Shown in pieces: positions 1-64,000 of a DNA stretch of 64,000 nucleotides. Position 1 is the stretch's first letter; each line of letters begins with the position of its first letter. The stretch comes from Desulfobacula sp. Its GTDB lineage: Bacteria; Desulfobacterota; Desulfobacteria; Desulfobacterales; Desulfobacteraceae. Location: assembly GCF_030145145.1 (NCBI RefSeq), contig NZ_JAQYWD010000017.1, forward strand, positions 1-64,000, in the 5' to 3' direction. Position numbers and translations under genes: made by a program. The notes under the pieces were generated by a model. That model saw only the letters and a program-made list of their open reading frames with translations. It made no database searches and was not told the DNA's origin.

Positions 1-29
1 ATGTTACAGCAAAATTCAATATACACAAG

Positions 30-279
30 CCATAGCGTTTTTTTGCTTCAAACAGCCAATTTACCCAATTCTTTTTGTCTTTCCGGAATTTTAATAAAAA
101 TTCCCTTTTGTGGCATCGATGGGTAATATGCCAGATGCAATTTGGGATATAATGTCTATTAGCACGAGCCATTTTTCTTAAAGTGTTTTTTTTGGGGCTT
201 AAAACGTTAATCTAAGCTGATTTTAACGGCATTTTTTTTAAATTTGTTTTATATTCTCAATATATTAACTTGGTCCGAC
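30..279 (+). repeat. Dispersed repeat family 1, copy A
   Basis: About 250 bp that is closely similar to 1935-2156 and 4614-4864, running from AGCGTTTTTTTGCTTCAAAC to TTAACTTGGTCCGAC. It is AT-rich with no convincing reading frame. Directly after the end are two GTATACC units, as after copy B. No transposase is nearby and the ends do not form obvious long inverted repeats. Function unknown. Confidence 0.8.
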
Positions 280-639
280 CGTATACCAGTATACCAATGG
301 GCTGATTGCCTGGGACCGGTTAACGTGACAACCGGATATTTTGCTGCCATGTATAAAAGGTGTTTTTCCAGATCTCTTTTGATGTGTGACATGTTTGTTT
401 CCCATGTTTAAAAAGAATAATGATAAACATATATCATTATTGGACAAACTGAAACTTCAAAATTCAATTTGTCCGTTTTTTCAGGTTCCGGGGAAGGTCA
501 ATGCCGGCCACGGCAAGACCCTGTTTTTTTCGGCAGACCAGGAAGCTGGGATTGGATAATTCTTATTTGCCCCGTTTGACATTTGTCAAGTATTGGATTA
601 CAATCCAATAATAATAGATAATAATAGGATTACACTCAA
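280..639. other. Intergenic, no gene seen
   Basis: Between repeat copy A and the AAA ATPase gene. It begins with two GTATACC units. A 60-residue minus-strand frame here has no recognisable domain and no ribosome binding site. A run of TAATA-type sequence just before 640 may hold the promoter of the ATPase gene, but no clear -35/-10 pair stands out. Confidence 0.5.
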
Positions 640-1851
640 ATGATTGACAATTTTATAGCCACATACAAACGGCTGCTTGAAAATACCCGGTATAAAAATC
701 ATCGTTACATTTATAAACAATTTAACATGGTCAACCGCCTGACAGGATTAATCGGGCCAAGGGGAACAGGCAAGACAACTTTATTGCTGCAATTTATCAA
801 TGAAAAAATTGACAATAAAGATGACTGTATTTATGTCTCAATTGACAATCTATATTTTTCAAACCATTTATTAATCGATTTTGTTGCTGAACTATATGAT
901 GATTATGGTGTGCGCTATTATTTTTTTGATGAAATACATAAATATCCGAACTGGAATCAGGAATTAAAAAACATATATGATTCATACCCGGATATCAAAG
1001 TTGTATTTTCCGGCAGTTCAAGCATCAACCTGATAAAGGGGACATATGACCTGTCAAGAAGGGGAGTGCTTTACCGGATCTGTGGGATGTCATTCAGAGA
1101 ATATTTGTTGTTCAATGGCACCGCCGATGTTGAACCGGTTACCTTGAATGAAATCCTGAACAACAGGAGTGAAATAGAAAAAAAAACCACCGGCATAAAG
1201 AAAATAAAAGGGCATTTTAAGAAATACCTGGGTAAAGGGTTCTACCCATTTTATCTGGAAGATGAAACAACATATCACCAGAAAATTATCAGGATAATTC
1301 AAAAAACAATTTATGAAGATATCTCTGATTTTTACCGGTTAAAAACAGCAAATTTATCCAGTTTTAAAAGAATACTGTCATATCTGGCAACCATTCCACC
1401 TGGAGAATTGAATAAAAACAGCATTTCTAAAAATATCGGTTTGGATAATCGAACCATTCGAAACTATTTAAATATATTACAGGAAACAGGCCTGATAGAG
1501 CTCATAGGGAAAAATAAATCAGGGGCTAATATGTTAAGGTCGACAGAAAAAATATATTTAGATAATCCTGATCTCTATCAATCCATCAGTGAAGAAATTG
1601 GGCATGCATCAAAAATTGGAACGATTCGGGAGATATTTTTTATTAAAATGATTAAGAATGCCGGGTATAAGATTCATTATAGCAAAACAAGTGATTTTGA
1701 AGTCGATCAAACGATCTTTGAAGTTGGTGGGAAAAACAAAACAAAAAAGCAGATAAAACACAATCTGGACAATGCCTGGCTGGTCAAGGATGATATCCTT
1801 TATGGCAGTAAACATGAAATACCATTATACCTGTTCGGGTTTTTATATTGA
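640..1851 (+). CDS. AAA+ ATPase with DUF4143-type C-terminal region
   Basis: 403 residues. Walker A GPRGTGKTT is at about residues 39-47, Walker B YYFFDEIH ends in D97-E98, and VVFSGSSS follows at about 121-128, which is the usual sensor region of the AAA_14 family. The C-terminal part has a winged-helix stretch (about 240-285) and a DFEVD...FEVGGK segment near residues 345-365 that resembles the degenerate PD-(D/E)xK end of DUF4143 proteins. The family is widespread in anaerobes and archaea; its role is unsettled, with defence or selfish-element links often suggested. The gene stands alone, between two copies of repeat family 1. A weak AGGA lies about 10 nt before the ATG. Confidence 0.8.
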   Translation: MIDNFIATYKRLLENTRYKNHRYIYKQFNMVNRLTGLIGPRGTGKTTLLLQFINEKIDNKDDCIYVSIDNLYFSNHLLIDFVAELYDDYGVRYYFFDEIHKYPNWNQELKNIYDSYPDIKVVFSGSSSINLIKGTYDLSRRGVLYRICGMSFREYLLFNGTADVEPVTLNEILNNRSEIEKKTTGIKKIKGHFKKYLGKGFYPFYLEDETTYHQKIIRIIQKTIYEDISDFYRLKTANLSSFKRILSYLATIPPGELNKNSISKNIGLDNRTIRNYLNILQETGLIELIGKNKSGANMLRSTEKIYLDNPDLYQSISEEIGHASKIGTIREIFFIKMIKNAGYKIHYSKTSDFEVDQTIFEVGGKNKTKKQIKHNLDNAWLVKDDILYGSKHEIPLYLFGFLY

Positions 1852-1934
1852 TTCCAGGAGGCCCAGGGCCTAATGTTTGGTGGACTTCGATGGTTATGCC
1901 GATTAATTTACCGATTATTGGATTTTTTCTCATG

Positions 1935-2156
1935 ATGTTTATCCAATTCTTTTTGTTTATCCGGACTTTTAATAAAAATTCCCTTTTGTGGCACTGATGG
2001 GTAATGGGCCAGATGCAATTTGGGATATAAGTCTATTCGCACGGGGCATTTTTCTTAAAGTGGTGTTTTTGGGGCTGAAAACGTTAATCTAAGCCGATTT
2101 TAACGGCATGTTTTTAAAATTTGTTCTATATTTTTAATGTATTAACTTGGTCCGAC
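1935..2156 (+). repeat. Dispersed repeat family 1, copy B
   Basis: Matches copy A from TTATCCAATTCTTTTTG to CTTGGTCCGAC with scattered differences; its first 40 or so bases are missing compared with copies A and C. It directly follows the AAA ATPase gene (84 nt after its stop) and is itself followed by a stuttered GTATACC tract. Confidence 0.8.
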
Positions 2157-2232
2157 AAGTATACCCGAGTATACCCGACAAACAAGTATACCCGACAAGT
2201 ATACCTGAAGTATACCTTGCAAGTATACCTTA
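2157..2232. repeat. GTATACC stutter tract at repeat edge
   Basis: Six copies of GTATACC with variable 3-10 nt spacers, starting at the last base of repeat copy B and ending just before the stop of the minus-strand PIN gene. The core GTATAC is self-complementary. Copy A carries two of the same units. It could be an iteron or operator-like array, or a replication slippage scar made when the repeat arrived. Confidence 0.75.
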
Positions 2233-2251
2233 TGAGACCCCCCATTCGCCA

Positions 2252-2662
2252 TTATGAAAGAATCGTTTTAAATTTTTTCTTTCCTTTGATTCGATAGATT
2301 GTAAAATCTCTATCAATGGTGGCGATGGTATAGATGTCGAGTTTTTCTGCTATATACACAAGACAAGAATCAGCAAAATCCATTGGTAAATCACGATATT
2401 TTTCAGTTAACGATTTTAATCGTTTAAAATCGATATTTTGGATATTGTGTATTTCAACCGCACCTCTGCTTACCCACTCCAGAAAATCAATCTGAGCATT
2501 TCGATTAAAATCCAGCAAATGAAGCGTTTCTGTTATTGAAGCAAGGGTCGTAATTAAAGGATCTTTGTTGATTTTTATAAAATTAACAGATTCTTCATGA
2601 TACTTGTCTGATGCATCGAATAAAGCGATCAATGGTCCCGAATCAATTAAAATCTTTTTCAT
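2252..2662 (-). CDS. PIN-domain toxin (VapC-like)
   Basis: 136 residues with the PIN RNase layout: D7 in LIDSGPL, E45, D95/D98 in DFADS and D117/D119 in TIDRDF, the acidic residues that bind Mg2+ in this family. VapC toxins cut tRNA or rRNA and are held inactive by their antitoxin. The ATG overlaps the stop of the upstream RHH antitoxin gene by 4 nt, the usual translational coupling of a vapBC operon. The 3' end lies close to the GTATACC tract after repeat copy B. Confidence 0.88.
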   Translation of the reverse strand: MKKILIDSGPLIALFDASDKYHEESVNFIKINKDPLITTLASITETLHLLDFNRNAQIDFLEWVSRGAVEIHNIQNIDFKRLKSLTEKYRDLPMDFADSCLVYIAEKLDIYTIATIDRDFTIYRIKGKKKFKTILS

Positions 2663-2901
2663 CCCCTTTTGGCCTTTATTTTATCCTTAACGATTTCTTT
2701 TCGATCAGAAGACAAATTGTGATAACCTGATGAATACTTTCCAAAAAGGTCCTGTCCTGCCTCCCATGCATTTTGTTTCCCAAGTTTTCTTAGATATTCA
2801 AGGATACTTTTTCGGATTAAATCAGATTTTGTAAGGCCAAGATTCTTTGCTGTATTGGTTATCGTTTGCTCTAAATCTGGATCGAGTCTTAATGTAATCA
2901 T
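2659..2901 (-). CDS. Ribbon-helix-helix antitoxin (VapB-like)
   Basis: 80 residues starting MITLRLDPDLEQ, a ribbon-helix-helix DNA-binding fold, with a C-terminal tail (about 45-80) expected to wrap the PIN toxin. The start at 2901 is chosen because GGAGGTGA sits 6-7 nt upstream; a longer frame to 3027 lacks such a site. Partner of the PIN toxin immediately downstream; such antitoxins normally repress their own operon. Confidence 0.88.
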   Translation of the reverse strand: MITLRLDPDLEQTITNTAKNLGLTKSDLIRKSILEYLRKLGKQNAWEAGQDLFGKYSSGYHNLSSDRKEIVKDKIKAKRG

Positions 2902-3142
2902 TTTTGTCACCTCCGTAATACGAATTGTAATACGTTGATATTGTGATGTCAAATGGTTGATTAAAATAATCGCGGTGCTTACCGGCAACCTGTTTACTGT
3001 CCAAAGGTTCAAGGCCGCCATGCTCACGGAAAATTTGTTTTGATCGATTTCTCATAAGTGTTTTCCGGACATCTTGTCATCCTTTGTTGATATGTGGATT
3101 CTGTCCCCGGGTTTCAGGGAAAAATGGTCTTGTAGTGACGGA

Positions 3143-3445
3143 TTAGCGGGGTGTTTTATAAAGATCATCGTGGTCAAGAATACGTAATAGTTTAAGTTTG
3201 GACGACCAATCAGGAGAGCCGGTTGTCAGGAAAGCCTCCGGCTCAAATGAAACTCTACACCTTTTGTCCACACGGGCAGACCATGCAGTCGGATCATTCA
3301 TAATGCGCTCAATTCTCAAGCCGGGATGACGGGGATTCTCTTCTAAGAAATTTATGGTTTTCGCAATTTTTTTTAATAATGATTTTTGATGTCTAAATTT
3401 TTCCAAATCAGAAATAAATTTTTTATTTGGAATCAATTTCGGCAT
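3143..3445 (-). CDS. RelE/ParE-family toxin
   Basis: 100 residues from the ATG at 3445 (AAAGGAAC upstream); an in-frame ATG at 3463 is possible. The pattern of an N-terminal helix pair (KKFISDLEKFRHQKSLLKK) followed by strands with RCRVSFEPEAF and LLRILDHDDLY is that of RelE-like mRNA interferases or ParE. It overlaps the end of the AbrB-type antitoxin gene by 23 nt, so the two form one operon. An AbrB antitoxin with a RelE-fold toxin recalls PrlF/YhaV. Confidence 0.78.
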   Translation of the reverse strand: MPKLIPNKKFISDLEKFRHQKSLLKKIAKTINFLEENPRHPGLRIERIMNDPTAWSARVDKRCRVSFEPEAFLTTGSPDWSSKLKLLRILDHDDLYKTPR

Positions 3446-3686
3446 TGTTGCGTTCCTTTTCAAACCAATCCGGGAGTTTGTCTGTTTCCGAGTCCCTGGC
3501 TTCCTTTAATTTTAATAGACCGGAATCATTTAGTCTTATTGTTCGATAAAATTCAACAGGGTAAAGATAAATTGCGCCATCAGCGTCCACTGAAAGTTCA
3601 AGATGGCTGCCGGGTTTAATCCCAAGATCTTTTCTTATTGAAACAGGCAAACTGATGCTTCCTCTTTTATCCATCGTTACAATCAT
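3423..3686 (-). CDS. AbrB/MazE-type antitoxin
   Basis: 87 residues. The N-terminus MDKRGSISLPVSIRKDLGIK is a swapped-hairpin AbrB/SpoVT DNA-binding domain; the acidic C-terminus (DSETDKLPDWFEKE) probably contacts the toxin. Start at 3686 is preferred to 3731 because AAAGGAAA lies just upstream. First gene of the operon with the RelE-like toxin. The DNA upstream (3687-3770) is AT-rich and likely holds the autoregulated promoter. Confidence 0.82.
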   Translation of the reverse strand: MIVTMDKRGSISLPVSIRKDLGIKPGSHLELSVDADGAIYLYPVEFYRTIRLNDSGLLKLKEARDSETDKLPDWFEKERNNAEIDSK

Positions 3687-3745
3687 AATTATTTCCTTTC
3701 TATTGATAGATTGTATTTGGACCATAGACATGAAAACAATATAAT

Positions 3746-4122
3746 CTCATTATGACGTTTTGTCAATATGTCAATTTATGATGATGTTTTCAAGAGGCAC
3801 TCATGGCCCATGATATCGGTCCTGGTCTATAGCGCTCACAAAAATTGAGACACCTCTGCTCACTTAAATTCAGACACCACGATGCCTTAACTTCAAAAGT
3901 ACAGACACCATTTCATAAAAGGAATTCGGTAAAATAAATGGCGTGGTAAGGGCTAAAAAAAGGCCCTGTATCCCTGAAAATTTTTTCATTCGTTTCAGCG
4001 TTTTTTTGCTTCAAACAGCCAATTTCCCCAATTCTTAAAGGACACAAAATTCGTTTCCAAAAAATTGACATTAAAACGTCATGACGTTATACTGCTAAAA
4101 TAAAAAATTTAGAGGTGAAATT
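3746..4122. other. Intergenic stretch with a fragment of repeat family 1
   Basis: Bases 3994-4039 match the first 45 nt of repeat copies A and C, with the rest missing. Upstream of it, at 3850-3935, the word CAGACACC/GAGACACC recurs three times with different spacing, which looks like the end of a decayed insertion element, but no transposase frame is left. The last 60 nt carry the promoter region and GAGGTGA ribosome binding site of the next antitoxin gene. Confidence 0.55.
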
Positions 4123-4356
4123 ATGGCACCATTATCAAAACGTTCAACCATCTATTTAGATCCAGTCCTTCATCAGGCATTACGACTAAAATCTCTTGAA
4201 ACATCGCGCTCTATGTCAGAGATAATCAATGAAGCACTGAGAGAAGCTCTTGCTGAGGATGCTGAAGACCTTTCTGCCTTTGATGAAAGAGCTGATGAGT
4301 CCTTGATCAGCTACGAGCAAATGGTTAAGAGGCTTAAAAAAGATGGCCGCATATAA
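4123..4356 (+). CDS. Ribbon-helix-helix antitoxin
   Basis: 77 residues: KRSTIYLDPVLHQALRLKS is a typical RHH/CopG strand-helix start, followed by SRSMSEIINEALREAL. The acidic C-terminal half probably neutralises the RelE-like toxin, whose ATG lies 14 nt before this gene's stop. Ribosome binding site GAGGTGA is 5 nt before the ATG. Autoregulation is expected for the family. Confidence 0.87.
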   Translation: MAPLSKRSTIYLDPVLHQALRLKSLETSRSMSEIINEALREALAEDAEDLSAFDERADESLISYEQMVKRLKKDGRI

Positions 4357-4600
4357 AATTTTTTTCAAATCTTCGGTTTGGAAAGATTTTAAATCAATAC
4401 CGGATAAGGATTTAACAAAAATTCTTACCTGTATCGAATCTCTCGGTAATAACCCACGTCAATCCGGGTGTAAAAAACTAAGCGGCCAGGAAAAATATCG
4501 TTTGAGATATGGCAGATATCGCATTGTCTACTCCATACAAGATGACCAGCTTTCCATTTGGATTGTCAAAGTTGGGCATCGTAAAAATATATATAGCTGA
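4343..4600 (+). CDS. RelE-family mRNA interferase toxin
   Basis: 85 residues, close to the standard RelE length. Contains KKLSGQEKYRLRYGRYRIVYSI-type core (residues about 46-66) and the C-terminal VKVGHRKNIY motif common to RelE/ParE toxins with conserved Arg and His. RelE toxins cut mRNA in the ribosomal A site. Translationally coupled to the RHH antitoxin gene by a 14-nt overlap. Repeat copy C starts 13 nt after the stop codon. Confidence 0.88.
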   Translation: MAAYKIFFKSSVWKDFKSIPDKDLTKILTCIESLGNNPRQSGCKKLSGQEKYRLRYGRYRIVYSIQDDQLSIWIVKVGHRKNIYS

Positions 4601-4613
4601 AGCGAATGGCAGC

Positions 4614-4864
4614 CATGGCGTTTTTTTTGCCTCAAACAGCCAGTTTCCCCAATTCTTTTTGTTTTTCCGGAATTTTAATAAACATTCCCTTTTGTGGCAC
4701 CGATGGGTAATGTGCCAGATGCAATTTGGGATATATTATCTATTAGCACGGGCCATTTTTCTTAAAGTGGTGTTTTTGGGGCTAAAAACGTTAATCTAAG
4801 CCGATTTTAACGGCGTTTTTTTGTAAATTTGTTATATATTTTCAATAGATTAACTTGGTCCGAC
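4614..4864 (+). repeat. Dispersed repeat family 1, copy C
   Basis: The most complete copy, from CATGGCGTTTTTTTTGCCTC to CTTGGTCCGAC. It sits between the RelE toxin stop and a decapitated antitoxin frame, and seems to have replaced the start of that gene. Confidence 0.8.
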
Positions 4865-4906
4865 AGGGATACATTCAGGGATACATTCCTACAGGGATAC
4901 ATTCCT
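4865..4906. repeat. GGGATACATTC stutter tract at repeat edge
   Basis: Three copies of AGGGATACATTC directly after the end of repeat copy C. It occupies the same place as the GTATACC tracts after copies A and B but has a different unit, so the unit probably comes from the local target sequence. Confidence 0.75.
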
Positions 4907-5065
4907 GAAAAATTCAGGCAAAGAACCGGGGATACTGTAAAGGTTATTATTTTAAGTGAGCAAAAAGCCAGGCAAACGGATATTATTGATGAGTTGTTGT
5001 TAACTCCTGTTAAATCAAAACAGTTTTCGCCTCTGTTGAGAGAAGAAATCTATGAGCGCTTTTAA
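4907..5065 (+). pseudogene. Decapitated antitoxin gene
   Basis: An open frame that enters from the repeat and ends with VKVIILSEQKARQTDIIDELLLTP and LREEIYERF. This looks like the C-terminal toxin-binding half of a small antitoxin, overlapping the ATG of the PIN remnant that follows, as in an intact vapBC pair. The DNA-binding N-terminus is missing, and the repeat plus stutter tract stand in its place. No credible start or ribosome binding site remains. Confidence 0.5.
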
Positions 5066-5240
5066 AATAGACCTGGAAGCGACATATTTCATCGATACAA
5101 ATATTTGGCTTTATGCATTTATACAAGGTCGCTTTAGATTGCGATGCAAATTATTTGATATCTGAAGATATGCAGAATGGCTTTCTTCTTGAAGACCGAC
5201 TGAAGATAGTAAACCCATTTACATCAATTAGGCCCAGGGT
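5052..5240 (+). pseudogene. PIN-domain toxin remnant with internal deletion
   Basis: The ATG at 5052 gives a normal PIN N-terminus (FIDTNIWLYAFIQG). After about 27 codons the sequence jumps and shifts frame into what is the C-terminal end of the same family (LDCDANYLISEDM...KIVNPF). Roughly 80-90 residues including the central acidic residues are gone, so the toxin cannot be active. It follows the decapitated antitoxin, and the pair is a dead vapBC operon. Confidence 0.68.
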
Positions 5241-5534
5241 TTGAAAAAGTGGTGTTTAGTGAGAGTGGAGCCGCTGTTCACTCGATCAAAAATATCGAGT
5301 TTTGCGCGACCAGGTGCTTTCTCGTCTATAAAATAAAGGATTAAATTTGTCCGCCTGATCTCTTTGAAAATCAGGATCAAGAATATATAGTTCTTCATCA
5401 ATCTCCTCAATTACCTGACGGATGGTGAGTTAACTGGTGCGAATGAGAATGTCATCCAACGGATAATCGGCTAAGTCCAGCTCTTGTGCGTCTATTTCAA
5501 CATCTTCCGGTTCTTTAACGGTTTCCTTCTGCAT
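5238..5534 (-). pseudogene. DUF262 protein relic
   Basis: Reading from the ATG at 5534: an acidic leader, a stop codon (after ILIRTS), then TIRQVIEEIDEELYILDPDF, a short LILYF-DEK segment and LDIFDRVNSGSTLTKH. These match, in order, the DUF262 start (TIRQL..-..L.PDFQR), the middle and the conserved R-NSGGT-L segment, but the intervening residues, including the DGQQR motif, are deleted. DUF262 is found in GmrSD-type restriction enzymes and other nucleases. It is a multiply deleted relic. Confidence 0.6.
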
Positions 5535-5989
5535 GGTGCGTCCTTTTAACTTTTAGGTCTTACTTTTTCTAACATTTTGTCCAAAAAATGTCACCATTCT
5601 TAATTGCAGGCGAACATCCATTAACAGGTATCATGTTTTTACGACAGATAAATCACATCATGGGTGCTGACATCCTTGATCGAGGCGTTGAAATCCGTTA
5701 GACTTTACCAAACCTTGTGGAATTTTAAAATAGAGAACCCGGCGTTGTGAAGGGAAAGGGGGTCAGGCTTTTGTTATTGCAGGCTGAATCTTTTATCAGG
5801 CCCCATGCTTTTGATCACAGCCTGAAAAGTTAGGGGAACAGCAGTCGGTAAAAGCGTCAATAACGCAAGCCTGACCCCCATGAAATCGTGACTTTCATCG
5901 GATTAACTTGACAAAAACCATCCGCCTATCCTATAAATTACTTATTTGCTGGCACAAACACAATTTGCTGTCATAAAGGAAACAGATTC
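5535..5989. other. Intergenic with one palindromic repeat
   Basis: Contains the inverted repeat at 5758-5879 (listed separately). The rest shows no coding signal. The last 50 nt lead into the LamG pilin gene; AAAGGAAA before its ATG is a ribosome binding site. Confidence 0.5.
5758..5879. repeat. Palindromic repeat family 3 (inner type), copy 1
   Basis: GGGGGTCAGGCTTTTGTTATT at one end and AATAACGCAAGCCTGACCCCC at the other pair as an interrupted hairpin. The interior (about 80 nt) is longer than in other copies. Related copies occur at 37872, 41836, 42709, 42922, 47009, 52227, 53969 and 62802. Confidence 0.85.
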
Positions 5990-7456
5990 ATGAAATTTCA
6001 TCATATCCCTGCCAATCAGAAAGGGTTTTCGCTGATCACCATTGTCCTCCTTTTCACGATACTGGGAGTCATGACCGCCGGGGGGGTCATGTTGAGCCTT
6101 AAACTCCAGACGGCAGCAAAGAACAACAAAACTGTCGACAAGATGACCATCATTCGTGATGCCCTGCAACAATATTACAGGGGGCATCAAGAAGACTTCC
6201 CCACCATCCTAACGACCCACTTGCTCCCTTCCGACCCGAATAACCGAATCCCAGTGGATGCCCTCAAACTGGAACAACACTTCCGGTACGATGCCTGGGG
6301 ACAATTTTTTCATTACGATCCCGGTGTTGTCACAGATATCACCGATGTCCGTGTTAATGACAACGGTAATAACAAATATGTAGGAGCTGTAATCATCAGC
6401 TCGGGGTCTGACCAGATCCGCCAGTCGGTGAATATTCCTCCCTATTCAACCCAGGGAGATGATATCCTTGTTCCGGTAAATTTAAGGGAACTAGGCATTG
6501 AAATAAGTCTCACGGAAATGCGGGTTCTCCAGAAAAAACTCAGGGCACTCGCTTTGAGGTGTATCAGCCCGTCACCACCCATCACAGATGTTATCACAGA
6601 TATTGTCATTCCGTTTGCACTGGGTGATGAGTTCATACAGGATGCCTGGCTTCAGCAGTATATCATCAGCGACTCAGAAATACGGTCATCCGGGCCAGAC
6701 GGACCATACGGGGACCCTTCTAACTCCGATGATCTTGTCCTGTCCAGCCTGACGGTCACCTGCCCCGGCGGCCTGCCCCAGACCTCTTCCATCATAGTAA
6801 ACGGCCGATTCAACGAGGTGAATCAGAATTCGCCGCAGCCGGATATGGGCAGTTATATCGTAAACGGACAGATTGTTGGCGGCGCTAACCGGTCGGCAGT
6901 GGATAAACCGCCTGGGGGGGGTACTTACTCCTTGATATTAGATGGTTCTAACAATTATGTCAGACTTAACAGCCTTCCTATTCTCGACCCTGGGACAGGT
7001 GGTTATGCTATCAGCATCTGGATAAATGTTGACGTAGCTTCCAACGGAATAAGGCCGATTTATGGAACCAGGTCATCCGATTCAACCACAATAGAATTTT
7101 TTGTAGATGGCGACCCTGCTCTTGGCAAAGTTCTTGTTTTCAGAGTAGAGGATCCTTCTGGAAATTATGTTGAGGCCAGAAGCAATGCCACTTTATCCAC
7201 TGGATCTTGGCACCATGTTGTTGCAGTGTGGGAGAGTTCATCCCAGGTTATTAAACTTTATCATCAGGGCGCCCCGTATCCAGCAACCCTGATGCCAGGT
7301 TCACCAGGTCCAGTCGGTAACCTTGAAAGCGATGAACACTATTGGATCGGACGGGACGGCTCAGGCAATAATTTCTTCGGTTTGATCGATGAAATCTTAA
7401 TCTACAACGTGGCCATCTCCGACGCGGACGTTGCAGCAATCTTTGCCACCTACTGA
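5990..7456 (+). CDS. Prepilin-like protein with C-terminal LamG domain
   Basis: 488 residues. Residues 1-11 form a short basic leader ending in KG, then FSLITIVLLFTILGVMTAGG, a type IV pilin-like hydrophobic helix. The position normally held by Glu5 is Thr, which in known pilins harms assembly. The middle is T2SS-pseudopilin-like (FRYDAWGQFFHYDPG). From about 310 to the end is a LamG/concanavalin-like fold (YSLILDGSNNYVRL, ISIWINVD, GSWHHVVAVW, GLIDEILIYN), usually a glycan or matrix binder. Inferred: a surface adhesin handled by prepilin peptidase. AAAGGAAAC precedes the ATG. The next gene downstream encodes a related pilin. Confidence 0.82.
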   Translation: MKFHHIPANQKGFSLITIVLLFTILGVMTAGGVMLSLKLQTAAKNNKTVDKMTIIRDALQQYYRGHQEDFPTILTTHLLPSDPNNRIPVDALKLEQHFRYDAWGQFFHYDPGVVTDITDVRVNDNGNNKYVGAVIISSGSDQIRQSVNIPPYSTQGDDILVPVNLRELGIEISLTEMRVLQKKLRALALRCISPSPPITDVITDIVIPFALGDEFIQDAWLQQYIISDSEIRSSGPDGPYGDPSNSDDLVLSSLTVTCPGGLPQTSSIIVNGRFNEVNQNSPQPDMGSYIVNGQIVGGANRSAVDKPPGGGTYSLILDGSNNYVRLNSLPILDPGTGGYAISIWINVDVASNGIRPIYGTRSSDSTTIEFFVDGDPALGKVLVFRVEDPSGNYVEARSNATLSTGSWHHVVAVWESSSQVIKLYHQGAPYPATLMPGSPGPVGNLESDEHYWIGRDGSGNNFFGLIDEILIYNVAISDADVAAIFATY

Positions 7457-7845
7457 TATATGCGGGCAATATCGACTTTAGATTCTACACTGTAAACTAA
7501 AACAGAAATCAAGATGAATATTTTTAAGGAGCAATCGAGAAAGTTGAGAATTATCAGAATGCGACATAATAATCATCTGGCTGGGATAACCAACCAGGAA
7601 GCCCTGAGTCAAATGGCCCCAGGGGTGGCATTCATCTTGACTTTTTACAGGGGGGTTGCTAACTTAACCCCTATGAATAATAGGAATAACTCCCATGCCT
7701 TTGCGGGCACAATAAATATTAGTAAAGTTATGAGTTGTGAGTTATGAGTATTGGGAGGAGCTAAATTGACATTTTTTTCTCACTACTCAAAACTCATATC
7801 GCACGACTCATATATAAACCCATGGATCAAAACGGAGACACGCAA
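7457..7845. other. Intergenic between two pilin-like genes
   Basis: A 77-codon plus frame from 7514 has no family resemblance. At 7725-7815 the words TATGAGTTGTGAGTTATGAG and ACTCAAAACTCATATCGCAC form an imperfect hairpin around a short T-rich loop; it lies 30 nt before the next gene and might be a terminator or attenuator. GGAG at 7834-7837 is the ribosome binding site of the next gene. Confidence 0.4.
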
Positions 7846-8889
7846 ATGACACGGTATAAATCACTGGACAATAATGGCTTCACTCTCCTTGAGCTTCTCA
7901 TTGTGATCTCGATCATCGGGATCATCTCCTATTTTGCTATTAGCATTACCTCTTCCATGAAGGCCACGGGTAATATTGCCACCACCAAAACCAACATGGA
8001 AATCATTGCAAAAAAGGCCCGGGAGTTCTATCGGGGGCATGAATATCTTCCCCCGGCCACCAGCGATTTTGTTGTTGCGACTGTCAATGTCGGTGTACCC
8101 GTGGGAGACAGCGCCCTCAATCTGGAACCCAAATTCCGGCTGGATGCCTGGGGGCGCTATTTGATATACGATGGCAACGTTAATAATCCTGGAAGTACCG
8201 TCTGGAACGGCATTGACCGGGATGGCATCGAAGGCAGGCTTACCAGTTACGGCCCTGACCAAGTCGCAGGCGGCGGAGATGACATTACCCTGAATATCAA
8301 TGTGTCTGAAGAGGCTGTTGAAATTGCCATCGCGGAATTAAAGGTCTTACAAACAAAAGTGCATGCCTTTGATGCGCTTTATGAAGGTATGGAAAATGGA
8401 GGAAATCCTTCAATTGTGGATGATCCTGATCCTTGGTTTGGTGACTTGTCATGTATTTTAGCTTTACCTTATACAAAAGGGGCTGGTTGTCCTCCAATTT
8501 CAGGATTAAGAAATGACCCGAATTGCGGAGGACCGACATTGGATCAGATTGATACCTGTATTAATATAAATGATGATAATTATGACTGTTCCTTTATCGA
8601 TCCTCTTGATCCGTCAATTGATCCGATCAGTGCTATAAGTACCATACTCAATGTTTACAATCTGTCCACCCAATACAGAAATGATCCATGGAACAACGAA
8701 TACCAATGGGGATGGTCAAACCTAGCGGTTATTGCTGGTGCTCAAGGCCCTCCCTATCCAAGCGACAATCCAAGGTTTCATAAATTTTTCTCCATGGGCC
8801 CCGATGGACTAACTTCAGAAGTGGGAGTGGGCAATGATGATCATGATGGGGACGGTATAAATGACGATGACGATGATATCATACCATAG
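7846..8889 (+). CDS. Type IV pilin-like protein with Asp-rich C-terminus
   Basis: 347 residues from the ATG at 7846, chosen over 7822 because GGAG is 8 nt upstream. Leader ends NNG, then FTLLELLIVISIIGIISYFA with the standard Glu5, so a prepilin peptidase substrate. FRLDAWGRYLIYDG matches the same stretch of the LamG pilin, so the two are related (G-type pseudopilin fold). The C-terminus DHDGDGINDDDDD resembles a calcium-binding Asp-rich loop as in GspG or thrombospondin type 3 repeats. Cys residues at about 205-250 may form disulphides. Inferred partner of the upstream LamG pilin in a filament separate from the large cluster downstream. Confidence 0.83.
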   Translation: MTRYKSLDNNGFTLLELLIVISIIGIISYFAISITSSMKATGNIATTKTNMEIIAKKAREFYRGHEYLPPATSDFVVATVNVGVPVGDSALNLEPKFRLDAWGRYLIYDGNVNNPGSTVWNGIDRDGIEGRLTSYGPDQVAGGGDDITLNINVSEEAVEIAIAELKVLQTKVHAFDALYEGMENGGNPSIVDDPDPWFGDLSCILALPYTKGAGCPPISGLRNDPNCGGPTLDQIDTCININDDNYDCSFIDPLDPSIDPISAISTILNVYNLSTQYRNDPWNNEYQWGWSNLAVIAGAQGPPYPSDNPRFHKFFSMGPDGLTSEVGVGNDDHDGDGINDDDDDIIP

Positions 8890-9518
8890 CTATTAATTTA
8901 AAAGTAATGTCATATGATAGCAGGGTCATTCCGAAAGACCCTGGGGTAAAACCCTGTCCAGAATCTTTTGCACCTGGTTCCTCTTAAAACGTGCAAAGAT
9001 GAAATGGGATTTTCGATAATTTGTTTCCCATTCGGTTTTTCGTGGTAGGCCAGGCCCCAGTTTTACGATTACTCTGGCTTGCGGTAAAACCATTGCAATG
9101 AGGTCTTCTATTGACACACTGGTCATAAAAGTATTACCCGGTATTCTCCAGGACAAGCTTGAACCCTATTTATTTTGAACCCTGTCATCCCTTGGACGGG
9201 ACGCGGCGGACTTAAAAGGGCTGTCCGGGAAGTGACGAGTAACCTGCCAAACTAAAAGTTTTTCTGCAAGAAAGATGTGAAATCCCAGTACAATTCTATT
9301 GAACATTGCACCTTGATGATGAAACTGTATGAATATGCTGATGACAGGATAATCATGGCTATGTCTGGCAGTTTCTGCGCCAGTGAGTTTACCATGGCAT
9401 TGCAAGGGCTTCGTCGCTGTCTCTCCTGCTGGAAACTTTTTGTCTCATGAGTTTTGATAACAGTATGTTTCAAGGTAGCAGGAAGTTGTAAGCAGATTGT
9501 TTGGAAAAGGTAAAGTTA
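8890..9518. other. Long intergenic region, no gene recognised
   Basis: About 630 nt. Several 70-80 codon frames on the minus strand (ending near 8926, 9166 and 9252) have no domain match that I recognise and no good ribosome binding sites, and they overlap one another. It may contain decayed gene remains. Confidence 0.4.
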
Positions 9519-9553
9519 GTAGGGCAGAACCGAGTGAAACAGTAATGCCCTAC
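9519..9553 (-). terminator. Stem-loop downstream of PEP-CTERM gene
   Basis: GTAGGGCA and TGCCCTAC form a perfect 8-bp stem around a 19-nt loop, 25 nt past the stop of the minus-strand PEP-CTERM gene. The following T-run is weak, so termination is plausible, not certain. Confidence 0.4.
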
Positions 9554-9578
9554 ACTGGGACACAAAGGTGCTAAAATT

Positions 9579-10235
9579 TTATGACGTCTTTTTTCTGCTC
9601 ACTCCGGCTACACCAAGAAGACCAAGGCCAAACAAAATTACGGTGGCTGGCTCAGGCACAGCGGCGGCTGGATCAGGATCAGGTACAGGTTGTGGAGAAA
9701 TAACTGATATATTGTCTAATAACAATGCAGACCTTAGAGAGTCATCGGTGCCTAATGATCCGAAAGTTAAAAATCCGGTTATGGCGCTGGAGAAGGTCTT
9801 TGTATAAGGGGTCCATGTTCCATCGCCGACGGACGCAATATTTGTCCCGATGGCTAATTGTACGTTAGGTTCACCTGTAACATATAGCCAAGCGTTGTCT
9901 GGATTTTGACCACCATTATTTATCCATGCGTAATCAAATGACAATTTTGTACCGGCGTTCCAATCAATCGCCTGTGATATGGTTACTGTTTCCATGAGTC
10001 CTGCGTAATACGTGAGATTGGTGGGGGTATACTTTTGTGACTGGGTGCCTATCGTCCATGCATCATTTGAATCGTATAGTTGTGCAGTCCCTCCGTTTGC
10101 AGCAGTTATGGTCCATTCGTCCATGGCCGGTGTATCTTCGAAACTTGGGTTTTGGATTATGGTGGAAGCCCCAGCACTTCCAGTCAAACCCCATGTTAGT
10201 AATAAGACAATCAATAATAATAACAACTTCTTCAT
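9579..10235 (-). CDS. PEP-CTERM sorting-domain exported protein
   Basis: 218 residues: an N-terminal signal peptide (KKLLLLLIVLLLTWGL, cleavage near SAGA-S), a beta-rich middle (FEDTPAMDEWTI, LSFDYAWINNGG, LLLDNISV) like carbohydrate-binding jelly-roll domains, and the C-terminal signal VPEPATVILFGLGLLGVAG plus RKKTS. The PEP motif, hydrophobic helix and basic end mark it for exosortase (EpsH) processing in bacteria that make exopolysaccharide. No exosortase is in the window. GGAGGAAAAC precedes the ATG. Inferred: a biofilm-matrix or cell-surface protein. Confidence 0.9.
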   Translation of the reverse strand: MKKLLLLLIVLLLTWGLTGSAGASTIIQNPSFEDTPAMDEWTITAANGGTAQLYDSNDAWTIGTQSQKYTPTNLTYYAGLMETVTISQAIDWNAGTKLSFDYAWINNGGQNPDNAWLYVTGEPNVQLAIGTNIASVGDGTWTPYTKTFSSAITGFLTFGSLGTDDSLRSALLLDNISVISPQPVPDPDPAAAVPEPATVILFGLGLLGVAGVSRKKTS

Positions 10236-10577
10236 GTTTTCCTCCTTGTAGTTTAAATAGATAATTCGCCTATGTTGCTAACTCTATATTGAATGCATAG
10301 ATTGTGCCAAGATGAACTAAATATTTAGGCTCAAGCTTGGCTGATTTCAGGTATATTGGCGTTGCGGTAACTGAGGGCAAAGACATCATGAACTTTATAC
10401 ATGGTATCTTTATGGGACGTCAGCAGGGAAAATCTTTTAGAAGTTGTAAAAATAAATAGTATGACGGAAAATTATTAAGGGGATAAAATTAATGGTTTTT
10501 TTATTATGAGGAGTTGAGTAAAAAAGGTTATAAAAAAGGAAATAAATGTAATGCTTTTGGAAAAACATTTTCCAGGG
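10236..10577. other. Intergenic, probable promoter of the PEP-CTERM gene
   Basis: No reading frame of note. AT-rich upstream of 10235. TGGAAAAACATTTTCCA at 10558-10574 is a short perfect stem just past the stop of the lytic transglycosylase gene and may be a weak terminator. Confidence 0.4.
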
Positions 10578-11564
10578 TCACTCACCCACCATACCAAGCT
10601 CCCGAATATAACCCATAGCCTTTCGCATCTCCTCGAGCCGGGTCTCAGCTCTCAGATACCCCTTCCAAGTATCAATGGCCCGGGTCACCATGCCCTTTTG
10701 TTCATAGAGAATGGCCAGGTTGTAGTGGGCCTCCTTAAAGTAGGGGCTGATGGCCAGGGCCTTCTGGTACAGGGTAATGGCCCGGTCCGGGTGTCCTATT
10801 TGCCCGGATATCAGGGCCAGGTTGTAATTGGCCTCGGGAGAATCCGGGAATCGGCGCACCACGGTGCTGAAGCGGGTGGCGGCAAGGGCCAGGTCCCCCC
10901 GGTCCAGGGCCTGGATTCCCTGGTCAAAAAAAGCTGACACCTGGGGCAGGGTTAAAAGGGGTTGTTTTTTTTCATAAAAATCATAGTACCAGAGCACCTT
11001 TTGTATATACTGTTGGGTCTCCTTGAACGGCGGGACCCCATTGTATTGATCCACCCGGCCCGGTCCGGCATTATAGGCGGCCATGGCCAGGGTGACGTCC
11101 TTGAACCGGTCAAAGAGCCACCGGAAATACCGGGTGCCGGCCCGGATGTTTTCCCTGACATCAAAGGGGTCTTTGACGTTGTAATCCTTGCACACCCCGG
11201 GCATGAGCTGCATCAATCCTTTGGCGCCCCTGGACGAAACAGCCATGGGATCAAAATTGGATTCAGTCTTGATGATGGCCATGACCAGGTTCCAGGGCAC
11301 GTTTGCTTCCCGGGCCATGGCCTGGATCATGTCCAGGTGATGAAGGCCGGTTCCCACGAGTTTTTTAAAGGTCCGGGGTGTCTTGAACGTGGTCAAGAGC
11401 AGGTGGTAGGTGTCATCCGGGGGGGTGTCGGTGATGTGCACGTTGCCGTGTTCATCCTCAACGCTGTACAGGGCGGCCATTGCCGTGACCCCGGACAGGA
11501 TGAAAACAAGGATTCCTATCCCTAAGAGTGCAATGAAAAAATTTCGATCCTTTTGTTTAGCCAT
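10578..11564 (-). CDS. Lytic murein transglycosylase (SLT) with DUF4124 and TPR domains
   Basis: 328 residues. A membrane-anchoring or signal helix (about 9-30) is followed by a short DUF4124-like segment (LYSVEDEHGNVHITDTPP, 32-49). The Slt domain (about 77-195) has the catalytic Glu101 in IIKTESNFDP, GLMQLMPG, and AAYNAGPGRV. TPR repeats fill about 205-310 (EANYNLALISGQIG, EAHYNLAILYEQKG). SLT enzymes cut peptidoglycan to 1,6-anhydro products in the periplasm, often to make room for envelope machines such as pili or secretion systems; that link to the nearby cluster is inference. Confidence 0.9.
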   Translation of the reverse strand: MAKQKDRNFFIALLGIGILVFILSGVTAMAALYSVEDEHGNVHITDTPPDDTYHLLLTTFKTPRTFKKLVGTGLHHLDMIQAMAREANVPWNLVMAIIKTESNFDPMAVSSRGAKGLMQLMPGVCKDYNVKDPFDVRENIRAGTRYFRWLFDRFKDVTLAMAAYNAGPGRVDQYNGVPPFKETQQYIQKVLWYYDFYEKKQPLLTLPQVSAFFDQGIQALDRGDLALAATRFSTVVRRFPDSPEANYNLALISGQIGHPDRAITLYQKALAISPYFKEAHYNLAILYEQKGMVTRAIDTWKGYLRAETRLEEMRKAMGYIRELGMVGE

Positions 11565-11979
11565 GGGTTGTTTTTACACTTTTTTTAGTGAATCCTTTCA
11601 AGGTTGCCAGGATAACCGGAAGACCGATCCAGGGTCAAGGGATAACAGCAAGACCCTGGATTTTTTTATTATATTGATATTCACTATTCGCTATTCGGTA
11701 TTTGGGGGACATATTTGGGGGACACCTTACTGAATTCAATTGCTGCGGTTTGGATAGAGACAGCAAATCCCCGGCTCAAGGCCGAAGATATTCTATTCGG
11801 GAGACACCTTACTGAATTCAGTTGCTTTGGTTTGGATAGAGACAGCAACTCTCCGGCTCAAGGCCGGGGCAGAATATAAAATTAATTGTGAGATCGTTAG
11901 AGGAATAATAATCTATATCGTTAATTAAGTAAAGTGTCACCAGAACATCCAGTATTTTTGGGGTCAAACTATTAAAATT
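11565..11979. other. Intergenic region holding MITE copy 1
   Basis: From 11600 to 11660 the words CCAGGGTC and AAGACCCTGG recur in opposite sense, forming a loose hairpin. The remainder is the family 2 repeat (11712-11947). No gene. Confidence 0.5.
11712..11947 (+). repeat. MITE-like repeat family 2, copy 1 (partly duplicated)
   Basis: Left half (GGGGGACACCTTACTGAATTC to GGCTCAAGGCCG) occurs twice, at about 11717-11786 and again from 11797, followed by one right half ending AGTAAAGTGTCACCAGAAC. Terminal arms GACACCTTACTGAATT and AATTAAGTAAAGTGTC are inverted. The interior carries the hairpin CCCGGCTCAAGGCCGGG (imperfect here). The right end is 32 nt from the stop of the HigA-IrrE gene. Confidence 0.85.
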
Positions 11980-13077
11980 TTATGTCCAATCATATCGGAT
12001 TCTTAAATCATTATGCCATTCATTTTTAATGTATTTTTCATGTTGAAGACGTCCAACAACAATACCAGGCGGTATTTGGACCTCATTCGCGAATTGAATA
12101 ATATTGTCTTTGTAAAAATTTCCTTCCTTTATAAACAATTCAAACTTAGATGATGGTATAAGCGTCTCTGCTGCGTATTGATCGGCTTCGTCTTCTTTTT
12201 CATCCCTTGCTGATTCGGTGCTATCCGTTTCAAGAAATACGGAATTACAATCATGTAACAATATATGACCGAGTTCATGAAACAGGCTAAACCAAAAAAT
12301 ATCTGCCCATTTGCCCCGTATGGTCATCATAATAACAGCTTTATTTTTCCCGAGCCAGAATGTTGCACCCTGAACAAAAGTTCCAGGTAGATGTGGGCAT
12401 AAAACCAATACAACCCCTGAGTCTGCTAATTTTTGACGCAGTTCATCCTGAAACTTATCTGGTTCACGTGCAGTTAAAGATCTTATCTCTTGAATAGATT
12501 TTTTAAATCTGTTTTTATCAAACGCTGGTAAGAACTGTTTTTGAGCCTTTAGTTCTCCTATCCTCAACCATGAGGTGATAGCTTCAGATGATGCCTTTTG
12601 TTTTTTACCTCCTCCGAATCTAAATGCAGTCTGATAACGAGGCAAGTTGTAAATAGTTTTTAATGCCGTTACGCCAAAGAATTTATGTAATTCTAAAATT
12701 TTATCAGTTGGACGAGTTCTCTTTTTTATGATATTTAATTTGACCAAATCGGCGTAACGAAATTTGGTAACAAGCTTGATCTCCTCTTTAAGTCTTTTTT
12801 GCTCGAGAATTTCGTTCTGTCGTGCCAAAGTAAGTCGATAATCAGCTTCTAGACCCGTCCAAATATGTGCCGGTACTCCGACAACCTTTTCCAACTGAAG
12901 TGCAGTGTCTGGAGTAATTGCCTTAGCCCCCTTGAAAATAGCACTTAGTTTTGGAGCAGGGCGATTCATCCTTTGTGCAAGTTCATTCTTGCTTATACCC
13001 AGTTCTTCAATAATTTCTTCAAGGTATTCACCTGGCGGAACCGGGAGATCAGAACAAATAATTTCTTTAGTCTCCAT
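11980..13077 (-). CDS. HigA-type antitoxin fused to IrrE/ImmA metallopeptidase
   Basis: 365 residues. Residues 10-75 are a HigA/XRE helix-turn-helix (PPGEYLEEIIEELGISKNEL, ITPDTALQLEKVVG). The C-terminal half is an IrrE/ImmA zinc peptidase with H267-E268-L-G-H271 in FHELGHILLHD and a downstream acidic DEADQYAAETLIP helix giving the third ligand. ImmA-type enzymes cut their partner repressor under stress. The ATG overlaps the end of the upstream RelE/HigB-like toxin gene by 11 nt. Inferred: a toxin-antitoxin module whose antitoxin carries its own protease domain. Confidence 0.88.
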   Translation of the reverse strand: METKEIICSDLPVPPGEYLEEIIEELGISKNELAQRMNRPAPKLSAIFKGAKAITPDTALQLEKVVGVPAHIWTGLEADYRLTLARQNEILEQKRLKEEIKLVTKFRYADLVKLNIIKKRTRPTDKILELHKFFGVTALKTIYNLPRYQTAFRFGGGKKQKASSEAITSWLRIGELKAQKQFLPAFDKNRFKKSIQEIRSLTAREPDKFQDELRQKLADSGVVLVLCPHLPGTFVQGATFWLGKNKAVIMMTIRGKWADIFWFSLFHELGHILLHDCNSVFLETDSTESARDEKEDEADQYAAETLIPSSKFELFIKEGNFYKDNIIQFANEVQIPPGIVVGRLQHEKYIKNEWHNDLRIRYDWT

Positions 13078-13369
13078 AATGCTTACTCACCTCCTCAATA
13101 CACACAATTTCCATTTGGTTTCCATCAAGGTTAAAAATCAATCTATAAAAACCCGTTAGTTTGAGAGCGTATTGCCCTTGTCGTCCTCCTTTTAGAGGAT
13201 GGCAACGTAATCCCGGTAACAGTAGAAGTTCATCAATATCAAAAACATTTTTTATAATGTTTACCCGTTGAATATATTTGCGGGCAACGGTTAAACCATA
13301 TGCTTTTGTAGCACTCTTGAAACTTGTATATTCTTTTTTTAATTTCCGCGTCCGAAAAATAACATCCAA
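13067..13369 (-). CDS. RelE/HigB-like toxin
   Basis: 100 residues with a basic N-terminal helix, then LLLLPGLRCHPLKGGRQGQY and YALKLTGFYRLIFNLDGN, the RelE-superfamily core, and an ending IVCIEEVSKHYGD similar to HigB VEIxDYH. First gene of a two-gene operon with the HigA-IrrE protein (11-nt overlap), toxin before antitoxin as is typical for HigBA. Its start lies 85 nt from repeat copy 2. Confidence 0.83.
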   Translation of the reverse strand: MDVIFRTRKLKKEYTSFKSATKAYGLTVARKYIQRVNIIKNVFDIDELLLLPGLRCHPLKGGRQGQYALKLTGFYRLIFNLDGNQMEIVCIEEVSKHYGD

Positions 13370-13454
13370 TTAGCTAATCCCAAACAGATTTAATTTACCC
13401 TTAAGGTAAAATATAAAATGAAAAAAGTGTGTTGTCAATAAATAATTTCTATTC

Positions 13455-13657
13455 GGGGGACACCTTACTGAATTCAGTTGCTTTCGGTATTCGGGGGACA
13501 CCTTACTGAATTCAGTTGCTTCGGTTTGGATAGAGACAGCAACTCCCCGGCTCAAGGCCGGGGCAGAATATAAAATTAATTGTGAGATCGTTAGAGGAAT
13601 AATAATCTATATCGTTAATTAAGTAAGGTGTCACCAGAACAAAGGTGTCACCAGAAC
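13455..13657 (+). repeat. MITE-like repeat family 2, copy 2
   Basis: Left end GGGGGACACCTTACTGAATT appears twice (13455 and 13493). One interior with the perfect hairpin CCCCGGCTCAAGGCCGGGG follows. The right end GGTGTCACCAGAAC also appears twice (ending about 13640 and 13657). Both edges are therefore stuttered. The HepT stop codon is 29 nt past the right edge. Confidence 0.9.
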
Positions 13658-13686
13658 ATAGAAATGTTGAGGCCGCAGAGGGTTTT

Positions 13687-14028
13687 TTATGCTTTTGTAA
13701 GAGCTTGTTGTATTTTTTCTTTTAAAGAAGGTAAATCTTCTTGAATGGTTTTCCATAACACTTCATTATCAAGGCCAAAATATTCATGAATAAGAATATT
13801 TCGCATTCCTTTCATTTTATACCAAGGGACATCGGAAAATTGTTTCTGAATGTGATCAGGTGTGTTGGCAGCCGCTTCTCCTATTATTTCAAGATTTCTG
13901 ACAACCGCATCAATCGTTTTCTGGTCTTTCACCCAGTGGGCATAATTTAAGCTTAGAGTATATTCGAAGATTCTATCTAATGCTTCGGCAATATCTTCCA
14001 AACGAAATTTCCAATCTCTATATGACAT
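13687..14028 (-). CDS. hepT: HEPN-domain toxin (HepT)
   Basis: 113 residues from the ATG at 14028 (AAGGAAGC 5-8 nt upstream), although the frame is open to 14055. The HEPN RNase motif is RNILIHEYFG, an R-x4-H-x-Y arrangement as in HepT of the MntA/HepT systems, where the Tyr is AMPylated by the partner. The start lies inside the end of the nucleotidyltransferase gene, so the two are coupled. Confidence 0.88.
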   Translation of the reverse strand: MSYRDWKFRLEDIAEALDRIFEYTLSLNYAHWVKDQKTIDAVVRNLEIIGEAAANTPDHIQKQFSDVPWYKMKGMRNILIHEYFGLDNEVLWKTIQEDLPSLKEKIQQALTKA

Positions 14029-14317
14029 GCACAGCTTCCTTAATAATTTTATCACGGAGTTGTTTTTTTAATGCATTTTCAGTTACCAAGTCAACAGGAC
14101 GGTTCACAATGGATTCGAGATATTGTTTTAAATCAAGAAAGCCAAAAAGACCGGGGGAGGTTTGATATCGAACCAGGATATCGACATCGCTGCTTGGGGT
14201 TGCAGTACCTTTTAAGACTGATCCAAAAACTGCTAGGTACTGCACAGAGAACCTTTTTTTAATTTCCTCTTTGTGCACATCAAACAATTCAATGAAATGC
14301 TTGTCTATTGCTGCCAT
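14018..14317 (-). CDS. mntA: MNT-type nucleotidyltransferase antitoxin (MntA)
   Basis: 99 residues from the ATG at 14317 (CTGGAG upstream). The minimal nucleotidyltransferase signature is complete: FGSVLKGTATPSSDVDILV, i.e. GSx10DxD with both catalytic Asp. In studied systems MntA adds AMP groups to the HepT Tyr and thereby blocks its RNase activity. Upstream partner of the HEPN toxin (11-nt overlap). The region 14318-14518 has no further gene. Confidence 0.88.
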   Translation of the reverse strand: MAAIDKHFIELFDVHKEEIKKRFSVQYLAVFGSVLKGTATPSSDVDILVRYQTSPGLFGFLDLKQYLESIVNRPVDLVTENALKKQLRDKIIKEAVHVI

Positions 14318-14518
14318 AATTTTTTCTCCAGTGTTTGCCGTCTGGCTTCTCGGCATTGCGGTTTATATCATTTCTAAAGCTTCCCGTCTGCCTTTCTAAT
14401 CTCAAAAGGGGCCAATTCATATAGTGGCATATTCATGACTTAAATACCTTCCTTGATACAAATCAATTGCATTATAATAGACTGTCCTCATAATATCAAT
14501 TTGTTTCCTATTGTATTC

Positions 14519-14690
14519 GGGGGACATCAGTTGCTTTGTTTTGGATAGAGACAGCAACTCCCCGGCTCAAGGCCGGGGCAGAATATAAAATTAATTGTGA
14601 GATCGTTAGAGGCATAATAATCTTTATCGTTAATTAAGTAAGGTGTCACCAGAACATCACCAGAACAACACCAGAACAACACCAGAACAA
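14519..14690 (+). repeat. MITE-like repeat family 2, copy 3
   Basis: The left arm is shortened: GGGGGACATCAGTTGC, lacking the TTACTGAATT part. Interior hairpin CCCCGGCTCAAGGCCGGGG is intact. The right end is stuttered as ACCAGAAC four times (14648-14689), and the ATPase stop codon begins 2 nt beyond it. Confidence 0.88.
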
Positions 14691-14691
14691 C

Positions 14692-15858
14692 CTATATTGT
14701 CTGTTCCGATAGTCGTTTCACAGCTTCTATAATGGGTAGTGCCAGTGTTTTGCCTTTGTTAAGGGGTATGATTCGATTCCCTGGATAAATTATCCATTCT
14801 TTTTTGGGTTTTAAATTTTTACATCCTTCGTAGAAACCTCGGCCGGGTCGTGGGGTTAATCCAGCTTTTATTTCAATAGCGATTTCCACCTGGCCACCAG
14901 AAATGAGCAGCAAATCGATTTCACTGCCGCCACTTGTTTGCCAGAACCCCAGTTCCCAACCCAGAGGAAGGCAGGATGCCATTTGCTCAATGACGAGGAT
15001 TTCCCATGAATTTCCCCTTACGGGGTGACCTAAAAGTTGTTCTCTGTTTTTCAGACCAAGCAAGGCATGCAGCAGACCGGTATCCCGGATATATACCTTG
15101 GGGGATTTAATCAGTCTTTTACCCAGGTTTTTATGAAATGGCTGCAGCCGTCGTACCAAAAGCGTCTGTTGAATGGCATCCAGGTAGCGACCGGCTGTGG
15201 TTGCCCCTATGTCAAGGCTTCTGGCGAGTTGTGCTTTGTTCCAGGGTTGCCCATGGTTGTGGGCAAGCATCTGCATGAAACGCCACATTCTTTCCGGGGG
15301 CAGATTAAAACCGAGTAAACCTAAATCCCGCTCCACCACATCTCGCAGATAATGTATTCGCCATTGCAGGCTTGTGGAAGCGGTATCCGCTATAAAGGAA
15401 GGGGGAAAGCCGCCCCGAACCCACAACTCATCGAGGCGGGTTGCCCTGGGATTTATTTCAGATAATAAAAAAGGGGTTAATTCCAGTGTGATGATACGTC
15501 CAGCAAGACTTTCTGCACTTTGACGCCGCAGATCAGGTGAGGCTGATCCAAGCAGCAGAAACCTCCCCGGTTTTCGATTTTGGTCCACCAATACTCGGAT
15601 TGCCGGGAAAAGTCCTGGCATGCGCTGGGCCTCATCTATTATGATCAATTTGTTATGATATTGCTCCAAAGCAAAAATAGGGTCTTCGAGAGCAAATTGA
15701 TCAGCCGGGTTTTCAAGATCGAAAAAATGGACTGCCCGGTCCTTGATGAATTGGCGTGCAAGAGTTGTTTTCCCACACTGCCGGGGACCAATTATCGCGG
15801 TGACGGGCGATTGAGTTAAGGTTTTTTCAATTGTTTTGTATAACTTTCTTGGTATCAT
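14692..15858 (-). CDS. AAA ATPase with DUF4143 domain
   Basis: 388 residues. Walker A GPRQCGKTT with K30, Walker B LIIIDEAQRMP with D75-E76, and GRFLLLGSASPDL at about 96-108 as sensor. Residues 200-388 are DUF4143, with a PD-(D/E)xK-like SEIDLLL...IAIEIKAG. Same family as the ATPase at 640 but only distantly similar. Function of the family is unknown; it is common next to toxin-antitoxin genes. The stop codon directly touches repeat copy 3, and the start is 46 nt from copy 4. Confidence 0.88.
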   Translation of the reverse strand: MIPRKLYKTIEKTLTQSPVTAIIGPRQCGKTTLARQFIKDRAVHFFDLENPADQFALEDPIFALEQYHNKLIIIDEAQRMPGLFPAIRVLVDQNRKPGRFLLLGSASPDLRRQSAESLAGRIITLELTPFLLSEINPRATRLDELWVRGGFPPSFIADTASTSLQWRIHYLRDVVERDLGLLGFNLPPERMWRFMQMLAHNHGQPWNKAQLARSLDIGATTAGRYLDAIQQTLLVRRLQPFHKNLGKRLIKSPKVYIRDTGLLHALLGLKNREQLLGHPVRGNSWEILVIEQMASCLPLGWELGFWQTSGGSEIDLLLISGGQVEIAIEIKAGLTPRPGRGFYEGCKNLKPKKEWIIYPGNRIIPLNKGKTLALPIIEAVKRLSEQTI

Positions 15859-15904
15859 ACTTGTAAAATATCACATGATGTGGTTGAAATGCAAGCTTAT
15901 ATTC

Positions 15905-16082
15905 CGGGGACATCTTATTAAATTCCGTATATTCCGGGGACATCTTATTCAATTCAGTTGCTTTGGTTTGGATAGAGACAGCAACTCCCAGGCTCAAGAC
16001 CGGTGCAGAATATAAAATTAATTGTGAGATCGTTAGAGGAATAATAATTTTTATTGTTAATTAAGTAAGGTGTCACCAGAAC
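15905..16082 (+). repeat. MITE-like repeat family 2, copy 4
   Basis: Left end GGGGACATCTTATT occurs twice (15906 and 15936). The interior hairpin is degraded (CCCAGGCTCAAGACCGGTGC). The right end AAGTAAGGTGTCACCAGAAC is intact and ends 3 nt from the stop codon of the next toxin gene. Confidence 0.88.
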
Positions 16083-16085
16083 ATT

Positions 16086-16400
16086 TCACTGATAAGCTGA
16101 ATCATGATCAGGATGTAACGACAACAGGCGTAGCCATGAGTCGTCACGATATGCTATTCCCCGAAATCCCTTGCCGATTCGAAAACTGTAAAGTTTGTTA
16201 CCGCCCGGGCCTTTTTGTGATAGAATAACTTCCCATTTTAGACCATAATCTAAATATACCTGTTGCCATGTCATATCTGCCAATTTTCGCAAAGTATTGA
16301 GGGTTTTGTGCTGATCACTTTTGGACAGCTTGAAAAGTAAGCGTTTATTCGGGGGACACCTTACTGAATTCGGTTGCTTCGGTTTGGATAGAGACAGCAA
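16086..16400 (-). CDS. RelE-like toxin, orphan, 5' end inside a repeat
   Basis: The frame from 16400 gives 104 residues, but residues 1-18 are translated from repeat copy 5. The toxin-like part begins about KRLLFKLSKSDQHKT and has KWEVILSQKGPGGNKLYSFR and RGIAYRDDSWLRLLSLHPDH, the RelE-superfamily core. The native start seems to have been replaced by the repeat. No antitoxin gene of its own adjoins it (the nearby HigA belongs to the upstream HigB). It may be inactive or expressed from a start within the repeat. Confidence 0.6.
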   Translation of the reverse strand: MLSLSKPKQPNSVRCPPNKRLLFKLSKSDQHKTLNTLRKLADMTWQQVYLDYGLKWEVILSQKGPGGNKLYSFRIGKGFRGIAYRDDSWLRLLSLHPDHDSAYQ

Positions 16401-16425
16401 CTCCCCGGTTCAAGGCCGCAGAACA
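16351..16425 (+). repeat. MITE-like repeat family 2, copy 5 (internal deletion)
   Basis: The left 65 nt are intact (GGGGGACACCTTACTGAATT to CCGGTTCAAGGCCG), then the sequence jumps to CAGAAC, the last bases of the right end. About 90 nt of interior are lost. It overlaps the first codons of the orphan RelE frame. Confidence 0.85.
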
Positions 16426-16431
16426 CTTGAT

Positions 16432-16755
16432 CTATGCGGGAAGCTTTAGGGTGTTTTGTATAATCGGTATAATCGTTTTTAAATCAGCTGCTTCGGCTTG
16501 TTTTACCCGATACAAATCCCATCGAAGCTGTAAATTGATCCAAAAATCTTCTGACATTTCAAAAAGTTTTGCCAATCGTAATGCTGTGCTGGGTGTTACG
16601 CCACGTCTTTTGTTTACAATTTCATTAACCCGTTGATAGGGGACATGTATGGCTTTTGCCAATTGTTTTTGCGTCATACCCATTGGAATTAGAAATTCTT
16701 CGAGAAGCATTTCCCCAGGATGGGTCGGTTCTCTGTCCGTTGGTATTCGTATCAT
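16432..16755 (-). CDS. higA: HigA-type antitoxin (XRE family)
   Basis: 107 residues from the ATG at 16755, which has AGAGG 5 nt upstream; a GTG at 16761 is also in frame. HigA hallmarks: THPGEMLLEEFLIPMGMTQK, PYQRVNEIVNKRRGVTPSTA and FWINLQLRWDLYRVK. The helix-turn-helix binds the operon promoter; the protein also neutralises HigB. Lies 16 nt downstream of HigB. Confidence 0.92.
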   Translation of the reverse strand: MIRIPTDREPTHPGEMLLEEFLIPMGMTQKQLAKAIHVPYQRVNEIVNKRRGVTPSTALRLAKLFEMSEDFWINLQLRWDLYRVKQAEAADLKTIIPIIQNTLKLPA

Positions 16756-16771
16756 AGTCACCTCTATATTG

Positions 16772-17065
16772 TTAATGGTAGTCAGCTATTTCTACCTGAT
16801 TTGCGCATCCGTCTTTCCAAATAAAACAAATTCTATATTGGTTGTTTATTCGGATACTATGTTCCATCTTTCTATCTCCAGATAATGATTTAAATTGATT
16901 GCCTGGTGGAACCCGTAATTCTTCTAATTCAATGATAGAGTCAATTTGATCTAATTTTCTGGCCGCGATTCTCCAAAGGTTTTTAGGACAAGTTTTTCTG
17001 GCATCTTTTGTATTTTTACCATTAAAGATATCCTCCGTTCCCTTATCCAAAAATGAATTTATCAT
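16772..17065 (-). CDS. higB: HigB mRNA interferase toxin
   Basis: 97 residues from the ATG at 17065, the canonical HigB start (MINSFLDKGTEDIFNG); upstream codons to 17266 come from repeat copy 6 and are not native. Core motifs RVPPGNQFKSLSGDRK, SIRINNQYRICFIW and VEIADYH are those of HigB, a RelE-fold ribosome-dependent mRNase. Toxin gene first, then HigA, the normal order. Confidence 0.92.
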   Translation of the reverse strand: MINSFLDKGTEDIFNGKNTKDARKTCPKNLWRIAARKLDQIDSIIELEELRVPPGNQFKSLSGDRKMEHSIRINNQYRICFIWKDGCANQVEIADYH

Positions 17066-17159
17066 AAAAACATGATAGCACGGTACCCATGCTATTTCAA
17101 TACTGTCGTCAATATAACAGCAATTTTTGTATTCGGTGTATTCGGTGTATTCATATTCC

Positions 17160-17330
17160 GGGGACATCTTATTCAATTCAGTTGCTTTGGTTTGGATAGA
17201 GACAACAACTCCCAGGCTCAAGGCCGGGGCAGAATATAAAATTAATTGTGCGATCGTTAGAGGCATAATAATCTTTATCGTTAATTAAGTAAGGTGTCAC
17301 CAGAACATCACCAGAACAAGACACCAGAAC
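17160..17330 (+). repeat. MITE-like repeat family 2, copy 6
   Basis: Preceded at 17128-17157 by GTATTCGGT, TATTCGGTG, TATTCATATT stutters. Left end GGGGACATCTTATTCAATTC, interior hairpin partly conserved, right end ACCAGAAC three times (to 17330). Directly beyond the right edge is a VapC frame that lacks its N-terminus. Confidence 0.88.
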
Positions 17331-17336
17331 AAGAAA

Positions 17337-17639
17337 AGGTGCTATGATCTGGAGTCTCCGGCAAATGAAGTTTTCTTGAGCGCTATGAGTATTGCCGAGC
17401 TTATGATCAAATCTTCGATTGGTAAAATCAATATTGAGTTTGATCCCATTGAAATGGCAAAGCAAATGCAGATTGATATATTGGATTTTTCAGGAACACA
17501 TGCGATGGCTCTGGGCAAATTACCATTTCACCATAAAGATCCTTTTGACCGAATGATAATTGCACAAGCCCTTGTCAATAAAATTGCCCTGATGTCTGAC
17601 GATTCCAAGTTTTCAAATTATAACTGCCATATTATTTAA
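17337..17639 (+). pseudogene. VapC-type PIN toxin lacking its N-terminus
   Basis: In frame from the repeat edge: YDLESPANEVFLSAMSIAEL, then MIKSSIGKI, HAMALGKLPFHHKDPFDRM and LMSDDSKF. These are the middle and end of a VapC of the LLDTH class, with the central Glu and the DPFDR and DD acidic residues. The first about 30 residues, including the first catalytic Asp, are missing and repeat copy 6 stands where they should be. No antitoxin gene precedes it. A TTG at 17376 is no credible native start. Confidence 0.65.
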
Positions 17640-17774
17640 TACCACAAATTTAAAAAACCGTTGAACAACCATAACCACAACTTATCGGGGTCTGACCCCG
17701 GCAACTCCTTAAATTGCCAAAAAACATGGCAGAACTTTTAGGACGGGATACTATTATCTTGCAAGGTATCAATC

Positions 17775-17803
17775 TTTAATGTATATTTTGACTATACATT
17801 AAA
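17775..17803. promoter_or_regulatory. Perfect palindrome, probable operator of phd-vapC
   Basis: TTTAATGTATA and TATACATTAAA are perfect 11-bp inverted arms around 7 nt, ending 4 nt before the AAGGAGGT ribosome binding site of the antitoxin gene. The place and symmetry fit the operator of a dimeric, autoregulating antitoxin; the TATACAT part may also be the -10 box. Confidence 0.65.
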
Positions 17804-17818
17804 GCAAGGAGGTACCTG

Positions 17819-18064
17819 ATGAAAGCAACAGTGGTTGATTTAAGATATAAGATGAATGATGTGCTTAAAGCACTCGATAGGAATGAACAAGTAACGGTTC
17901 TCTATCGTGGTAAAATCAAAGGAATTCTTATACCCGCTAAAAAACAGACAACAAATTTGAAGATTTCTGAGCATCCTTTTTTTGGTATGATTGCCTCAAA
18001 CACTTGCAGGTCTGTTTTGGATGAATTGGATACATTAAGGGGTTCCAGGTACGATGATATTTGA
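17819..18064 (+). CDS. Phd/YefM-type antitoxin
   Basis: 81 residues. N-terminus MKATVVDLRYKMNDVLKALD and TVLYRGKIKGILIP are the Phd/YefM fold (DNA-binding strands and helix); the C-terminus HPFFGM...VLDELDTLRGSRYDDI is the toxin-binding tail common with PIN partners. Ribosome binding site AAGGAGGT. The stop overlaps the toxin ATG by 11 nt. Confidence 0.86.
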   Translation: MKATVVDLRYKMNDVLKALDRNEQVTVLYRGKIKGILIPAKKQTTNLKISEHPFFGMIASNTCRSVLDELDTLRGSRYDDI

Positions 18065-18434
18065 TACTGATATTTTTATATGGGCGCAAAGAGGCAATGA
18101 AAAAGCAGCAGCGCTGATGCAAAAAAACCAGGAGAGGTATCTTTCCATCCAGACCTACATGGAACTTTTACAATGTGCTAAAAATAAAACTCAGCATAAA
18201 CTTGTAAAGGACTTTTTAAGCTCTTTTGGGTTTATTGTTCTCCCATTGACAGAAAACATAGGGCATCGTGCTTCAATCTATGTTGAAGAATATACATTGA
18301 GTTCAAGTATTCGTTCAGGAGATGCTATTGTAGCCGCGACAGCAGTAGAAAGCAACATGATACTTTCATCAAGCAATGCGAAACATTTCAAAGTGATAAA
18401 AGATTTGAAACTGAAAATATTCAAGCCATCCTAA
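18054..18434 (+). CDS. VapC-like PIN-domain toxin
   Basis: 126 residues: D4 in MIFDTDIFIW, E37 in YMELLQCAK and D90 in SGDAIVAATA are the PIN metal ligands; the fourth position is Asn/Ser-rich (SSSNAKHF) as in many VapC. Coupled to the Phd-type antitoxin. Repeat copy 7 starts 60 nt past the stop. Confidence 0.9.
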   Translation: MIFDTDIFIWAQRGNEKAAALMQKNQERYLSIQTYMELLQCAKNKTQHKLVKDFLSSFGFIVLPLTENIGHRASIYVEEYTLSSSIRSGDAIVAATAVESNMILSSSNAKHFKVIKDLKLKIFKPS

Positions 18435-18494
18435 AGCTAAATATGCAGCTCGACAAGGGTAGAAACGAGACTGGGGACACTCTACTCTGATATT

Positions 18495-18660
18495 CCGGGG
18501 ACATCTTACTGAATTCAATTGCTGCGGTTTGGATAGAGACAGCAACTCCCAGGCTCAAGGCCGGGGCAGAATAAAAAATTAATTGTGAGATCGTTAGAGG
18601 AATAATAATCTTTATCATTAATTAAGTAAGGTGTCACCAGAACAAAGGTGTCACCAGAAC
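18495..18660 (+). repeat. MITE-like repeat family 2, copy 7
   Basis: Left end GGGGACATCTTACTGAATTC, interior hairpin CCCAGGCTCAAGGCCGGGG, right end AAGGTGTCACCAGAAC present twice. It is the last copy, about 160 nt before the secretion cluster, so the family stops where the accessory zone ends. Confidence 0.88.
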
Positions 18661-18821
18661 AACATCTGTTTTTTATGAATTCAATTTGACAACATCCCCC
18701 AATTAACGATATTAGATAGGGTGTTTTCAGCCGTGGGTGCGCATCGCCTGTTTCCATATATGCTGATGATATCAGGAAGGATCGTTTCCATGGCGGTTGT
18801 TTATAACGGGGGAGTTTTTGT

Positions 18822-20735
18822 TTGGATTATAAAAAGCGTTATGGATTAAAAGAAGCCCCTTTCGGGCTGTCGCCGGACCCGGAGTTCTTTTTTCCCAGTG
18901 AGACCCACAGGGATGCCCTGGAGACCCTTCTCTACTCCATCCAGTCCAAGGAGGGGTTTATCCAGATCACGGGTCCGCCCGGAACGGGAAAATCCATGCT
19001 CCTGCGCAAGATCCTCAAGGAGATGGGCGATTCCGTGGTGGTGGGGCTGATCCTGCATTCCAATATCCAGGCCGGAGATCTGCTGCCCATCATCATGCAG
19101 GACCTGAAAATCGATACTTCCCGGGTGAACCTGCCGTCCCGGGGAAATTTGGTTCCCTTGTTCCGGGATTTTCTGCTGGACCAGGCCCGGGCCGGCAACC
19201 AGGTGATCATCATCGTGGATGAGGCCCAGAACCTTCCGGATGAGACCCTGGAAGAACTGCGCATGCTTTCCAACCTTGAGACGGAAAAGGCAAAGCTCCT
19301 CCAGATCATCCTGGTGGGGCAGGTGGAACTGGAGCAAAGAATCCGCTCGGAAGGGCTGAAACAATTGTCCCAGCGCATCACCGTGCGGTACCGGTTGAAG
19401 CCGTTGACCCGGGAGGAAACCCGGTCGTATATCTTCCATCGTCTGGAGATCGCGTCCCTGAACCGGGGCGAAACCCTGGTGGCGTTTCGGCCCGGGGTCC
19501 TGGGTGCCATCCATAAGTACAGCCAGGGAATTCCCCGGCTCATCAATATCGTGTGTGAACGGTGCCTCATGGCGGCCTTTATCGGGGGGGAAGACCGGAT
19601 TAGTCGGCGCCATCTGAACAAGGCCATCCTGAGCATTGACGGTGCGGCTGCCCTGGTCCCGGGCCGCTTGTATTTCCGGCCGGCCACCTGGGGTCTGTTA
19701 ATGGTTTTCTTTTTAATGGTGGGCCTGTGGGGGTATTTACGAGTCAATCCGGATCTGCCCCTGGTGTCCAGGGCCTTGTCTTCCCTTACCACTGCCATGA
19801 CCGACGCTGCCCCCCCCCAGCCCCCAACTTACCGCAACCAGCCAACACCCGTGGAAAAAAAGCCTGATCCAGTGGCCATCAAGACCCCTGAGCCGGAACC
19901 GCCTGCCCAGCAGCCCGAGCTTTCAGTGGTGATGGAAATGCCCCCCCGGCAACCCGGGCCCGTGATAAATGAATTTTCTTTTATGGACCAGTGGATAACC
20001 TTGCCCCCGGGGGTGGTCCAGGTGGGGCTGATCAATAAGGCCCGGGGTACCCTGTTAATGGTCAAACAAAAAAAGGGTGAATTCTTTCGATCCACGGAAA
20101 TGCCTGTCAGCTGGCCATACCCCTCGGGGGTCTACATGGCCGGATATTCCCCCCAGGACACCCCCTTTATCTTTCATCCTGAAATGGCCTATATCCAAAA
20201 GCTTGAGCTGGACAACCCCGACTTCTGGCAGCTGATCCGGACCGGGAGCAAAACCATCACCCCCCTTATCGTCCTTGCGTCCTTTGATTTACTTGAAAAG
20301 CCCCCGGAGCAGGGGGGGGGTGACAGCGTACGCCGGGTGGTCCAAAACTGGGCCGATACCTGGCGGTCCATGGATACGGAAAAACTCATGGGGTATTTCA
20401 GCAATGTGACCGCCATCTATACCCTGGGCAGGGAACAGCCCCTTGTATACTCGAAAACCCGTATGAAGGCCATTAAACGAGATATCCTTGAGCAGAGCCG
20501 CTTTATCCGGCTGAATTTTTCGGAACCCATCTGTCTCATCAACCCCCTGGAGCCTCATCTGGCCTATGCTGTTTTTCACCAGACTTACCAGTCCAAAACC
20601 TTCCAGGACCGGGGAACCAAAGTCCTTTATTTTCGCAGACTGGATACGGATGCTGCCCAATCTGACTGGAAAATCACCGGAAAACTCTGGATACCAGATC
20701 CTGATATCACCATTGCCGACCCAATGACCCCGTAA
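18822..20735 (+). CDS. ExeA/GspA-like AAA ATPase with TM helix and periplasmic NTF2-like domain
   Basis: 637 residues. Starts at TTG 18822 with GGGGGAG 9 nt upstream. N-terminus MDYKKRYGLKEAPFGLSPDP is typical of ExeA-like AAA_22 proteins. Walker A is GPPGTGKS (about 48-55), Walker B is VIIIVDEAQN. A TM helix at about 288-306 (TWGLLMVFFLMVGLWGYL) and a Pro-rich linker follow. The last about 130 residues (VVQNWADTWRSMDTEKLMGYF...VLYFRRLD...DWKITGKLW) look like an NTF2/SnoaL-like domain. GspA-type ATPases help insert secretins through peptidoglycan. Inferred: assembly factor of the secretion system on the other strand. Confidence 0.85.
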   Translation: MDYKKRYGLKEAPFGLSPDPEFFFPSETHRDALETLLYSIQSKEGFIQITGPPGTGKSMLLRKILKEMGDSVVVGLILHSNIQAGDLLPIIMQDLKIDTSRVNLPSRGNLVPLFRDFLLDQARAGNQVIIIVDEAQNLPDETLEELRMLSNLETEKAKLLQIILVGQVELEQRIRSEGLKQLSQRITVRYRLKPLTREETRSYIFHRLEIASLNRGETLVAFRPGVLGAIHKYSQGIPRLINIVCERCLMAAFIGGEDRISRRHLNKAILSIDGAAALVPGRLYFRPATWGLLMVFFLMVGLWGYLRVNPDLPLVSRALSSLTTAMTDAAPPQPPTYRNQPTPVEKKPDPVAIKTPEPEPPAQQPELSVVMEMPPRQPGPVINEFSFMDQWITLPPGVVQVGLINKARGTLLMVKQKKGEFFRSTEMPVSWPYPSGVYMAGYSPQDTPFIFHPEMAYIQKLELDNPDFWQLIRTGSKTITPLIVLASFDLLEKPPEQGGGDSVRRVVQNWADTWRSMDTEKLMGYFSNVTAIYTLGREQPLVYSKTRMKAIKRDILEQSRFIRLNFSEPICLINPLEPHLAYAVFHQTYQSKTFQDRGTKVLYFRRLDTDAAQSDWKITGKLWIPDPDITIADPMTP

Positions 20736-20755
20736 ATTTTAAAGGAGATCCATAC

Positions 20756-21508
20756 ATGACCGATAAACCGCCCGTGGTGGCGTTAACGCACCTCGGCAAA
20801 ACCTACAAGGGAAAGAAGAAGACTATTGTGACGGCCCTGAAGGACCTTTCCTTTTCCGTGGCACAAGGAGAGATTGTCGGCCTGCTCGGCCCCAACGGTG
20901 CCGGCAAGACAACGGCCATCAAGCTGATGATGGGCTTTGCCGTCCCGGATGCAGGCGAGGTCCGTTTCCATGGGAACATCCAGAAATTTGCCGAGCCCAG
21001 ACCCAACACCGGGTATCTGCCCGAAAGTTTCAAGCCCAACCCCCATTTGACCGTCAAAGAATACATCCTTTTCCACTGCGGCCTGTCCGGGATTTCCAAG
21101 AGCCGGGCAGCACAAGAGGCCGATACCCTGCTGGGCCATGTGGGCATGGACATCTTTGCCCACCGGAAGATCTCGGATCTTTCCAAGGGTATGGGCCAGC
21201 GGGTGGGACTTGCCCAGGCCTTTGTGGGGAACCCTGACCTTCTCATCCTGGATGAGCCCACCTCGGGCCTTGACCCGGTGGGCCGGTCTGAAATGATTGA
21301 TTTTCTGATTGCCCAGAAACAGGCCGGGAAAACCATTTTCTTCTGTTCCCATATCCTCTCCGAGGTGGAAAGGGTGTGCGACAGGATCGGCATCCTTGTC
21401 AAAGGGGAGCTCAGGCTGCTGGACACCCGGGACGTCCTCCTTGAACAGACAGACAGTAAAGACCTGGATGAGGTTTTTAAAAAGGAGGTATTATGCGCTC
21501 AATCCTGA
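20756..21508 (+). CDS. ABC exporter ATP-binding protein (ABC-2 type)
   Basis: 250 residues: Walker A GPNGAGKTT (about 45-53), Q-loop region, signature LSKGMGQRVGLAQAF, Walker B LLILDEPTSGLD and switch His in FFCSHILSEVE. The LSKGM form is typical of ABC-2 exporters (CcmA/NatA class). AAAGGAG precedes the ATG. Overlaps the permease gene by 16 nt. Its fixed place between the GspA-like ATPase and the pseudopilin operon suggests it serves the same machine. Confidence 0.92.
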   Translation: MTDKPPVVALTHLGKTYKGKKKTIVTALKDLSFSVAQGEIVGLLGPNGAGKTTAIKLMMGFAVPDAGEVRFHGNIQKFAEPRPNTGYLPESFKPNPHLTVKEYILFHCGLSGISKSRAAQEADTLLGHVGMDIFAHRKISDLSKGMGQRVGLAQAFVGNPDLLILDEPTSGLDPVGRSEMIDFLIAQKQAGKTIFFCSHILSEVERVCDRIGILVKGELRLLDTRDVLLEQTDSKDLDEVFKKEVLCAQS

Positions 21509-22266
21509 CGCTGACCCGCACCATGCTGCAGGAATCCTTTCGAAGCAAACTCTTCTGGGGCCTTGTCCTGTTTTTGATATTTTTTTTCGGGTTTTCCGTT
21601 TACATCAGTTTTCTCTCCCTTGACACCCCGGCCCGGTTTATCCTCAATGCGGGCATGGTGGGCATTTCCCTGGTCTGCCTGGCCGTTACCATCCTGTTCG
21701 GTCTGTTTTCCATGTATGAAGAAAAAGCCAGGTTTGAGCGATACGTGATCCTGAACCGTATTCCCAGGGCCACCTATCTCATGGGTAAATTTTCAGGAAC
21801 CATTGTGATCCAGGCCCTTTTTGCAGTGCTCACGGCAACCGGTATCTTTTTTCTCACCTGGTACTTTGCCGGGGACGTTTTCTATGGTATTTTTGCCGCA
21901 GCCTATTGGGCCATCCTGGAGTTCAGCCTTCTCATGGCCGTGGGCATTTTTTTCTACTGCCTTGGCACCAGCTTTCCCTTGAACGCCATGCTGGTTCTGG
22001 GCACCTATGTCATGGGCCATTCCACCCGGGAGGCCATGCTGAGTTTTATCGGCCTGGGACAGTTTGGCAGCAAGATCCATTTTTATTTTGTAAAGGTCTT
22101 GTGCGTGGTCATTCCTGATTTTGATTTTTTTAATTTTCGTTTGTCCCTGATTCACCATGAGCCCATCCCCCTGGCAAAGATCCTCATCTCCACCGGTTAT
22201 TGGGGGTGTTACCTGGCCGGAGTTCTGTTTCTTTCCACCATGATCTTAAAACAAAAGGATATCTGA
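21493..22266 (+). CDS. ABC-2 type permease
   Basis: 257 residues with six likely membrane helices (about 17-38, 50-73, 98-122, 133-160, 165-185, 226-250). N-terminus MRSILTLTRTMLQESFRSKL is typical of ABC-2 permeases. It partners the ATPase just upstream (AAAGGAGG ribosome binding site inside that gene). Substrate unknown. Confidence 0.88.
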   Translation: MRSILTLTRTMLQESFRSKLFWGLVLFLIFFFGFSVYISFLSLDTPARFILNAGMVGISLVCLAVTILFGLFSMYEEKARFERYVILNRIPRATYLMGKFSGTIVIQALFAVLTATGIFFLTWYFAGDVFYGIFAAAYWAILEFSLLMAVGIFFYCLGTSFPLNAMLVLGTYVMGHSTREAMLSFIGLGQFGSKIHFYFVKVLCVVIPDFDFFNFRLSLIHHEPIPLAKILISTGYWGCYLAGVLFLSTMILKQKDI

Positions 22267-22269
22267 TCC

Positions 22270-23124
22270 ATGCCGTTGCTATCCTCTATCACCAAGTGTT
22301 TAAGACATCACCGGATGATGCTCCTGGGTCTTGGTTTCCTCGGGGCTGCCTTCAGTCTTGGATATGCAAGGCTCACCCTCTACCCCTTTATCGTGAAACC
22401 CGAGGTCAAGGTGGTGGTGGACTCCCGGCTGAGCAGGATCGTGGCCCTGGACCACCCGGGCTTCCTGGCGGACATGCTGTTTATCCAGGTCAGCCTCCAT
22501 TCGGGCAGTCTCATGTGGAAACCCCTTTACATCGACTTTGACAGCAAATGGGCCTATCATATGATGGATGTGATCACCGATCTTGATCCCGGATTCTACA
22601 CGGCCTACCTGTTTTCTGCCATGGGGCTCGTGCACTACCACGAGGATGTAAAACTGGCCGTCCCGATTTTAAAGAAAGGAATGAAGCAATTCCCTGATTC
22701 CTGGGAGCTGCCTTTCTGGGCCGGGTACGGGTATTACACCCGGTTGATGGATTACCCAGCCGCATCCAGTTATTTCTGGGAGGCCTACAACAAGCCCGAC
22801 GCCCCGAAACAATTTCTTGGCCTGATGCTCTCGGCCATGAAGCAAACCGGCAGCTTTGACCGGGCTGCCATTGCCATGAAAGCCATGATGGACAGCACGG
22901 ACAACCTTAACTTAAAAACCATTTATGCCAAAAAGCTTGTCCGGTTGAAGAATCTGGATGTCCTTATGACGGCGGCAAAGAGGTACAAAGAAAAAACCGG
23001 GGAGTTCCCGACAACCCTTGATAACCTGGTGAGTTCCGGGTTTTTGAAACAGATCCCTGATGATCCGGAAGGCCTGACATACCAGTGGAACAGGGAAAAG
23101 AACCTGCCGGGAACGGTTCGATAA
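22270..23124 (+). CDS. Membrane-anchored TPR-like protein with pseudopilin-like tail
   Basis: 284 residues: one N-terminal TM helix (about 17-38), then helical TPR-like repeats (DLDPGFYTAYLFSAMGLVH, ELPFWAGYGYYTRLMDYP, PKQFLGLMLSAMKQTGSF) and a C-terminal RYKEKTGEFPTTLDNLVSSG plus QIPDDPEGL, wording usual in pseudopilin or G-type pilin domains. Four nt after the permease stop, so one operon. I do not know its function; probably an accessory factor of the secretion machine. Confidence 0.75.
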   Translation: MPLLSSITKCLRHHRMMLLGLGFLGAAFSLGYARLTLYPFIVKPEVKVVVDSRLSRIVALDHPGFLADMLFIQVSLHSGSLMWKPLYIDFDSKWAYHMMDVITDLDPGFYTAYLFSAMGLVHYHEDVKLAVPILKKGMKQFPDSWELPFWAGYGYYTRLMDYPAASSYFWEAYNKPDAPKQFLGLMLSAMKQTGSFDRAAIAMKAMMDSTDNLNLKTIYAKKLVRLKNLDVLMTAAKRYKEKTGEFPTTLDNLVSSGFLKQIPDDPEGLTYQWNREKNLPGTVR

Positions 23125-23142
23125 ATGAAAGACAAGGAGTCT

Positions 23143-23763
23143 TTACTTGATGACCGGGGTGGCTTGAAGGTTGGAAAACCTGGCTACGAAAATGCCTCGA
23201 CGGATACCCCCCTCACTGGTGGCATTGATGGCACCGTACCATTTGGTATCAGTACCGGTATAAATAAAATAAAGATTGTTATAAGACCGGTTTACAACGG
23301 CATTTTTTAGGGGGGCGGCTATTAGAAAAAGAAGACCGGGCTGTTGTCCCGGGATTTCAGTATCATTATTCAATCGATCAAAGATGGAAACCTGGTTAAA
23401 GGGATTCCGGATGGGGGCGTCTGGATGAATAAGTCCTTCCACCCCGTCAAAGGCTTTGTTTCCGGTGTAATGATTGATGAGTCCGTAGTTTGAAGCGTCA
23501 ACACTGTCATCCTGTGCATTGCCGAGTAAAAAATTTTCAATTGCCAGGGAATATTTCTGGGCCTTGGCCTTTTTTTGTGCCCATGCCACAACATAACTGC
23601 CTGCCTCGGATGCATTCTGCCGGACCAGGCTGATCTTTGCCTCATACTGGGCTCTCTGGGCCTGGGGAATAATAACGGCAAGCATGAGCCCAATGATGGA
23701 GATCACAAGCATAAGCTCAAACAGGGTAAATCCCCTGGCACTAAGTCGGGTTCGGATACGCAT
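23143..23763 (-). CDS. Pseudopilin 5 of the secretion operon
   Basis: 206 residues from the ATG at 23763 (AAAGG upstream; a TTG at 23772 is in frame). Leader ends ARG, mature start FTLFELMLVISIIGLMLAVI with Glu5. Shares PIRNPFNQVSIFD and GGIRRGIFVARF with the other four pseudopilins of this operon, placing them in one paralogous family. Last gene of the minus operon, convergent with the TPR gene 18 nt away. Confidence 0.9.
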   Translation of the reverse strand: MRIRTRLSARGFTLFELMLVISIIGLMLAVIIPQAQRAQYEAKISLVRQNASEAGSYVVAWAQKKAKAQKYSLAIENFLLGNAQDDSVDASNYGLINHYTGNKAFDGVEGLIHPDAPIRNPFNQVSIFDRLNNDTEIPGQQPGLLFLIAAPLKNAVVNRSYNNLYFIYTGTDTKWYGAINATSEGGIRRGIFVARFSNLQATPVIK

Positions 23764-23948
23764 TTTGTTCAACCTTTAAAGATAAAGCTCAGCTATTGAG
23801 GAGGGCCTAAAACAACTGTAACGGCCATGGTCGATTGTTAAAAATAATATAATCAGCACCTCCACCTATATAATTCACCAGGGAGAGGTGCTGATTTGCT
23901 AGGAACAAAAGTTCAAGTCATTTTTTTTAGGAACGAGCCTTGCCAAAA

Positions 23949-24707
23949 TTAGAGTCCTGGTCTGACACGGGCAAAGAAAATACCGTTGCGCATTCCTGCC
24001 AGAGTGGTGGGGCCCATACCTGCATAATAAGAGGTATCGTTACCTATAGCAGAGGTCGTAACATCTGTACCCTGAAAAAGAAATGCATAATAGTGCCAGT
24101 CATCAGTCCCCGCGCCACCAGGACCTACATCTGCGATGGTTGCAGAGGCAATGGCACCGGTCACAGCCCCTCCTGTAGAGAGTGGATCATTGGATGCCTG
24201 GAAGACATTGACCTCGTTAAAGGGGTTCCGGATTACCTTTTCAGGGGGAATGATCCCTTCAACTGTGGTTTCCGGAGCTACACCAATTCCAGCAGTTGCA
24301 TCGGCCTGTGTAATATATCTTCCGCCGATGAGAATCCCTCCTGGCTGATTCGCAGCAGTACCACCGGCACCAGATATGGACCAGTTGGTATTATTAGTCT
24401 GATCTGCCACCCAGGTCTGATTGGTTCCATATACGCCTACACCAGCACCTGGTTTACACAGGGACCAGAGATAATTGTCCATGGTTGCCGTTGAAAGGGA
24501 TTCATTCTGGGCAAGCAACTGATTCTCAGCCCACTCCTGCCCAAAGGATGCTAGCTCTGAAGCATTCTGTCTGACCAGGCCGTACTTGGCGTCAATGTTG
24601 GCTCTCCAGGCCCGGGGGACAATGACTGCCAGCATCAAGCCGATGATGACAACAACTAGTAATAGTTCGATCAATGTGAAACCTTTTTCAGAATTTTTCC
24701 TTTTCAT
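23949..24707 (-). CDS. Pseudopilin 4 of the secretion operon
   Basis: 252 residues from the ATG at 24707 (AAAGGAG 6 nt upstream). Leader ends EKG, mature FTLIELLLVVVIIGLMLAVI. Contains VIRNPFNEVNVF, YYAFLFQGTD and MRNGIFFAR. Very like pseudopilins 1 and 3. Processed at the inner membrane by prepilin peptidase (not in the window) and assembled into a periplasmic pseudopilus. Confidence 0.92.
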   Translation of the reverse strand: MKRKNSEKGFTLIELLLVVVIIGLMLAVIVPRAWRANIDAKYGLVRQNASELASFGQEWAENQLLAQNESLSTATMDNYLWSLCKPGAGVGVYGTNQTWVADQTNNTNWSISGAGGTAANQPGGILIGGRYITQADATAGIGVAPETTVEGIIPPEKVIRNPFNEVNVFQASNDPLSTGGAVTGAIASATIADVGPGGAGTDDWHYYAFLFQGTDVTTSAIGNDTSYYAGMGPTTLAGMRNGIFFARVRPGL

Positions 24708-24762
24708 GCTCAACTCCTTTTGTAAAAATTAAAAAATAGTAGATTAATTATAAATAAAAACA

Positions 24763-25446
24763 CTATCTCTCCCTCGCAAGAAAGATACCGTTACGAAGAC
24801 CTGGTAAAGTTGTCAGCCCCTGACCGGCATAAAACGATGTGTCCGCAAAAGTATTCGTTGTACTGTCCGTACCCTGGAAGATCAGGGCGTAATAATACCA
24901 TTCTTGAGTATTGTTTTCATCAATTCCGGCACAGGCAATAGCACCCGTAATGGCATTACCCGCCGCACTGGGATCATTGGATAGGGAAAACACATTGACA
25001 CCGTTAAAAGGGTTGATCGGGATCTTTACGCCAGGAATCATTTCCTGGATAGTGATTTCCGGGACGACTCCTAAAGCAGTATTTCTGCCCGGAATCACCA
25101 AGGCTGCAGCGGCATTATTCCAGTTGGAGGGGGCAACATCTGCGATCCAAGTTGCAACGCCTCCAGGAACAACTGCTGCGAGGTTTGCCGCTCCAGTCAA
25201 AGAAGCCAGATAGGCATTCAGGTCAGCAGTGGAGTCTTCACGATCCTGGGAAGCCAGGCCCTGGTTGGCCCACTCCACAGCATAAGAAGTCAACTCCACG
25301 GCACCTTGGCGGACAACCCCGTATTTTGCATCAATATTGGCGCGATAGGCCCTTGGGGTGATCACGGCAAGCATCACGCCGATGACAACAATCACAAACA
25401 GGAGCTCTATCATTGTAAATCCAGGTTCATGGTCAAGTGGTCTCAT
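24763..25446 (-). CDS. Pseudopilin 3 of the secretion operon
   Basis: 227 residues from the ATG at 25446, preceded by AGGAGGT; the longer frame to 25497 lacks such a site. Leader ends EPG, mature FTMIELLFVIVVIGVMLAVI. Contains INPFNGVNVFSLSNDP, YYALIFQGTD and LRNGIFLARER at the C-terminus. Confidence 0.92.
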   Translation of the reverse strand: MRPLDHEPGFTMIELLFVIVVIGVMLAVITPRAYRANIDAKYGVVRQGAVELTSYAVEWANQGLASQDREDSTADLNAYLASLTGAANLAAVVPGGVATWIADVAPSNWNNAAAALVIPGRNTALGVVPEITIQEMIPGVKIPINPFNGVNVFSLSNDPSAAGNAITGAIACAGIDENNTQEWYYYALIFQGTDSTTNTFADTSFYAGQGLTTLPGLRNGIFLARER

Positions 25447-25563
25447 TATTTTTTTTACCTCCTGAAAGGGAATAAGCCGCTGTAGTATGCTGCTCAACTG
25501 ACGTCACTTTATTGTCATAAATTGTCATAAATTGCCATATATTGGAAAAAACGCTAAAAACCG

Positions 25564-26304
25564 TCATTTGGAAAATATCTCCACTTTGCCTGATGAAGAA
25601 ATATAATCAGGTGAGCGCTCAAGGATCACCTCGGAATCCAGTTCAACTCCACCGTACTCCTGGTCGTCATAAAGTTTTGCAACAAAAATACCGTGGCGCA
25701 TGGCCCCGGGTGTCATATCCATATTTCCGTACCATTTGCCCGCTTTCCCCTCACCCACTGCATCCGTGATTAACAGATAAAATTCAAGATAATCCATGGC
25801 TCTAGGGCTTTTACCTGCCATAAAATAAACCAGGCCGGTTTTTCTGGAAGGGATGGAGATGTCGTTATTGATATATGAAAAATAATTAGTTCCGTTAAAG
25901 GGATTTTTCAGGGAATTCTCCCCGCTAAAACAGTTTTCCACCACATCAAAATCTTGATTTCCCGTATATTTGTCCACCAGTTTTTTGCTTGTAAATGTGG
26001 TTTCCTCATCCCCCGTGATATCCGTGTAAAGGATATCCTTGATGGTAAAAGAGGTGCTGGGTCTCTGGGTACTGGCAAGCTCTTCTGCGTAAGTCACTAT
26101 TTTCATGGAGATTTCATTGCAGTTTTGCCGGATCAGGGAGAACTGGCTGTCTATTTTGGCACGGCTTGCTTTGGGTATAACAAGGGCAAGGATGATGCCG
26201 ATGATCGTTACCACCAGGAGCAATTCTACCAGGGAAAATGCAGCGGCATTACCAGGGGTGACGTTTCTTTTTTGGATTTTTTTGTCGTTATTTAAAATAT
26301 CCAT
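25564..26304 (-). CDS. Pseudopilin 2, divergent, Ala at cleavage site
   Basis: 246 residues from the ATG at 26304 (AGGA 9 nt upstream; ATG at 26313 also possible). The leader ends NAAA before FSLVELLLVVTIIGIILALV, so the -1 residue is Ala, not the usual Gly. KNPFNGTNYFSYINND and AMRHGIFVAKLYD keep the family pattern, but the protein is the most divergent and has a longer charged tail. Possibly a minor pseudopilin. Confidence 0.87.
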   Translation of the reverse strand: MDILNNDKKIQKRNVTPGNAAAFSLVELLLVVTIIGIILALVIPKASRAKIDSQFSLIRQNCNEISMKIVTYAEELASTQRPSTSFTIKDILYTDITGDEETTFTSKKLVDKYTGNQDFDVVENCFSGENSLKNPFNGTNYFSYINNDISIPSRKTGLVYFMAGKSPRAMDYLEFYLLITDAVGEGKAGKWYGNMDMTPGAMRHGIFVAKLYDDQEYGGVELDSEVILERSPDYISSSGKVEIFSK

Positions 26305-26540
26305 GACATCCATTCCTGCAATTGGTATTGTTTTTTAATCTTATTTATAAAGCCCATCAAAACCATCGGCTTAAATCATTATTAACTTTATAGCAATATT
26401 CATACCTAAAAAAATAATTGAACCCTTTTTTTTTAAAAGATAGTTATTTCAAATGGGTATAAACTTGCATGCAATTCCATTGTCTGTAAATTATGTAAAT
26501 AATATCCTTTTATAGCGTTAATATAGTAAAAAAATTCCTT

Positions 26541-27221
26541 TTATGGCATTAATCTGGCTATAAAAATACCGTTTCTCAACCCTTCAAGGGAGTCATCGGC
26601 CTGTCCTGCGTAAAAAGCATTTTCCGTTGTAAAGCCTGAGGACTCAGTACCCTGAAAAACCAGGGCAAAATAATTGTAACCACCAGGATCAAAAAAATAT
26701 GCACATCCGATAGCCCCTGTGATGGCATTGGCAGTCGGCAGGTTACCGCTGGAGAACACCGAAAGTCCGTTAAAAGGATTTGTCAAAATTTTTGCCTGGG
26801 GCATGATGTCTTTGACACTGGTGTCGGGGGGGGTGTCACTCCCTCCAGAGGAACCCGTCATCCTTCCAGATACATTTTCACGTCCTACAGCTTGCCAATT
26901 ACTGGTGTTGTCGGTTTCGGCCACCCAATCTATAATAGCACCATCCGCAGCATTATTATCTCCCAGGGTCTCCATATAATTATTCAGGTTGCTGATGGCT
27001 TCGGGCGGCTGAGTCTCCAGCTCTTTCTCAGCCCATTCATTGGCCCAGGAAGCCAGCTCGGTGGCGGTCTGGCGGACCAGCTGGTATTTACTCTCAACAG
27101 ATGCCCGGTAAGCCCTTGGAATAAGAAAGGTCAGGATCACGCCGATGATCACAAAAACCACCAGTAATTCCACCAGGGTAAAGCCTTTTTGTTCAGCAGT
27201 AGTTAATCTTTTGGTCAGCAT
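26541..27221 (-). CDS. Pseudopilin 1 of the secretion operon
   Basis: 226 residues. Leader ends QKG, mature FTLVELLVVFVIIGVILTFL with Glu5. Contains LTNPFNGLSVFSSGN, YFALVFQGTE and LRNGIFIARLMP. The first pseudopilin gene after GspF; GGAGGA lies in the end of the GspF gene. The 227-nt gap before pseudopilin 2 is AT-rich without a gene and might hold an extra promoter. Confidence 0.92.
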   Translation of the reverse strand: MLTKRLTTAEQKGFTLVELLVVFVIIGVILTFLIPRAYRASVESKYQLVRQTATELASWANEWAEKELETQPPEAISNLNNYMETLGDNNAADGAIIDWVAETDNTSNWQAVGRENVSGRMTGSSGGSDTPPDTSVKDIMPQAKILTNPFNGLSVFSSGNLPTANAITGAIGCAYFFDPGGYNYFALVFQGTESSGFTTENAFYAGQADDSLEGLRNGIFIARLMP

Positions 27222-27224
27222 TGG

Positions 27225-28463
27225 TTAAAGTCCTCCTGCACCCACACCCGTTGAAAGGGTGGACACCATATTGTACAACGGAAGTAAAACCCCCATGACA
27301 AGGGAGAGGGCCAGTCCTGCCATGGTAAAGACCAGGATGGGTTCCAGCATGGCCAGGGCAGAAGCTATGACACGTTCCAGCCGTTCGTTGTATACATTGG
27401 CAAGATAGTCCATCTGTTCGGGCAGGTTACCCGAAGATTCACCCACGGCCACCATGCGGATCACCGTGTTGGGGATAAAGCGGATCTGTTTCAGGGACTG
27501 GGAGAACATGGCACCGTCAATGATTCGTTGACGGCACCCTAAAAGTTCCTTCTGCACCACGGTGTTGGAGACGGAATAGGCAGAAAGATCAAGTCCCCTG
27601 AGAATATCCACCCCTGCCGTCAGCATGAGGGCCAGATAGCGCAGGAAATAGGTCATGTGGAGCTGGATAAAAACCGTTTTAATGAAAAATGTTTTGATCT
27701 CCAGCCAGTCAAACCAGTACCGTGTGGGTTTGTATTTCCTCAAAATAATCACCAGGATAACGAGAAGGGTGATCCCTAAGATATAGCCCATCCAGTAATC
27801 CTTCAGCGAGGAAGAGACTGCCATGACAATCCGGGTGATCAGGGGCAGTTCCACTTTAAATTCCTTGAGAAGACTGAAAAGAGGCGGAAAGACCATTGTA
27901 AGAAACACAAAGGCTGCCAGCAGCAGGGCCACAAGAACAAACGCCGGATACAGCATGGCCTTTCGAACATTCCGGATCAGATCGTCAATGCGTTTATAAT
28001 GTAGTGCAATACTAAGGAAAATCTCGCTGAGCTGACCGGTCTCTTCAGCGATCTGGATCAGGTTGACAAAAAGAATGGGAAAATCCTTGGGACGTTTTGC
28101 CATGGCCTGGTTCAGGCTGTCACCAGCCGTGATGTTGTCCAGTATATCCCCGATAACCACCTGGATATATCCTGTGCTGGCATCTTCTCTGAGTTCGTCC
28201 AGGGCCGTGACCAATGGTACGCCGGCTTTGAGCATCACCGACATGTTGCTGCAGAATTCGATCAGCTGCAACCGTGTGATCCCGCCAAGCTGAATACCCT
28301 TCATTGCCTCCAGGAGCATTGATCCTTTTCCCTGGTTGGCACTGATGAGAGAATACCCGATCTGCCTCAAGTTCTCCCTGAGTTCGTCCACGTTATTTGC
28401 CAGACGAACACCGGATTTGATTTTACCCGATGGATCAGATGCTTTGTATGAATAGTCAGGCAT
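27225..28463 (-). CDS. GspF/PilC-type inner-membrane platform protein
   Basis: 412 residues, normal for GspF. Two T2SSF domains (about 70-190 and 272-395), three TM helices (about 170-192, 222-245, 376-400). Starts MPDYSYKASDPSGKIKSG and has SNMSVMLKAGVPL and RYLALMLTAGVDIL, the paired GspF signatures. It couples the cytoplasmic ATPase to pilus growth. Same operon as the GspE-like ATPase. Confidence 0.95.
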   Translation of the reverse strand: MPDYSYKASDPSGKIKSGVRLANNVDELRENLRQIGYSLISANQGKGSMLLEAMKGIQLGGITRLQLIEFCSNMSVMLKAGVPLVTALDELREDASTGYIQVVIGDILDNITAGDSLNQAMAKRPKDFPILFVNLIQIAEETGQLSEIFLSIALHYKRIDDLIRNVRKAMLYPAFVLVALLLAAFVFLTMVFPPLFSLLKEFKVELPLITRIVMAVSSSLKDYWMGYILGITLLVILVIILRKYKPTRYWFDWLEIKTFFIKTVFIQLHMTYFLRYLALMLTAGVDILRGLDLSAYSVSNTVVQKELLGCRQRIIDGAMFSQSLKQIRFIPNTVIRMVAVGESSGNLPEQMDYLANVYNERLERVIASALAMLEPILVFTMAGLALSLVMGVLLPLYNMVSTLSTGVGAGGL

Positions 28464-28533
28464 ATCTATTTTTTATGCTCCCTTTTGATGGGTGTAAAGG
28501 CTTCAACTATTATCGTCATCATCGTCATCATTC

Positions 28534-30189
28534 TTAAAGGGTTATCCTTATCACTTCCTCAAGGGAGGTAAATCCCTGGAGAACTTTTTTCAGACCCGAT
28601 TCCCGAAGGGTAATCATGCCGTTGCCCCGGGCAATCTCTTCTATCATGATTGAAGAGGTATTATCAGAAATGGCCTGGCTGATGTTTGGGGTGATTTCTA
28701 AAATCTCAAAGATGCCGCTCCTGCCGAGGTACCCTGTGTGGTTACATTTGTCACATCCCCTGGCCCTGAATATCTCTTCGTGGGACCCTTCCCAGTCAGC
28801 AAGCCCATACCGTTCAAGTTCGGATTTTTCCGGGACATACTTTTCCCTGCAGGACAGGCAAAGACGGCGGATCAGTCGCTGGGCAATAACGGCCCGGAGC
28901 GTCGTGGGAATATAATAGATATCAATCCCCAGGTCCCGGAGCCTTGCCATTGTGGCTGAGGCATTATTGGTGTGGATGGTGGAAAATACCAGGTGACCTG
29001 TCATGGCTGCCTGGAAAGCGGTTTGAGCCGTTTCCAGGTCTCGAATCTCACCCACGAGAAGGATGTCAGGATCCTGGCGGAGAAAGTGGCGGATGGCCGT
29101 TTGAAACGTTAGGCCCGCCTGTACATTGAGCTGGGTCTGTTTGACCATGGGCAGTTGGTATTCCACGGGATCTTCAATGGTCAGGATGTTTTTTTCCAGG
29201 GCATTGACTTCCTTTAACACAGAGTAAAGGGTGGTTGTCTTTCCAGACCCCGTGGGCCCTGCCAGTAAAATCATACCGTGGGGAATAAGGGAAAATCTTC
29301 TGATTTGCGCCTGTTCTTCCGGGCTCAGGCCGATACGGCCAAGATCCAGGGCCACATTGCCCTTGTCCAGAAGCCTCAGAGAAATGTTTTCACCATTAAT
29401 CGAAGGTGATGTGGCCGTCCGGATATCCACTGTTCTTCCCAGGAAATGAAACGTCATGCTGCCCTCCTGGGGAAGACGCTGTTCTGCAATGTTCAGCCCC
29501 GACATGATTTTGATGCGAGTGACAAATGAGGTGTGGAGCCTCATGGGCAGGATGGTATCACTCTGGAGAATGCCGTCCACCCTGTAACTTACCCGTACGG
29601 ATTTTTGTTCCGCAGAGATGTGAACGTCTGTGGCCAGTTTTCGAAGTCCTTTCATAATAAACAGGTCGATGAGCTTTGAAATGGGTGCCTCCATCTCCTC
29701 TTCACCCAGGCCTCCCCCTCCCAGGGTCGCTGCCACAAGCTTATCAATCTCCCCTTCCAGAGAACTTGCAATGTCGTAATATACTTCTATTGCTTCGAGA
29801 ATGTCGGTCCGGTCCGAGGCATAGCACTCCACCTCAAGGCCGACTGCCCGGCTCAGGGTGTCGATGCCCACAACATCATTGGGGTTGTCCATGGCCACGT
29901 GAAGGGTGTCGTTCACAAAGGACACTGGCATCAGCGTGAATCGCCGGGCCATGGCGCCGTCCACCAGCTGAACGGCAGCGGGATCAATCGGGGTCTGGGT
30001 TAAATCCATATAAGCGATATCGGAACTGGAGGCAATGATCTTAGCCAGTGCCTTTTCCGTGACAATGCCCAGGCGGGCCAGAACAATTCCCAGCAGTTCT
30101 TTTGTCCGTTTCTGTTCCCGCAGGGCAATGGTCAGTTGCTGCTCTGTCACCATGCCTTCTTTTAATAATACTTCCCCGAGAAGAGCCAT
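28534..30189 (-). CDS. GspE/PilB-type assembly ATPase
   Basis: 551 residues from the ATG at 30189 (GAGGAA upstream), the normal start MALLGEVLLKEGMVTEQQL; the frame to 30279 is not native. N-terminal MshEN domains, then the GspE core: Walker A GPTGSGKTT, Asp box, Walker B LLVGEIRDLETA, HLVFSTIHTNNAS, and the zinc tetracysteine C-x2-C...C-x2-C (CLSC, CDKC). MshEN domains can bind c-di-GMP in MshE and PilB; that would be a plausible control but is not shown here. Confidence 0.95.
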   Translation of the reverse strand: MALLGEVLLKEGMVTEQQLTIALREQKRTKELLGIVLARLGIVTEKALAKIIASSSDIAYMDLTQTPIDPAAVQLVDGAMARRFTLMPVSFVNDTLHVAMDNPNDVVGIDTLSRAVGLEVECYASDRTDILEAIEVYYDIASSLEGEIDKLVAATLGGGGLGEEEMEAPISKLIDLFIMKGLRKLATDVHISAEQKSVRVSYRVDGILQSDTILPMRLHTSFVTRIKIMSGLNIAEQRLPQEGSMTFHFLGRTVDIRTATSPSINGENISLRLLDKGNVALDLGRIGLSPEEQAQIRRFSLIPHGMILLAGPTGSGKTTTLYSVLKEVNALEKNILTIEDPVEYQLPMVKQTQLNVQAGLTFQTAIRHFLRQDPDILLVGEIRDLETAQTAFQAAMTGHLVFSTIHTNNASATMARLRDLGIDIYYIPTTLRAVIAQRLIRRLCLSCREKYVPEKSELERYGLADWEGSHEEIFRARGCDKCNHTGYLGRSGIFEILEITPNISQAISDNTSSIMIEEIARGNGMITLRESGLKKVLQGFTSLEEVIRITL

Positions 30190-30205
30190 AGGATAATTCC
30201 TCTTA

Positions 30206-30676
30206 TTATTCCAGCACGATGTTGATGGTAATAGGATTGTTTCCCGGATATTCCAGCAGGGAATTGCCCATTTTTTCATTTAACCGCACAGACCTTGGGT
30301 CATAGCGTCCTTCTTTGTCCATAAAGGTCAGCCAGAGGTCATTGCTCGCTCCCGGTTCAAAGGTAAGATAATACTGGCCCTCACTGTCGGTTTCACTGAC
30401 GGGGGTCTGTTTTACGGCCAGTATCTGGTTGGTTGTCGCATGAATGGTTCTTTTCACCAGATACACCTGACAGTTTTGAACGGCAACCCCCTGTTGGTTA
30501 AGGACCTGCCCGGTTACGGAATACGGCTTATTGTGAATGGTGCTCATCACGGACATGACATGGGTGTCAGAAGAAGGGATGATAGAACCGGTATGGGGGT
30601 TGGTGCTGCAGCTGAAAAGGCAGCCTGCCGCCATTAGTATGAATAATGAATGGAAAAAGGATCTTTTGTTAATCAT
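30206..30676 (-). CDS. Lipoprotein with carboxypeptidase-regulatory-like fold
   Basis: 156 residues from the ATG at 30676 (GGAGGAAA just upstream). Signal peptide with lipobox LFSC at about residues 19-22. Mature part: YSVTGQVLNQQGVAVQNCQV and ETDSEGQYYLTFEPG, the beta-sandwich of carboxypeptidase regulatory or CNA-B domains. Sits 16 nt before gspE and overlaps the TPR gene by 8 nt, so it belongs to the operon; perhaps a secretin pilotin or periplasmic scaffold (inference). Confidence 0.78.
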   Translation of the reverse strand: MINKRSFFHSLFILMAAGCLFSCSTNPHTGSIIPSSDTHVMSVMSTIHNKPYSVTGQVLNQQGVAVQNCQVYLVKRTIHATTNQILAVKQTPVSETDSEGQYYLTFEPGASNDLWLTFMDKEGRYDPRSVRLNEKMGNSLLEYPGNNPITINIVLE

Positions 30677-31868
30677 GGGTTTCCTCCGCATTGATAATCT
30701 GGTGTTCAGACCCTGCTTTCATCTGCTGCAGCAGGTTTATTCTGGTTTCAATTTTTAACCTGAGTGGTTTAGACGCTTTAACCTCAGTAGTTTTAAGTGC
30801 CGCAACATAGCATTGCTGGGCCTGGGAAAATTTTTTTTGATTTTCCAGGATGGACGCCGTTGCAAGGAAAGCGCTTGTATGGTCCCGGTCAATGGATGAG
30901 ACCCTGGTGTAGAGTTTTTTTGCCTGTTCCAGATGAGTTTGCATCTGGTTGACATAGGCCAGGTTGAACAGCGCCGTGGTGTTGTTTTCCCGAAGATCCA
31001 GGGCTTTCTCAAAAAGGGATTTTGCTCGGTCATGGTTATTTTTATCTAAAAACAAAATCCCCAGGTTCACCATGGCATCGACATTTTCCGGCTCCTGTGT
31101 GTGGAGTTTCTTGAGAATGGCCATGGCCTTGCTGTGATTACCGGTTTTAATGTAGACGGTGGAAAGGTTTAACAGCGCCCTTGAATGGTCTGGTTTAAGG
31201 GTCAGTGTTTTTTTGTAATACCCCACAGCCTGGATAACGTCATCCCGCTTCTGGGCGGCCAATCCAAGATTGAAATAATCTTCAGGTCCTGGCACGGACG
31301 GTTTACGATAGGTGTTCGGCACAACCGTTTCCGGCGCTTCCCTTTTTTCCGGTTTATTGGCTTCCATTGCCGCCTGGATCTGCTGTAACGCCTTGCTAGG
31401 TTCAGGCAGGGTTTCAGCCATCGGTGGTTTCGGCGCTTTTATCTGAGCCATTAAAACCGGCTGCTTGACAGATGGCTTAACGGGTTCAGGCGGTTCTACG
31501 GTTACGGGCTGTGTCACCTGTTTTGCGATAACCGGTTTTTGATCCGCCGGTGTGATTTTAACCGGTGATGTTTTGATATATTCAGGCGTTGATGATGTGT
31601 TTATATTCTTTACCGTACTGACTGCAAGGGTCTTCTCCGGGTTTGACGGCATCGGTTGGGGTTGGGCGGTAAGCTCCGGAAAGGAGGCCTTGAAAATATA
31701 TCCGGAAAAACCGAGGACCACAAGAAAAATCACCAGGACCGGCATGATCCGGCGCACCCTCCCCCTGCTCGTTTTTGTATCCTGGCGAAGCATGGGCGGT
31801 ACCTGGGCATCCTGGCCCTGCCGTGCCTGGGGGGTGGTTTTTTCAAGATAGTCTCGGAGTAGGCTCAT
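30669..31868 (-). CDS. TPR protein with N-terminal TM helix (MshN-like)
   Basis: 399 residues: cytoplasmic basic start, TM helix about 42-60 (IMPVLVIFLVVLGFSGYIF), long Pro/Lys-rich linker (65-190), then tandem TPRs (about 195-385: YFNLGLAAQKRDDVIQAVGY, ALLNLSTVYIKTGNHSKA, AMVNLGILFLDKNNHDRA). This layout matches MshN of the MSHA pilus. Lies 3 nt after the secretin gene. Inferred periplasmic scaffold. Confidence 0.85.
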   Translation of the reverse strand: MSLLRDYLEKTTPQARQGQDAQVPPMLRQDTKTSRGRVRRIMPVLVIFLVVLGFSGYIFKASFPELTAQPQPMPSNPEKTLAVSTVKNINTSSTPEYIKTSPVKITPADQKPVIAKQVTQPVTVEPPEPVKPSVKQPVLMAQIKAPKPPMAETLPEPSKALQQIQAAMEANKPEKREAPETVVPNTYRKPSVPGPEDYFNLGLAAQKRDDVIQAVGYYKKTLTLKPDHSRALLNLSTVYIKTGNHSKAMAILKKLHTQEPENVDAMVNLGILFLDKNNHDRAKSLFEKALDLRENNTTALFNLAYVNQMQTHLEQAKKLYTRVSSIDRDHTSAFLATASILENQKKFSQAQQCYVAALKTTEVKASKPLRLKIETRINLLQQMKAGSEHQIINAEETHD

Positions 31869-31871
31869 GGT

Positions 31872-33497
31872 TTATCTTTGTACAATTCTGGGGGTCAATA
31901 AAATCACCAGTTCTATTTTTCTTGATTTTTTGGTCTGGTTGCCAAAGAGAAACTGACCGATTACGGGAATACTTCCCAGGATCGGAACACTGGTCCGGTC
32001 ATCCGAGGACGAATCCTGGATCAGACCGCCAAGTACAATGGTTTCATTATCAAGGGCACTGATAATGGTGGAGGCGGACCGGGTATCCAGAATCGGCACT
32101 GGCCAGCTTTCATTATCATAAGTGAACGTCTCTGATCCGACCTGGTTGGTTATCACCGGAATAATGTGCAGGGTGATCACCCCGTCTCCGCTGATCTGGG
32201 GAGTAATGCCAAGGCTGACCCCGGCCTGAGCCCTTTGGATGGTTGGCACGGCCTTGTAGGAAACGGTGTCGCCTGCTGTAATATTTTCAATTTCAAAATC
32301 AAGGTAGGGAATGGTCCTGCCAATGGAAATGGTGGCTGACTGGTTGTTGATCACGTTGATCCTGGGTGAGGAAATGGTATTCACATCCCCCTGGGTGCGG
32401 ATGGCATCTATCAGGGCGCTGAGGCCATCTTCACCGGCACTTTTTCCAAGATTCAGCTGAAAGGTTCCCGTGCCGGCGGCCAGGTTGGTAGCCATGTTCG
32501 AGGCGAGTGTATAGGCGGAATGGGCACCAGTCTGGATGGCAGACCAGTCTACGCCATACTGGTGGCCATGGTTCAGGACCACCTCCATGATCTTGGCTTC
32601 AATAATCACCTGGCGTTTCAGGGTGCTCTGCATCTGTTCCAGGACTTTTTCCACCATATCCAGAACATCCGGCCGGTCCGTCACCACAATAGTGCCGGAA
32701 GCGGAATCCACCGTGGCACGGCCAATGGTGGAAAGCAAGCCTGCTGTTTCTCCTTGGTTCTGGGAGCCTTGATCTTCTTCTTTGGGCTGAAGCATATCTT
32801 TAATCTGCTTCCATATGTTAAGGCTGTCCTCATCCTCAACCTGGGTCTTCACTGAAAATTCAGCGCTTATATCACTGTCACTGCTTCCACTACTGGTCCC
32901 TCCTGATGAGCCCAGCATGTCCCCCCCCACATCGGATGTGGCTTTGGAATAAATCAGGGGATAGTCAAATTTTAAAATTCGCGTTTCAATCGCCTTGATC
33001 CTGAGTATATTTCCTGAAATGTCATAGGAATATTCAAAGGTCCGCAGGATTTCCTCCATGGCTTGTCGAAGGGGAAGATTATGAAACTCAACAGAGACAG
33101 CCGCCTCCCCGTCAACCTCTTTGCTCAGCGCTATGTTCAGGTCTGCCTGTTTGGCCAGTCCCATGAGCACATCCCGTAACGGTGTGCTCCTGGCTGAAAA
33201 GGAAAAAAGCTTGTCATCAAAGGGCAGGGTATTATCCATGGCCATCTGGGGGACCAGTTCTTTAATTGGCAGTAAATTTTCGACATTGATGGAAGCGCGC
33301 GTGGGTGCAGGGGCCTCTTTTCGTATCTGTGGGGCCGTGCTCATTACCTCGGGAAGTGCAGGCTGGGGAACCTGGGTACAAGCGCCTAAAAAAAGAGAGG
33401 ACATGAGCCAAAAGACAGTCCAGTTGAAAAAAATGGAAGCCTCCTTTTTCTGCCATGACCATACCTCCATTGTGTTTCCTACAGTTTTCAGTGTCAT
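31872..33497 (-). CDS. Secretin (MshL/PilQ/GspD family)
   Basis: 541 residues. N-terminal signal with a probable lipobox (LFLGAC near residue 40), secretin N/STN-like region (FSFSARSTPLRDVLMGLAKQ; LPLRQAMEEILRTFEYSYDI), an N1 domain (GTIVVTDRPDVLDMVEKVL) and the C-terminal secretin domain (RQVIIEAKIMEVVL; VNTISSPRINVINNQSATI; ETIVLGGLIQDSS; VPILGSIPVIGQFLFG; LVILLTPRIV). Forms the outer-membrane pore. GAGGTGG precedes the ATG at 33497; an in-frame ATG at 33470 is also possible. Confidence 0.95.
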   Translation of the reverse strand: MTLKTVGNTMEVWSWQKKEASIFFNWTVFWLMSSLFLGACTQVPQPALPEVMSTAPQIRKEAPAPTRASINVENLLPIKELVPQMAMDNTLPFDDKLFSFSARSTPLRDVLMGLAKQADLNIALSKEVDGEAAVSVEFHNLPLRQAMEEILRTFEYSYDISGNILRIKAIETRILKFDYPLIYSKATSDVGGDMLGSSGGTSSGSSDSDISAEFSVKTQVEDEDSLNIWKQIKDMLQPKEEDQGSQNQGETAGLLSTIGRATVDSASGTIVVTDRPDVLDMVEKVLEQMQSTLKRQVIIEAKIMEVVLNHGHQYGVDWSAIQTGAHSAYTLASNMATNLAAGTGTFQLNLGKSAGEDGLSALIDAIRTQGDVNTISSPRINVINNQSATISIGRTIPYLDFEIENITAGDTVSYKAVPTIQRAQAGVSLGITPQISGDGVITLHIIPVITNQVGSETFTYDNESWPVPILDTRSASTIISALDNETIVLGGLIQDSSSDDRTSVPILGSIPVIGQFLFGNQTKKSRKIELVILLTPRIVQR

Positions 33498-33522
33498 CTA
33501 TACCACCTCATTTTATTTTTTA

Positions 33523-34233
33523 TCATTTAAGATTTAAATTCGGATCTGAATAAAGTTTCAGCACTTGTTTCAACTGGGTCTGAAAATCAAGGGGTGCATT
33601 CACTGGGCTGCTTTTTTCCTGTGTCTTTTTTTTATCTACTGCCTTGTGGTATTGAAGCGGGCCTCCTGAAGGTTCCAGGGTTAATGTTTTTTTGCTGTTC
33701 TTTCTGGCAAGCATAACCGTCTGGGGTTCAATTTTAACCACATCAAAGCCGCCGATTTTACTCCCCTCACTGACAAAATGGTTGTTGACAAGGGCCAGGC
33801 TCCGGGCTTCTCCCACAATGACCATGGAGAGGGTGAATTCCTGGGCCATACTATCCGGGGAAGCGTCTGTTTCGGTCGATTTAAGGCCTTTGGTTCCTGT
33901 GGTTTCATCAGCAAGGGGTCCTTTGGAACCATCCGGGCCGGCTGCCAGGTCAGTGGATTCTTCGATCCAGAGAAACGGATTGCGGTTGACCATTGTCGGT
34001 AACTGGGAAACAGGGTCTTGTTCCCCTTTGTCAGAAAGGATTTTTTCCATGGTTCCGGCATAAAGATCAGACTTGAAGTTTTTTTTGATTTTTTCCGGCA
34101 AATTAACGCTTTCTACGCCAGGCAGGGTTAACAGCACTTTGGGCTGGAGATAATAATGATTGACGGCTGCAATTACTCCCATGAGCACCACCATGATAAC
34201 AATTAAAAGAATAAGCTTTTGCCGGTTCATCAC
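33523..34233 (-). CDS. PilP/GspC-like periplasmic linker protein
   Basis: 236 residues: one N-terminal TM helix (about 6-27), a linker, then NRNPFLWIEE and a compact beta domain (FTLSMVIVGEARSLALVNNH, GSKIGGFDVVKIEPQTVML), the HR-domain wording of GspC/PilP proteins that join the inner-membrane complex to the secretin. It overlaps the upstream PilO-like gene by 4 nt. Confidence 0.82.
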   Translation of the reverse strand: MMNRQKLILLIVIMVVLMGVIAAVNHYYLQPKVLLTLPGVESVNLPEKIKKNFKSDLYAGTMEKILSDKGEQDPVSQLPTMVNRNPFLWIEESTDLAAGPDGSKGPLADETTGTKGLKSTETDASPDSMAQEFTLSMVIVGEARSLALVNNHFVSEGSKIGGFDVVKIEPQTVMLARKNSKKTLTLEPSGGPLQYHKAVDKKKTQEKSSPVNAPLDFQTQLKQVLKLYSDPNLNLK

Positions 34234-34805
34234 ACCCCCATTCCTTTAAGGTCATCCAGATTGAGTTTCAAGAGACTTGCCGGTAACAGCAGGTCCACAT
34301 TGATCGCCCCCCTTGTCCGTTGGCCCTCGGCCCTTTGAACAGCTGCGGAGTTCACCTTCAGGGGATAATCGTTCTGGAGAAGGAACTCCTTTAAAAACCG
34401 TTCTGCTTCATTGGGGTATCTGAAATCAAATGCGATTTGGAAACTGGTCTTTTGAAGGGGGATCGGACTGTTCTGGAATGTGGGCGACCCCCTCAGGGTG
34501 ACTTTTGAGTTGACCTCTTTCAGCAACTCAGGCGTGAGAAAATCAAGAAATTTTACAAATCCCTGCTCCGGGTCCTGGAAACCCGTATTGAGCCAGGGTT
34601 TAAGGCTTTTGGCAACGGCCGTCAGCCGTTTAAGCTTTCTTTCCGCCGAAATTTTGTGTGACTTGAGCTGGTGGATCTGGGTGTCAAAGGCCAGAATTCT
34701 TGCCTGAAGGGCTTTTACAGCCGTTTTCCCATTCAGGCCGTAAACAGCCAGATGCGTGCTGACCAATATCCCCAACAATATGATGATGTATCTGATCTGC
34801 ATCAC
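34230..34805 (-). CDS. PilO/MshJ-like inner-membrane protein
   Basis: 191 residues: TM helix about 5-23, a coiled coil (about 30-65: ALQARILAFDTQIHQLKSHK) and a C-terminal ferredoxin-like part (SFQIAFDFRYPNEAERFLKE). This is the PilO/GspM/MshJ plan. Overlaps both neighbours by 4 nt, so it is tightly coupled with the PilM/N-like and PilP-like genes. Confidence 0.82.
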   Translation of the reverse strand: MMQIRYIIILLGILVSTHLAVYGLNGKTAVKALQARILAFDTQIHQLKSHKISAERKLKRLTAVAKSLKPWLNTGFQDPEQGFVKFLDFLTPELLKEVNSKVTLRGSPTFQNSPIPLQKTSFQIAFDFRYPNEAERFLKEFLLQNDYPLKVNSAAVQRAEGQRTRGAINVDLLLPASLLKLNLDDLKGMGV

Positions 34806-36238
34806 TGCTCCATTTTATTGAATTCAAGTAGCAAATTAAAATTAAAAAATTTGGTATTTTCTTCAAGATTCTGTGGGGCATAATTGACTGTTTTTACAAT
34901 AAAAAGTTCCAAAGCGTCAATTTTTGCGCCATAGTCCCGTATCTGTTCAAGGCCAGCTTCCCAACTAATTGCCCGGATTTTTCCAGAGACATTGGCCAGC
35001 CACTTGTTTTGTCCGGCCGGGTTGATGGACAGGGAATCCAGGACAATATCCGGGGGGGTTGTACGGCCAAAGTCCGATAAAATCCTGTCCCAGGGAAGCT
35101 TGTCATTGAACGTCTGATCATAAAACACTTTCCACTCCTGGAAGGGTTCCAGTTTGTTGATTTTCACTTCAAGGGCTTCCACCTCGCTTTTAAATGCCAT
35201 GGCAGTGGTCTGTCTTTCCCTGAGTTTGGCATCTTCGTCGTTAATCTGGGTTCTTAACTGGAAATTCCAGAAAAGAAGACCCAGGACCACAACGGCAAGA
35301 ATAGCATAGGCCGGGTAGAGCAGTCGTTTGCTTTTTCTGTCCGCCACCACTTTTTGGGGTAGAAAATTGAAATTTTTGTTCAGGAAAAGACTGGAGATAA
35401 TATGGAAATTTTCAGTTTCATCGTCCTGGGAATAATTGTTGATCAGCTGTGATGTAAATTGAAAGAAATACGACGCTCCCGGTATGGACAGGGGAGAAAC
35501 CTCAAATATTTGTTGAAGATGGCGGTCTCCAAACAAAAAGATCTTTTCAGGTTCAGGCTCCCGGAATCCCTGTTTAAAAAAATTGATGGTCCGATTTAAC
35601 TCTTTGTCGATTTTTTGGGAAAACGCCCGCAGAGTATCCTCATCATTAAGATCCAACCCCTTTAACCCAAAGGGAAAACTCCGTGCCACCTTAATGATGC
35701 CGTCCTTGGATGCAATGGACATGACAGACTCCGTATCACCGATCCAGGTCACCACAAAATTGGCATCAAGGGATTCAAATTTTGCAACGGTGGCAGAAAT
35801 GCTGGCCGGTAAAGAGGTGATCCCCTTGATCTTTTTTGTATGTTTTTTAAATTGGGACCAGACTTGTACAATTTCTTCCTCTTCAACTGCCATATAGGCA
35901 ATTTCTCTCTGGCGGATACCCTCTGTCTGAACCTCGCCAAGGATTTGAAAACCGATATTCGGCTCTCCACTGGATTGAAATTTATCCAGGGCATCCTGGT
36001 GGAGAAGGTGGGAGATGTGTTTGGGGGCTACTTTGGGAAACAGGTCCCACACATAGATTGCCGAGAGAAAGGAATCATTGATGTAGATTTCATCTGCACG
36101 GCTGCACGCAGAATTCAGGGCCTCTTTGGAGGAGAGGTCCACGGGGGATCCGGCAAAATACCCGCCCCCTTTTTTTTCAACAAAAATTCCCCTGATGCTA
36201 TCCCGGTGCCTGCTTACAGATAATAGTTTCTGCGCCAT
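34802..36238 (-). CDS. PilM-PilN fusion-like protein (GspL/MshI type)
   Basis: 478 residues. Residues 1-290 resemble the actin-like PilM/GspL cytoplasmic domain (FVVTWIGDTESVMSIASKDG, RSFPFGLKGLDLNDED, FLFGDRHLQQIFE). A TM helix at about 308-327 (YPAYAILAVVVLGLLFW) leads to a coiled coil and a PilN/GspL periplasmic domain. First gene of the operon; the promoter should be in 36239-36593. It lacks an obvious strong ribosome binding site. Confidence 0.85.
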   Translation of the reverse strand: MAQKLLSVSRHRDSIRGIFVEKKGGGYFAGSPVDLSSKEALNSACSRADEIYINDSFLSAIYVWDLFPKVAPKHISHLLHQDALDKFQSSGEPNIGFQILGEVQTEGIRQREIAYMAVEEEEIVQVWSQFKKHTKKIKGITSLPASISATVAKFESLDANFVVTWIGDTESVMSIASKDGIIKVARSFPFGLKGLDLNDEDTLRAFSQKIDKELNRTINFFKQGFREPEPEKIFLFGDRHLQQIFEVSPLSIPGASYFFQFTSQLINNYSQDDETENFHIISSLFLNKNFNFLPQKVVADRKSKRLLYPAYAILAVVVLGLLFWNFQLRTQINDEDAKLRERQTTAMAFKSEVEALEVKINKLEPFQEWKVFYDQTFNDKLPWDRILSDFGRTTPPDIVLDSLSINPAGQNKWLANVSGKIRAISWEAGLEQIRDYGAKIDALELFIVKTVNYAPQNLEENTKFFNFNLLLEFNKMEQ

Positions 36239-36593
36239 AATATACTCTTCATTAGTCGATTGAGAGTCGAGAATCTTTTACATGTTATACTTTCACTCTT
36301 CCGTATTAGTAAAAAATTCTATTAAATGTCAATTCATTTTTTCACTATTACGGGGGCAAAGTTAAAAAAATTTACCGGCCCAAGGGGCCGTGGACAAATC
36401 TTCTCTATATATTTTCAGATATCCCCAGGTGGATTAATGATACTTTTTATAAATCGCGGCCGCGTTGTTTTCGTCGTTTTTTTCCTATTACTCTCCGTTT
36501 TTTTTCTTGTATTTTATAAAATTTAATTTTATACAGGAAGCTAATCATGTTAGATGAGAACTGAAGCGTATCGGAAATCAAGGAGAAAACTCA
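36239..36593. other. Divergent intergenic region of the secretion operon
   Basis: 355 nt separating the minus secretion operon from the plus lipoprotein genes. It has AT-rich promoter-like sequence on both sides and a GC-rich hairpin CGGCCCAAGGGGCCG at 36377-36391. A short frame at 36437-36526 is listed separately. I looked for a c-di-GMP riboswitch and did not find one. Confidence 0.45.
36437..36526 (+). CDS. Possible 29-residue membrane microprotein
   Basis: ATG at 36437 with AGGTGG 5-7 nt upstream encodes a basic start (MILFINRGR) then about 20 hydrophobic residues (VVFVVFFLLLSVFFLVFYK) and a stop. This is a single membrane helix with positive-inside charge. Such frames arise by chance in T-rich DNA, so this is only a candidate. 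Confidence 0.28.
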   Translation: MILFINRGRVVFVVFFLLLSVFFLVFYKI

Positions 36594-37286
36594 ATGCTAA
36601 AAAAAATTTTGCTTTATATGTTTCTTAGTCTATTCTTTGTGGGATGCAGCCAGGTTCCCAAGCCGGGTTCGCACCAATATTCAGTACAAACAAAATTCGA
36701 GGCCAGTGAGCATTGGAATATTTTTGCCAGGGATATAGGGAATAATATTACACAGGCCATTAAACCGGAAGATTCACCTTACTCTTCAATTGCATTTATT
36801 CCCAATGACAATTCGCCTTTCTGCAGGGCTTTTCGATCCTATCTGGCAACTTATTTAACCCAGGCAGAGATGACTCTCAAAGAAATCGATACGGCTGACT
36901 ATCAGCTTGACTGGTCTGTTCAAACGGTGACCCATGACGCCGTACGAAAACCGGCGAAGGACTTTCCGGGAAGTAATACCCTGGTTGCTTTACTTGGCGT
37001 TGGTATATACAAATTATTTGATGATCATTCAACGGCCGCCGGTGTTATTGCATCAGGTTTGTTGCTAGACATGGCTAAAGAGGTGTATCAATACAATTCC
37101 ATTACCTTGCCTAAAAATGAAATCATCATCAGCGTCTCTTTGAAAAAAGCAGGTGAATATAGTCATTATCGTTCAACCCATACATATTATGTGAATGATA
37201 TGGATGCAGATCATTATTATACTACAAAAGACTATCTTGGTATGGATAAAAAATTTAATGAAAAAACGTTTAGCGTATCCGATTAA
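36594..37286 (+). CDS. Outer-membrane lipoprotein, unknown function
   Basis: 230 residues. Signal peptide with lipobox LFFVGC-S (Cys18). Mature protein alternates helices and strands; a hydrophobic stretch at about 128-158 (NTLVALLGVGIYKLF, AAGVIASGLLLDMAKEVYQY) suggests membrane contact. AAGGAGA precedes the ATG. It is 23 nt from the FlgO-like gene and probably cotranscribed. I do not recognise a named family. Confidence 0.75.
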   Translation: MLKKILLYMFLSLFFVGCSQVPKPGSHQYSVQTKFEASEHWNIFARDIGNNITQAIKPEDSPYSSIAFIPNDNSPFCRAFRSYLATYLTQAEMTLKEIDTADYQLDWSVQTVTHDAVRKPAKDFPGSNTLVALLGVGIYKLFDDHSTAAGVIASGLLLDMAKEVYQYNSITLPKNEIIISVSLKKAGEYSHYRSTHTYYVNDMDADHYYTTKDYLGMDKKFNEKTFSVSD

Positions 37287-37309
37287 ACAGAGATAATGGA
37301 GAAAAATAA

Positions 37310-37849
37310 ATGAAATTATTAATGGTTTTCATGGTAAACGTATTGTTTTTGTTCTCATTATTTTCATGCGCAACAATGCCGCCTCAAACTTCCCCGGATA
37401 CCGGAAAAATTAATTTTCAAGCGGAAACCAATGATGCTGTTGATGAATTATTAAACAACTGCATCATCAAGCTTGATCCGGAACGACCCATTATTGTGGC
37501 AAGCCTGGTATCCATTGATGATATTCAAAAATCGTCTACATTTGGCAGGATGTCTTCCGAAATCATTGCAAGCAGGCTCTCTCAGGTTGGCTACAGTGTC
37601 AAAGAATTGAAAATGAGCCAGAATCAAATTTATATCAAAAAAGCCGAAGGCGAATTCGTTCTCTCCAGGGATATACAGAACGTTGCAACAAGGAATAATG
37701 TCCAGGCGATTGTTGTGGGAACCTATGCCATCAACAAAGTGGGCAGTCGACATATCAATATCTGTTTAAAGGTCGTTGATCCCGTATCCAACATTATTGG
37801 GTGTTCTCAGTGTTATTTGTCAAAATCCCATGAATATAATTGGGAATAA
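37310..37849 (+). CDS. FlgO-like lipoprotein
   Basis: 179 residues with a lipoprotein signal (LFSCATMPP, Cys near residue 19). The domain from about 45 to 170 (PIIVASLVSIDDIQKSSTFG, IASRLSQVGYSVKELKM, ATRNNVQAIVVGTYAINK, ICLKVVDPVSNII) matches the FlgO fold, known from flagellar outer-membrane lipoproteins and also found away from flagella. No flagellar genes are near; here an envelope role tied to the secretion cluster is possible. Confidence 0.8.
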   Translation: MKLLMVFMVNVLFLFSLFSCATMPPQTSPDTGKINFQAETNDAVDELLNNCIIKLDPERPIIVASLVSIDDIQKSSTFGRMSSEIIASRLSQVGYSVKELKMSQNQIYIKKAEGEFVLSRDIQNVATRNNVQAIVVGTYAINKVGSRHINICLKVVDPVSNIIGCSQCYLSKSHEYNWE

Positions 37850-37871
37850 ACTGCACTAATCGCCCGAAAAT

Positions 37872-37966
37872 GGGGTCAGGCTTGCGTTATTGACACTTTT
37901 GTTGGCTTCTGTCCTTTAATTTGTTCAGGCTTGTGATCAAAAGTACAATAACACAAGCCTGACCCC
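37872..37966. repeat. Palindromic repeat family 3, inner type, copy 2
   Basis: GGGGTCAGGCTTGCGTTATTG opposite CAATAACACAAGCCTGACCCC with a 50-nt interior. Lies 22 nt after the FlgO-like gene, between convergent genes, where it could end transcription on both strands. Confidence 0.85.
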
Positions 37967-37999
37967 TTCCAAAAGCCTGAGCCGGAATTAATCGCCAGT

Positions 38000-38710
38000 T
38001 TATGGTTTTTTAAAATAGAGAACCAGACTTTTTCCCAGGATGGGGTTCAGCAAGTCGTCAATAAAGGCGGTCAATTTCGGTTTTTTCATCAAATCCCATA
38101 CCAGTATCCGATGATACAGGTTTACCAGTTTTGAATCGGTCCTGTCCGGGCCCACAAGACATTTGAGCCACCAGAACGGGGAATGGATGCTGTGGGCATA
38201 GTGGCCGGCAAAATGGGTGACCCCGAACGCTTCAATGTCCCTGATCAATGTTTTCTCCGTATAAATCCTGACATGACCGCCGTCGCAATTCCCATAGGTA
38301 TCGGACAACAGCCAGCAGAGTTTTTCCGGCAGGAATCTCGGGACACTGACGGCGAGGATTCTCCCGGGTTTTAAAATCCTGACCAGCTCCGACATGGCGA
38401 TTTTATCTGCCGGGATATGCTCTAACACTTCCGAACAGATGACCGCATCAAAGCTGTTGTTTTTAAACGGCAGGCAGGTCACATCCATGCAGGAAAGATC
38501 AATGCACCGGCAGCCAAGATCTGCCAGGGCCTCATGAAACGCTAATTTTTTTTTGGTCACAACCAGGTTTTCAAAACCAAAGTCCCCGCCAACGCAGCGG
38601 GTTCCCTCGTGCTGACAGGCTTTGATGGTATGCCGGCCTTCACCGCAGCCAATATCCAGGATACGGTCATTGGGGCGGATGTCCAGCCGGTGAAAGTCAA
38701 TGGTAATCAT
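38000..38710 (-). CDS. SAM-dependent methyltransferase (class I, type 11)
   Basis: 236 residues. Motif I DRILDIGCGEGRH at about 16-28, motif II near VGGDFGFE, motif III VICSEVLEHIP then LVRILKPGRILAVSVPR. Class I Rossmann methyltransferase, substrate unknown. Overlaps the upstream glycosyltransferase gene by 14 nt; the two likely act on the same glycan or glycolipid. Confidence 0.88.
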   Translation of the reverse strand: MITIDFHRLDIRPNDRILDIGCGEGRHTIKACQHEGTRCVGGDFGFENLVVTKKKLAFHEALADLGCRCIDLSCMDVTCLPFKNNSFDAVICSEVLEHIPADKIAMSELVRILKPGRILAVSVPRFLPEKLCWLLSDTYGNCDGGHVRIYTEKTLIRDIEAFGVTHFAGHYAHSIHSPFWWLKCLVGPDRTDSKLVNLYHRILVWDLMKKPKLTAFIDDLLNPILGKSLVLYFKKP

Positions 38711-39956
38711 GGATCACCTCTCGATAGACGTCCACTGTCCGGATGGCGGTTTTTTCCCAGGTAAATTCTTTGAGGACCCGTTGATACCCTTTTTCTGCAA
38801 GGGTTTCGCACTGGGCAGGATCCTCCAGCAATTCTAAAATCGCGGTTTCCAAGGCTGCGGCACTCCCGGGGGGCACCAGTTTTGCCGCATCGCCGGCCAC
38901 TTCGGGCAATGCCCCCCCGGTGGTGCAGATTACCGGAATGCGACAGGCCATGGCTTCACCCACGGGAAGGCCGAACCCTTCGTATAAGGAGGGCACAACA
39001 GCAATACGGGCCTTGGCATATTCTTTAACAAACTGGTCATGGTCAATACGGCCGGTGAATGTGATGTGGGGTCCCAGGTCCAGTTGTTTGACCAGGTTGT
39101 CAATGCCGCCGTTTCGTTTAGGTGTACCAACGACGACCAGTTTAACCGGTCGGGTTTTCAAGATGGCTTTTACGGCCAGCAACAGGTGGTAAAGCCCTTT
39201 TAAAGGGGTATCCGCGCTATTGGTGACAATGATGCGGTGGGGATGTTTTTTAACGGTATCCAACGGATAAAAATGCTGGGTATCAATGCCGATGGGAATG
39301 GCCCTGAATCTTGATTCGGGAATCTTGAATTCTGTTGATATATCTGTTTTAGAACTGTCTGAAACCGTTATAATGTGGGACAGTTTTTTGGCCACGCGTT
39401 TCTGCATGTTGATAAACGAATACCACCTGAGGGCCTTGACCTTTTTTAGAAAAGAGCGGGTGCTTTGAACCGCAATCCGTCTGTCCACTGTTATGGGGTG
39501 ATGAATGGTTGCCGTGACCGGCATTTGTTTTACCAGGGACAAAATGCCATAGGACAGGCACTGGTTGTCATGGATGATGTCATACCGCTTTTGGGTCTCG
39601 TCCAGGTGTTTTTTTACCCGCATCCCAAAGGTCAGGGGTTCAGGATAGCCCATGGTGGAAACATCCAGCCATTCGATCAGGTTGATGGGGTCCTTGAGTT
39701 CTGTCAGGCTGGGGGTCCTGAAAAGGTCTTCCGGATTATACAGGTCCAGGGTTTCCAGCATGGTGAGGGTTACCGCCGGATGCAGGGACGTCTGTGAGGT
39801 ATGATTTAATAACGGGTCCGGTGGTCCGGCAATCACCTCCACGGTGTGGCCCAGGCGGGAAAGGGCATGACTCAAATGGCGGATATAGACCCCCTGGCCA
39901 CCGCAATGGGGATTGCTGCGATAGCTGATAAGTCCTATTTTAAGCGGAGCCGTCAT
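38697..39956 (-). CDS. Glycosyltransferase, GT4 family
   Basis: 419 residues from the ATG at 39956 (MTAPLKIGLISYRSNPHCGG); codons further upstream belong to the tRNA gene and are not used. GT-B layout with N-terminal GGQGVYIRHLSHALSRLGH and C-terminal VVVGTPKRNGGIDNLVKQL, YAKARIAVVPSLYEGFGLPV and EAMACRIPVICTTGGALPEV, the E-x7-E GT4 motif. Transfers a sugar from an NDP-sugar with retention; acceptor unknown. Coupled to the methyltransferase. Confidence 0.9.
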   Translation of the reverse strand: MTAPLKIGLISYRSNPHCGGQGVYIRHLSHALSRLGHTVEVIAGPPDPLLNHTSQTSLHPAVTLTMLETLDLYNPEDLFRTPSLTELKDPINLIEWLDVSTMGYPEPLTFGMRVKKHLDETQKRYDIIHDNQCLSYGILSLVKQMPVTATIHHPITVDRRIAVQSTRSFLKKVKALRWYSFINMQKRVAKKLSHIITVSDSSKTDISTEFKIPESRFRAIPIGIDTQHFYPLDTVKKHPHRIIVTNSADTPLKGLYHLLLAVKAILKTRPVKLVVVGTPKRNGGIDNLVKQLDLGPHITFTGRIDHDQFVKEYAKARIAVVPSLYEGFGLPVGEAMACRIPVICTTGGALPEVAGDAAKLVPPGSAAALETAILELLEDPAQCETLAEKGYQRVLKEFTWEKTAIRTVDVYREVIHDYH

Positions 39957-39966
39957 GGGAGGGGGT

Positions 39967-40042
39967 TGGTGCGCCCGGCTGGAATCGAACCAGCGATCTT
40001 CAGCTTCGGAGGCTGACGCCTTATCCACTGGGCTACGAGCGC
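39967..40042 (-). tRNA. tRNA-Arg (anticodon CCG)
   Basis: On the minus strand: acceptor GCGCTCG pairs with CGGGCGC (one G-T pair), D arm GCCCAGTGGATAAGGC, anticodon stem TCAGC/GCTGA with loop CTCCGAA giving anticodon CCG (codon CGG), T arm GCTGGTTCGATTCCAGC, and an encoded CCA end. Eleven nt from the glycosyltransferase start; the tRNA and that gene may share a transcript. tRNA genes are common integration sites but no integrase adjoins. Confidence 0.97.
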
Positions 40043-40054
40043 ATGAATCATATG

Positions 40055-41389
40055 CTACTTCATCTTTGTCATTTGATCAAGGTCATAATTAAATTTTTCT
40101 TTGGCTTCACCGGCAACATACAGTGATCCGGCAACGCAGACCGCATCCTGGGGCTGTGAGGTTTGAATGGCATGGGTGACGGCCTCTTTTACATCGTCAA
40201 TTATGGTGACAGGCGTTGCGGTGATTCCCTGGACAGCCTGCTTCAACACTGACGGTTCAATGCTCCTGTCGATTTTGGCCCGGGTGATAATGATCTGCTG
40301 GGCACAGGGGACAAGGAGTTTCAGCATTTTTTCATAGGGTTTGTCATCAAGGATGCCCAGAACCAGTGTCAGTCGTCTGTCGTTCACGGTTGAAGACAGG
40401 TATGTTGCCAGCACCTTTGCTGCGTGTAGGTTGTGGGCTCCATCAAGAATGACCAGGGGCTTTTCCATGACATGTTCCAGCCGTCCCGGCCATTTGGCAA
40501 TGGCCAGGCCCTCCCGGACAATCGCCTGGTTTAACGTGTACCGAAGGTCCTTGTGCTTGAATTTTTCAAAAATAAGTTCGCACGCGGCAAGGGCAAGGCT
40601 TAAATTTTCCCGCTGGTGATCCCCGGGCAACGGTTTTATCAGGTGATGAAAGCTGTGAATCAAGCCCTTGTAGGTATAGGTGTCCCGGCCGGGGTCTTTC
40701 CGGGCTGAAAAGTCTTGTTTATAAACAAAAAGATCGGCTGCATTTTCTCGTGCAATCCGTTTGAGAACCTCAAGTCCTGACGGCTGGGATACCCCGGTGA
40801 TAACCGGTGTATCCGGTTTGATAATGCCCCCTTTTTCCCGGGCAAGGTCTTTAATGGTATTTCCCAGATACGCGGTATGCTCAATGGAAAGATTGGTGAT
40901 GACACTCACCTGGGGCTGGATGACATTGGTGGCATCAAATCTGCCGCCCATGCCGGTCTCAATGACGGCCCAGTCCACATTTTTTTTTGAAAAATAGTAA
41001 AACCCCATGGCAGTGGCAATTTCGAAAAAAGTGGCTTTTCTTTTCCCTGTATCCGCTGCATGGACGGCTTCATAGGCCGCCACAACCGCATCATCTGAAA
41101 TCGGCTGGCCGTCAATGGCAATCCGTTCATTAAAACGGACCAGGTGGGGTGAGGTATAAATCCCTGTTTTAAAACCGGCTTTTTGTAAAATAGATGCAAT
41201 ATAGGTCGCTGTCGAGCCCTTACCATTGGTGCCGGCCACATGAATCACATGATAGTTTTGTTGCGGGTTGTTTAACCGTTTTAAAATATTGACGATGGTA
41301 TCAAGTTCAAGCTTGATGCCGAAACGGCCAAGTTTATAAATGTTTTCCAGGCAGTCTTGATAGGCATTATTTTTCATGGGGGAGTTCAT
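40055..41389 (-). CDS. folC: Folylpolyglutamate synthase/dihydrofolate synthase
   Basis: 444 residues. ATP loop HVAGTNGKGSTATY, GIYTSPHLVRFNERI, VIETGMGGRFDATNV, VITNLSIEHTAYLGNT, WPGRLEHV and LDGAHNLHA are FolC signatures. Adds glutamate to dihydropteroate and to folates in the cytosol. ATG at 41389; an ATG four codons later is possible. It is downstream of rpsU but separated by a terminator. Confidence 0.95.
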   Translation of the reverse strand: MNSPMKNNAYQDCLENIYKLGRFGIKLELDTIVNILKRLNNPQQNYHVIHVAGTNGKGSTATYIASILQKAGFKTGIYTSPHLVRFNERIAIDGQPISDDAVVAAYEAVHAADTGKRKATFFEIATAMGFYYFSKKNVDWAVIETGMGGRFDATNVIQPQVSVITNLSIEHTAYLGNTIKDLAREKGGIIKPDTPVITGVSQPSGLEVLKRIARENAADLFVYKQDFSARKDPGRDTYTYKGLIHSFHHLIKPLPGDHQRENLSLALAACELIFEKFKHKDLRYTLNQAIVREGLAIAKWPGRLEHVMEKPLVILDGAHNLHAAKVLATYLSSTVNDRRLTLVLGILDDKPYEKMLKLLVPCAQQIIITRAKIDRSIEPSVLKQAVQGITATPVTIIDDVKEAVTHAIQTSQPQDAVCVAGSLYVAGEAKEKFNYDLDQMTKMK

Positions 41390-41400
41390 TTTTTTAACAT

Positions 41401-41444
41401 AAAAAACCCGGTATAAAACATTGCGAAAATACGTTATACCGGGT
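41401..41444 (-). terminator. Rho-independent terminator of rpsU
   Basis: ACCCGGTATAA/TTATACCGGGT is a perfect 11-bp stem followed on the minus strand by TTTTTT, 12 nt after the rpsU stop. Confidence 0.92.
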
Positions 41445-41455
41445 AAGTTTTAAGG

Positions 41456-41665
41456 TTATCTGGGTCTTCTAGTTGATCTTGAGGCTGCAATCCGTTGTCT
41501 TCTCATTGCTTCTCTCATCTTGCGTCGTCTAAACTGACATGGTTTCTCAAAATGCTTTTTCACTTTAAGACGCTTGAAGAGGCCATCATTCTGGATTTTT
41601 TTCTTTAATATCCTTAAAGCTCTTTCAACATCGTTATCAATAACCGTGACTGTAATTTCCTTCAA
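41456..41665 (-). CDS. rpsU: 30S ribosomal protein S21
   Basis: 69 residues with the S21 pattern (VERALRILKKKIQNDGLFKR, KHFEKPCQFRRRKMREAMRR). Starts with TTG at 41665, with AAAGGGGC about 10 nt upstream; no ATG in frame fits. Followed by a strong terminator. Confidence 0.95.
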   Translation of the reverse strand: MKEITVTVIDNDVERALRILKKKIQNDGLFKRLKVKKHFEKPCQFRRRKMREAMRRQRIAASRSTRRPR

Positions 41666-41803
41666 AAAACATCGCCCCTTTCATAGTGTATTTAAATACC
41701 GAGATATCTATAACCCGAATATTTAACAAATATGTCGGGTAAAAGCAAGGAAAAAATAATGTCTTTGCCCCGGCAACTGCCGGCGGAAAGGCTTGACATG
41801 TGG

Positions 41804-41948
41804 ACTCAACTTTCGGCGTTGGCTATTTTTTAAATGGGGTCAGGCTTTCCTTATGGCACTTTTTACCCGTCTGGTCATGAATTAGTGATAAAAAGTACAA
41901 TAAAAAAAGCCTGACCCCTTTCATTCAAGCGAAAGACCGAAAGTTGAA
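41804..41948. repeat. Nested palindrome family 3, TCAACTTTCGG type, copy 1
   Basis: Outer arms CAACTTTCGGCGTTGG and CGAAAGACCGAAAGTTG enclose the inner palindrome GGGGTCAGGCTTTCC...AAGCCTGACCCC (41836-41918), whose interior holds a GTACTTTTTATCACTA-type half. It lies between rpsU and adk. Confidence 0.88.
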
Positions 41949-41971
41949 AAATGACGTTAAATCAAGCGGTC

Positions 41972-42646
41972 CTATAGTTTGGAGATCAACTCGGCAGTGA
42001 CATCCGGAAGTGCTTTCTCACCGGCCAGTGTGAGATATTTGATAGAATCGTCTTTCTCTGCCACGGCTTTGAAATAATAGGAAGATGCCAGTGTGCCGGT
42101 TTTCGTATCATAGTAAATGGAATGACGTTTATCAATGGCAGCTTCGTCCTGGTCATCCGCCCGTTTGGTTAAGGCGCCGCCGCAAACCCGGCATTTGTCT
42201 CCATCGGGTTTGATGGCATCAATAAAAATGTTGTTCGGGTGATTGTTGTCATTTTCGCAAAGGCGACGGCCCATGATTCTGTTTTTTGCAATCTGTTTGT
42301 CCAGCAGCATTTCAATGACGTAATTGAGTTTAATGCCGGCTTCTTCCAGGGAGGCGTGAAGTTTTTCAGCCTGAACTTTGTTCCTTGGGAAACCGTCCAG
42401 AAGCCATCCGCTTTTGCAGTCATCTTGTTTGATTCGGTCAAGCACCATGGGGATGGTAATTTCATCAGGGACCAGATCACCTTTGTCAATATATTCTTTG
42501 GCTTTTTTGCCCAGGTCAGTTCCGCCTTTGATGTTTTCCCGGAAAATAGCACCGGATTCAATGTGGGCAATTTTATATTTGTCTTTCAGTATAGCGCCCT
42601 GGGTTCCCTTGCCACTACCATTTGGTCCAAAAAACAGAATGTTCAT
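41972..42646 (-). CDS. adk: Adenylate kinase
   Basis: 224 residues. P-loop is FFGPNGSGKGTQG, with Asn-Gly in place of the common Ala-Pro/Pro-Gly. NMP-binding HIESGAIFRENI, DGFPRNKVQAEKL and lid with LCENDN...CRVCGG, where only some of the zinc Cys are present. AMP + ATP to 2 ADP. The lid insert is larger than in E. coli. AAGGAG precedes the ATG. Confidence 0.93.
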   Translation of the reverse strand: MNILFFGPNGSGKGTQGAILKDKYKIAHIESGAIFRENIKGGTDLGKKAKEYIDKGDLVPDEITIPMVLDRIKQDDCKSGWLLDGFPRNKVQAEKLHASLEEAGIKLNYVIEMLLDKQIAKNRIMGRRLCENDNNHPNNIFIDAIKPDGDKCRVCGGALTKRADDQDEAAIDKRHSIYYDTKTGTLASSYYFKAVAEKDDSIKYLTLAGEKALPDVTAELISKL

Positions 42647-42677
42647 TTAAAACTCCTTATGTATTTAATAGTTAGTA

Positions 42678-42821
42678 ACTCAACTTTCAGGATTGGCCAT
42701 TTGTGCGTGGGGTCAGGCTTTCTTTATGGTACTTTTTCCCGTCTGGTCATGAAATAGTGATAAAAAGTACAACAAAAAAAGCCTGACCCCGTCCATTAAA
42801 GCTGAAGACCGAAAGTTGAAT
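42678..42821. repeat. Nested palindrome family 3, TCAACTTTCGG type, copy 2
   Basis: Outer arms CAACTTTCAGGATTGGCC and GACCGAAAGTTGA; inner palindrome 42709-42790. The right flank GTCCATTAAAGCTGAAGACC is nearly identical to the empty site at 56145-56211. Confidence 0.88.
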
Positions 42822-42891
42822 TAGTAAAATCGGCACAACTTCCCTAAATATAAGAGTCGTTTTTATTTGTCAAGGTTAAGAAAAATCAGGC

Positions 42892-43050
42892 AGCAATTCT
42901 CATTATGGCTATAACTAAGCCGGGTCAGGCTTGTGTTATTGTGCTTTTGACCAAAGCCTGAACAAATTAAGGGCAGAAGCCAGCAAAAGTGTCAATAACG
43001 CAAGCCTGACCCATTCTCTGGGACCACTGCGTTTTATAATGAGAATTGCT
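42892..43050. repeat. Nested palindrome family 3, AGCAATTCTCA type, copy 1
   Basis: Outer arms AGCAATTCTCATTAT and ATAATGAGAATTGCT; inner palindrome GGGTCAGGCTTGTGTTATTG...CAATAACGCAAGCCTGACCC (42922-43012). A different outer arm from the TCAACTTTCGG type but the same inner one. The gap 42647-43180 between adk and eno holds only these two elements and the eno promoter region. Confidence 0.88.
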
Positions 43051-43156
43051 GAAAATCAAGATAAATAATTTGAGAATAGTCCTTGAATGTCACAAGGGAT
43101 ATTGCTATTAATGGGGCAGAAAAAAATCATGGAACATTTATATAATCACAAGATAA

Positions 43157-44452
<1,296 letters not shown>

Positions 44453-44479
44453 TTTTACGGTATGTGTGACGTTTAGGTT

Positions 44480-45310
44480 ATGAAAATAAGATTTTTTTTA
44501 TCCGTTGTTATCCTGTCGTTTATGCTGCTGCCAGGCGCAGGTGAGGCGTTTATACCCCAAACACCTCATCTGCTGCATCTGGTTCTCACAAAGATCAAAC
44601 AGCCGGTGGGGATTGAAGCGGTTCAGACCAAAAAGATTATAAATTACCAGGACACGGAAAAAGGCGTTGTAGAATTAGAGGAACGACTGATTTATCGATA
44701 CCCCAACCAGTTCCGGGTTGAGGTTGTATCGGATACCCTGACCCGTTTCAGTGTTGAATCCGATGGTGGATTTATTCGAGTGGCGGACGGGGTGACCGTT
44801 TCCCATGAAAAGTCCCCGGTTGACCTGTATACGGACATTCTGCTGTACCGGGACCTTGACAGCCTCTTGAATCAGCTGGTCCTGGCAGGGATTGACACCA
44901 CCCGGGTGTCGTTTCAACGACAAAATGATTCCATTTGCTATGTCATCGGCAGACCCGGGCTAAAAGGAAAACCCTTTGCCAGCCTCTGGATAGAAAAAGA
45001 GTCTTTTCTGCCCATAAAATATGTGGTTGAAAAGAACGGCTGGACGGTTGAATTTTTTTACAGGAACTGGCAGCCGGTCAGCAGAACCTGGTATCCAATG
45101 CAGGTTCATATTTTTTTAGACCATCAATTGTTTGGCACAATTGATGTGAGCCAGATCGACTTGGCATCAGACAGCCCGCTCTCTTTATTTGATATCGAGC
45201 ATATTGAACAATTGTATCCCCCCCAGCAGCCGGATGCTTTGGATGAGCATTCCAAACAGGTGGATGAGCTTGATCGACGCATGGAAGAGTTTAAAAAACT
45301 TTACGAATAA
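44480..45310 (+). CDS. LolA-like periplasmic protein
   Basis: 276 residues: signal peptide (about 1-22, cleavage near GEA-F), then strands with YQDTEKGVVELEERLIYRYP and FRVEVVSD, SFLPIKYVVEKNGWTVEFFY, similar to outer-membrane lipoprotein-sorting or LolA/DUF4292-like folds, and a charged C-terminal helix (DEHSKQVDELDRRMEEFKK). Function is not proven; a lipoprotein or lipid carrier is likely. It lies 27 nt after eno and 17 nt before pyrG, so all three seem cotranscribed. Confidence 0.65.
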   Translation: MKIRFFLSVVILSFMLLPGAGEAFIPQTPHLLHLVLTKIKQPVGIEAVQTKKIINYQDTEKGVVELEERLIYRYPNQFRVEVVSDTLTRFSVESDGGFIRVADGVTVSHEKSPVDLYTDILLYRDLDSLLNQLVLAGIDTTRVSFQRQNDSICYVIGRPGLKGKPFASLWIEKESFLPIKYVVEKNGWTVEFFYRNWQPVSRTWYPMQVHIFLDHQLFGTIDVSQIDLASDSPLSLFDIEHIEQLYPPQQPDALDEHSKQVDELDRRMEEFKKLYE

Positions 45311-45324
45311 TTTAAAATAAGTGA

Positions 45325-46974
<1,650 letters not shown>

Positions 46975-46979
46975 AGCAC

Positions 46980-47120
46980 TCACCTTTCGGTCTTTAGCGT
47001 TAATGGATGGGGTCAGGCTTTTTTTATGGTGCTTTTTATCATTCGTTCATGACCAGACGGGAAAAAAGTGCCATAAGGAAAGTCTGACCCCATGTAAATG
47101 GCCAGCTCCGAAAATTGAGT
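46980..47120. repeat. Nested palindrome family 3, reversed copy
   Basis: Inner palindrome GGGGTCAGGCTTTTT...AGTCTGACCCC (47009-47092); outer arms CACCTTTCGGTCTTTAGCG and GGCCAGCTCCGAAAATTG match the TCAACTTTCGG type read in the opposite sense to the other copies. Lies just past pyrG. Confidence 0.85.
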
Positions 47121-47125
47121 AAGTC

Positions 47126-47923
47126 ATGATAAGACGTGGCTGTTTGACAGGGGTTGTTTTTTTAATCCTTGTTGTGTGGTGCCCTTTGTTAAGGGCCCAC
47201 GAAACAAACGCAATGGAAGACAATCGTCTGGCCGCTTTAATTGAATCCGTCAAACCCGCCATTGTTGCTGTGGGGACCTATTATTTTAACGACAAGCCCA
47301 AAGCACGGTATATGGGGACAGGGTTTGTCATCCGGAAGGGCCGGCACATTGTCACCAATTTCCATGTGGTTTCGCCGGTTGTTGAACAAAAAAAACTGTC
47401 TTCTTTGAGAATCTTTCATCAACGCTTTCCGGATAAGGGGATAACCGTAAAGATTGTTGCAAAAGATGAGTTCCATGATCTGGCACTCCTGGAGCAGGAC
47501 GGAGACCCTTTGCCGGCCCTTGAACTGGCGGATTCATCAACGGCAAAGGAGGGCCACCGCATCGCCTTTACCGGGTATCCCATCGGATTTGTCCTGGGGT
47601 TGAACCCCACCACCCATACCGGCATTATTTCCAGTATTGCCCCCCTGATCAGGCCCAGTCCCAGTGCAAGGATCATCAGCGGCGACCTGATCCGGCATTT
47701 ACACCAACCCTATGATATTTTTCAGATTGATGCCACGGCCTATCCGGGTAACAGCGGCAGTCCGGTCTACCTGGCACGCTCGGGCAAGGTCATCGGTGTG
47801 ATCAATAAGGTGTTTGTGAAAGGCAAAAAAGAGCATGCCCTCACCGACCCCAGCGGGATCACCTATGCCATTCCGGCCAATTTTATCCGGGCCCTGGAAG
47901 ACAAGATTCAATCCTCAGAATAA
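47126..47923 (+). CDS. Trypsin-like serine protease (S1C), exported
   Basis: 265 residues. Signal peptide about 1-24 (GVVFLILVVWCPLLRA). Catalytic triad visible: H80 in IVTNFHVVSP, D118 in EFHDLALLEQ and S210 in YPGNSGSPVYL. A DegP-type protease core without a PDZ domain. Probably periplasmic; may process exported proteins. The ATG has a weak ribosome binding site. Confidence 0.88.
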   Translation: MIRRGCLTGVVFLILVVWCPLLRAHETNAMEDNRLAALIESVKPAIVAVGTYYFNDKPKARYMGTGFVIRKGRHIVTNFHVVSPVVEQKKLSSLRIFHQRFPDKGITVKIVAKDEFHDLALLEQDGDPLPALELADSSTAKEGHRIAFTGYPIGFVLGLNPTTHTGIISSIAPLIRPSPSARIISGDLIRHLHQPYDIFQIDATAYPGNSGSPVYLARSGKVIGVINKVFVKGKKEHALTDPSGITYAIPANFIRALEDKIQSSE

Positions 47924-47982
47924 AATACAGCATGGGTGTGTTGATTTAAGGGACTCGTTTTCATGTGAACAGGATATACGGA

Positions 47983-48771
47983 TTATGGCACCAGTATCTT
48001 TGCCAGCTCTGCAAATCCCATCCCGCCTTTGCCCTTTGTGATCCAGGCTGGTTTTACGGCAAGCCTGTCAACCGAGTCAAGCACATTGGCAACTCCCACT
48101 GAAAGGGGAAAATAGTCAAACATGGGTGCATCATTGGGGGAGTCCCCGATAAAGATGACACGGTCCTTTATGGTATCCAGATCGGTGTTAAAGACCTCCT
48201 TGAACAATATCCGGGTCATGGACAGCTTGTTGTAATCACCAAACCAGCCATTCACATGGATGGAACTGACTTTTGCCGTGGCACCGGATTGTTCAAACAG
48301 GTCCACAATACAATCAATGGCTGCCGGGGAAAGCAAGGGGACGTCTTCAGCAAAATCAATGGCCAGATCCGCTTCCCGGTAGGCTTGATCCGCCGAGATG
48401 CCGCATCCTGGTACCGACTCCAGGATCTTGTGTTTTAAAGCAGTCAATTGCAAATGATCTTTTTTCCGTTCCGGATCGGTTTTGACATATCTGCGGATCA
48501 TTTTTTTTGTACGGGGATCATACACAAAGTAAAAGGCCCCGTTTTCACCCACAACGCCTTTCACCGGCCACATCCTGGCAATATGGTCACACCACCCGGC
48601 GGGCCGGCCTGTGATGGGGATGATGTTTATACCGGCGGTGTCCAGGTCTTCCATGGCCTGGAAAGCGCATGCCGGTATCCTGCCATTATGGGTGATGGTG
48701 TCGTCAATGTCCGTGAGCAGATAGGTGATGGCTGATCTTTTTCCCCGGGGGAATTGTTCTATTGGTTTCAT
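47983..48771 (-). CDS. HAD-superfamily (IIB) phosphatase
   Basis: 262 residues from the ATG at 48771; a TTG at 48795 overlaps the permease gene. Motif I LLTDIDDTITHNG (DxDxT), motif II IIPITGRP, Lys in the HAD cap region and motif IV FIGDSPNDAPMFDYF. Resembles mannosyl-3-phosphoglycerate or sucrose-phosphate phosphatases and Cof proteins. Last gene of the ugp-like minus operon, in the place where other bacteria have the ugpQ phosphodiesterase, so it may act on an imported phosphorylated compound (inference). Confidence 0.85.
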   Translation of the reverse strand: MKPIEQFPRGKRSAITYLLTDIDDTITHNGRIPACAFQAMEDLDTAGINIIPITGRPAGWCDHIARMWPVKGVVGENGAFYFVYDPRTKKMIRRYVKTDPERKKDHLQLTALKHKILESVPGCGISADQAYREADLAIDFAEDVPLLSPAAIDCIVDLFEQSGATAKVSSIHVNGWFGDYNKLSMTRILFKEVFNTDLDTIKDRVIFIGDSPNDAPMFDYFPLSVGVANVLDSVDRLAVKPAWITKGKGGMGFAELAKILVP

Positions 48772-48778
48772 TGTCCGG

Positions 48779-49699
48779 TTATTTTTCTTTCTCAATCAGG
48801 CCTTTTACAAACCACCGTTGCATGAACAGCACCACCAGAACAGGGGGGAGCATGACCAGGAGGACCCCGCACAGGGCAACATTCCATTCCGGGAGATCAT
48901 CTGCCTGGGGGATCAGGTTTTGAAGACCAATGACGGCCGTGGTCATTTTGGGATTGGTGGTAATCAACAGGGGCCAGAGGTATTGATTGTATCCGTAGAC
49001 AAATTCAATGACCACAAGGGCGGCAATATTTGTCTTGGACAAAGGCAAAAGGATTTTTCTGAAGAACATCATGGGAGAGGCCCCGTCCATTTTGGCTGCC
49101 TCACACAATTCTTCAGGAATGGTCAGAAAAAATTGCCGGAACAAAAACGTGCAGGTGGCGGACGCCACCAGGGGCAGAACGAGTCCGGTATAACTGTCCA
49201 GCAGGCTCCAGTTTAAATTGACAGAGATGTCATGGCCGCTGAACCAGGTCATCAGGCTGTCCAGGTGAAGAACGTCCCAGATGGCCTGGACCGGACTGAG
49301 AATATTGGCCGCCATTTCATAGGTGGGCAGGATCCGGACTTCCACCGGGAGCATCAATGTACAGAACACCGATGCAAAGGCCACCACCCTGAATCTGTAA
49401 TCAAAATAAACAATGGAAAAGGCACCGATCATGGAGACGGCAATTTTGCCCACCGTGATACCCGTGGCCATCACAAAGGAATTAAAGATCTGGGTTCCCA
49501 GATCACCCCTTGTCCAGGCTTCTTTGAGATTGACCATGAACTGGTCCCCGGGGATAATCGGCATGGGAATTTTAGAGACTTCCTCCAGAGGCAGGGTGAC
49601 GGCAATGAGGCTGTAAATGATGGGGAATCCGACAATAAAGATTCCCAAAATCAAAAAGGCATAGGTAAGAAAATCGAGTAACGGGGTTTTTTCAACCAT
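48779..49699 (-). CDS. ugpE: Sugar-type ABC permease, UgpE-like
   Basis: 306 residues with six TM helices and the EAA loop EELCEAAKMDGASPMMFFRKI followed by LPLSKTNIAALVV. Resembles UgpE/MalG: YNQYLWPLLITTNP and MTTAVIGLQNLIP near the C-terminus are UgpE-like. Forms the channel with the UgpA-like protein, 5 nt upstream. Confidence 0.88.
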   Translation of the reverse strand: MVEKTPLLDFLTYAFLILGIFIVGFPIIYSLIAVTLPLEEVSKIPMPIIPGDQFMVNLKEAWTRGDLGTQIFNSFVMATGITVGKIAVSMIGAFSIVYFDYRFRVVAFASVFCTLMLPVEVRILPTYEMAANILSPVQAIWDVLHLDSLMTWFSGHDISVNLNWSLLDSYTGLVLPLVASATCTFLFRQFFLTIPEELCEAAKMDGASPMMFFRKILLPLSKTNIAALVVIEFVYGYNQYLWPLLITTNPKMTTAVIGLQNLIPQADDLPEWNVALCGVLLVMLPPVLVVLFMQRWFVKGLIEKEK

Positions 49700-49704
49700 A
49701 ATTT

Positions 49705-50595
49705 TTATCCACCATATTGTACCTTTTTTTCAACAAACCGGAACTGAAGAAAGGTAATCACAATGATCAGGGACATGAGAACCACGGACTGGGCAGCCGA
49801 AGATCCCAGGTTTAAGCCCACAAATCCATCCTGGTATACCTTGTAAACCAGGATGTTTGTGGCGCCCCCCGGCCCCCCCTGGGTCACGGTATGAATCACA
49901 CCAAAGGTTTCAAAAAATGAGTAAATAATATTCATCACTGTCAGAAAAAAGAAAGTGGGAGATAACAGGGGAAATGAAATGAACCAGAATCGTTTGAAGG
50001 GGCCTGCACCATCTATGGCTGCAGCCTCAATCAAGGATTTGGGAATGGCCTGGAGACCTGCCATGAAAAATACAAAATTGTAGCTGACCTGTTTCCAGGC
50101 ACTGGCCATGACGATCAGTGCCATGGCATCGCTTCCATACAGAACCGGGTTCCAGTCAATCCCCAGCCAGCGTTTGATTCCCAGGGCGACAATGCCATAG
50201 GATGGATGGAGTAAAAAAAGCCACATGATACCCGAGATGGCCGGTGCCACCGCATAGGGCCAGATGAGAAGGGTTCGGGTCAACGCCGTTGCCTTAAGGG
50301 CCCGGTTGGCCATGGCGGCGATAAACAGCCCCAGGGATATGGATACAAAGGCCACGGCCAGGCTGAAAACAAAGGTGATAAAAACCGATTCCAGGTAAAG
50401 GGGATCTGTAAACAATTCAATATAATTATAAAACCATACAAACGTGGATCGTCTGCCAAAGGGATCACTCAACAGGAAAGACTGGATGATGCCCTGGATG
50501 GCCGGCCAGTAGAAAAACGTCAGGGTCACCGCCATCTGGGGTAGAATCAGCAGGTAAGGCAAATATTTTGATTTAAAGAAGGACCGTTTTATCAT
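49705..50595 (-). CDS. ugpA: Sugar-type ABC permease, UgpA-like
   Basis: 296 residues, six TM helices, EAA loop KSLIEAAAIDGAGPFKRFWF. N-terminus with YLPYLLILPQMAVTLTFFYWPA and RSTFVWFYNYIELFTDPLYL matches UgpA. Expected to import glycerol-3-phosphate or glycerophosphodiesters with UgpB/E/C. Confidence 0.9.
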   Translation of the reverse strand: MIKRSFFKSKYLPYLLILPQMAVTLTFFYWPAIQGIIQSFLLSDPFGRRSTFVWFYNYIELFTDPLYLESVFITFVFSLAVAFVSISLGLFIAAMANRALKATALTRTLLIWPYAVAPAISGIMWLFLLHPSYGIVALGIKRWLGIDWNPVLYGSDAMALIVMASAWKQVSYNFVFFMAGLQAIPKSLIEAAAIDGAGPFKRFWFISFPLLSPTFFFLTVMNIIYSFFETFGVIHTVTQGGPGGATNILVYKVYQDGFVGLNLGSSAAQSVVLMSLIIVITFLQFRFVEKKVQYGG

Positions 50596-50680
50596 GGGCG
50601 TGTCATGGACAGCGCCAAGGTGTCAGACAACGATCTGTCCATTAACAGTCGGATCGTTGTCCAGCGCCTTGAACAGCTGT

Positions 50681-52009
50681 TTATTTATAGGTTTTTTCAA
50701 AGGTTCTTAACTGATCATTACTTCTCTGAGCAGCCGTGTCCAGGGCCTGTTGGGGAGATTTTTTTCCATTCCAGACCTGTTCCAGTTCTTCGTTAATAAT
50801 ATTTCGGATCTGAACAAAATAGCCCAGTCTTAAGCCCCGGGATATTTTGGTGGGGATGGCACGGTTGAGCTGGCTGATCCCCACTTCCTGGAACGGATTG
50901 GCATCATAATAGCCCTTGGATTTCAACGATTCGTAGGCATCAATGGTAATGGGGAAATATCCGGTTTGTTTGTGCCAGTATTCCTGCATATCATTGGAAG
51001 CCAGAAATTTCAAGAACGCTGCCACTCCCTTATATTCTTTTTTTGAGTGGCCATTGAGCACCCATAGGGATGCCCCGCCGATGATGCTGTTCTGGGGTTT
51101 CAGGGTGCCGGCCTCCACTGGAAGGGGCGCCACATCCCATTTAAAGTCTTTCACCGTTTTTAACAATTTTGCGATGCCGCTGATGGACTCGATATAGATG
51201 GCTGCATTTTGAGCGGTAAATTCAGCTGACGGGCCCTGGTATTTCTGGCCGCCGTACATGAACCGGTTGTCATCGGCCCAGGTTTTAAGCCGGGTGATAT
51301 GGTTGACCACCTGGGGGTTATTAATCTTCAGTTCACAGTCAAGCCCCTCATACCCGTTGGCTTTGCTGGCAAAGGCAATGTTATGGATGGCAGAGTAATT
51401 TTCAATCTGGGTCCAGGACTGCCATGCCGTCACCATGCCGGCCGGGGCAATTCCGGCACTGACAATTTTTTGAGTGATGTCTCCCAATTGATCCCAGGTA
51501 ATGGGCGCCGATTTTGATAATGGTGCAATCCCGGCTTTTTGAAACATGTCTACATTATAATACATAACCGGCGTGGACGAATTAAACGGCATGGACATGA
51601 GATTGCCGTCGGCATTCATATAATAGGACAGGACCGCCTGGAGATATCTGGACCAGTCCACATCATACCCTGTGTCCGTCATGAGCTTATAAACCGGGTA
51701 GATGGCGCCCGAAAGCATCATGGTCTGGGTCCCCACTTCAAACACCTGGAGAAGATGGGGCTGCTTTTTTGCCCTGAAGGCGGCAACGCCGGCGTTCATC
51801 GTCTCATCGTAGTTGCCTTTGTTGGTTCCCACAACCTTGTACACGGTTTGAGAGGCATTGAAGTCTCCAATCATTTTTTCAACTACATCCCCCCGGGGGC
51901 CTCTCATGGCATGCCACCAGTTGATGGTGACAGGCTCGGCAAAAACCGATGCCGGTAAAGCAAAACATGCTGCAATGATGAAAAATACAAACAATTTCAT
52001 TCGTTTCAT
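50681..52009 (-). CDS. ugpB: Glycerol-3-phosphate-type ABC substrate-binding protein, UgpB-like
   Basis: 442 residues with a signal peptide (about 1-24, cleavage at VFA-EP). Mature protein follows UgpB closely: INWWHAMRGPRGDVVEKMI, KGNYDETMNAGVAAFRAKKQ, HLLQVFEVGTQTMM, PFNSSTPVMYYN, NSIIGGASLWVLNGH, EYWHKQTGYFPITIDAYESL and GLRLGYFVQIRNIINEELEQ. Binds glycerol-3-phosphate or glycerophosphodiesters in the periplasm. AAGGAGGAAAATGAA precedes the ATG. The operon promoter lies in 52010-52196. Confidence 0.92.
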   Translation of the reverse strand: MKRMKLFVFFIIAACFALPASVFAEPVTINWWHAMRGPRGDVVEKMIGDFNASQTVYKVVGTNKGNYDETMNAGVAAFRAKKQPHLLQVFEVGTQTMMLSGAIYPVYKLMTDTGYDVDWSRYLQAVLSYYMNADGNLMSMPFNSSTPVMYYNVDMFQKAGIAPLSKSAPITWDQLGDITQKIVSAGIAPAGMVTAWQSWTQIENYSAIHNIAFASKANGYEGLDCELKINNPQVVNHITRLKTWADDNRFMYGGQKYQGPSAEFTAQNAAIYIESISGIAKLLKTVKDFKWDVAPLPVEAGTLKPQNSIIGGASLWVLNGHSKKEYKGVAAFLKFLASNDMQEYWHKQTGYFPITIDAYESLKSKGYYDANPFQEVGISQLNRAIPTKISRGLRLGYFVQIRNIINEELEQVWNGKKSPQQALDTAAQRSNDQLRTFEKTYK

Positions 52010-52196
52010 TTCATTTTCCTCCTTGCCTGGGTTATTCGGATTATTCTTTTTGATCAGTTCAATAAAAAGACACCCGGTCGTTTTTATTGTATAATCTCAG
52101 CTTTAATCGCATAGCGCATAAGAGTCAAGGTTAAATTTATTTTTTAAAAAAACGATTTGCATAATCAGTGTTTTTGGTGTTTTAATACCTTAATAA

Positions 52197-52339
52197 CTCA
52201 ACTTTCGAAGTTGGTAATTTTTACATGGGGTCAGGCTTTCTTTATGGCACTTTTTACCCGTCTGGTTATGAAATAGTGATAAAAAGCACCATAAAAAAAG
52301 CCTGACCCCGTCGATTAAAGCTAACGTCCGAAAGTTGAA
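52197..52339. repeat. Nested palindrome family 3, TCAACTTTCGG type, copy 3
   Basis: Outer arms CTCAACTTTCGAAGTTGG and GTCCGAAAGTTGA; inner palindrome GGGGTCAGGCTTTC...AAGCCTGACCCC (52227-52309). It sits in the divergent promoter region between the ugpBAE and ugpC genes, so it may insulate or affect both promoters. Confidence 0.88.
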
Positions 52340-52390
52340 TACCATCAAAAAATGAGAAAAAGACACTAAGATCTTGGAACAGGATATGAT

Positions 52391-53488
52391 ATGGCGGAAC
52401 TCAAATTTAAGGACGTGATAAAAAGATATGGAAAAACCGAGGTGATTCATGGGGTAAACCTTGACGTCACTGAAAAGGAATTCCTTGTTCTTGTCGGACC
52501 TTCGGGGTGCGGCAAATCAACCCTGCTCAGAATGCTCGCCGGGCTGGAGGAGATATCCGGCGGAACGATATCCATCAACGACAAGATCGTCAACGATATC
52601 GCACCGAAAGACCGGGGCCTTGCCATGGTCTTCCAGAACTATGCGCTATATCCCCATATGAATGTGTTTGATAACATGTCTTTTGGGTTAAGGATCGGTA
52701 AAACACCCAAGGCCGAGATCCGGGAAAGAGTAGATGAAGTGGCGGTTATCCTGGGCCTGGAAGATCTGTTGTTCAGAAAACCCCATGAACTCTCCGGCGG
52801 TCAGCGCCAGCGGGTGGCCATGGGGCGGGCCATGGTTCGAAAACCCGCTATTTTCCTGTTTGACGAACCCTTATCAAACCTGGATGCCAAGCTTCGCATC
52901 CAGATGAGGGCTGAAATCAAAATGCTGCACCAGCGGGTGGATTCCACGATCATCTACGTCACCCATGACCAGGTCGAAGCCATGACCCTGGCCGATCGGA
53001 TTGTTGTTCTCAAGGATGGATACATTGAACAGATAGGGACCCCCCTTGACCTTTTTTCACATCCGGTGAATACATTTGTAGCCGGATTTATCGGCACACC
53101 TCCCATGAATCTTGTGGACTGTAAAATCAATAAAACCCCTGACAAAACCGTTGTTCAATTTGACACCGGGCTGGAAATACCTGTTCCGGATAAGGAAGGC
53201 ACAAAATTGGTTCATGATCAGGCGGTTGTATGGGGACTTCGGGCGGAAGAAATTATCCCCGTGGACGACACCTCCCTGCTGCCGGGCGAGTGGATCTTTC
53301 CGGGGAAGGTATTGGTGTTTGAACCTTTGGGAAACGAAACCCATCTGCACATGGATGTCATGGGGGTTCAGCTGATGTCCAGAAGTGAGGGCAAACGGAT
53401 TTTCCGGCCGAATGAAGACTTGAACCTGGGAATGAATCTTAATGAGATGCACTTGTTTGATGCCAAAACCACCCAAGTGGTATACTGA
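52391..53488 (+). CDS. ugpC: ABC transporter ATP-binding protein, UgpC/MalK-like
   Basis: 365 residues. Walker A GPSGCGKST (37-45), Q-loop FQNYALYPHM, signature LSGGQRQRVAMGRAMV, Walker B IFLFDEPLSNLDAK, switch His VTHDQVEAM and a C-terminal TOBE/OB domain (GLRAEEIIP, FEPLGNETHLHM). Energises the UgpA/E permeases; transcribed divergently from them. AGGA 8 nt before the ATG. Confidence 0.93.
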   Translation: MAELKFKDVIKRYGKTEVIHGVNLDVTEKEFLVLVGPSGCGKSTLLRMLAGLEEISGGTISINDKIVNDIAPKDRGLAMVFQNYALYPHMNVFDNMSFGLRIGKTPKAEIRERVDEVAVILGLEDLLFRKPHELSGGQRQRVAMGRAMVRKPAIFLFDEPLSNLDAKLRIQMRAEIKMLHQRVDSTIIYVTHDQVEAMTLADRIVVLKDGYIEQIGTPLDLFSHPVNTFVAGFIGTPPMNLVDCKINKTPDKTVVQFDTGLEIPVPDKEGTKLVHDQAVVWGLRAEEIIPVDDTSLLPGEWIFPGKVLVFEPLGNETHLHMDVMGVQLMSRSEGKRIFRPNEDLNLGMNLNEMHLFDAKTTQVVY

Positions 53489-53493
53489 ATTAG

Positions 53494-53637
53494 TGTTTGA
53501 ACGAAAACTCACCCATCTGCTACGTTGCTGCAAAATATTGCCAAATCATATAGGATCGGGCCTCATGTACTGCAGTACACTCCGGTTTTAAGATTTCTTG
53601 CGCCTTGCATATGGGCAACTTTTCCGTCAAACACGGC
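53494..53637. repeat. Long palindromic element after ugpC
   Basis: Ends GTGTTTGAACGAAAACTCAC and (reverse) GTGTTTGACGGAAAAGTTGC pair, with CCCAT next to both, and the centre CATGTACTGCAGTACA is itself a palindrome. About 140 nt, only one copy seen in the window. Possibly a REP/BIME-like element and bidirectional terminator. Confidence 0.8.
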
Positions 53638-53656
53638 GTTTCCGGTCAGGCACGAA

Positions 53657-53824
53657 TCAAAAAAAGATTAGACCCACCATCACCACCAGCAATAAAACCA
53701 CCACAATGGCTATCCCAATAAATATTGGGGATGTGGACGTCTTTACGTCCACACCGCATTTTGGACATTTTTCTATTAATGTGGTCACGCGTTCGCCACA
53801 ATTATTACAGACATTGAATTTCAT
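53657..53824 (-). CDS. Zinc-ribbon membrane microprotein
   Basis: 55 residues: MKFNVCNNCGERV then EKCPKCGVDV gives a CxxC...CxxC zinc ribbon (Cys6, Cys9, Cys20, Cys23), followed by a single strong TM helix (FIGIAIVVVLLLVVMVGLIFF) and the stop. The layout is common in short bacterial zinc-ribbon membrane proteins. The ribosome binding site is weak. Function unknown. It lies between the palindrome after ugpC and the hydrolase gene. Confidence 0.75.
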   Translation of the reverse strand: MKFNVCNNCGERVTTLIEKCPKCGVDVKTSTSPIFIGIAIVVVLLLVVMVGLIFF

Positions 53825-53939
53825 GTTTTTTCAATCATCGCCTTTATTGAATTGATATTCATATGAATTCCCTTTATAAATGATGACAGGTTGTATCCAA
53901 CAAGATAAAACCTACAAAAAAAAAGAACAGGTTACAAGC

Positions 53940-54080
53940 GCAACTTTCGGAGTTGGCCATTTTTATATGGGGTCAGGCTTTTTTTATGGCACTTTTACCC
54001 ATACTATTTATGAAATAGTGATAAAAAGCACCATAAAAAAAGCCTGACCCCGTCGATTAAAGCTAAAGTCCGAAAGTTGA
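53940..54080. repeat. Nested palindrome family 3, TCAACTTTCGG type, copy 4
   Basis: Outer arms CAACTTTCGGAGTTGGCC and AGTCCGAAAGTTG; inner palindrome 53969-54051 with GCACTTTTACC and GATAAAAAGCACC halves. Between the zinc-ribbon gene and the alpha/beta hydrolase gene. Confidence 0.88.
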
Positions 54081-54125
54081 ATTACAAGTAAATACATGCA
54101 ATTTTATAAAAACAGGATGATATGT

Positions 54126-54731
54126 ATGGAGTCAGCGGTTACAATTGAATGTGGAAATATCAAACTTGAGGGTGCTTTACATAACCCTTCTTCAGAAAAG
54201 GCGGTTCTGATCTGCCATCCCCATCCGCTGTATGGCGGAAATATGGATAACCCCGTGGTGATGACCCTTGCGGAATCCTTTTTGGAAAAAGGATTTACCA
54301 CCCTGAGGTTTAACTTCAGGGGAACCTGCAACAGCACCGGCATGTTTGATAATGGAGAAGGAGAACAGGAAGATGTAAGGGCTGCCCTTGACTGGTTAAA
54401 GAAGGAGGGGTATCAAAATATTTCCCTTGTGGGATATTCTTTTGGTGCAAGAATGAATGCCCAGGTGGTGTCAACGGGGTGTGAAATCAACGACCATATC
54501 ATGGTATCCCCGCCAGTGGGATTTATGAGTTTTGACGATATTGAACAAATGCCGTTTACCGGCCTGATCGTGACGGGGGAGAATGATGAAATTGCCCCTG
54601 CAGAAAAGGTTCAAGCGCATATCCATCGATGGAAAATTGCACCGCGGTTTGATATTATCGAGGCGTGCGACCATTTTTATTCGGGCTGCCGGGGCCAGCT
54701 GAAAACCATATTGACGGATTATCTGTCCTGA
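54126..54731 (+). CDS. Alpha/beta hydrolase
   Basis: 201 residues from the ATG at 54126 (AGGA 8 nt upstream; frame open to 54096). CHPHPLYGGNMDNPVV and FNFRGTCNSTG at the N-terminus, nucleophile in VGYSFGARM (Ser), Asp in VTGENDEIAP and His in CDHFYSG give the triad. COG2945-type hydrolase of unknown substrate, cytosolic. Confidence 0.88.
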   Translation: MESAVTIECGNIKLEGALHNPSSEKAVLICHPHPLYGGNMDNPVVMTLAESFLEKGFTTLRFNFRGTCNSTGMFDNGEGEQEDVRAALDWLKKEGYQNISLVGYSFGARMNAQVVSTGCEINDHIMVSPPVGFMSFDDIEQMPFTGLIVTGENDEIAPAEKVQAHIHRWKIAPRFDIIEACDHFYSGCRGQLKTILTDYLS

Positions 54732-54882
54732 AAATAGTTATTTTTCAGACGAATGATTTTGATGCTCAAATTGAATCTCCGGCTTACCATTGAGACCCTC
54801 GCCCTTCCTTGCAAGGCCTGGTTGAACAATGGATTGAGAACAACCTTATCAGGTCGTGTCAATCCTTTAAGGTTATGTGTGA

Positions 54883-55146
54883 TTATTCGTAGTGTGTCCA
54901 CATTCGAAGAACTTTAACCACTTTTTCTTCACGAAGTATCTGATAGACTATTCGATGCTGTATATTAATTCTACGAGAGTATGCTCCCAATAAGTCACCA
55001 ATTAGTTTTTCATAAGGAGGTGGTGCTTGAAATGGATTTTCTTTAAGTATGTCAATTAAGGAAAGTGCTTTTTTTTTGAGACCAGCGCTTGCCAATTTTT
55101 TTGCATCTTTTTGAGCCTGCTTTGTAAAAACAACCTGCCACTTCAC
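54883..55146 (-). CDS. yoeB: YoeB-family mRNA interferase toxin
   Basis: 87 residues: WQVVFTKQAQKDAKKLASAG, PFQAPPPYEKLIGDLLGAYS, RRINIQHRIVYQI and KVLRMWTHYE, all typical of YoeB/Txe with the C-terminal catalytic His-Tyr. Cuts mRNA on the ribosome. The ATG overlaps the YefM stop by 4 nt. Confidence 0.93.
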   Translation of the reverse strand: MKWQVVFTKQAQKDAKKLASAGLKKKALSLIDILKENPFQAPPPYEKLIGDLLGAYSRRINIQHRIVYQILREEKVVKVLRMWTHYE

Positions 55147-55385
55147 CAGTCAAGGTCCTCGGAACAATCTTCAATGGGAGTTTTAAACCCTTCAATTATA
55201 GACTCTCTCATTCCAGGTATATTTACGAGGAACATTGTTTCCTGGATCGCTTTCCAGTCACTTTCTGAGAGAAGGACAGCATTCCCACGCTTACCGGTGA
55301 TTGTAATAGGTTCATGAGTAGATGAAGTTTCATCAATTAGTCGGTATAAATTTTTTCTTGCTTCTGTTACAGATAATGTTGCCAT
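55143..55385 (-). CDS. yefM: YefM-family antitoxin
   Basis: 80 residues: MATLSVTEARKNLYRLIDET, HEPITITGKRGNAVLLSE and DWKAIQETMFLVNIPGM are the YefM/Phd fold; the acidic C-terminus binds YoeB. AAAGGTG is 5 nt before the ATG. Operon promoter in the AT-rich 55386-55450. Confidence 0.93.
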   Translation of the reverse strand: MATLSVTEARKNLYRLIDETSSTHEPITITGKRGNAVLLSESDWKAIQETMFLVNIPGMRESIIEGFKTPIEDCSEDLDW

Positions 55386-55460
55386 GTTGCACCTTTAAAT
55401 TTTGTTTGCATATAAAGTACGTCATTCCGTACGCATTGTCAAGTTTTTACACATAAATAA

Positions 55461-55521
55461 TAGCAATTCAATATGAAACATCAGGGTGTGGTCAAGAAAA
55501 TGCCAAAATGAGAATGGCTGT
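55461..55521. repeat. Empty AGCAATTCTCA-type element (inner palindrome absent)
   Basis: TAGCAATTCAATATGAAACATCAGGGT then GGTCAAGAAAATG and AATGAGAATGGCTGTT. The flanks equal those of the element at 62773-62912, but the about 80-nt GGGTCAGG...CTGACCC inner part is missing. Compare positions rather than assume direction: it may be an empty target or a clean excision. Confidence 0.8.
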
Positions 55522-56102
55522 TAATTCGTGTGGGTCCCTGGATATTTGCCTGAAAAATCAACATAAAAAGATCGTATGGACGTCATGTCGGCATTCACGT
55601 CCCCTGAAGGAAAGAATACCGGGCCGATCCCGACTTTTTTCTGTTGGTAATCAATGAATCCTAAAACAATGGGAACGTTTGCCTGGCAGGCAATATGATA
55701 AAATCCTGTTTTCCATTTCATGGTTTTTCCCCGGGTGCCGGAAGGGGCAATGGTAAGGATCAGTTCCTCAGATTTTTCAAATGCATTGGTCATGGTTTGA
55801 ACCATATGGCCCTTTTCCGAACGGTCAACAGGTATGCCCCCCAGCCGTTTTAACAACCCGTGAAAGGGCCACCTGAACATGGTGTTTTTCGCCATCCAGT
55901 GAACGGGAAATTTGAGCTTAAAAATAATGAGCAGGAAAAATACAAAATCCCAGTTTGATGAATGGGGTGCGGCAATGAGGACAAATTTTTTCATATCCGG
56001 TATTTTTCCGCTGGTCTTCCATCCTAGTATGTAAAGTGAGGCGCTTGCAAACCAGTAAAAAATTGGTTCCAATAACCGATTGTTCAGTAAGGTTGGTTTC
56101 AC
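55521..56102 (-). CDS. 1-acyl-glycerol-3-phosphate acyltransferase-like (PlsC family)
   Basis: 193 residues starting at GTG 56102. HSSNWD is the HX4D catalytic motif, LKRLGGIPVDRS the second block and LTIAPSGTRGKTMKWKTGFY the third. Short for PlsC but similar to the single-domain acyltransferases (COG0204) that act on glycerophospholipid or other acceptors. N-terminal hydrophobic helix. Substrate not predictable. Confidence 0.85.
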   Translation of the reverse strand: MKPTLLNNRLLEPIFYWFASASLYILGWKTSGKIPDMKKFVLIAAPHSSNWDFVFFLLIIFKLKFPVHWMAKNTMFRWPFHGLLKRLGGIPVDRSEKGHMVQTMTNAFEKSEELILTIAPSGTRGKTMKWKTGFYHIACQANVPIVLGFIDYQQKKVGIGPVFFPSGDVNADMTSIRSFYVDFSGKYPGTHTN

Positions 56103-56593
56103 TGTAGTCTATCCATTATATTAAGAATCAAATAGATCATCCTATACTCAATTTTCGATGTTGGCCATTTATGCCTGGGCCGTCTATTAAAGCTGAAGAC
56201 CAAATTTAAATTATATATAAACAAATGGTTGTGCCGGTAAAGGGGATGATGTCTCTTTTACATTATTAATACAGAGACCCGGGCGGCGGGAGGCACCACC
56301 CTGTCATAAGGTGTGCCGGGAATGTTTGAACAGCAATGGGTTTGATCAAAATTAAAATAAGGCAAATTTGAAAATTAAGTTTATAAAATAAGTTGATATT
56401 AGGAGTTATGGTTTCGATAGTTATAAAAAAATAAGAATTTTCCTTATAAAATTAAAATTAATGCTTGACAATGATTTATGGATTTGATTAGGTGAAAGAA
56501 AATAGATTACAAACCGTTTATTTTGTATCTGTTTTTTACATTGATGGTCTTAAGTTTTACGAATTATTAAACTGTTATATAGAGGAGAAAACC
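56103..56593. other. Leader and promoter region of the MIO operon
   Basis: Contains the empty repeat at 56145-56211, a hairpin GGCACCACC...GGTGTGCC at 56292-56317, and a TTGACA at 56465-56470 that might be a -35 box. The frame open from a GTG at 56492 has no ribosome binding site and is not the start; AGAGGAG at 56581-56587 serves the ATG at 56594. The long leader could carry regulation by the Lrp protein downstream. Confidence 0.45.
56145..56211. repeat. Empty TCAACTTTCGG-type element (inner palindrome absent)
   Basis: CTCAATTTTCGATGTTGGCC then ATTTATGCCTGGG directly joined to CCGTCTATTAAAGCTGAAG. Flanks equal copy 2 (42678-42821), with the inner palindrome missing. Nested copy and empty copy thus exist side by side in this genome. 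Confidence 0.8.
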
Positions 56594-58219
56594 ATGCCAA
56601 TCAAAGAAAACACCTTGATCCTTGACGGTTACACATTAACTCTTGAAGAACTCATAAAAGCCGGGGATGACCTGTCGATCAAAGTTGAGGTTGACGAAAA
56701 AAACTGGCCCAAGATTCGTGAGTGCAGGACACTGGTTGAAAAATGGGCCAATGAAGAACAATGTATCTATGGTGTCAATACCAGTTGCGGTGGCTTGGTT
56801 GACTATCTTTTGCCCAGAGAAAGAGATAATGATTTTCAGAAAAATCTTGTCAGGAGTATTACCACCCAGGTGGGTAAACCCTTTGAAGATACCATGGTCA
56901 GAAAGTTTATGATAGCCAGGGCCAATTCTCTGTGCCGCGGTTTTTCCGGTATTAAAGAAGTGAATTTAAAAATTTATCTGGACATGATTAACAAACAGGT
57001 CTTTCCCCTTGTTCCCAGAAAAGGGTCCCTGGGCACCAGTGGTGACCTGGGTCCTTTAGGCTGCATCGCAAGTGTTGCCTTTGGGGAATGGAAAGCACGA
57101 TATAAAGGAGAAGTCCTGTCCGGGAAAGATGCAATGGCTGCTGCCGGTGTGGAGTTGATGTATCTTAATGCAAAAGAGGGACTTTCTCTTATTAATGGCA
57201 CTTCCGGAATGGTGGGCCTTGCCTGCACTGTTATAATGGAAGCGACCAATACATTGAAAAATTCTGATATTATCGCTGCTTTTGCCATTGAAACCCTTAT
57301 GGGAAGATATAATCCTTTTGATGTGAGAGTTCATGAACAAAAATATCACCCGGGCCAGTATGCGACGGCGATGAATCTGACCAAGCTTTTAGCCGGTAGT
57401 GGTCTGGCCATTGATGAGCAGGAACTGTCGTTGAAACTTCAGTCAACACTGAAAGAACATAAAGGGGTTTCCGTGGCGGATATCCCGGTGGAAGATGCTT
57501 ACTCTATCCGGTGTACGCCTCAGTTTGTAGGGCCGACAAAAGAAGCGGTACAACACGCCCACGAAGTTCTTTTCAGGGAACTCAATTCCAGTAATGATAA
57601 TCCATTGATATTTACGGAATGGGACACATTTATTCATAATGGACATTTTCACGGTCAGCCCATCTCCTTTGTAATGGACTGCCTGGGCATCGCCATGGTG
57701 AACCTGGGCGTTGTCAGTGACAGAAGAATCGACCGGTTTATGGATGAACACCATAGTACGGGTCTGCCACCATTTCTGTGCAAAGAAGACACTGGTGTCC
57801 GCATGGGCCTTATGGGCGGTCAGTTCATGACAACCTCTCTCGTAGCAGAGAACAGAACACTTGCCGTTCCGGCTTCCATCCAGTCCATCACATCAACAGC
57901 AGATTTTCAGGATATTGTCAGCTTTGGTCTGATTGCCGGAAGAAAAGCCAGAAAAATTGTTGAAAACACCAATCATATCCTGTCTTTTGAGTTGATGTGT
58001 GCCGCCCAGGCCGCAGATATCAGAGGGGTAGAAAAACTGAGTCCTGCAGGAAAAATTCTGCACAAAGCGGTTCGTGAAACCCTTCCGTACCTGGATCATG
58101 ACAGGGTTTACATTGATCACCTTGAAGAATTGAAAGCAAGAATTGAATCGGGTGAGTTTGTTGAAAAAATTGAAAAAGAAGTTGGCGAGCTGTTGATCGT
58201 TCATACTAGAGAAAAATAA
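56594..58219 (+). CDS. MIO-type aromatic amino acid lyase/aminomutase, Thr-Ser-Gly triad
   Basis: 541 residues. Makes the 4-methylideneimidazole-5-one cofactor from T148-S149-G150 in GSLGTSGDLGPLG; most family members use Ala-Ser-Gly, while Thr-Ser-Gly is known from the Pantoea phenylalanine aminomutase. Other active-site residues by alignment from memory: Y59 in IYGVNTSCG, N201 in LINGTSGM, E300-D-A-Y303-S-I-R306 (usual Gln is Glu here), F352 in HFHGQP, and Q439 in ADFQDIVSFG where HutH has Glu. The substrate switch is S88-I89, neither the His-Leu of tyrosine lyase nor the Ser-His of HutH. So histidine is unlikely; an aromatic amino acid and possibly a mutase reaction are inferred. AGAGGAG precedes the ATG. 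First gene of the set with aminotransferase, Lrp, BKACE and ligase. Confidence 0.85.
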   Translation: MPIKENTLILDGYTLTLEELIKAGDDLSIKVEVDEKNWPKIRECRTLVEKWANEEQCIYGVNTSCGGLVDYLLPRERDNDFQKNLVRSITTQVGKPFEDTMVRKFMIARANSLCRGFSGIKEVNLKIYLDMINKQVFPLVPRKGSLGTSGDLGPLGCIASVAFGEWKARYKGEVLSGKDAMAAAGVELMYLNAKEGLSLINGTSGMVGLACTVIMEATNTLKNSDIIAAFAIETLMGRYNPFDVRVHEQKYHPGQYATAMNLTKLLAGSGLAIDEQELSLKLQSTLKEHKGVSVADIPVEDAYSIRCTPQFVGPTKEAVQHAHEVLFRELNSSNDNPLIFTEWDTFIHNGHFHGQPISFVMDCLGIAMVNLGVVSDRRIDRFMDEHHSTGLPPFLCKEDTGVRMGLMGGQFMTTSLVAENRTLAVPASIQSITSTADFQDIVSFGLIAGRKARKIVENTNHILSFELMCAAQAADIRGVEKLSPAGKILHKAVRETLPYLDHDRVYIDHLEELKARIESGEFVEKIEKEVGELLIVHTREK

Positions 58220-58261
58220 AATAACAATACAAAAAAATAATAAAATAACGAGGACGACACC

Positions 58262-59599
58262 ATGATTGAAGAACAAATTGAAAAGAAAATTGCAGATGCG
58301 TATATGGAAAAGTTTCCACTTTCCAGAGAGCATCATGAACGACTGATCAATTATATTCCCGGTGGTGCAACCAGAAGCTTGAGTTATTTTAAACCCTATC
58401 CCATTCATATTGATTATGGACAGGGTGCCTATGTTTATACCCATGAAGGGCATAAACTCCTTGATGTTACCAATGCCTATGGCGCCATTGTCCATGGGCA
58501 TGGTGACCCGGATGTGGTCAAGGCAGTCCAGGACGGCATTGTAAGGGGGTCTCAGTACTCTACCCCCACGGATGGGCAGTATAAACTGGCAAAACTGTTG
58601 TGTGAACGGGTGCCGGGGTTTGACAAGGTCAGGTTTCTGAATTCCGGAACCGAAGCCACCTTATTTGTCATGAGAACTGCCCGGGCCTATACCGGAAAAG
58701 ACAAGATCCTTAAAATGATCGGCGGATTTCATGGCACCCACGATAGTGTGGCCGCATCAACGAAAAAAAATGTTATTACCGCCGGCATTCCCTCCGGCAT
58801 GACCGAAGATATGCTGGATGTACCGTTTAATGATTTTGATGCGCTGGAGAAAGCGGTCAGGGAAAATGCCGACCAGCTGGCTGCGGTTATCATGGAGCCT
58901 TTCCTGGGTGCCGGCGGGGTTGTCTTGCCCAAGCCGGGGTACCTTGAGCATGTAAGAAAAGTGACAGCGGACCATAATGTGCTGTTGATTTTTGATGAGA
59001 TTTTTTCTTACCGGGTCAATACCGGGGGGTGCCAGAAGCTTTTCGGCGTGATGCCGGATTTGACGACGATTGGCAAGGTTGTAGGCGGAGGGCTCCCCAT
59101 TGGCGTGTTCGGCGGCAGGGCAGACATCATGAATATTTTTTGTCATGAAAACACGGACAAGCCCTTGTATCACTCCGGCACCTTTAACGGGTATGAAACA
59201 GTAATGCAGGCAGGATATGCAGCCTTGTCAAAATATGATGAAGCAGCCGTGGCCTATGTCAATAAACTGGGGGATCAGCTCCAAAAAGGCCTTTTGGCGA
59301 GCTTTAAAACCAATGGGTTAAATATCCAGTCCAACCAGATCGGGTCCCTGCTGAACATTCATTTTGTCAATGAACCCATCACCAATGCGGCACAGGTGTT
59401 GACATCGGTGGAACAGCTTCACCGGCTGATGCACCTGTCGTTATTGAACAAGGGAATTTTTACCATTCCCAGGGGATTGTTTATTTTATCCACGGTTATC
59501 ACCCCGGGAGAGATTGATTTCCTGGTGGATAAAATAGATGAAACCTTAAAAGAATTGTTGCCATTGATTGAAGAAAAATATAACCATTTGCTCGTGTAA
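58262..59599 (+). CDS. Class III aminotransferase, beta-amino acid (beta-phenylalanine) aminotransferase-like
   Basis: 445 residues, fold type I PLP enzyme closest in wording to glutamate-1-semialdehyde aminomutase (HemL). PLP Lys272 in TIGKVVGGGLPIG, D245 in LIFDEIFSYR, phosphate loop NSGTEATLF (S128-T130). The N-terminal PGGATRSLSYFKPYP has R38 where beta-phenylalanine aminotransferase (Variovorax VpAT, PGGNSRS) has its substrate-carboxylate Arg41. VpAT is itself the HemL-like subgroup. HemL proper is not expected beside a MIO enzyme and BKACE. Inferred: transaminates the beta-amino acid to a beta-keto acid. The gene is 42 nt after the MIO gene. Confidence 0.82.
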   Translation: MIEEQIEKKIADAYMEKFPLSREHHERLINYIPGGATRSLSYFKPYPIHIDYGQGAYVYTHEGHKLLDVTNAYGAIVHGHGDPDVVKAVQDGIVRGSQYSTPTDGQYKLAKLLCERVPGFDKVRFLNSGTEATLFVMRTARAYTGKDKILKMIGGFHGTHDSVAASTKKNVITAGIPSGMTEDMLDVPFNDFDALEKAVRENADQLAAVIMEPFLGAGGVVLPKPGYLEHVRKVTADHNVLLIFDEIFSYRVNTGGCQKLFGVMPDLTTIGKVVGGGLPIGVFGGRADIMNIFCHENTDKPLYHSGTFNGYETVMQAGYAALSKYDEAAVAYVNKLGDQLQKGLLASFKTNGLNIQSNQIGSLLNIHFVNEPITNAAQVLTSVEQLHRLMHLSLLNKGIFTIPRGLFILSTVITPGEIDFLVDKIDETLKELLPLIEEKYNHLLV

Positions 59600-59638
59600 G
59601 CGGTTTTTTCTAAAAAGATGTCCAAAAGAAGGAAATAA

Positions 59639-60121
59639 ATGGTTTTGGATAAAATTGACAAACAGATTTTGAATACGCTTCAAAAAAATGGAAAAACAAC
59701 CAATTCAAAACTGTCTAAGATTGTCGGGATTTCAGCCCCTGCAACCCTTGAAAGGGTAAAAAGACTTGAGCTTGCAGGGGTGATCTCCCATTTTTCGGCA
59801 GTCCTTGATCCTGAAAAAATCGGGTTTTCCATTGTGGCCATGGTGACGATCAGCTTGAGTTTGAGTAGTCTTTCTTCTGTGGCCGCTATAAAGGAAAAAT
59901 TTACCGAGCTGGATGAAGTGATCGAGTGCTACCAGATTGCCGGTGCAAATGATTTTATCTTAAAAGTGATTGCAAAGGATATTAAAACCTATGGGGAGTT
60001 TATGAATATGAAGCTCACCCAGATCGAAGGCATTCAGGTGATTAAATCTTCTTTTGTGATTGATAATGTTAAAAAAAAGAAAGTGCTTGTGCTTGATCTG
60101 GATGAGGAATACGGGGTGTAA
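59639..60121 (+). CDS. Lrp/AsnC-family transcriptional regulator
   Basis: 160 residues: N-terminal helix-turn-helix (LDKIDKQILNTLQKNGKTTN, LSKIVGISAPATLERVKRLE) and C-terminal RAM domain (FSIVAMVTISLSLSSLSS, EVIECYQIAGANDFILKVIA) that usually binds an amino acid. Encoded within the operon, so it probably senses the pathway's amino acid and controls it. AGAAGGAAAT precedes the ATG. Confidence 0.92.
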   Translation: MVLDKIDKQILNTLQKNGKTTNSKLSKIVGISAPATLERVKRLELAGVISHFSAVLDPEKIGFSIVAMVTISLSLSSLSSVAAIKEKFTELDEVIECYQIAGANDFILKVIAKDIKTYGEFMNMKLTQIEGIQVIKSSFVIDNVKKKKVLVLDLDEEYGV

Positions 60122-60160
60122 ACGATACTATAACTTTTTTCAACAGGAGAATTAAAAAAC

Positions 60161-61096
60161 ATGGATAACAAAATAATCATCACTGCAGCCATTACCGGAT
60201 CTGTTCATATCCCAACCATGAGTGATTATCTGCCCATAACGCCTGACGAGATTGTGGAAGATGCTGTAAAAGCCCATGAGGCCGGTGCTGCCATAGCCCA
60301 TATTCATGTACGGAATCCGGAAAACGGGTATCCCTCGGCTGACCCCGAACTTTTCATGGAAGTCTGTTCAAAGATCAAGGCCCGATGTGATCTGGTACTG
60401 CTTCCCACAACCGGCGGCGGCATGAACCAGACCACGGAAGAAAAACTGATCCCCATAAAAAGCCTGGAGCCTGAAATGTGCTCTTTTGACCCGGCACCGT
60501 TTAATTTCGGTATTTTCCAGATTGCCGGTCGTTTCAAAGAATACAAATATGACTGGGAACCCGAATACCTTGATTTGTGCAAGAATGTAACGTTCAGACC
60601 GACATTTAATGATGATATCATCTACGGCAAAGCATTCCTTGAGATGGAGACCAAACCTGAATTCGAAATTTATGAGCTGGGCCATGTCTCATATGTTAAA
60701 TGGCTGCTTGAAGAAAATTTTACCAAAGGACCGGTTCATCTCCAGTTTGTGTTTGGTCCCATGGTGGGATGGATGACCCCTTCGGTCAAACACCTGGTCC
60801 TGATTTATGATGAGGCAAAAGAAGTGCTTGGCAAAGACAATTTTACCTGGTCCGTAGCCGCTGGTGGACGATTTCAGATCCCCATTACGTCGACGGCCAT
60901 GGCCATGGGCGCACAAAATGTCAGGGTTGGGCTTGAAGATTCTATCTATGCCGGTAAAGGCATCATGGCAAAAGCCAGTGCAGATCAGGTGAACATGATC
61001 AAGCGGATTGCCAAGGAAATGAGCCTTGAGCCGGCTACCCCGGATGAGGCAAGGCAGATTCTCGGGTTGAAAGGGCTTGATAACGTAAAGTTTTAA
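60161..61096 (+). CDS. Beta-keto acid cleavage enzyme (BKACE/Kce family)
   Basis: 311 residues, TIM-barrel COG3246. Zinc ligands H47 and H49 in AAIAHIHVRN and E259 in VRVGLEDS, with D260 next to it; R237 in AAGGRFQIP. The family cuts a beta-keto acid with acetyl-CoA into acetoacetate and an acyl-CoA. In Kce, Glu14 holds the substrate amino group; the aligned residue here is V15 (ITGSV), so 3-keto-5-aminohexanoate is an unlikely substrate and a hydrophobic one is favoured. E169 matches Kce Glu143. AGGAG precedes the ATG. Inferred product from phenyl substrates: benzoyl-CoA. Confidence 0.88.
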   Translation: MDNKIIITAAITGSVHIPTMSDYLPITPDEIVEDAVKAHEAGAAIAHIHVRNPENGYPSADPELFMEVCSKIKARCDLVLLPTTGGGMNQTTEEKLIPIKSLEPEMCSFDPAPFNFGIFQIAGRFKEYKYDWEPEYLDLCKNVTFRPTFNDDIIYGKAFLEMETKPEFEIYELGHVSYVKWLLEENFTKGPVHLQFVFGPMVGWMTPSVKHLVLIYDEAKEVLGKDNFTWSVAAGGRFQIPITSTAMAMGAQNVRVGLEDSIYAGKGIMAKASADQVNMIKRIAKEMSLEPATPDEARQILGLKGLDNVKF

Positions 61097-61185
61097 TATA
61101 TAGCGCATCCATTTGAGTATGAGACTGTTGAAAAGGGAGATATGAAGTAAACGGCATATAACTAATAAAACAAAGGAGAATTTCG

Positions 61186-62766
61186 TTGAATTATTCAGGT
61201 TACGCTTCAATTCATGCTCGGCATATTCCTGACAAGGTTTGCTTGATCGAACGCACCCCGGAAACGGGTAAAAGGAGGTCTTTCACCTGGAAGGCTTTTA
61301 ATGACGAGATCAATCGAACAGCGAATTTTTTGGCAAAGGAAATGGGGGTTACGCATGGAGATTTTGTCATGCACCTTCAGAAAGATTCACTGGAATGGCT
61401 TGTTACGTATTTTGCAATCATCCGTCTGGGTGCGGTTGTTGTGCCGCTCAACTTCCGTTTTGAAAGCTCGGATATCCTTTATGCTGCCGAAGTTTGTAAC
61501 CCGGATGTTTTTATTCTCGGCTCAGAATTTTTAGGTGTTGTCCAGCCGGCGCAAAGCAATCTGTCAACCGTTAAAAAATATATCTGTGTGGGCAATGATG
61601 TGCCGGATGATATGATAGATTTTAAAACCATCCAGGACTATCCGGATACGTCAGATGCACTCGTGCCGGTTGACAGGGATCACGACCTGGCCATGATGTT
61701 CACATCCGGTACCACCGGGAAACCCAAACCCGTACTTCATACCCATTTTTCAATTGGTAATACCGCCATTGGTAACGGAATGACGTATTCCGTACAAAAG
61801 GATGATAATTATTTGTTCTTTTTACCCCTCTACCACAGCGGCACCATGTTTTTATGGGCGCCTTTTTATGCCATCGGCGCCAAGGGGACTATTATCCGGG
61901 ATTTCAGGGATCCAAAATGGATCGTTGAAGCCATTGCCCAGGAAAAATGCACGGATGTATTATTTGTTGTGCCCATTGGCATTGCATTACTGAATGCCAT
62001 AGACAATGGCGGCTTGAACCTGGCTGACTATGATCTGTCTTCATGGAAATACATGGAGATTGGTGCCCAGCCCGTGCCGTTTGATATCATGAAGCTCCTT
62101 GTGGAAAAGCTCCCCTGCCAGGTGTCCAATATCTATGGCATCACCGAGGGCGGCGGTGGCGGCTTGTTCAACCTCTATCCTGAAGATGTCCTTTCCAGGC
62201 CCGGTTCCATTGGCAAACCCACGTTTGGTGTTGAAGCCAAAATCGTTGGCCCCACAGGCGATGAACTGTCCGATGGATCGGTGGGGGAACTGGTATTCCG
62301 TACCCCCAGAATGATGCGGGAATATTATTCCAATCCTGAAAAAACCCAGGAAACTTTAAAAAATGGTTGGCTTTATACCGGCGATCTATTAAAGAAAGAC
62401 AAAGACGGGTATTTTTACATTGTTGATCGAATGAAAGATATGATTACCAGTGGCGGCGAAAATATTTTCCCCGTTGAAATTGAGGACGCGCTCATGGACC
62501 ATCCTGATATAGAGGATGTGGCCTGTATCGGATATCCGGATGACCGACTGGTAGAAATTGTTCTTGCCGTGGTTCAAGTCAAAGAAGGCAAGCACTTGAG
62601 CCAGGAAGAGGTTATTGAATTTGCAAAATCAAAGATCTCGCTTTATAAGGTGCCCCGGAAGGTAATATTTGATCAGGTCCCCCGAAACCCAACAGGGAAA
62701 CTGATGAAACCCCAGCTTCGGGAAAAATTTACCGGCCGCAGGGAAGCGTTTATAAAGTTAGACTGA
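61186..62766 (+). CDS. AMP-forming acyl-CoA synthetase (ligase)
   Basis: 526 residues starting at TTG 61186 with AAAGGAG 8 nt upstream. ANL motifs: MMFTSGTTGKPKPVLHTH (A3), NIYGITEGGGGG (A5), LYTGDLLKKDKDGYFY (A7), RMKDMITSGGENIFP (A8) and NPTGKLMKPQ with the A10 Lys. Substrate not clear; acetoacetate (to regain acetoacetyl-CoA after BKACE) or an aryl carboxylate are the candidates that fit the neighbours. Just upstream, GGGAGATATGAAGTAA reads as a two-codon frame. Confidence 0.9.
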   Translation: MNYSGYASIHARHIPDKVCLIERTPETGKRRSFTWKAFNDEINRTANFLAKEMGVTHGDFVMHLQKDSLEWLVTYFAIIRLGAVVVPLNFRFESSDILYAAEVCNPDVFILGSEFLGVVQPAQSNLSTVKKYICVGNDVPDDMIDFKTIQDYPDTSDALVPVDRDHDLAMMFTSGTTGKPKPVLHTHFSIGNTAIGNGMTYSVQKDDNYLFFLPLYHSGTMFLWAPFYAIGAKGTIIRDFRDPKWIVEAIAQEKCTDVLFVVPIGIALLNAIDNGGLNLADYDLSSWKYMEIGAQPVPFDIMKLLVEKLPCQVSNIYGITEGGGGGLFNLYPEDVLSRPGSIGKPTFGVEAKIVGPTGDELSDGSVGELVFRTPRMMREYYSNPEKTQETLKNGWLYTGDLLKKDKDGYFYIVDRMKDMITSGGENIFPVEIEDALMDHPDIEDVACIGYPDDRLVEIVLAVVQVKEGKHLSQEEVIEFAKSKISLYKVPRKVIFDQVPRNPTGKLMKPQLREKFTGRREAFIKLD

Positions 62767-62772
62767 TAAAAG

Positions 62773-62912
62773 CAGCAATTCTCAACATGAAACATCAGGG
62801 TAGGGTCAGGCTTGCTTTATTGCGCTTTTAGACTGTTCAAGAACCGATTTGTATAAAAAGCAAAATAAAACAAGCCTGACCCGGTCAAGAAAATGTAAAA
62901 ATGAGAATTGCT
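62773..62912. repeat. Nested palindrome family 3, AGCAATTCTCA type, copy 2
   Basis: Outer arms AGCAATTCTCA and TGAGAATTGCT; inner palindrome GGGTCAGGCTTGCTTTATTG...AATAAAACAAGCCTGACCC (62802-62882). Lies 6 nt after the ligase stop and can serve as terminator of the MIO operon. Same flanks as the empty element at 55461. Confidence 0.88.
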
Positions 62913-63088
62913 GTTATAAAAATCTCGCTTGAGCTTGACTTATTGCGGAACTATAACGTAAATTACAGGATCGTTGAACGTTACTAGTAAAGTGAAAATT
63001 AGTTGGATTCCAAAAGTTGAAACCGGTGCAAGGCTTTTTACGCTTGCACCACAAATTATACACTTAAATTTTAGGAAAGGAACTAAGT

Positions 63089-64000
63089 ATGAAGCTTCGA
63101 ACAGTTTTAGTATCATTGCTTGTCTTGTTGGTTGGATCATTTTTGTTTATCTCCCCGGTCGCTGCAAAGGCAAAACCGTCGCTGGACAAATGGAAACCGG
63201 ATTTTGACCCCAAAGGCGCAAAGTACCGATGCATTGTTTCTAATGTGTCAACGCCGGGTTTAGTGGGAACCCTTGCCGGTTTTGAGATTCGTGATGAAGT
63301 CTGGAAACGGACAAACGGCCAGGTCTATGTGGATTTTAAACCCTATTCAATTCTTGGCGGTGAAGTCGAGGTATTGAATATGCTTCAAATGGGTGCTGTC
63401 CAGGGTATGGGTGTCAGTTCCGTGGCGTCAACCAACCTGGGCCCCAGATTCGGCATTGTAAATCTGCCTTTCCTTGTGAACTCTTTTGACAAGTTGGAAA
63501 AATTTATCGGCAATAAAACGATTTTTAATCATTTTCTCATGGCCATGGATCACCAGGGAATTACCGGACTGGATATTACCGGATATGGAAACTATGGCTG
63601 GGCCACCACCATTCCCGTTAGAAATATTGAAGATGCGAAAAAAGTAAAATTCAGGATCGCAGAAGCTGCCGTGAATCAGTTAAGCTACAGAAACTGGGGA
63701 TTCAATCCTGTTTCCATGCCATGGCCTGATGTGCCGGTTGCTTTGAAACAGGGCGTCATCACCGGTCTTGATCATACGCTCACGGTCTGTAATGTGACAA
63801 AAAAGTTTGAAGTGGCCAAGTATTTTACCCAGATTAACTATGCCCAGGGATTGTTTATCTGGATTTTCAATAAAGCCTGGCTTGCCAAGCTGCCCGCCGA
63901 CATCAGAGAAGCCTTTATCTCCAGTGTTCACGATATCTGTGCCCAGAGCCGAATAAAATCACTCACCGAAGAAAATACCAATATTGAGAAAGCAAAAGCA
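63089..64000 (+). CDS. TRAP transporter substrate-binding protein, DctP family (partial)
   Basis: 304 residues visible; the gene runs past the window end. Signal peptide about 1-27 (LRTVLVSLLVLLVGSFLFI, cleavage near AKA). DctP body: GTLAGFEIRDEVWKRTNGQV, LGGEVEVLNMLQMGAV, FRIAEAAVNQLSYRNWGF with the conserved Arg that pairs with a carboxylate, MPWPDVPVALKQGVITGLDH. Binds organic or amino acids for the DctQM permease expected beyond the edge. AGGAAAGGA precedes the ATG at 63089. It may supply the MIO pathway, but a palindrome separates the two. Confidence 0.93.
   Translation, partial: MKLRTVLVSLLVLLVGSFLFISPVAAKAKPSLDKWKPDFDPKGAKYRCIVSNVSTPGLVGTLAGFEIRDEVWKRTNGQVYVDFKPYSILGGEVEVLNMLQMGAVQGMGVSSVASTNLGPRFGIVNLPFLVNSFDKLEKFIGNKTIFNHFLMAMDHQGITGLDITGYGNYGWATTIPVRNIEDAKKVKFRIAEAAVNQLSYRNWGFNPVSMPWPDVPVALKQGVITGLDHTLTVCNVTKKFEVAKYFTQINYAQGLFIWIFNKAWLAKLPADIREAFISSVHDICAQSRIKSLTEENTNIEKAKA

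Follow-up and report, generated by a model that had tools for sequence, protein, structure and literature searches.

A predicted AdmH-type phenylalanine 2,3-aminomutase in a putatively catabolic operon of Desulfobacula and other Desulfobacteraceae

The window analysed here, a stretch of 64,000 nucleotides of a contig from the marine sulfate reducer Desulfobacula sp., encodes an MIO enzyme whose precursor triad reads Thr-Ser-Gly, which raises the question of what reaction this enzyme catalyzes and which pathway it serves. A first-pass annotation of the DNA took this triad, together with Ser88, Ile89, Glu300 and Gln439, as a sign that the enzyme differs from a routine HutH and is possibly a mutase. 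To our knowledge, MIO aminomutases are known only from natural-product synthesis (andrimid, enediynes, taxol). The gene and the features relevant to its assignment are:

56594-58219, forward strand: MIO enzyme, predicted phenylalanine 2,3-aminomutase, 541 aa (Pfam, NCBIfam, phmmer, tree, Foldseek)
56581-56587, forward strand: ribosome-binding site AGAGGAG before ATG 56594 (sequence)
57035-57043, forward strand: MIO precursor triad Thr148-Ser149-Gly150 (sequence; kept in Desulfobacteraceae orthologs)
56858-56860, forward strand: Ile89, aryl-selectivity position, His in HutH and SgTAM, Val in AdmH (alignment)
57491-57493, forward strand: Glu300, AdmH-clade residue, Gln in HutH and SgTAM (alignment)
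57905-57910, forward strand: Phe438-Gln439, AdmH-clade pair (alignment)

The product is a full-length member of the Lyase_aromatic family (PF00221, 516.7 bits). Counted from ATG 56594, the codons GGC ACC AGT GGT at 57032-57043 specify Gly147-Thr148-Ser149-Gly150, which confirms that the triad is real, and the residue numbers used in the first-pass annotation (S88, I89, T148, E300, Q439) fit this start exactly; an alternative longer start, GTG 56492, is not required given the ribosome-binding site. The triad is not a product of chance, since TSG is present in all 35 tabulated Desulfobacteraceae-type orthologs, whereas in the HutH that this genome also encodes the triad is ASG, along with His89 and Glu439. 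As a ground for the mutase reading, however, it proved poor: Ala, Ser, Cys and Thr are all allowed as the first triad residue (PMC9002059), and within the clade that the enzyme shares with AdmH of Pantoea agglomerans, SSG is found in six gammaproteobacterial relatives (L086-L091) and ASG in enzymes of Nocardia and Oxalobacteraceae (L117 9001-10461, L120 2751-4253). The triad thus decides nothing on function, and its use as a mutase marker was dropped. The two ASG enzymes are useful natural variants for the question of whether the first triad residue matters.

The best NCBIfam model for the enzyme is TIGR04475, the D-beta-phenylalanine-forming aminomutase, whose equivalog cut-off of 800 bits is missed at 665.6 bits; the putatively catabolic subclade to which the enzyme belongs scores 649-702 with this model, versus 812-916 for natural-product members. 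The cut-offs of the HutH model (TIGR01225, 456.8 bits versus 539.15) and of the tyrosine 2,3-aminomutase model (TIGR03832, 449.6 versus 501) are also missed. Among PDB chains, phmmer ranks AdmH (3UNV, 475 bits) above SgTAM (371), HutH (296), the tyrosine ammonia-lyase of R. sphaeroides (TAL, 221) and the PALs (at most 182). Phylogeny and structure prediction, both named in the first-pass annotation as checks, likewise point to AdmH. In a maximum-likelihood tree, the enzyme is located in a 35-row clade with AdmH (support 100/100), apart from HutH and SgTAM, and it did not cluster with HutH or an XAL lyase clade; the long HutH and SgTAM branches blur their mutual order but not the split of the AdmH clade, which separates a natural-product half (AdmH, Serratia, Vibrio, actinomycetes) from a half comprising Desulfobacteraceae and marine Gammaproteobacteria (100/99). 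The AlphaFold model (mean pLDDT 86.7, pTM 0.89) has 3UNV as its first Foldseek match in the PDB (TM 0.88/0.93). Because the score lies under the equivalog cut-off, the enzyme is, by sequence, assigned to its own sister subclade of the AdmH type rather than to AdmH itself; it is not a HutH. A true HutH is encoded about 35 kb away on the same contig (C74, 93.6-95.3 kb; L005 3632-5257), in a hut cluster, with an ASG triad and 690.7 bits to TIGR01225. The suggestion that the enzyme differs from a routine HutH and is possibly a mutase is therefore supported by the missed HutH cut-off, the separate true HutH, the tree and the operon enzymes for beta-amino and beta-keto acids described below, mutase activity itself being a prediction.

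A third MIO paralog (L036 4647-6245, L037 3797-5353) is 34-35% identical and has ASG and His89; its neighbours at L036 are a ketosynthase-like gene and genes for an adenylation enzyme, an acyltransferase and a glycosyltransferase, which together probably form a cluster of the aryl-polyene/flexirubin type.

The MIO triad, the catalytic Tyr59, Tyr303 and Arg306, and the AdmH aryl pocket are all present in the enzyme. In the alignment, where the triads of PDB rows were filled in by hand (the PDB prints X) and the TSG of the AdmH half was read from Serratia and Vibrio genomes (L105, L125), the residues separating the enzyme from HutH and SgTAM are Ile89, Glu300, Asn349, Phe411 and Phe438, all of them common to the AdmH clade, with position 89 being Ile or Val throughout and Ala in the single row L117. 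Ile89 and Glu300, both named in the first-pass annotation, are among these positions, whereas Gln439 and Ser88 were dropped as distinctive residues: Gln439 is also Gln in SgTAM and the third paralog, and Ser88 is shared with HutH. Compared with AdmH/PaPAM (46% identity), the enzyme shares Leu85, Glu300, Met407, Phe411, Phe438 and Gln439, as well as the TSG triad of AdmH-like Serratia and Vibrio sequences, and differs in having Ile89 for Val, Ser88 for Ala and Met404 for Leu. The tyrosine aminomutase SgcC4/SgTAM (2OHY, 3KDY; 40% identity) has the same MIO aminomutase fold and Tyr59/Tyr303/Arg306 but differs in His89, Gln300 and Asn438. His occupies position 89 in SgTAM, in the HutH of both T. 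cruzi and the window's genome, and in the third paralog. Residue 89 is a known aryl-selectivity position, at which the His89Phe substitution in R. sphaeroides TAL adds a hydrophobic residue and alters selectivity (PMC9002059). Given that Tyr- and His-specific enzymes have His here, the hydrophobic Ile89 is predicted to favour phenylalanine as substrate. AdmH forms (S)-beta-phenylalanine (PMC3903478), and the enzyme probably isomerises L-phenylalanine to the same product.

The gene is the first of a run encoded on the same strand:

58262-59599, forward strand: class III aminotransferase, predicted beta-phenylalanine:2-oxoacid transaminase, 445 aa (PF00202, PDB matches)
58373-58375, forward strand: transaminase Arg38, aligned with the carboxylate-binding Arg36 of StoTA (alignment; PMC10589169)
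59639-60121, forward strand: Lrp/AsnC-family regulator (PF01037, PF13412, PF13404)
60161-61096, forward strand: BKACE, predicted to convert benzoylacetate and acetyl-CoA to benzoyl-CoA and acetoacetate (PF05853)
61186-62766, forward strand: AMP-forming acyl/aryl-CoA ligase (PF00501)
63089-64000, forward strand: TRAP DctP, running beyond the window end and followed on contig C74 by DctQ and DctM, to about 65989

Gaps of 39-42 bp separate the aminomutase, transaminase, Lrp and BKACE genes; the ligase and TRAP genes then follow. The best PDB match of the transaminase is the beta-amino acid transaminase StoTA (6K8H), and the beta-phenylalanine transaminases VpAT (4AO9) and MesAT (2YKU), with 6IZ9, are found in the top seven, mixed with GSA aminomutases. 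Arg38 is kept, corresponding to a residue proposed to bind the carboxylate in StoTA (PMC10589169), yet GSA aminomutases score nearly as high, so that the protein is not separable from them by score, and the proposed aromatic motif is kept in part. The protein reaches 339.9 bits with the HemL model (cut-off 527.3), while a true HemL scoring 648 bits is encoded elsewhere in the genome. The BKACE assignment is firm at the family level (PF05853, 292.6 bits versus a cut-off of 24.8; residues 4-303 on profile 1-274), but the substrate-specific cut-offs are missed (NF053538, 338.9 versus 430; NF052387, 214.1 versus 382; NF053568, 152.6 versus 350), and neither the transaminase nor the BKACE reaches any substrate-specific NCBIfam cut-off.

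Other features of the window lie outside this run. A glycosyltransferase-like ORF with a GTG start (38697-40028, reverse strand) overlaps a tRNA gene (39970-40042, reverse strand), its real start probably being an internal ATG (MTAPLK). A secretion/pilus cluster at 18.8-36 kb encodes an ExeA-like ATPase and GspE/GspF-like proteins, with several pseudopilin-like ORFs at 23.1-27.2 kb, and ORFs at 16772-17266 and 11980-13077 (both reverse strand) resemble, by eye, a HigB/RelE-type toxin end and a HigA/ImmA-type protein.

Taken together, these assignments suggest a degradative pathway. In the first step, L-phenylalanine would give up its ammonia on the MIO group and be re-aminated at the beta carbon, yielding (S)-beta-phenylalanine; this stereochemistry is predicted from the AdmH product (PMC3903478) and from the (S)-selectivity of degradative beta-phenylalanine transaminases (PMC6150868). 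The class III transaminase would then produce benzoylacetate (3-oxo-3-phenylpropanoate). BKACEs convert a beta-keto acid and acetyl-CoA to acetoacetate and an acyl-CoA (PMC10470551), and the enzyme of the operon would in this manner swap the two-carbon end of benzoylacetate, releasing benzoyl-CoA and acetoacetate without ATP. Benzoyl-CoA would enter the bam ring-reduction pathway. An AtoAD-type CoA transferase (TIGR02429), looked for as a sign that acetoacetate is used, is over the cut-off in only one of six genomes. Lrp would sense the amino acid, and the downstream ligase and TRAP transporter would take up and activate a related aryl acid. We consider it fairly probable that the AdmH-type phenylalanine 2,3-aminomutase works in degradation through these intermediates and not in antibiotic synthesis.

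The gene order aminomutase-transaminase-Lrp-BKACE-ligase-TRAP recurs in many genomes, which represent at least seven genera, the carriers including Desulfobacula, Desulfotignum, Desulfospira joergensenii DSM 10085 and other Desulfobacteraceae. In the fully read genomes (L038-L048), and in collection contigs that are long enough, the aminomutase gene is followed by those for the transaminase and BKACE and mostly also by those for Lrp, the ligase and TRAP. Across 291 genomes sampled from the order, the aminomutase is found in Desulfobacteraceae only. Co-occurrence was assessed in 86 Desulfobacteraceae genomes, 54 of them at least 90% complete. Within the latter set, the aminomutase and a close BKACE ortholog are both present in 31 genomes and both absent in 23, with either one alone in none (0 and 0); the aminomutase and bamA are both present in 27 and both absent in 23, with bamA alone in none and the aminomutase alone in four, all of which are fragmented MAGs. 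Shared clades inflate such counts: a nifH control gave a strong but negative association from phylogeny alone, so p-values by themselves are no evidence, and a plain p-value for bamA was dropped. Within-genus cases are better evidence than the overall counts. In genus g4, bamA is present in exactly the two aminomutase carriers and absent in the 15 others (2/0/0/15), and in genus g1 the sole complete genome without the aminomutase is also without bamA. The aminomutase subclade is apparently represented in most of the benzoyl-CoA-degrading Desulfobacteraceae examined and in marine Gammaproteobacteria. Two bamA genes in the genome of the window score above the TIGR03200 cut-off (C63:64070-65155 and C33:2030-3112), nearly all bamA-bearing relatives having one, and Desulfobacteraceae bacterium 4572_130 has a bamA-type gene about 4 kb upstream of the aminomutase gene, on the same strand and in the same gene run, with TRAP genes between them.

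A second version of the locus is found in marine Gammaproteobacteria. In four loci (L087-L090), the aminomutase-transaminase pair adjoins genes for Dch, Oah, Had, a regulator of the benzoate pathway and an AOR-family protein, and at L088 the first four of these score far over their cut-offs (Dch TIGR03189, 362 bits; Oah TIGR03200, 664; Had TIGR03201, 547; regulator NF006015, 327). BKACE was not detected at these four loci; genes for a CoA ligase and a thiolase are present at L087 and L088, and L091 and the fragment L128 both have the order aminomutase, CoA ligase, thiolase, transaminase. The best PDB match of the gammaproteobacterial sister transaminase is the beta-phenylalanine aminotransferase 4AO9. 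Here, the CoA ligase and thiolase would take the place of BKACE at the third step, and no other observation speaks as strongly for the pathway as these differing last steps for the same predicted intermediate, benzoylacetate. In a Halieaceae MAG contig (L082, 531-10106), aminomutase, transaminase and Lrp genes are followed by one for a PaaK-like ligase (ORF read by eye); apparent heme d1 (nitrite reductase) genes come next, which hints at a denitrifier with the pathway.

The downstream genes connect the operon with previously described aromatic metabolism. In D. toluolica, a TRAP system has been described as importing phenylalanine/phenylacetate (PMC5109826). The DctM of the operon is 95% identical to that of another Desulfobacula genome (G055) and 90% identical to that of D. 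multivorans; the three TRAP proteins of the G055 aminomutase operon are 75, 80 and 90% identical to D. multivorans proteins encoded at 2.78 Mb, and G055 has one single DctM of the operon type. These identities indicate, indirectly, that the operon transporter is probably the published one. The ortholog of the ligase in G055 shares 74% identity with one that adjoins the phenylacetate-linked TRAP genes of D. multivorans, a locus with two ligases, either of which may be FadD4. Since D. multivorans has this ligase-TRAP module without the aminomutase, the operon ligase and TRAP may serve phenylacetate or aryl acids in general. Uptake seems to be part of the function of the operon, as a distantly related TRAP takes the same position in some loci. 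The published model of D. toluolica Tol2 takes phenylalanine through phenylpyruvate and phenylacetyl-CoA (PMC5109826), and the proposed pathway would be a second phenylalanine route in this organism.

Several other explanations of the locus were weighed against this pathway. It is unlikely that the enzyme acts as a phenylalanine ammonia-lyase whose product, cinnamate, would be activated by the operon ligase and beta-oxidised to benzoyl-CoA, with the transaminase and BKACE serving another substrate. MIO lyases and mutases have one mechanism and can switch, AdmH itself acting as an ammonia-lyase when hot (PMC3903478), and the required CoA ligase is present; however, the enoyl-CoA hydratase and dehydrogenase genes needed for this route are absent from the operon, the transaminase and BKACE genes are contiguous with the enzyme gene and co-inherited with it, and cinnamate has no use for the transaminase that accompanies aminomutase, ligase and thiolase at L091 and L128. 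Operation of the same pathway on tyrosine or another aryl-alanine, for instance through beta-tyrosine to 4-hydroxybenzoyl-CoA, is rather unlikely as well, even though the prediction of aryl pockets from sequence is imperfect and Desulfobacula strains use many aromatic compounds. Against it stand Ile/Val at position 89, which is His in SgTAM, HutH and the aryl-polyene-type paralog and where substitution shifts the selectivity of TAL (PMC9002059), and the gammaproteobacterial neighbour genes, which are benzoyl-CoA genes.

The direction of the reaction might also be the opposite, with environmental beta-aryl amino acids being taken up and passed by the aminomutase into alpha-amino acid metabolism. 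Aminomutase reactions are reversible and a TRAP transporter is usually present, but this seems improbable, because the transaminase and BKACE would degrade the beta-amino acid directly, making the mutase superfluous, and the TRAP genes resemble the phenylalanine/phenylacetate system (PMC5109826). A role of beta-phenylalanine as a natural-product building block, as with AdmH and andrimid, is very improbable: AdmH is the closest characterised enzyme and the nearest other clade consists of actinomycete enzymes, several of them beside adenylation-type genes, yet around the gene no NRPS/PKS genes were found in the window or the contig stretch read, and the partner genes are catabolic and kept across genera. 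The chance that the enzyme is a diverged histidine ammonia-lyase is negligible, since, for all its 456.8 bits to the HutH model and the name that automatic pipelines may give it, it is under the cut-off, without His89 and Glu439 and outside the HutH clade, with a genuine hut operon on the same contig.

The proposed degradation of phenylalanine through beta-phenylalanine would combine elements of known systems. The Kce-type pathway follows the same logic of an aminomutase, removal of the amino group, and a BKACE that uses acetyl-CoA and releases acetoacetate, but its aminomutase is a radical-SAM enzyme and its substrate an aliphatic amino acid, in contrast to the MIO enzyme and transaminase found here, and the BKACE of the operon misses the Kce model (214.1 versus 382). 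Benzoylacetate is also an intermediate of acetophenone degradation, where it is activated by a benzoylacetate-CoA ligase (PMC4729919). The phenylacetyl-CoA route of anaerobic phenylalanine degradation (Aromatoleum, Thauera, the D. toluolica model) has the same end point, benzoyl-CoA, whereas the proposed route would move the amino group first, proceeding without phenylpyruvate or alpha-oxidation and with BKACE or ligase and thiolase. Relative to AdmH, the context would differ as well, with a catabolic operon instead of the andrimid cluster. A literature search of incomplete coverage found no MIO aminomutase in degradation and no aminomutase route to benzoyl-CoA. We put at slightly better than even the chance that the locus represents an undescribed route of phenylalanine breakdown whose two versions can stand in for each other (BKACE in sulfate reducers, ligase and thiolase in marine Gammaproteobacteria), with the first catabolic MIO aminomutase and an aromatic BKACE substrate.

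The fate of the beta-keto acid formed from beta-phenylalanine has been called uncertain (PMC6150868); if the proposed pathway is true, this question would be answered and BKACE would gain an aromatic substrate. Likely annotations of these genes as "histidine ammonia-lyase" and "glutamate-1-semialdehyde aminomutase" would need correcting. The pathway is directly testable in the cultured Desulfospira joergensenii DSM 10085 (L073), and it would constitute a new entry into anaerobic aromatic metabolism by way of a catabolic subclade of MIO aminomutases.
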